From assembly GCA_003024175.1 (NCBI GenBank), contig MDYQ01000286.1, positions 1 through 23,719 on the forward strand: a stretch of 23,719 nt of DNA. The letters run 5' to 3'. The first letter of the stretch is position 1, and each line of letters begins with the position of its first letter. The notes under the pieces are model-generated. The model saw only the letters and a list, made by a program, of their open reading frames with translations, was not told the DNA's origin and ran no database searches. Positions 1 through 23,719 of this stretch are shown one piece after another. The translations under genes were made by a program, and so were the position numbers. Source of the DNA: Planoprotostelium fungivorum (taxonomy: Eukaryota > Evosea > Variosea > Cavosteliida > Cavosteliaceae).

Positions 1-431
1 CTTCCCAGCACGGATAGATTTAACACGATGTGAGATGTTAGACATAAGATGCGATGGATCATGTCAATCACCTTCGCTGTGATGGGACAAGTGGGTGTTC
101 CTACGATCAGAGAACCACCAGAGTAGACGACGATGCCTTGCGTCTGCAGTTCCATCTGCTTATTGCTGACAAACAGAGTGCCTCTGACCTGGATGACACC
201 CAGCACGACCGAAGGGGCAACATCCAGCAAGACCTTTTGACCGGCCGGGATGCTGACTGTAGCATTGACAGTGTTCCACGAGGCATCTGAAACATCAGTC
301 AGCTTGTGAACGGAGAGATGGTGTTCTGCAGCTCACTCGCTGACCAGCGGGTACTGGGAAGTGTCTGGACACTGGGCTCTGACGCCGCAGCAGAAGGCCA
401 AGAAGACGAACAGCCAGAGTCGGTCGCTCAT
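1..431 (-). CDS. G8-domain secreted or membrane protein, N-terminal part (truncated by window edge)
   Basis: Partial gene reading leftward off the window. Exon 1 (431-345) encodes a start Met and a clear signal peptide (MSDRLWLFVFLAFCCGVRAQ, then CPDTS). Exon 2 (302-72) carries a G8-domain pattern: a Trp, then IPAGQKVLLDV, then VIQVRGTLFV, and finally YSGGSLIVGTPTC. G8 domains are beta-rich extracellular modules known from CEMIP/TMEM2 hyaluronidase-type proteins and fibrocystin (PKHD1). The intron between the exons (303-344, 42 nt, donor GTCAGC) removes an in-frame TGA; AGPS uses the same donor hexamer at 7016. A second intron starts at 71 and may end at base 1. The rest of the protein, and therefore its function, lies outside the window. 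The G8 call rests on pattern recognition and is fairly secure. Confidence 0.75.
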
Positions 432-514
432 TGTCTTGTGAGGAAGAGAATGACCTTGGGTCGATCGCCGCGTATGGCATGTTTGTGTCACTTCCTGTCG
501 CCTGAGGACATCTT

Positions 515-683
515 TTCGCTTCACGAAGCGAATGCATCTGTCGTAACAAATGCATCCTCCGTATAATACGGTATCATAATGCGTCGCTGTTAGAAACACG
601 GTTCGAACCGTGTTTCTAACGTGAAATGGAGGTGATGTGGGCTTTTATCCGGTGTTACTCCCATCTTCGCTTCACGAAGTGAA
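515..683. repeat. Two copies of a short TTCGCTTCACGAAG hairpin
   Basis: Copy one (515-532) has a 7-bp stem TTCGCTT/AAGCGAA around a CACG loop. Copy two (666-683) has the same 14-nt core with one stem change. The copies bracket the 32-bp palindrome. They look like a small dispersed palindromic repeat. Confidence 0.6.
589..620. repeat. Perfect 32-bp palindrome
   Basis: Left arm GTTAGAAACACGGTTC (589-604) and right arm GAACCGTGTTTCTAAC (605-620) are exact reverse complements with no spacer. Flanking bases 588 and 621 do not pair, so the symmetry stops sharply. It sits about 160 bp upstream of the G8 gene start. Function is unknown: a dimeric protein site, a cruciform, or the remnant of two facing element ends are all possible. 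Confidence 0.95.
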
Positions 684-690
684 CACATGA

Positions 691-814
691 TTCGGTTTTT
701 CCGGTTGGTAGTCAAATGGTGCATTGAGAATGGATCACTTCTCCCGACTACTGGAATATGCACGACAAAAAAATTAGTGATCCAAATGCATGGACACCAA
801 CCAGAAAAACCGAA
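691..814. repeat. Nested imperfect inverted repeat (about 124 bp)
   Basis: The outer arms 691-709 and 796-814 match in 18 of 19 positions. The inner arms TGGATCACT (731-739) and AGTGATCCA (776-784) match perfectly. The nested order fits one long hairpin or a small foldback (MITE-like) element lying between the 32-bp palindrome and the MRS2 stop codon. No target-site duplication was established. Confidence 0.7.
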
Positions 815-927
815 CCACATCTCCAAAAAGGCAATTGTCTGACTGAACCTCATATAAACCTTATCCAAACCTTATCTCAAACTAGGCACAGAAGGGACCA
901 CCACCATCATAAATATCCATTCATTCA

Positions 928-2561
928 TCACAAGAGATTTTTCTTCTTGCAATAGATGTAATAGCCAAGGAGGAAGACCATGTTCGTAGCCACGATGCCA
1001 CCGGATATCATGTAGAAGGCGTGGGGATGATCTTCCATTCCACTGTGCAAGTTCATACCAAAAATACCAGCGCTGAGACTGCACAGGGCGGTAGAGAAAG
1101 ATCCGGCGGTGAGGAAGAGCGTCAACTTCATGATGCGATTGCGGATGCTGATCGGATCAGATCGTGAGATACATCATGATCAGACGATCGAGTGATGATG
1201 AGATGATGGTCAAGCGGATCATGCGAAGAGATAGACGAATTGGATGTAGCTGACTCACTGATCGAGCGTGAAATTCAAGTATTCATCGATGGTGGCGATG
1301 GATCGTCTCAGTTCGGCCATCTCTTGTTGCGCGAATTGGATCTGTCTCTCATCAGAGTCAAAGTCGAGATCACAATCACCTGTCTCAGCGACGCTTCGAG
1401 TAGAAATTCGACTTCTTCGTGATCTTCGATGTTTCTTCTCCTTCTACAACAGTGTAGATGAGTGCGTGGAATATAAATATGATTTCTATGTTTCTCACCC
1501 TCTGTGTTGATCCGTGAGGTAGATCTTGATCATGTCTTCGTTGGACGAACAGACTTGACTGATCAACTTGTGAAGAGAATTTCCGGTAGATGTCATCTCA
1601 TTCAAACTCAAGAGAGTCAATCGTGAATGATGGCCGTGCGTTCTCACCTGTTTCTGTGTTTCAGTAATTCCTTGTGCAAATGCTCTGGTTTATCGCTGTG
1701 TGCCGCGATACGATCCAATAGCTCTTGTATCGAGAAACGTAAAGCGAACAGAATGGATGTCAGTCTCTGATGTGTGGCACCCAAGACAGCTTCTAAAGCC
1801 TTCAACTCGAATGTGCCGTGTTGTGTCGAGTGATCTGATCATCGATCACGACCCGTCATCACATCACGGATCACGATGGTGATCGTCTTTACCTTCTCCG
1901 TTCATTTCCTCGGCGAGAAATTCTCTGATGTTCTGATTGATCGTCGTCTCTTTATCTCCGCTGAAGATGTACAGACGGTTATACGTCACGATGGCTCTCA
2001 CGTAGATGAGGTTTAACACCTTCGTCACGTCAGACACGATCGATGACGGATCGATGATCGACGATCGATTGCGATCGATGGGTGGTGATCGATGATCGAT
2101 GAGTGGTGATCGATGATCGGTGGATGGTGATGACTCACGATGGCTCGATCTTTCGTGACGAAAGCTGGTGGTACAGAATCTTCAGGCAATCCTCTCAACT
2201 CCACCGTTCTGAGGTCTCTCCTCGATAATTGTAGAGTCTGAAGCATCTCGTGACGCGGAATCTGTGCAGGTGTGAACAACGTGATGATCTCACACGATCG
2301 AGATCGATGTCACCTTTTCTTCTCGTATTTCTTCGGGTCCCGAAAGAACGAGTACCTGAAAAGTTCAGGAGAGATGGTAGAATCAATGATTACCTGTATG
2401 TCTTTCTCCTCTTGACTTCTCTGCATGATGTATTCTGCAATGAGGCCACTGGAACGTCTCTGTCGGGTCTGTGTGGAACTGTCCACATCGGCTTCTTTCA
2501 TAGCAGCCTTGATCTTCTCCTTCCAGAAACTCTGATATCGTGCAGGTTGATGAAGCAGCAT
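928..2561 (-). CDS. MRS2: MRS2/CorA-type magnesium channel
   Basis: Nine exons: 2561-2394, 2355-2314, 2261-2139, 2019-1893, 1834-1648, 1606-1499, 1443-1380, 1341-1259 and 1147-928. They total 1122 nt, or 373 residues plus TGA. The last exon holds two membrane helices and the diagnostic GMN signature (SAGIFGMNL) after helix one, then a short loop, helix two and a Lys-rich tail. Upstream exons match the family in order: LQLSRRDLRTVELRGLP, a VTKDRAI / LIYVRAIV strand pair, FELKALEAVL, DMIKIYLTDQHRG and HEEVEFLLEASLRQ. Such proteins form pentameric Mg2+ channels, in mitochondria for MRS2 and in other membranes for plant relatives. No obvious mitochondrial presequence is seen in exon 1, so an upstream exon may be missing or the location may differ. 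Introns are 38-119 nt. Confidence 0.9.
2077..2118. repeat. 21-bp tandem repeat inside an MRS2 intron
   Basis: Two 21-bp units, GATGGGTGGTGATCGATGATC and a copy with one difference, lie in the 119-nt intron 2020-2138, followed by a partial third unit. The surrounding intron is made of GATC/GATGATC words. The repeat explains why this intron is longer than its roughly 40-60 nt neighbours. Confidence 0.75.
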
Positions 2562-2886
2562 CGGTAGTTGAACCTCTTTCGAAGATTCGATCAGAACAAA
2601 TCATACTTGTATCAATTTCCATCACTCACTCTGTAGATTAAATGCAGAAAGATTGGATGTCTTTTTCGGAAGAATGCAGGAGGATGATATGGATGTGTTC
2701 GTGCATATCCTCCATGGTTGGACCAATCTTGAATGGATCTCAATATCGAGAGATCTAGAGGCACCCACCTGATCATCATGTTGAAAAAAACTAGAGAAAT
2801 TCCGCGAAGAAGCTTCTCAGACCAAATTATTGTGCCGAAGATCATCGATCATCTTGATGACACAATCGATGTGATGACGAACACTT
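2562..2886. other. Intergenic region between the SET gene and MRS2
   Basis: 325 bp between the SET-gene stop (2887) and the modelled MRS2 start. The minus strand contains ATG-initiated frames starting at 2845 (MIFGTIIWSEKLLRG) and 2625, either of which could be an MRS2 5' exon. None of the joins I tried to the 2845 frame kept phase. A 31-nt intron could join a short ATG exon at about 2625 to exon 1 in phase, but it is unproven. No other feature is seen. Confidence 0.4.
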
Positions 2887-4480
2887 TTATTTCCAGATCT
2901 GTGAGAAGGTATCGGGTCCCACTCGTGATTCTGTGCTGCACAAGTTCTTCAACTCATCTAATGACGAGACGAATCTCTTCAATGATTTCGATCTCTCTCT
3001 TCGGTACCAGATCGCCTTCTTCTCCCTCTCAGACCAACTGTCCTCATCTAAAAGTCTCGTGTTCTCCTGTACTTTCATCATCACACGGCACCTCCATGCA
3101 ATGAGATCGGTGTCACCTCGATGGTGCGGCGGGACTCCACGTCCCTCTCTATGATGCCTCTTACCGCATCGATGACTTTCAACTCGTGCTCCAACGTGTA
3201 AAATAAATGCTTGTCTAAGAGGGATAACGGAGCTGCGCCGCGTCAGCTGACGTGAAGGCTCTCGTTACGATACCGTACCGTCCATGAGATACACTCGAAC
3301 GGCTAAGAATAGCTCTTGAGGTGGTAGAGCATTGTAGACCTTGTACGTATCCAGAGACAGACCCATTCGATCTAAAAATCTCTGCTTCTGGGACAACTTC
3401 TCCACGTCTGACAGCCAGCTGTCAGTCGGTGTCACTTTTGCGTGGTTGTACGGGTTGTTCAGTAGAACCATCCCGTAGTTCAAGATGAAGTTTCCATCTT
3501 CTTTCGTTCCGTAATCGATCCACACCTGCGATGACATCACGACACGAACGCATGATGACCTGTCCTCTATATCCTCACCTGCTCTCCCTTTCGATAATCA
3601 ATCCGAGTGTACACCTCAAATTGTTTTTTGTCGTTGTCGTAGTAGTAGTCCGCCCACTTGTACACTTTTGGCGGGAAAGTGGGGTGGTTCATCATGTCGG
3701 CCATGGGAATAAGAGCTGGACGAGTTCTCGCCTCATCCAACCAATGACCTGAAGAAAGGTGAGTCTCACGTCATCATTTGAGGAAGGATCACCTCGGCTG
3801 CGAACTGCATCGAGAGCCCATTCGAACAACTTTCTCGTCATCTTTCCACAGAAGACGTCCGGAAAGACTTGAAAGACGGCCGAGTTTAATTCCTGACGGT
3901 GAGCATCAGAGTTGACATCGAGATGTGGCTCACATCGTACATGTCTGTCGTGAAGGTTCGCATCTCCATCGCTTCTTCACGCAATAAATCGTCGTCTAAC
4001 AGAGACAGCTCTTCATCGCTCCACATGTATGGGAGATCGAAATCAGATGGCAGAACCTCTTTGGACGTCAGAGAGGGTGATGATGGTGATACTACTCACT
4101 GAGAAATGGAGCCCAGAACGAATCTGGATTCACCTTCTCCAACCTAATGATGTTCATCACAATGACACAGAGATGGCTGGACTCACATCAGCATGCAGAC
4201 GATGACCGCAAATGGTTCTTCGGATTCTCCGATGATTTGACTGAGTGCTGTCCTCTGTGCATTCTCCGCACACATTATGAGATGGAACGGGACACTGAGA
4301 ACGACCTCGTCTGCCTTCATTTGTTATCAGTGAATCGACAAGAACATTGATCACCTGTATATCAGCTGTGGCAGCAGTTCCTCTTCCCGTATCATCGAAC
4401 GATTGCAGTGTCAGGCGACGAGTGCAGCCATTAGAGGTCAGCCACTCTTCGAAAGCTTTTTCATCTTGATCGCGCGACAT
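2887..4480 (-). CDS. SET-domain protein methyltransferase, SETD3 / Rubisco-LSMT type
   Basis: Nine exons: 4480-4355, 4314-4187, 4143-4100, 4058-3934, 3892-3793, 3748-3579, 3525-3279, 3214-3117 and 3066-2887. The total is 1218 nt, 405 residues, ending TAA. The N-terminus has FEEWLTSNG and DDTGRGTAA, the GRG turn of split SET domains. The insert contains DSFWAPFL and LPYMWSDEEL, as in SETD3/LSMT. The catalytic end has RPALIPMADMMNH and then YRKGEQVWIDYGT, the SET core ending in the key Tyr. A C-terminal helical Rubisco-LSMT substrate-binding domain follows, including TIEENTRLLDED. Family members methylate Lys or His on non-histone proteins (SETD3 on actin His; LSMT on Rubisco); the substrate here is unknown. 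Introns are 40-64 nt. The gene starts 64 bp from YAE1 on the other strand. AATAAA overlaps the stop codon. Confidence 0.9.
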
Positions 4481-4544
4481 CGTGCAGATGTGATGTGACG
4501 ATCCAATTTACAACGCAAGAACGTGAATCACATCCGCGACAGAG
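4481..4544. promoter_or_regulatory. Compact bidirectional promoter, SET gene / YAE1
   Basis: Only 64 bp separate the start codons of the divergent SET-methyltransferase and YAE1 genes, so both promoters must sit here or overlap the first exons. No TATA box is evident. Inferred from gene layout only. Confidence 0.5.
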
Positions 4545-5161
4545 ATGGAAGATGTTTGGAATGACGAAGACACATCGCACGAGAGAGGCCATGCTGATCG
4601 AGAATGGGAGAGGATGCGTGGTCAATTCTTAAATGTGATTGGATGATGATTGATACATCTAACAGTCACACTGAACGATGAACAGGCCGGATATCGTATT
4701 GGTGTCACTGAAGGTCAGGAGAACACGTTGCAGCAAGGTTTCGACGTTGCCTTTGTCAGAGGACACGACAATGGTGTTGAGCTGGCCAGACTCCTCGGTC
4801 TATTTGACGCTTTTGATTCTTTTGCCACAGGTCATCGTCAAGAGATGGGAGATGATCTGACAGCCAAATTATCATCAACGCACGATCAATTGAATGACAT
4901 CTTTGCACGTAGAGCGGAGCTCTTTCAGAAGATGATAGCAGATCCAGCCACTCCGAGAGTGAGAGACATCAACTTCATCATCGTTGATCGCTAACCTGCG
5001 TCTCACAGTCGGATGATACCATCAATGCGCAAGTGACATCGACCGTATCCGAGTTCTGCACGTGGTTGACTTCCCACATGAATGAGAGCACGCACGATGA
5101 TCGCAAGCTCAATCTTCTGAGAGGAATGTTGGCCAGCATCCAGAAGAGCAGACCACAATGA
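4545..5161 (+). CDS. YAE1: YAE1-like Fe-S assembly adaptor
   Basis: Three exons: 4545-4634, 4686-4958 and 5009-5161. The total is 516 nt, 171 residues, ending TGA. The first exon reads MEDVWNDEDTSHERGHADRE, then a WERMRGQFLN segment. It joins in phase to AGYRIGVTEGQENTLQQGF, the Gly-spaced (GX3) helix that defines Yae1/Lto1 proteins. Yae1 with Lto1 links the cytosolic iron-sulfur targeting complex to the ABC protein Rli1/ABCE1, needed for ribosome recycling. The C-terminal exon is less conserved. Without the second intron the frame would stop early at 4994; splicing at 4959/5008 gives a longer, helix-like tail and a more typical length. LTO1 is the main alternative, but the N-terminal DVW acidic motif favours YAE1. 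It ends 102 bp from the convergent AGPS stop. Confidence 0.82.
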
Positions 5162-5263
5162 AATTTTCCAATCCACACCATGATCATCATCTCTGTCTAA
5201 TCGTGATGTCAAAGTGAAGCAAGTGTTGCACGAGATCATCTCTACATGCTGCATCATCTTTCT

Positions 5264-7729
5264 TTATATCAAATTTCCGTTGGCGAATATGTTGTTGGGA
5301 TCGATGCTGCTCTTGATACCCCTGAGGGCAGCCATACCAGCCTTCGACACAGTACCCTCCATCCACTTCTTCCTCAGCTTTCCGACGCCGTGATGGTGAG
5401 ACAGAGATCCTCCATACTTGATGATCTCATCTCGGGCGACCGACTCGACCTCGTTGTAGACGGCGAGAGGGTCCGCCAAACCCTTATAGACAAATCCAAA
5501 GTAGAAGTAGACCGCAGCTCCGGTGTCATACGTCTACGTTCGAAATCAATTCCATCCTCTTCCTCTCTCCTCACCTGTGTCACTCTGCACGACACGAACG
5601 GGTCGTGTCTCACTCCATTCTCCCTGCAGCACGCCTTGACCTTGGCCTTGACCTTGTGGCACAACTCGAGGACGTTGCCCCAAGGGACAGAAGTCTCAAA
5701 GGATTCAGCCATGAACCAATGGTTGAAGCCGAAATCGCGAATGTAAGCGATCATGTAGGTGAGAAAGTAACCTCTTCTCCCCGCCTCTTCTCCTCCTTTG
5801 ATGCCACCGAAGCGTGAGGCGATGGCGTAGACCTGAAGGAGTGAGACGGATGTGGAGGAAAGAAGAGAGGGTCACCTTCTTCTGCTGGATGGTGGTGTCG
5901 TGGGTGGAACCTTCGAACATCAGGGTGGCTGCGACCATCTTGTCTACGGAGAAGCCGTGGTAAGATGTGACGTACCTCGTCTCTTCAGTTTGAAAAATAA
6001 AATAGAATAAAATCACCATTTCTTCGCGGCGTCGATGAATTCGACGATCTTTGATTCTTCGTGAGGCTTGAGGACCTGCCTTCTTCAGAGTGTGTTCTTT
6101 AGACATGGACGTCGTCACCTGTCCAAACTTGAACTGCTCGTTGTCCACCAGACGAATCGATGCAGGTGCACATCTCTGCCTCGCGATCTCGTGAAGACAA
6201 GCGACGCCCGTCTCGAAATCTGGAAAGACGATGGAACCGTATACCTGTGACGTCGTCGGTCTACAACTCGCCAATTTTTCTCGTCTCACCTTTGATTCGG
6301 GCAGCTTCTTGATTTTCATGATGGCTTCGGTGATGATGCCCAGGGTACCCTCACTACCGAGAACGAGTTGGTTGACGTCTGGTCCAGTAGAGATTCTCGG
6401 AACGGAGCACGACTTCTCCATAGTACCTTGGGCCGTGACCATCTTGCAGCTGTTTTTTCGTCAGAGATTTTTCCCGCCAGAATGTCGATTCTATACCTGA
6501 TGAGGATGTCTTCGATGTTGCCGTAGACGTTCTTCTTCATGCCACTGGCTCTTGTGGCGATCCAACCTCCTAAAGAGGAGAACTCTCCGGAGTCGGGCTC
6601 ATGGCCGATGCACATGCCTGCCTCCGTCAAATTTGTTTTATTTCGTTTTATTGTTTCTCGTCTGTCGTATGATGATGACTCACCCAGTCTCTGCAATTTG
6701 GCGTCTAAATCCTTGCCGATGATGCCTGCCTCGATGCAAGCCATTCTGGCTTCGTGGTCGATCCATTTGATGCGATTCATCTCGTGCATGTCCACTGAGA
6801 TGATCATCCTCTTCTCGTTGGGAGGACACTCGAGGGCAGATGAGACAGAGGTACCTCCACCGTAGGGTATGAGGACGACGTTGTGTCGGTTGGCAGCGGC
6901 GACGATGAACTCGACCTGCATAAGAGGATGAGAAGATGCATCTTCCAGCGAAGAAACTCAAGAGTGAGGATGAAAAGAATGTAATGGATCATTTGGATGT
7001 GAAATCATGTGCTGACCTGAGAATGTTGGTCTGGCCATATGACTGCGTCAGGCACGCGTTCGAAGCTGCCGTATCTGAGTTTGTAGATGTCGTCACACGT
7101 GTGGCCGTGACCGTGGTTGACACGGTCTTTGTCTGTATACAATGTGAGACGATCAATTAGTGATGGCATTTCTTTGCATACCTTCGAAAGACAATTTATA
7201 ATAGTGACCCTCTATCTCCTTGAGGAATTCCTCAGCTCGAATGGGTGCTGGCAGCTGTTTGAAAATGAGCCGAGGTCAGAATCATTCAATCACCTCTGGG
7301 TGCTTGGGGTTAGCGGGTGACAAGTCATCAACAGATAGTCCAAAAGACTCTTCTGCCCAAGGTCTAAGTTTCGGGAATGGTACTCCACTGTATCATCATC
7401 AACACGATGGAAATAATGTTAGAACCCACCAGAGCTCGTAACGGTTTCCCGAAAGAACAATCTCTTTGTTCTCATTGAGAACGAAGGCGGTGTCGCTGTA
7501 ACCCCAGCCGTTCCATTTTACCTCCTCTTTACCCTGATGATGTCCGCGGTTGTGTTCGAACACGGCGACCTGACGCCCTCAGTCCCTGACAATCATTTCA
7601 TCCTCTTAATCTCACCGGCTTCTTCGATACAGGGCCAGAAGAAGGCAGGGGGGAGAGGGCAGGAGGTGCTGAAGACTCGACAACGTGTCCGATAGTCTGT
7701 TGAAGACGTCTTTCCGCCTGGTTGCTCAT
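5264..7729 (-). CDS. AGPS: Alkyldihydroxyacetonephosphate synthase, peroxisomal
   Basis: Thirteen exons: 7729-7616, 7569-7430, 7387-7294, 7254-7182, 7132-7017, 6915-6684, 6617-6497, 6449-6290, 6244-6119, 6075-6017, 5975-5876, 5832-5575 and 5533-5264. The total is 1863 nt, 620 residues (the human enzyme is about 658). The enzyme swaps the acyl chain of acyl-DHAP for a fatty alcohol, the ether-bond step of plasmalogen synthesis, using FAD. Landmarks in order: KWNGWGYSDTAF; the FAD-binding IPYGGGTSVSSALECPP; GHEPDSGEFSSLGGW; RISTGPDVNQ with GSEGTLGIITEA; RQRCAPASIRLVDN; ESFETSVPW; a TYDTGAAVYFYFGF segment; and the catalytic LSHHHGVGKLRKKW near the C-terminus. Residues 8-16 (RLQQTIGHV) resemble a PTS2 peroxisomal signal. 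Introns are 39-101 nt. It is divergent from GCVT. Confidence 0.97.
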
Positions 7730-8093
7730 CCTGTGTTGGGTTGTAAATATTCACGCAGCCTTCACATTATTTTCGCAGATCGCAAAACAGGAACTGACTT
7801 CTTCCTGAAGGCCTTGGAAACAAATGAAGCGACTCCACGTGATGATTTCAAGCCAACGAATAGAGGTGCGATCGATGTCACGTTCTCTCTGCTGTCGTCA
7901 TTGGCTCATGCGATCGTTCGTCGCACATCAGGTTACCGATTCGTACGAGGGAGATATATCACGCTATAGAGGTGTTGTTTTAATGAGAGGGTGTGGTGAA
8001 GTGCCTTCAGACGTGCGAGTCTTTGCTTCTTGTGTGCTCGGTGTAGTCGACCGCACAATCGTGCCAGAATTTATTTCCACATCGCAATCCACG
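7730..8093. promoter_or_regulatory. Divergent spacer between AGPS and GCVT
   Basis: 364 bp between two start codons facing away from each other, so it should hold both promoters and 5' untranslated regions. Open frames cross it on the plus strand but show no recognisable protein and overlap AGPS exon 1. No specific element is identified. Confidence 0.5.
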
Positions 8094-9821
8094 ATGATGA
8101 TGTCTAACACGATCGCAAGGGGATGCAGAGCTCCCTTCATCCCTAAGAGATTCTACTCTACCGTACGTCTTAATTGAAATATATACATGTAGTATAGAAC
8201 GCTCATCGTTTTCAGCCCCAAAAGACTTCTCTCGAGCCCCTTCACGTCGAACTCAAGGGAAAGATGGTCGATTTTGCTGGATGGTCCATGCCCATCCAAT
8301 ATGAGACTGAGGGTATCGTCGCCTCTCACCACCACACGAGACAGAAGGCCTCTCTCTTCGACGTCTCTCACATGGCTCAACTCAGATTGACCGGTGATTC
8401 TTTCCTCTCTTTCTTGAAGAATCTATTGATTATGATCAGGAAAGGACAGAGTCAGATTTCTTGAAAGCGTAACGGTTGCCGATCTCGCTTCTCTGAAAGA
8501 CAACCACGGTACCCTCTCGCTCATAACCAACGCCAAGGTTTGTAAAATCATGGATCACATCACATTGTTCATATTCTGTCCACGTGATATCACATCCAAC
8601 ATCCATCGACCTCATTCTAACGATAGGGTGGCATCATCGACGACACCATCATCACCAATCGAGGCGATCACATCTTCATGGTGGTCAACGCCGGCTGCGC
8701 TCTGAAGGATATCGCTCACCTCAGGCAACAACTGGACAACTTCAAGGGAGAAGTCCACCTCGAAAAGATTGACAGATCTCTCGTCGCCCTGCAGGGGCCC
8801 CTCTCCGAGAAGGTGAACGACTAAACCTTAAAACCTTTGTACGCCGCTCACGCGAGTCTTCAGGTGTTATCTAGCGTGCTGAACAAGGATCTGTCCAATT
8901 TGGGCTTCATGACATGTCTCGATGCTTCCGTTGATGGTATCCATCTCTTGGTTTCAAGGTGAATACTTACAACCATTTCATCAAAAAAATTGCACCACAC
9001 CCTGCCGTACCCACGTCCCTTTACGTAATGAAATTTCACGGAGAACTGAACGAAAAGTAGATGTGGATACACCGGAGAAGACGGCTTCGAAATTTCCGTG
9101 GAGCACAAGGACGCCATCGCCTTTGCAAAGAAGTTGCTGAGTCACCAGGAGGTACACCCCGCAGGGTTGGGAGCCAGAGACTCGCTCAGACTCGAGGCCG
9201 GTCTGTGTCTTTATGGACATGACATCGATGAGACGACGAGTCCCATCGCTGCGTCTCTGTTGTGGACCATCGGTGAGAGAACATGAGATCATCACATTAT
9301 CACATCACACCATCATCACATTGTCACATCATCGTATGATGACATCGTGAATCGGAATTCCGATATCCGACTCCGAACCCCGATATTACGATCGGATCTC
9401 CGAACTCCGACCTCGCCTGACACTTGCACAGGGAAGAGAAGGAGAGAAGAGGGCGGTTTCCTCGGCAGCGACATCATCCTCCCCCAAATCAAGACGGGAA
9501 CCCCCCAACGCAGAGTCGGCTTCCTCTTAGAGGGCCCACCGGCCAGAGAAGGTGCCACTCTGCACGATATCCAGACCGATGCAGTCATCGGCAGGATCAC
9601 CAGCGGCACTCAATCTCCGACTCTAAAGAAGAACATCGCCATGGGTTACATCAACAAGGAATACATGAAGATCGACACTGCCGTGTCGGTGAAGGTGAAG
9701 AGGAGACGTGAAGAAGTCAAACTGACGCGAGCAGGTGAGAGGAAAGAACTACGGCGGAGTGGTGTCCAGGATGCCTTTCGTTCCCACTACTTACAAGAAG
9801 ATCGCGGCTATGCCCGTGTAA
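8094..9821 (+). CDS. GCVT: Aminomethyltransferase (glycine cleavage T-protein), mitochondrial
   Basis: Eight exons: 8094-8162, 8216-8393, 8440-8537, 8627-8812, 8864-8958, 9061-9272, 9432-9694 and 9735-9821. The total is 1188 nt, 395 residues, ending TAA. The T-protein moves the methylene group from H-protein-bound aminomethyl-lipoate to tetrahydrofolate, releasing ammonia. Exon 1 is a basic, Ser/Arg-rich leader (ending [10 protein letters not shown]) typical of a mitochondrial presequence. Family motifs follow: [78 protein letters not shown], then [12 protein letters not shown] and [10 protein letters not shown]. Three nearby ATGs (8094, 8097, 8100) could start it. One intron has a GTTTGT donor; the others are GTGA or GTAC. 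The longest intron (159 nt) contains a short tandem repeat. Confidence 0.97.
9353..9415. repeat. Degenerate TCCGA-type tandem repeat in a GCVT intron
   Basis: Inside the 159-nt intron 9273-9431 the words TTCCGATATCCGACTCCGAA, CCCCGATA, then ATCTCCGAACTCCGAC recur with a 6-10 nt spacing. It is a local low-complexity expansion that lengthens this intron relative to its neighbours. Confidence 0.5.
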
Positions 9822-10024
9822 TGAAGGATCGATCGAGTCACGAGCTGCGTTTCGTTCATCGTGTGATGAGATGATGGTTGAGGCCTGTGTGTAAATATTT
9901 TTATTGTTTTGTGTGGTTCCATTTCTCCGTAATCGGACGTTTGTTTTGGGTCAGCCAACAGATTCTCCGTACACGGAGGTAAGTTTCGCTAGCCAGACAC
10001 TCATTATCACACGCAACCTAAACC

Positions 10025-10549
10025 ATGAAAGTCAAGAAGGAACAGAATTCGATCGCCGACCTCATCTCTGCCACAACCCTGAGAGCCCTCTCTGTTAGAC
10101 CCGAGGACTATGACGCAGCACACGACGGGGAGAGCTACGAGCTCCCTCTCAACAACTACTATCGTGGAATGTTGTCGGAGTCCAACATCTTGGTTCTATC
10201 GAAGAAGGGCCATCCTAAGGACGACGTCATCTTAGTTCGGGTCGTCCAGTTCATCAAGGCGGATGATGTTTCCAAGAAACTGAGGAACTCGCTGAGACGA
10301 AGTTTGGGCAAGCCCACCATGGAGGTCTGTGCTGTGGAAGTGGTCTTTCTCTTCACCATGCCACCGATTAGGATGTACGGAGCGTGCAGGATTTACCCCA
10401 AGGAGCTGTTCAAGAAGTCCATCAAAGAGCACGTCAAGAGGTTCATCGACGAAGAGAACGAGAGGAACAAGGCTTCTAAGAAGGATGAGGAGTCGAAGCA
10501 GGACAAGAAGACAGTCAAGAAGGAGAAGATCGTCGCTAGATCTGCGTAA
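10025..10549 (+). CDS. Unrecognised basic protein, single exon
   Basis: An uninterrupted 174-residue frame from ATG 10025 to TAA 10547-10549, the only clear intronless gene in the window. I do not recognise the family. The first 130 residues look folded, with a hydrophobic core containing NILVLSKKGHPKDD and VILVRVVQFIKADD, then EVCAVEVVFLFTMPPIRMYG. The C-terminal 45 residues are a Lys/Glu-rich low-complexity tail, which suggests an RNA- or ribosome-associated or nuclear protein, but this is inference. No signal peptide or membrane helix is evident. A possible 47-nt GT-AG intron (10324-10370) would break the frame and was not used. It follows GCVT by 203 bp on the same strand. Confidence 0.75.
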   Translation: MKVKKEQNSIADLISATTLRALSVRPEDYDAAHDGESYELPLNNYYRGMLSESNILVLSKKGHPKDDVILVRVVQFIKADDVSKKLRNSLRRSLGKPTMEVCAVEVVFLFTMPPIRMYGACRIYPKELFKKSIKEHVKRFIDEENERNKASKKDEESKQDKKTVKKEKIVARSA

Positions 10550-10743
10550 TGGAGGAAGATCTGATGAGGCTGTGGAAGTCTCTCATCCTCAAATGATACA
10601 TAAAATGTAATGTATAGAGTTTTTTCCTGTTCACGTGCGGTGATGAAGACTTGCACCAGAGGATAAAATAGTCGAATTCGTCGGAACGACTTCATCGCGC
10701 CACTGATCTGTGCGCTGAAAGACCGAGTGACTATCTATAAATT

Positions 10744-11755
10744 TTATGGAGTGTACTGAGGAGCGCTGCGAGGTCTGGCGTAATAGCTCTTGTAGGAGGT
10801 GAAGGCAGGTGATGTCCTCACACCTTCAGGATATCGACTGGTAGACTTTGGAAGGGCCGGAGGAGGTCCAAAATCGACTTGTTTGTTGAGATCGATGGAG
10901 TTGTTGAGAGGGTACAAGTTTCGGGGTTTGCGCGGTGACACTCTATCCTTCTCTGTGGAAGATGAGATCAGGCTGATGGATTCGATTTTCACCAGTGACT
11001 TTGGGTGTGACGTTGAATGGGTTGGGACCTTCAGGGTCTTCCACTTCTAAAGGAGGGAAGAGGGTAGCGTGCAGATTGTTGAGAGAGTAAGGTGTGCTGA
11101 TACCCCTGCTTCGCTGAGGGCTCGTTGGTGTGCTGCTGGGTCTCCTGTTTAAAGTCTCCGTATAGATACTGATGTCCATGTCAGAGGAGTCACATGCGAT
11201 CGCTGATCTCACGTGATCGGTGGTGAATATAACTTGTCATTCTCCTTCTTGAAGCTCTGGTACTTCATGGACTCTGGCTTTCCGTGGAATTCACCCGTAA
11301 GAAGTGGAGCGTCTAATAACTGATGTCCTTGTCAACACCTCGAGATGTGCAGCGGTGTTGAATTCACTCACCTCTCTCACTTCCTCGCGGGTACTCTGCA
11401 GGTGTTCCTTGTGTGTTTGAATCGGATTCAGCGATCTGGGGTACGTCTGCAGTAAGGAGGGACGATTCAATGTCTGTGATAGTTCTAGACGGGCTGCCGC
11501 TTCGTCTTTGGCATCATAATGTTGCTGATAACTCGTCACGGGTCGCGATGGTGGCAGGTCAGGAACAGCCGTTCTCCCCAATAAGGTCTCATCTCGGGTG
11601 GTAGACGATGCTAATTCCCGGATGGTGTTCTGCAGCGGTTTTTGTACGTACTCATAGGTGTTTTCTACAGAGTGATTGGCTTGGTACACAGATTTGAAGT
11701 GATCCTCTCGCCAGGAGATGGTAGCGGATCCAACCCTCTCTGATAGGCCACTCAT
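10744..11755 (-). CDS. Unrecognised Ser/Pro/Tyr-rich protein, divergent from TMEM216-like gene
   Basis: Four exons: 11755-11372, 11319-11213, 11168-10993 and 10952-10744. The total is 876 nt, 291 residues, ending TAA. Introns of 52, 44 and 40 nt all start with GTGA and restore the frame exactly. There is no signal peptide or membrane helix. The N-terminal half is helical and charged (KDEAAARLELSQTLNRPSLL, HLQSTREEVRELLDAPLLTG). The C-terminal half is rich in Ser, Pro, Arg and Tyr, with short patterns such as YQSFKKENDKLYSPP, SYKSYYARPRSAPQYTP and RYPEGVRTSPAF, reminiscent of disordered microtubule-associated proteins. I do not recognise the family. It shares a 101-bp promoter region with the ciliary TMEM216-like gene, which makes a ciliary or axonemal role an attractive but unproven guess. 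Confidence 0.7.
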
Positions 11756-11856
11756 CAAGTTGGCTTAATTTTGTGGCTTGCTCTATTTTTGCTCCGGTGT
11801 TCGTGCGAAGAAACTACAACCAGGTTATTGGTCAGATCAGGTGCCACAGTGACAAG
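11756..11856. promoter_or_regulatory. Bidirectional promoter region, 291-residue gene / TMEM216-like gene
   Basis: 101 bp between divergent start codons. The gene spacing implies shared or overlapping promoters. No specific motif is identified. Confidence 0.45.
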
Positions 11857-12384
11857 ATGAAGCTCTCATCTCTCCCCTTTCAGATTCTACTGTTCTTCAA
11901 CCGTTGGTTCAGCGTAGCTTATGTCATTTTAGAGATCTCTATCCTCATTTGGAAGAAGTTCCAGGTGATCACAAGATGGATGGTCGGTTGTGACTGAATC
12001 AGATGCCATATCCGGGGACATCATTCGCGGGAGAAATATGCTTCTTATTCCTATACATGCCAATCGAAGCCATCAGAAACTTTCTCGGTGAGATCAATGC
12101 ACATCACTGCCTGGCGCTGATGCCAGAAGGTACAAGAGGGAACAAATTGATCGATAATCGGTCGCTGGTAGCCTTCATCTTCCTCAGTATCCCTTCCTCT
12201 CTCTGCTACGCATATTTTTTACGCTGGCAGATCTACGTGTGAGCCTCTACTACTGGTGAATGGATCTGATGGTGTGATCAGACTCACCGTCGATGTGGCC
12301 TTGAACTGTATCGGAATTGGCATCAATGGCATCCAAGCCTTGATTTGTTTCGGATGTATGATCATCTTCGCCCGCACCAGATGA
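11857..12384 (+). CDS. TMEM216/TMEM80-family transmembrane protein (ciliary transition zone)
   Basis: Four exons: 11857-11964, 12003-12087, 12130-12238 and 12282-12384. The total is 405 nt, 134 residues, ending TGA; human TMEM216 is about 145. Four membrane helices are visible. The start MKLSSLPFQILLFFNRWF aligns with the family's opening LSS-P-QILF-N-W pattern. MPYPGTSFAGEICFLFLY then IEAIRNFLGTRGNK matches the P-YP and IE-R--FG--GN signatures. The end carries WQIYVLTVDVALNCIGIG. Relatives belong to the MKS/tectonic complex that gates the ciliary transition zone and are mutated in Joubert and Meckel syndromes. Its presence implies the organism builds a cilium or flagellum. TMEM80 or TMEM17 subfamily membership cannot be excluded. 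Introns are 38-43 nt. Confidence 0.85.
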
Positions 12385-12533
12385 AGTTAATAGCCCGATC
12401 GGCAGGAAAGAAGATGGGAACAGAGGGCAGCCCTTCGTTTCATTGTATAAAGTCACGACCGTAATCTATCTATTGTCTTCCGGCAGTCCACTGTCACGTG
12501 AGCTGATCGGAGGGAGAAAACTCAGTTTCCGAT

Positions 12534-14388
12534 ATGATGAGATCATCAAACCACGGCTCTCCCATGGTCGAACTAGAAGAAGATCCGAGGAGAGAAGAAG
12601 TCCAAGATCATGCGTTCGACGATCGATCACAAGTGGACGCCGATCTCTTAGAAAAGGGCAAAGCTGAGAGCGCAGAAATGAGCCCAGAAGAGAAGAGGTT
12701 ATTGGCCAAACTTGATCGCGTCATCATACCGATGACGATGCTGCTCTACTTGGTGGCCTATCTGGATCGTGGAATGTTGGGGAACGCGAGACTCTTAGGA
12801 TTAGAGCAGGATATTCTAGACGGTCAGAGCTCAGAATTTGACTGGGCCTTGTCCATCTTCTATATCGGTCACATATCATTCATGGTGAACCGACGACTTT
12901 CTCTCACGCATCATTTAACATATTCGTGCAGATTCCAGGAAACATCTTGGCCAAGATGGTGCCGCGACCATCTTACTGGATCGGTGCTATGACAGTGATG
13001 TGGGGTCTTTGCAGTACATTGCAGGCAGTCTGCACGAATTTTGCAGGTTTAGCCACCACTCGTTTTTTCTTGGGCCTCTTCGAAGCAGGCTTCGGACCTG
13101 CTGTACCACTTTACTTCAGGTGAGACCTCTCCTATGCGACGAAACCACGTGATGTTCACCCATTGTGTCACGTGCAGTGACACGTGATGTTGGCTGATGA
13201 TGATCGACTGACGTTTAAAAAGTTTCTGGTACAAGAGAGACGAGATGGGGTTGCGTAATGCTTTATTCATCGGCTCTGCTGCTGCCGCCGGTGCCTTCTC
13301 TGGCCTCATCGCTTACGGAGTCCAGAAGATCGAAACTTCATATCCTCTCTGGAAGGTGCGTCATATCATACGGCCGATCGTCACCATCATCATCATCCGA
13401 CAACGATCAGATCCTCATCTTGATCGAGAGTCTTCCCACTATAGCCCTCGGTGTCGTGGCCTTCTTTCTCATGCCAGACCGTCCCGCCACGAGTCGATAT
13501 CTGGTGATGACATGATCCCATCCCTCGATCTCCATGATCGATGATCGCGATCGCCAATCACATTGACGCTCAGCGTCACATTGGAACCAAACTGACTCAT
13601 CCTATCAGACCGAATCCGAGCGCAAATTAGCCGTACAGAGGATCGGTGGTAAATCCACCCTCACTTTAGAGAGAGACCAAGCCCTGTCTGCCTTCCGCGA
13701 TTACAAAGTATGGATGTGTGGTGTCCTCTACATGGGTTACAACATCGCCCTCTCTTCTATATCTTCCTTCTTACCTACCATCTTGTCTGATCTCGGCTAT
13801 CACGGTGCGTCCGCTCAGATCAGGACTGTTCCACCTTACACATGTGCCTTCATCATCATGGTCGTCTCGGCTCTGTCTTCCGACAGGAGATTCAAAGAGA
13901 GGGGTCTTCACTTGACTTTCCTCGGAGCCCTCGGAGCTTCCGGCTACCTCCTCCTCATTCTAGTCCCCACGGATAACATCGGTGAAGACTTTATGGCTCG
14001 TTGTAGACTGACAAACGAGTCAGGTCTGAGATATTTCTCCACTTTTCTCATCACTATGGGAGTCTATCCATGCATCCCCCTGACACTGTCTTGGGTCAGC
14101 AATAACGCGGGAACAGAGTCGAAGAGGGCCGTCAGTCTGTCTTGGACAGTCATCATGGGTCACACCTTCTCCATTCTGGGTACTCACATCTATCCTGCAT
14201 CACAGAGGCCGACTTATCTATTGGGATTCGGAATGTGCTTCGCAAGCATGACTGTGGCTACGATGACGGCCTTCGCCTTGCACTTGATGTTGAAGAAAGA
14301 GAACGCAAACAAGGAGATATTGGAGCGGCAGCCAGAGTATGAGCCGGGAAAGGGGGATCGAGCGAGAGGGTTCAGATACATCGTATAA
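12534..14388 (+). CDS. MFS anion:cation symporter, Dal5/allantoate-permease type
   Basis: Six exons: 12534-12884, 12932-13119, 13223-13355, 13411-13503, 13609-13981 and 14024-14388. The total is 1503 nt, 500 residues, ending TAA. A charged cytosolic N-terminus of about 60 residues is followed by twelve hydrophobic segments. Family signatures: LLYLVAYLDRGMLGNARLLG in helix 1, FDWALSIFYIGHI, IPGNILAKM, TTRFFLGLFEAGFGPAVP, FWYKRDEMGLRNALFI, SLPTIALGVVAFFLMPDRP, and FLPTILSDLGY in helix 7. Relatives (Dal5, Tna1, Fen2, tartrate transporters) carry organic anions such as allantoate, nicotinate or pantothenate with protons; the substrate cannot be told here. The last intron (13982-14023, 42 nt) contains no stop and keeps frame, so retention would only insert 14 residues. 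The family is best known from fungi. Confidence 0.9.
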
Positions 14389-14504
14389 AGAGGATGTGTG
14401 AGAAGATGTGTCGTGACACCATCTTTATTCGTGTCTTCCGTGTGAACATCAGCGTTGACGGTGATGATGTGTCGAAAAAGTCTACATCGTGCAATACGGA
14501 TGAC
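14389..14504. other. Convergent 3' spacer between MFS and PPIL6-like genes
   Basis: 116 bp between two facing stop codons. It must hold both polyadenylation regions. No hairpin, repeat or coding sequence stands out. Confidence 0.5.
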
Positions 14505-15605
14505 TCATCTTCCTCGTCTTTTCGGCCACTGTGACACTTGCAACAGTCCGCTGGCTGATATCTTTACAGGAGCTATGGGTCTCTGATTCATTGATTCTAC
14601 GTTCTCTATACGTTTCAAAAGGTGATGGCCGTCGACCAGTTGTCTAATTTCTCATCAGCTCGAATACTGACGACAATATCCATTGGACTCACCCGAAAGC
14701 AACATAGTTGGTGTCCATCCATGGAGTGGGTTTAAAGGTGATGTAGAATTGTGAAGAATTCGTGTGAGGTCCCTTGTTCGCCATGCCCAGCACTCCCGCC
14801 TTGTCATGCTTCACGATGAAGTTTTCATCTGTCTTGGATCAGCGCAATTCAGAGAGGAGTCGCACCCGCAAAGTGTGATCCGTAGATGGATGCACCTGCG
14901 TCGCCTCCACCACCCAGGACATCTGACCATCGTCAATGTTCACGTCACCCCGGGATGAACGTTCATCACCTCCTCCTTGGATCCAGCCATTTGGAACCAC
15001 TCTGTGGATGACAGATCCCACGTACGATAGCTCTGGATTTTGTGCAGTGGCGATGGCGATGAAATTGTCACAGGTCTTTGGAAGTGTTTGCTTGTATAAT
15101 TGGAGCACTAATCGTTCTGGAGCCTCATCACCGACGTTCACATCGAAATAGACAAATGCATCCTGCGCATCTCTCAATCATTCGATGATGTGATTCGTTG
15201 CTTACTCCCGATTGTTCAATATAGTGTTTCAGAGCAGTGTTGGCGATGGCCTGATACAGCGGTTCTGGACGCACGTCGGTGTAACCAAATTCGCTCTTCA
15301 TCCAAGAGATGAATTCGATCACTGAAGACGTGTGACCTCTCTTTGGGATGAAAGCAACAAATTCTGCACTGGCTGGAACCTAGCCGGCGTCACCATCGCA
15401 CACACCGTTTGGATCACCTTCTCATTCTGTTCTTTGTAAGAATCCCAAGAGAAAGGAAGGAATTCTTCTATCTCGTATTGAATTCGCAGCCCTTGTGCCT
15501 AAGGGTGTGAGATGATGCAAGATTGACAACAGAACACACTGTGAATGCTGCCTTAGATCTTTGATAGTCGATGGAATGGATGTTTCCTATCAGCTTGTAC
15601 GCCAT
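14505..15605 (-). CDS. PPIL6: Cyclophilin-type peptidyl-prolyl isomerase, PPIL6-like
   Basis: Seven exons: 15605-15540, 15498-15418, 15379-15206, 15162-14970, 14922-14866, 14828-14693 and 14643-14505. The total is 846 nt, 281 residues, ending TGA. The C-terminal cyclophilin fold is clear: [68 protein letters not shown], then [29 protein letters not shown], with NGW in place of the usual KGFM, and a roughly 115-residue N-terminal extension ([20 protein letters not shown]) are PPIL6 hallmarks. The active-site Arg of HRV and the QF pair are kept. The usual active-site Trp position lies in [17 protein letters not shown]6 is expressed in ciliated cells and conserved in ciliated species. The start is at MAYKLIGN; the frame stays open upstream, so a longer N-terminus is possible. 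Confidence 0.88.
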
Positions 15606-15813
15606 CGCGATTGCGTCTTTGTGATGCTGCTCTCCTGAGCTATTTCTGGTCGTCTCAATGATTTGATCCACGCGATCACAAAAGTGAAAATGAATCCTTG
15701 TAAAATGAATCGACGTGTGGTTTATCTCAGAGCAGACCAATGCGCTCCGCAGGGAGATAGAAGAGTGAACGATGGTTGCTAGATATGGAAGAGACAAAGA
15801 CTGCACGTCCGCA

Positions 15814-16404
15814 GATTCGTGGTGAGATGACACGTTGACTCTAAACTCTCTATTCATCATCGTTTTGTCTGGCTTTGGCTAGTCTCGCGACCAGTTCAGC
15901 CTTCGACCCTCCCACAGGCTGTTTTCTCTTCTTGAGCTCAGCTCTGAGATCTACAACGCGTAACTTGGATAGATCCTCGATCAAGCTGTCTTCGTCCTCT
16001 TCACTTTGCTCTTCCTCTGAATGATCGTCTGTATCTCCGTCTGCATCTCCGTCCGAATGATTCTCCGACTCTTCTGTACTCTTGCACACGTCAGATGATG
16101 TCATATATGTCATGCCTATAGCAGCTCACCCCTTTCTCTGCTCTCGTGAACATGATCATGTGACAACACATCGTATAGGATGTATGGGTGCCACACTCGC
16201 AACATCGCCACAAAGGTCTCTCTGCCTCTTCCTCATCGATCGCATAGAACCTGATTCCCTCTTGCGCGTCGTCATCATCGTCGTCACTTTCTCCCGTGTC
16301 TTCATCATCCTCTTCTGCATCATCAATACCTTCTTCTTCCTCACGATTGACTTTCTGACACGCTGCATGTCATCAGATGGATGTCCGTTTCCGAGATCTC
16401 TCAC
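15814..16404 (-). repeat. Left arm of a large inverted duplication (SAP-gene 3' end)
   Basis: About 590 bp covering intron 3, exon 4, intron 4, exon 5 and about 36 bp past the stop of the SAP gene. It is repeated in opposite orientation at 22793-23389, about 6.4 kb away. The core differs by only a handful of bases; the match ends near ACGAATC (15814-15820) on one side and near the exon 3 donor (16398-16404) on the other. Confidence 0.9.
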
Positions 16405-17738
16405 GTGTTGTGTCTCTGATGTGTGTGTGTTCCTCTACTGTAAGATATGTCTTATCTTTCTCCCTCAGCAATACTAGCTGTGGAGCAGCGGCGACCCATC
16501 CATCTTCGATCAACAATCTGATCTTCTCTTTGTGTTTGTCACGATCGATATCATCTACATCTCGTGTCTATCATCCTATTAACATCCAGCGTGTGCATAT
16601 TTTCTCTACCTCTTTGTCGTCTTGCGCGTTGTAGTTGATCAGTAGTCCGAATCTGTCCAGATCTTCCGGTACATCATCCACATATTCCGCGTTGAATCCT
16701 CCTCCATCGCTCTTTGCGTATCCGAGGCGTCTTCCCTCCTTATGTGGCACTCTTGTGTATTCCGGATGTGCAAAGACATTCTGGCATCTTACGTACTCTG
16801 AGAGCACTGCGTGGACGGACATGCCGCGGGTGAGGAGTGGATCGGGCCACGTTACACCAGACGACATCTCTGACAGATCTCCCTTCTGACATACTAACAT
16901 GGTGCACCAATAGATGACGGGGCCGTAGTCACCCGGTGAGCAGTGATTGTAAGCGTATAATAAGTCGAAGCTGACTTCGTAATGTGGCATGATGATGTGG
17001 AAGTTACCGGTCGGATGTGGCTGGTCATCGAGGGGATAGAACATGTAACCTACGCCGTTGTGATCGTGATTGATGACGGCGGAATGTAGAGAGCAAGAAT
17101 AACCGAGCAGAGTAGCTCTCTGTAGCATGTCACTTGTCGATGTCGAGAGACGACGAACGTCTACCTCATAAAGCCGTTTGTCTTCTCCAAATAAAGCGTC
17201 GAGAGTGGGTCTGACCCATCTCGGACATCTTAACACGAATCCGAGGCGATCCTCATTGATCACGTTATCTTCTCTCAAAGTGGCATTGAACCTCCCAGAT
17301 GTGATCCCATCTAGCGCTGTAACTCCATCGTTGGAGTTCCGCAGCTCATCGCAATAGGGGGCAGCATCCCAGGAAGTTTCCGTTGGTAGACGATACTCCT
17401 CGGGAGGATAATTGTCACCATCAGTCAGTTGTGAAAAAGCAGCTCGTAAGTTGATGAAGAGCTTGAGATTGTCTGTAGTCGAGAATTTCTTGTCCATCTC
17501 GTTATACGCCTCTATTTCTTTCCAAAATGGAAAAGTTTGGTCCGCCAGCCTCTTCCATACACTCGATACCTGCCATCTTGTTCAGACCTGACCTTGTGGT
17601 CACATCACGACTTCAAGAGCTCACCTGTCTGAGTGTCTGCCACACAGTCTTCGCTTCTTCTCTCGTGCAGTCAAAGTACTGTCTCAGGATAGTGGCAAGG
17701 ATGATGCCATTGATGTTGAAGAGTACTGTTGGCTGCAT
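15850..17738 (-). CDS. SAP-domain protein with Cys cluster, otherwise unrecognised
   Basis: Five exons: 17738-17625, 17569-16610, 16525-16405, 16362-16130 and 16080-15850. The total is 1659 nt, 552 residues, ending TAG. The exon 2/3 join (acceptor near 16526) is the least certain. The first roughly 400 residues match nothing I recognise; they are rich in Tyr and Asp with YNHCSPGDYGPVIYW and WKRLADQTFPFWKEIEAYNE. Next comes an acidic stretch (GIDDAEEDDEDTGESDDDDD), a Cys-rich knot (LWRCCECGTHTSYTMCCH) that could bind zinc, and a second acidic stretch. The C-terminus is a SAP motif (LSKLRVVDLRAELKKRKQPV, then a KAELVARLAKA helix), a DNA-binding helix pair typical of chromatin proteins. A nuclear DNA-associated role is inferred. 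Its 3' end is duplicated at 22793-23389. Confidence 0.7.
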
Positions 17739-18059
17739 GACTCGCTGTGATCTGAAAGAATGCTCAACACCTCCGCTGTGACGTCTGTCAGAATTACATC
17801 AGTGGTATTTAGGGGTTCAGCCTCCGCCGTAATCCCTCACACGCTCAATTCTTCAATACCAGCCTCCGCCGTGACAATTGTTTTCTTACATGGCCTCCGT
17901 GCAGAGAATTTTAATAAGTCATGCAGTCCATTCCACAAGGCAGCTCTTATAACTTGTGTCTTGTACGACTTCGTAAATAATGACTGTCTCCTCTTGAAAC
18001 CCTCAAAATCTCAAATCTAAGAATTTGGGTACGTCGTTATAATCGAGTTTGTACAATTT
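17739..18059. other. Intergenic spacer with three short repeats
   Basis: 321 bp between the SAP gene start and the stop of the small membrane protein. Three copies of a 15-bp word similar to AGCCTCCGCCGTGAC lie at 17768-17782, 17819-17833 and 17861-17875. A plus-strand frame runs through them but has no recognisable product. The repeats lie 30-140 bp upstream of the SAP gene's ATG and may be promoter elements. Confidence 0.5.
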
Positions 18060-18542
18060 CTATTCTTCTGTCTTTTCCTCTTGCGTTGGGGCGTGCCGTT
18101 GCCTCCATCTAGCAATGATCGGTGTGATGGTGATTGTGATGATCATTCTTATTGGTGATGTTGCTTGGGTGCTGATGGCGGCCTGTGATGCATCAATGTG
18201 CTGACTCACAGATCGCAATCGTCTCACCACTAATAACTTTGCACCTGCACCTGACGATTCAGAATTCGAAGACATTCCCATCTTGTTAATCAGTTTTTGG
18301 ATGTCGATGCCGAGCGATATGAGAAGGAAAAACAATGCGAAGGTGAGAATAGACCCAAAAAAATGTATCATGAGGGCGAGACGTCCGTATTGCACGAACA
18401 CCTGCATCTGTTTCAGAACAGATGATTATTACCCGCATCCTCCAACGATCGATCTCACCTGCTGGAACCGAATCCTCAGCCCAGTAAATCCCGTCGGCGG
18501 CGCCTCATTATTAAGAGGTTTGCGATGATCCTCCTCTCCCAT
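18060..18542 (-). CDS. Small membrane protein, unrecognised
   Basis: Two exons, 18542-18459 and 18407-18060, total 432 nt, 143 residues, ending TAG. The 51-nt intron begins GTGAGA and ends AACAG and keeps frame. A polar N-terminus (MGEEDHRKPLNNEAPPTGF) leads into one strong membrane helix (LALMIHFFGSILTFALFFLL at about residues 40-59). A Ser-rich linker follows, then a weaker hydrophobic stretch (MIITITITPII) near the basic/acidic tail. No signal peptide is obvious. A further small intron in the second half (donor near GTGAGTCAGC) cannot be ruled out and would change the tail. The family is unknown to me. It lies 139 bp downstream of the EXOC2 stop on the same strand. Confidence 0.6.
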
Positions 18543-18681
18543 CGCTTCGCGAATCTCAAACACCTTCCGGTTACCCGTTGTAAAATCTCGTTCATTTCAA
18601 AGATGTAGTTTTATCGCACACGAAACACAGTTTCACTTCGACATTTCACAGCGACAAATCTCATCTTCATACATAGCATCA

Positions 18682-21600
18682 TCATTCATTCTCCTGAAAC
18701 AACGGAGGCATCTCGAACAACTGGATGCTCTCAAACATAACGCTGGTCTTCTTCAATGTCCCCTCCACTACCTTGTTCACCAAGAAGCTACGATCAGCAT
18801 CTATCACATCGTCAATCTACAACCCGCCACCGGATCAACTCTTCACCTTTCGTCTTTGGAGTTTTTCCGGACTCTGATAGAGAAGCTTGAAGGATATCTT
18901 GCAGTTGCTCCAGTAATTGTTCCGCAAACTCCCCGATGAAAGGGCGGAGTGTGTACTGAATGAACTGCACGTCGATCTTGAAGAGTGTGAGATGATGATC
19001 ACCATCATCGGCGGACGTGGATGACGATGATGGTCACCTGCAGTTGAGCGAGGCCACCACGACTGAAAGAAGTCATCCTGGGTATGGATTCTAAGAAGAC
19101 CTGAAACACGTCAGACCTGATCGTGTCGATCGTGATGCGATGTGATCATGATCGTGATGTGATCATTGTGCGGTGATGATCGTCGTGATGATGTATGACC
19201 TGAAAGAGTGACGAAGTGAGGGACACTAAAGTCGACTGTGCCGCGTCGATCTGCAACGTGTTGATGATCTCGTGGTGCACGAAGACAACATACAGGAGCG
19301 AATCCAATACGTAACGACTGACAGCTGACGCGGTCAGACACTTGCGTCGTTACGCAGTGGCTCGTTCTCACCGTTGGGATCGACGTCAGTCTGCCAATTG
19401 ATTCCTGATAGTAAGAGCCCCCTCCTGACGATCCAACCCAACCGGATCGTTTTGTTTCTGACGTACCGAGAGAGGAGAAGTTCTTCTAATTCGGTCAAGA
19501 TCTGTGACACGCCCTACGAGAATGAGTCGTGTGAAATTCGCTGGAGAAGTGGTGGAGAATCGATGGATAATCGATGGAGAAGTAGTGGAGTTTCGATCAC
19601 CTGGCTGAAATTCGGTGGCTTCGTTGATTTGATTGTCTTTGCAAAAGAGATTTCCAATTCTGCGACGCCCAAAATCCGAATGTAATAAGAATTTGCCATC
19701 GTGAGAGCCAGATTGTGATCTTCTTTCGACAGATATTCCTCTTCTCTCTATTTCCTCCACGTCAATTTTCACGTAGATTTCGCGGAAAACTCACGTATTC
19801 CAATTTCCTCTCGCCGATGAGATCGTGAGTCTGCTGTCTCTCCAACTTCATCGTGGTTCCCTCTCCTCTCGATGCACTGATGCCTAAAGAATGTAGACAA
19901 TCAGAATAGACCAGTAGACACTCTCTGATGTTGTCTTCTACCTTCTTCATGTGCGACTGTGTGTACGTCAGAATGTCTACATTATCTTTCGAGAGAAAAC
20001 TCACGGAATTTTCGGTGACAACTCCTTCGATGCGTTGGAAGAGAGAGAGCATGAAATCGAGGAAATCTGTGGGAATTTTCGTGATGCGGATGTTTGATTT
20101 CCTCTCCACGGTCCATTTCTCCTTCTTGTGTAATTCTTCCAATTCTGTCTCCCTTCAGTTACACATTTCGATATCCTTCCTCTATAGATCGTCAATCGAA
20201 AAACTTTACCTCGCGTGGCGCTTTTGAAGAGAGAGTCGATGTAGAAAGAGGTGACGGCCTCGTTCAGCTTCTGCAAGGGTTGAAGGAAGAGCGTCCATAT
20301 ATTCATATCGAACAGCGTCTGATAGCACTGCTCTCGTTCATTCCTCTCTTCTCTTCACATCTTCACCATGGCAATCTCCATCGTGCATACTCTCGCGATG
20401 TCGAAATCTTCCAGGCGAAATTTCGTTCGGTCTTCGCTGAAGATAACGGTTCTGATCTTTTCACAATAGAAATCGATGATCAATAGATTTAGATCCATGT
20501 AAGAACCCTGTCCACTCTCGTTATTTCACATTCATGATAGTGAATCGATGGTGAAAGCAATCAACGATGTATAGATGTGGATGTGATGAGATAGTTTGAT
20601 CATCAACGGTGGCTGTAGCTGTGATGAACGCCTCACCTGATTGGGATCGTCCGTCGCGTTTGCACCTCTACTCCTTCCACTCTTCTCTTTCTCTCTTCCT
20701 TCTTCCTTCTCCTTTGGATGCTGCTCTCCATCATCAGACGAGAACGTATCATCGATGTCACCTCTAAATCACCAGTCATAGCTGCCTCCGTGATCTTCCA
20801 ATGCTTTGGAAAATAATTCAACAGAACGCTCGTGATGTCCCTGACGATCTTGTCCATCCTCCTCGATTTGTCTGTGGCTGATCGACGATCAATCGACGAT
20901 GTCGATCTCGATGAGAATCGCATCGACTCACATCCGGGTTTGTAAGATGCCGCCATGAATGCCATCATCCTGCAGATCTCGTCTTGTGAATACAACAAAT
21001 ACATGTTGATCGGGTCCTCTGGTGATTTTCCGAGAGAAACGACGGTGCTGATGGTCCTCTTTGCATCTTCTACGTTCATGTTGATGTCTTCTAATGATTT
21101 CAACAGACTCTCTGAATATCTGATGATGGTCAGGGGAGGGGAGGGAGGAGAGGTCACCTATTGACGATCTTGTGGATCTCAGATGAGATCTGTTGGAAGA
21201 TGCTGATCTGCGTCCCGGACAATAGATCGCCGATCCTCCGGTAATCGGAGACAACCTTCTCTCCTTTGTTCTGGATGACGATCAGGTGGATGATGATGAT
21301 GCTGTTATTGTTGTCTTTGTCCTTGTTGTTGATGATGTCGTTCATGTTATTGTTCTTGTTTTTGTGATGTTGTTGATGATGACACGTGATGACGCAGGAG
21401 ATGCGATGTGATGTCGGTTATGATGATGATCACGGTGATCACCTGTTGGATGTGTCTCTGTATTCTGACGGGTGTAGAGAAGATGTACTGATAGCCGTTG
21501 ATGATCTTCAATTGTTTCTTGATCTTATCTGCCTCCCCCTTCCTCTTCAAAAGATCGTCGAAGATCTCTCGCATCTCCCTCTGGAGTACTGCGCCGAGTC

Positions 21601-22572
21601 AGTTCCCGCCAAAATATCTACGTCATTCACCCAGGTAACCCTCTTCCACTTGCTTCGGTGTTCCGGCTTTGGCGAGTTTGTGGTAGTTCAACGTCTCGTG
21701 GACATCTTCAAACGTTCAGATCGAAAGTGAAGGAGGTCTCACTGTCTATGATGTCTTTGCAGCTGACGAACTTGGGGAAATTCTCTCTGACCAATGCCTT
21801 CAGACTTCGGTTTCGGTTCTTAATCGCGTCGTCGAAAGAGCTGAATCCGGTCTGTCTCACGTCATTCTCATGGTGATCCGCATCATAACATAATGAGTTG
21901 AAGCACGATGGAGTATGTTGAGTCGTTTCACCTTCAACTTGTTGAAAGGAGTGGAACGATGGACGGAGACCAGATACATCATGGCGTCGAACTCTTCATT
22001 CGTGAATGATAACTTCCCCGTCGTCGTTTCAAAGTGTCTGAGATAATGTCGATCGATGAAGCATGAGATGCATTCTCCCACTTGGATAACTTCTCCAGAT
22101 CACCCGTTGTGACTTTCTGACCTGTGATTGGATCTCGATTGAGATCTCCCTCCTCTTCTTTGCTTCTCTTCGTCTTAGCTCTGTCATCTCTTCAATATTC
22201 GAAGGCGAGAGGACCTAGTAGACAACATCTCACCCCCTCAACCCAAAATCGGCGGGTGTCAGAAGAGATGCATCCATCAAAGCATGTCTGGCGGGTAATT
22301 TCGTGAGTGAGTTCTTCCTCTGACTCTTCTTGATGGCGGTATCACCCTGTTTATCATCATCGTCTGAGGACGTCTCTTCGTCGGGTAATTTGAGTGGTTC
22401 CTTCTCTTCCAATTCAGCGACTTCGTCCCATGTTTGTGGTTCCAAATCTACATCTAAACTCTTGGGTTCTGATGATGATGTTAACCTCGTAAATCCTACG
22501 ATCGATGAGAGGATCACCTTGCACGACGGGCTTCCACCATCGTTTCTCGAGGGTCACGTATTCATCGCTCAT
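18682..22572 (-). CDS. EXOC2: Exocyst complex subunit SEC5 (EXOC2)
   Basis: A long, intron-rich gene. Well-supported exons: 22572-22518, 22468-22234, 22189-22082, 22037-21932, 21851-21743, 21705-21631, 21588-21443, 21270-21158, 21119-20932, the 20877 exon, and at the end 19317-19200, 19100-19038, 18976-18847 and 18800-18682. Exon borders in about 19.3-20.75 kb are only partly resolved. Sec5-type segments in order: LSFTNEEFDAMMYLVSVH, VRENFPKFVSCKDIID, GYQYIFSTPVRIQRHI joined to NKGEKVVSDYRRIGDLLSGT (the conserved Sec5 core), VLLNYFPKHWKIT, ELHKKEKWTVE, DHNLALTMANSYYIRI and VVFVHHEIINTLQIDA. Sec5 is a rod-like subunit of the octameric exocyst that tethers secretory vesicles to the plasma membrane. 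The IPT/TIG domain at the N-terminus of animal EXOC2 is not seen; an acidic, Lys-rich leader takes its place. Confidence 0.85.
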
Positions 22573-22721
22573 CGTGCCAGGCGCATCCCAGAAAATGAAA
22601 TTTTACAATTGTAATTGATAAGCAGTCTCATCTGTGTCTCGATTGCAGGATCATTCTGTCGATGAATTGTTAGCCACTGTCGTCGGTGGACTGACTCTTG
22701 TGACTTGTGATGAATCAATTT

Positions 22722-22763
22722 ATCACAAACTTAACCCCATTCATCACAAACTTAACCCCATTC
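22722..22763. repeat. Exact 21-bp tandem repeat, two copies
   Basis: ATCACAAACTTAACCCCATTC occurs twice back to back (22722-22742 and 22743-22763), followed by ATCAG. It lies about 30 bp before the left edge of the duplicated SAP segment and has no counterpart at the left copy, so it belongs to the insertion-side flank. Confidence 0.9.
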
Positions 22764-22792
22764 ATCAGTCGAACCGCGAAATGGACTGCGTG

Positions 22793-23389
22793 CACGGAGA
22801 GATAGATCTCGGAAACGGACATCCATCTGATGACATGCAGCGTGTCAGAAAGTCAATCGCGAGGAAGAAGAAGGTATTGATGATGCAGAAGAGGATGATG
22901 AAGACACGGGAGAAAGTGACGACGATGATGACGACGCGCAAGAGGGAATCAGGTTCTATGCGATCGATGAGGAAGAGGCAGAGAGACCTTTGTGGCGATG
23001 TTGCGAGTGTGGCACCCATACATCCTATACGATGTGTTGTCACATGATCATGTTCACGAGAGCAGAGAAAGGGGTGAGCTGCTATAGGCATGACATATAT
23101 GACATCATCTGACGTGTGCAAGAGTACAGAAGAGTCGGAGAATCATTCGGACGGAGATGCAGATGGAGATACAGACGATCATTCAGAGGAAGAGCAAAGT
23201 GAAGAGGACGAAGACAGCTTGATCGAGGATCTATCCAAGTTACGCATTGTAGATCTCAGAGCTGAGCTCAAGAAGAGAAAACAGCCTGTGGGAGGGTTGA
23301 AGGCTGAACTGGTCGCGAGACTAGCCAAAGCCAGACAAAACGATGCTGAATAGAGAGGTTTGAGTCAACGTGTCATCACATCACGAATC
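22793..23389 (+). pseudogene. Truncated inverted copy of the SAP-gene 3' end
   Basis: Holds intron 3, exon 4, intron 4, exon 5 and about 36 bp of 3' flank of the SAP gene, in opposite orientation. Introns are retained, so it arose by DNA duplication, not by reverse transcription. The promoter, exons 1-3 and the exon 3 donor are absent; the GTGAGAG donor is replaced by GGAGAGATAG. Frames stay open: the coding differences I see in exons 4-5 are one silent change and three amino-acid changes in the SAP end (Val to Ile, Ser to Leu, Asp to Ala). The acceptor CATGCAG and the intact exon 4/5 splice sites could still serve a new upstream exon, so a chimeric gene is possible, but none is evident. The terminal coding frame is 23090-23353. 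Confidence 0.8.
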
Positions 23390-23553
23390 CGACTTGGATG
23401 AATCGAGATATGGAATGTCTGTGTGATGTGTGTGTTGTTTATTGATTAATAATATGTATGTCATCTCATATTGGATGTATATATTATTATTGGATGACTT
23501 CATAGTCTTTTCGCCTGTACTTTACATCTACCTGACGTCATCATCACATATTT

Positions 23554-23718
23554 TCATTCATAAACACTCACTCGATACCTGGGATGGGTTTGGTTTATGA
23601 TACAGGTCACACTCTGCAGGGTACAGAAACGAGCGAAAGATGACGAGAATTCTTCCGAGACGAATTTGATCGGGATAGCGACATGACCGAACCTCCATTC
23701 ACTGGTGACCATGTCATT
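23554..23718 (-). CDS. Partial C-terminal exon of an unidentified gene (cut by right edge)
   Basis: An open frame enters from the right edge and runs 54 residues to TGA at 23554-23556. It reads NDMVTSEWRFGHVAIPIKFV and then SSFARFCTLQSVTCIINQTH, with protein-like composition. A GTATCGAG donor-like site follows an Arg about nine codons before the stop, so the true exon may end near 23577. No family is recognised from so little sequence. Confidence 0.4.
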   Translation of the reverse strand, partial: NDMVTSEWRFGHVAIPIKFVSEEFSSSFARFCTLQSVTCIINQTHPRYRVSVYE

Positions 23719-23719
23719 T

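Follow-up and report, generated by a model that had tools for sequence, protein, structure and literature searches.

Results

The window, by which we mean the whole 23,719-nucleotide stretch of DNA analysed, carries a SAP-domain gene on its reverse strand (15850 to 17738). Our hand-spliced model has five exons (17738–17625, 17569–16610, 16567–16405, 16362–16130 and 16080–15850) and encodes 566 amino acids, with the ATG at 17738, the stop codon at 15852–15850 and introns of 55, 42, 42 and 49 bp. When the whole protein was compared with Pfam, a SAP domain was located at residues 526–560 (E = 2e-9; 37.2 bits against a curated cut-off of 23.9). The rest of the protein gave nothing above the Pfam cut-off, DUF6572 reaching E = 0.049 and 14.3 bits against 27. 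The best match to a solved structure has E = 0.014, and the top three of 10 such matches cover the SAP domain. Towards the C-terminus lie, besides the SAP domain, an acidic region and, as judged by eye, a cysteine-rich stretch. The cysteine-rich stretch, CCECG...MCCH, sits within 16362–16130 on the reverse strand and again within 22841–23073 on the forward strand, flanked (by eye) by two acidic runs; it is possibly a small zinc-binding motif and has no Pfam profile match above the cut-off. Searches of viral and prokaryotic contig collections gave no relative of the SAP protein, and two DNA patterns from the repeat described below had none in virus and prokaryote collections; both results carry little weight for a eukaryote.

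Also on the reverse strand are an open frame with a FAM210A/B-like domain (18063–18425; Pfam E = 1.1e-12) and the Sec5 (EXOC2) exocyst gene (18815–22572). The latter has several exons, an ATG placed at 22572 by inspection and an uncertain 3′ limit; its Pfam Sec5 matches fall in profile order (57–94, 133–178, 223–397, 500–603 and a weak 764–807, E = 0.07). Upstream of the assumed Sec5 start a 21-bp unit (ATTCATCACAAACTTAACCCC) is repeated 2.4 times at 22718–22767, before the second repeat copy is reached; the core of this unit, CTTAACCCC, is absent elsewhere in the window. The left neighbour of the SAP gene tail is a cyclophilin-type peptidyl-prolyl isomerase gene (14842–15605, reverse strand). 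Its Pfam match covers 14842–15177 (E = 2.2e-12) and its start at 15605 is assumed by inspection, with no spliced model joining the two; in the same region the frame 15471–15608 has no Pfam match and 15131–15379 has none above the cut-off. No mating-type gene was found among the 20 open frames of the window scanned by Pfam, and neither Rfam at the gathering score nor ARAGORN (bacterial code) found an RNA gene in the window. On general grounds, short introns, Sec5 and a FAM210-like frame might suggest a fungus, perhaps a basidiomycete; the contig comes from Planoprotostelium fungivorum. We note that GATC occurs 241 times in the 23.7 kb, against about 93 expected from equal base frequencies, and that GATGATG-type tracts look common by eye.

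Comparison of the window with itself (BLASTN, E up to 1e-3) gave one long non-self match, an inverted repeat of 586 bp. Copy A (15814–16399, reverse strand) and copy B (22804–23389, forward strand) align without gaps at 98.46% identity (E = 0.0), and the longest run of perfect identity is 303 bp. The comparison listed one further non-self match, a perfect palindrome of 32 bp at 589–620. A spacer of 6404 bp (16400–22803) separates the copies and contains the 5′ part of the SAP gene, the FAM210-like frame and the Sec5 gene. The sequence-only reading had proposed an inverted duplication of the SAP gene tail, introns included, about 590 bp long and 6.4 kb apart, with a membrane-protein gene and EXOC2 between the copies; this observation is borne out.

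Copy A comprises the final 37 bp of intron 3, exons 4 and 5 with intron 4 between them, the stop codon and the next 36 bp of 3′ flank, and it is the only copy whose reading frame continues into upstream exons of the hand-spliced model. Copy B is an orphan, inverted copy of this tail lying 231 bp (22573–22803) from the assumed Sec5 start. It retains the intron-3 acceptor (ending at 22840) and intron 4, and its reading frame is free of stops and frameshifts; the 5′ exons of the SAP gene have no counterpart there. The SAP domains of both copies pass the Pfam cut-off alone. Relative to the SAP gene, copy B opens with the sixth base of intron 3 and ends 36 bp past the stop codon. The first base of intron 3 is 16404, whereas the match begins at 16399; the first five intron bases, GT included, are therefore missing from copy B. 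An odd, sharp left edge at a splice donor had been remarked upon earlier. The edge is indeed near the donor, although not at it, and as the donor itself lies outside the copied stretch we regard the position as weakly odd at most.

The copied intron sequence, 37 bp from intron 3 and the 49 bp of intron 4, shows no difference between the two copies. Identity is high in coding and non-coding parts alike, introns among them, and the copies face opposite ways, as is expected of an inverted segmental duplication of a partial gene. A retrocopy is ruled out because the introns are kept; by inspection of 60-bp flanks there is also no poly(A) tract at the copy end and no target-site duplication. In four comparisons of the flanks, each against 300 mononucleotide shuffles, no residual similarity was detected beyond the repeat edges. 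The fraction of shuffles reaching the observed score was 0.10 for the outer flanks (330 bp), and 0.51 for the inner flanks (about 400 bp); the left flank against the spacer end gave 0.63 and 0.22 in the two orientations. An older, wider duplication was rejected on the same four comparisons.

Two routes to such a duplication would fit. In the first, replication-based template switching or break repair would have pasted the inverted tail upstream of Sec5 with nothing inverted; we give this close to an even chance. The repeat limits match no visible element and similarity stops at the edges, both in its favour, although the pairing of the copies with the segment ends is accounted for equally well by staggered breaks. 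In the second route, which we put somewhat short of even, staggered double-strand breaks would have inverted the segment, with the repeat as the resulting scar. The breaks at one end would have straddled the gene tail; once the overhangs were filled in, each end carried a copy, and the 6.4-kb segment would now stand reversed from its ancestral orientation. An inverted copy at each end of a segment, in some cases with a truncated gene, is described as the mark of this process (PMC5080602), and flanks without leftover similarity are what breaks without homology predict. A dispersed inverted copy would, however, look identical, and staggered breaks do not predict the clustering of edge differences described below. 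A staggered-break origin would be one form of the duplication proposed in our main reading and does not conflict with it.

Alignment of copies A and B gave nine differences in 586 bp, four of them within the first 540 bp (A/B positions 16343/22860, 16039/23164, 15957/23246 and 15905/23298). The remaining five lie in the last 44 bp (15857/23346, 15845/23358, 15842/23361, 15825/23378 and 15822/23381), and four of these five are transversions. The four central differences are all CpG transitions; two are synonymous and two change an amino acid (V532I and S549L). Over the coding sequence as a whole there are two synonymous and three nonsynonymous differences, the third amino-acid change, D565A, being the first of the edge cluster. 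The earlier count was about four differences in the central 540 bp, three of them changing amino acids; only two of these four, not three, change residues.

Both the position and the type of the differences are uneven. Five of the nine fall within 36 bp (scan permutation p = 0.005, post hoc). Among sites taken as neutral, two of about 174 differ in the centre (intron and synonymous sites) and four of 36 in the 3′ flank (Fisher p = 0.009, post hoc); the pooled comparison of edge with centre gives p = 0.0002 by the same test (post hoc, no outgroup). The greater density of neutral differences in the 3′ flank than in the centre suggests that the centre has perhaps been homogenised by gene conversion, or else that the 3′ flank is special. 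A recent duplication is plausible; the clustering of differences at the outer edge beside a near-identical centre would also fit an earlier event after which gene conversion reset the centre.

CpG sites of either copy cover 62 of the 540 central positions, and the chance of all four differences falling there is 0.115^4 = 1.7e-4 (post hoc). Evidence for CpG decay in the window is mixed, because CpG is hardly depleted (observed/expected 0.96) though TpG (1.22) and CpA (1.16) are raised. RIP, a repeat-directed mutation process brought to mind by the central CpG transitions, was considered, but four events are too few to judge by and the window shows hardly any CpG depletion. Read as CpG losses, the transitions comprise one in copy A (synonymous) and three in copy B (one synonymous, two amino-acid changing). 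The SAP domain scores 40.9 bits in copy A and 37.5 bits in copy B. This split, together with the lower score of copy B, suggests that copy A is under selection and copy B free of it, the polarity resting on four substitutions and assumed CpG decay with no outgroup.

The repeat is probably a real genomic feature. A chimeric join in the assembly or library, duplicating one locus and perhaps merging two haplotypes, would explain the high identity of A and B, and the start of copy B one base before a GATC site might be taken as its trace. GATC is, however, very common in the window (241 sites). GATCGATC is the mark expected of filled-in ligations; it occurs at three places in the window, none of them a repeat junction, and a restriction-ligation chimera is not supported. 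An assembly foldback is disfavoured because the copies show nine differences, five of them clustered, because the 6.4-kb spacer contains no other long repeat, and because the flanks are distinct on all four sides. An artefact of this kind therefore seems quite improbable.

The open tail frame of copy B, its intact intron 4 and its position 231 bp from the assumed Sec5 start would also be compatible with copy B forming part of a new or alternative gene for the acidic/SAP tail, perhaps sharing a promoter with Sec5. By inspection there is even an in-frame ATG inside the tail. Youth or gene conversion would, however, explain an open frame. We scanned for a first exon, taking ATGs from 22301 to 22830 with GTA or GTG donors in frame to the acceptor. 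Six ATG–donor combinations were obtained, with introns of 230–456 bp compared with 42–55 bp in the SAP gene; the ATG nearest copy B, at 22781, gave no such combination. As none of the six is convincing or independently supported, a new first exon was rejected, and we consider a gene at copy B very unlikely.

The consequences of recombination between the copies were followed in silico. Crossovers at five of five points in the repeat gave a SAP protein of 566 amino acids with between zero and three residues changed. For one crossover point we also checked 600 bp of upstream sequence at each of three assumed gene starts, those of cyclophilin, SAP and Sec5; it was unchanged save for one base, inside the repeat and 592 bp upstream of Sec5. 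The cyclophilin comparison was anchored one base away from the ATG, which is immaterial here. The FAM210-like frame lies within the spacer and would travel along with the inverted segment. A run of 303 bp of perfect identity suffices in principle for homologous recombination, so inversion of the 6404-bp segment would be feasible. With the SAP gene and the upstream regions so little altered, it would also be almost silent for the identified genes. The sequence-only reading had stated that the copies can recombine and invert the segment; the possibility stands.

Discussion

We favour, with a probability of about 0.7, the following account. A DNA-level rather than retrotransposed duplication would have placed a 586-bp inverted 3′ end of the SAP gene upstream of Sec5. 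Copy A is presumably the parent and the working end of the gene, and copy B an orphan fragment on which constraint has relaxed and which is drifting; the CpG-loss pattern and the lower SAP score of copy B are as expected of such a pair. The two copies appear alike enough to exchange sequence by gene conversion. A crossover between them could flip the 6.4-kb segment, the SAP gene then receiving the other tail. No identified gene would be broken, because the copy spans from the interior of an intron to beyond the stop codon. It is conceivable, though unlikely, that the arrangement acts as a silent switch. The tails would then be kept alike by conversion while the segment flips in the population, the SAP gene would alternate between two C-termini (V532I, S549L, D565A) and two downstream contexts with other genes unaffected, and the geometry would be retained because inversion is harmless.

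The duplication seems to be real though not very unusual, and is of note in that flipping should leave the identified genes intact. When a small inverted repeat includes the whole end of a gene, inversion can take place without breaking anything. Such repeats, of which this is one example, may help explain how flips of gene order survive in compact genomes.

The human repeats that mediate inversions are mostly far longer than 586 bp. Recombination between them flips the enclosed segment, as it might in our locus, and such inversions are reported to be recurrent in 11 of 16 analysable cases (PMC3961182); the human cases differ in having population data behind them. Topic searches of the literature, made without the name of the SAP gene or the organism, did not return the present locus. 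The inversions of Drosophila subobscura attributed to staggered breaks share with it inverted duplicates, in some cases of truncated genes, at the segment ends, and duplicated fragments of 380 and 128 bp are among those described (PMC5080602). The same account gives staggered breaks as the only mechanism, out of three, to leave duplications, and in D. subobscura, unlike here, the non-inverted arrangement is known.

At the MAT locus of Hansenula (Ogataea) polymorpha, inverted repeats identical over 2049 bp are described, and inversion between them switches mating type; at a distance of about 18 kb, the second locus bears an oppositely oriented C-terminal half of SLA2 (PMC4238957). The likeness lies in inverted repeats that bound a segment and in a truncated gene end at its far side. 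The 20 frames scanned here include no mating-type gene, in contrast, and inversion would be nearly silent. In the flip/flop region of Saccharomyces chromosome XIV, a 4.2 kb inverted repeat with whole genes, its copies 24 kb apart, is reported in both orientations among long-read assemblies (11 REF, 22 INV); gene conversion is held responsible for the near-identity of its copies, inversion being a by-product (PMC9731477). No change of orientation was recorded there in about 53,800 mitoses and 950 meioses (PMC9731477), which, given repeats far longer than ours, argues against frequent flipping. Our locus is smaller, at 586 bp, comprises a gene tail only and is known from one sequence, but it shares with flip/flop a gene-bearing inverted repeat around a segment of single-copy genes. 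In its arrangement the locus resembles both the flip/flop region of yeast and the MAT repeats of Hansenula.
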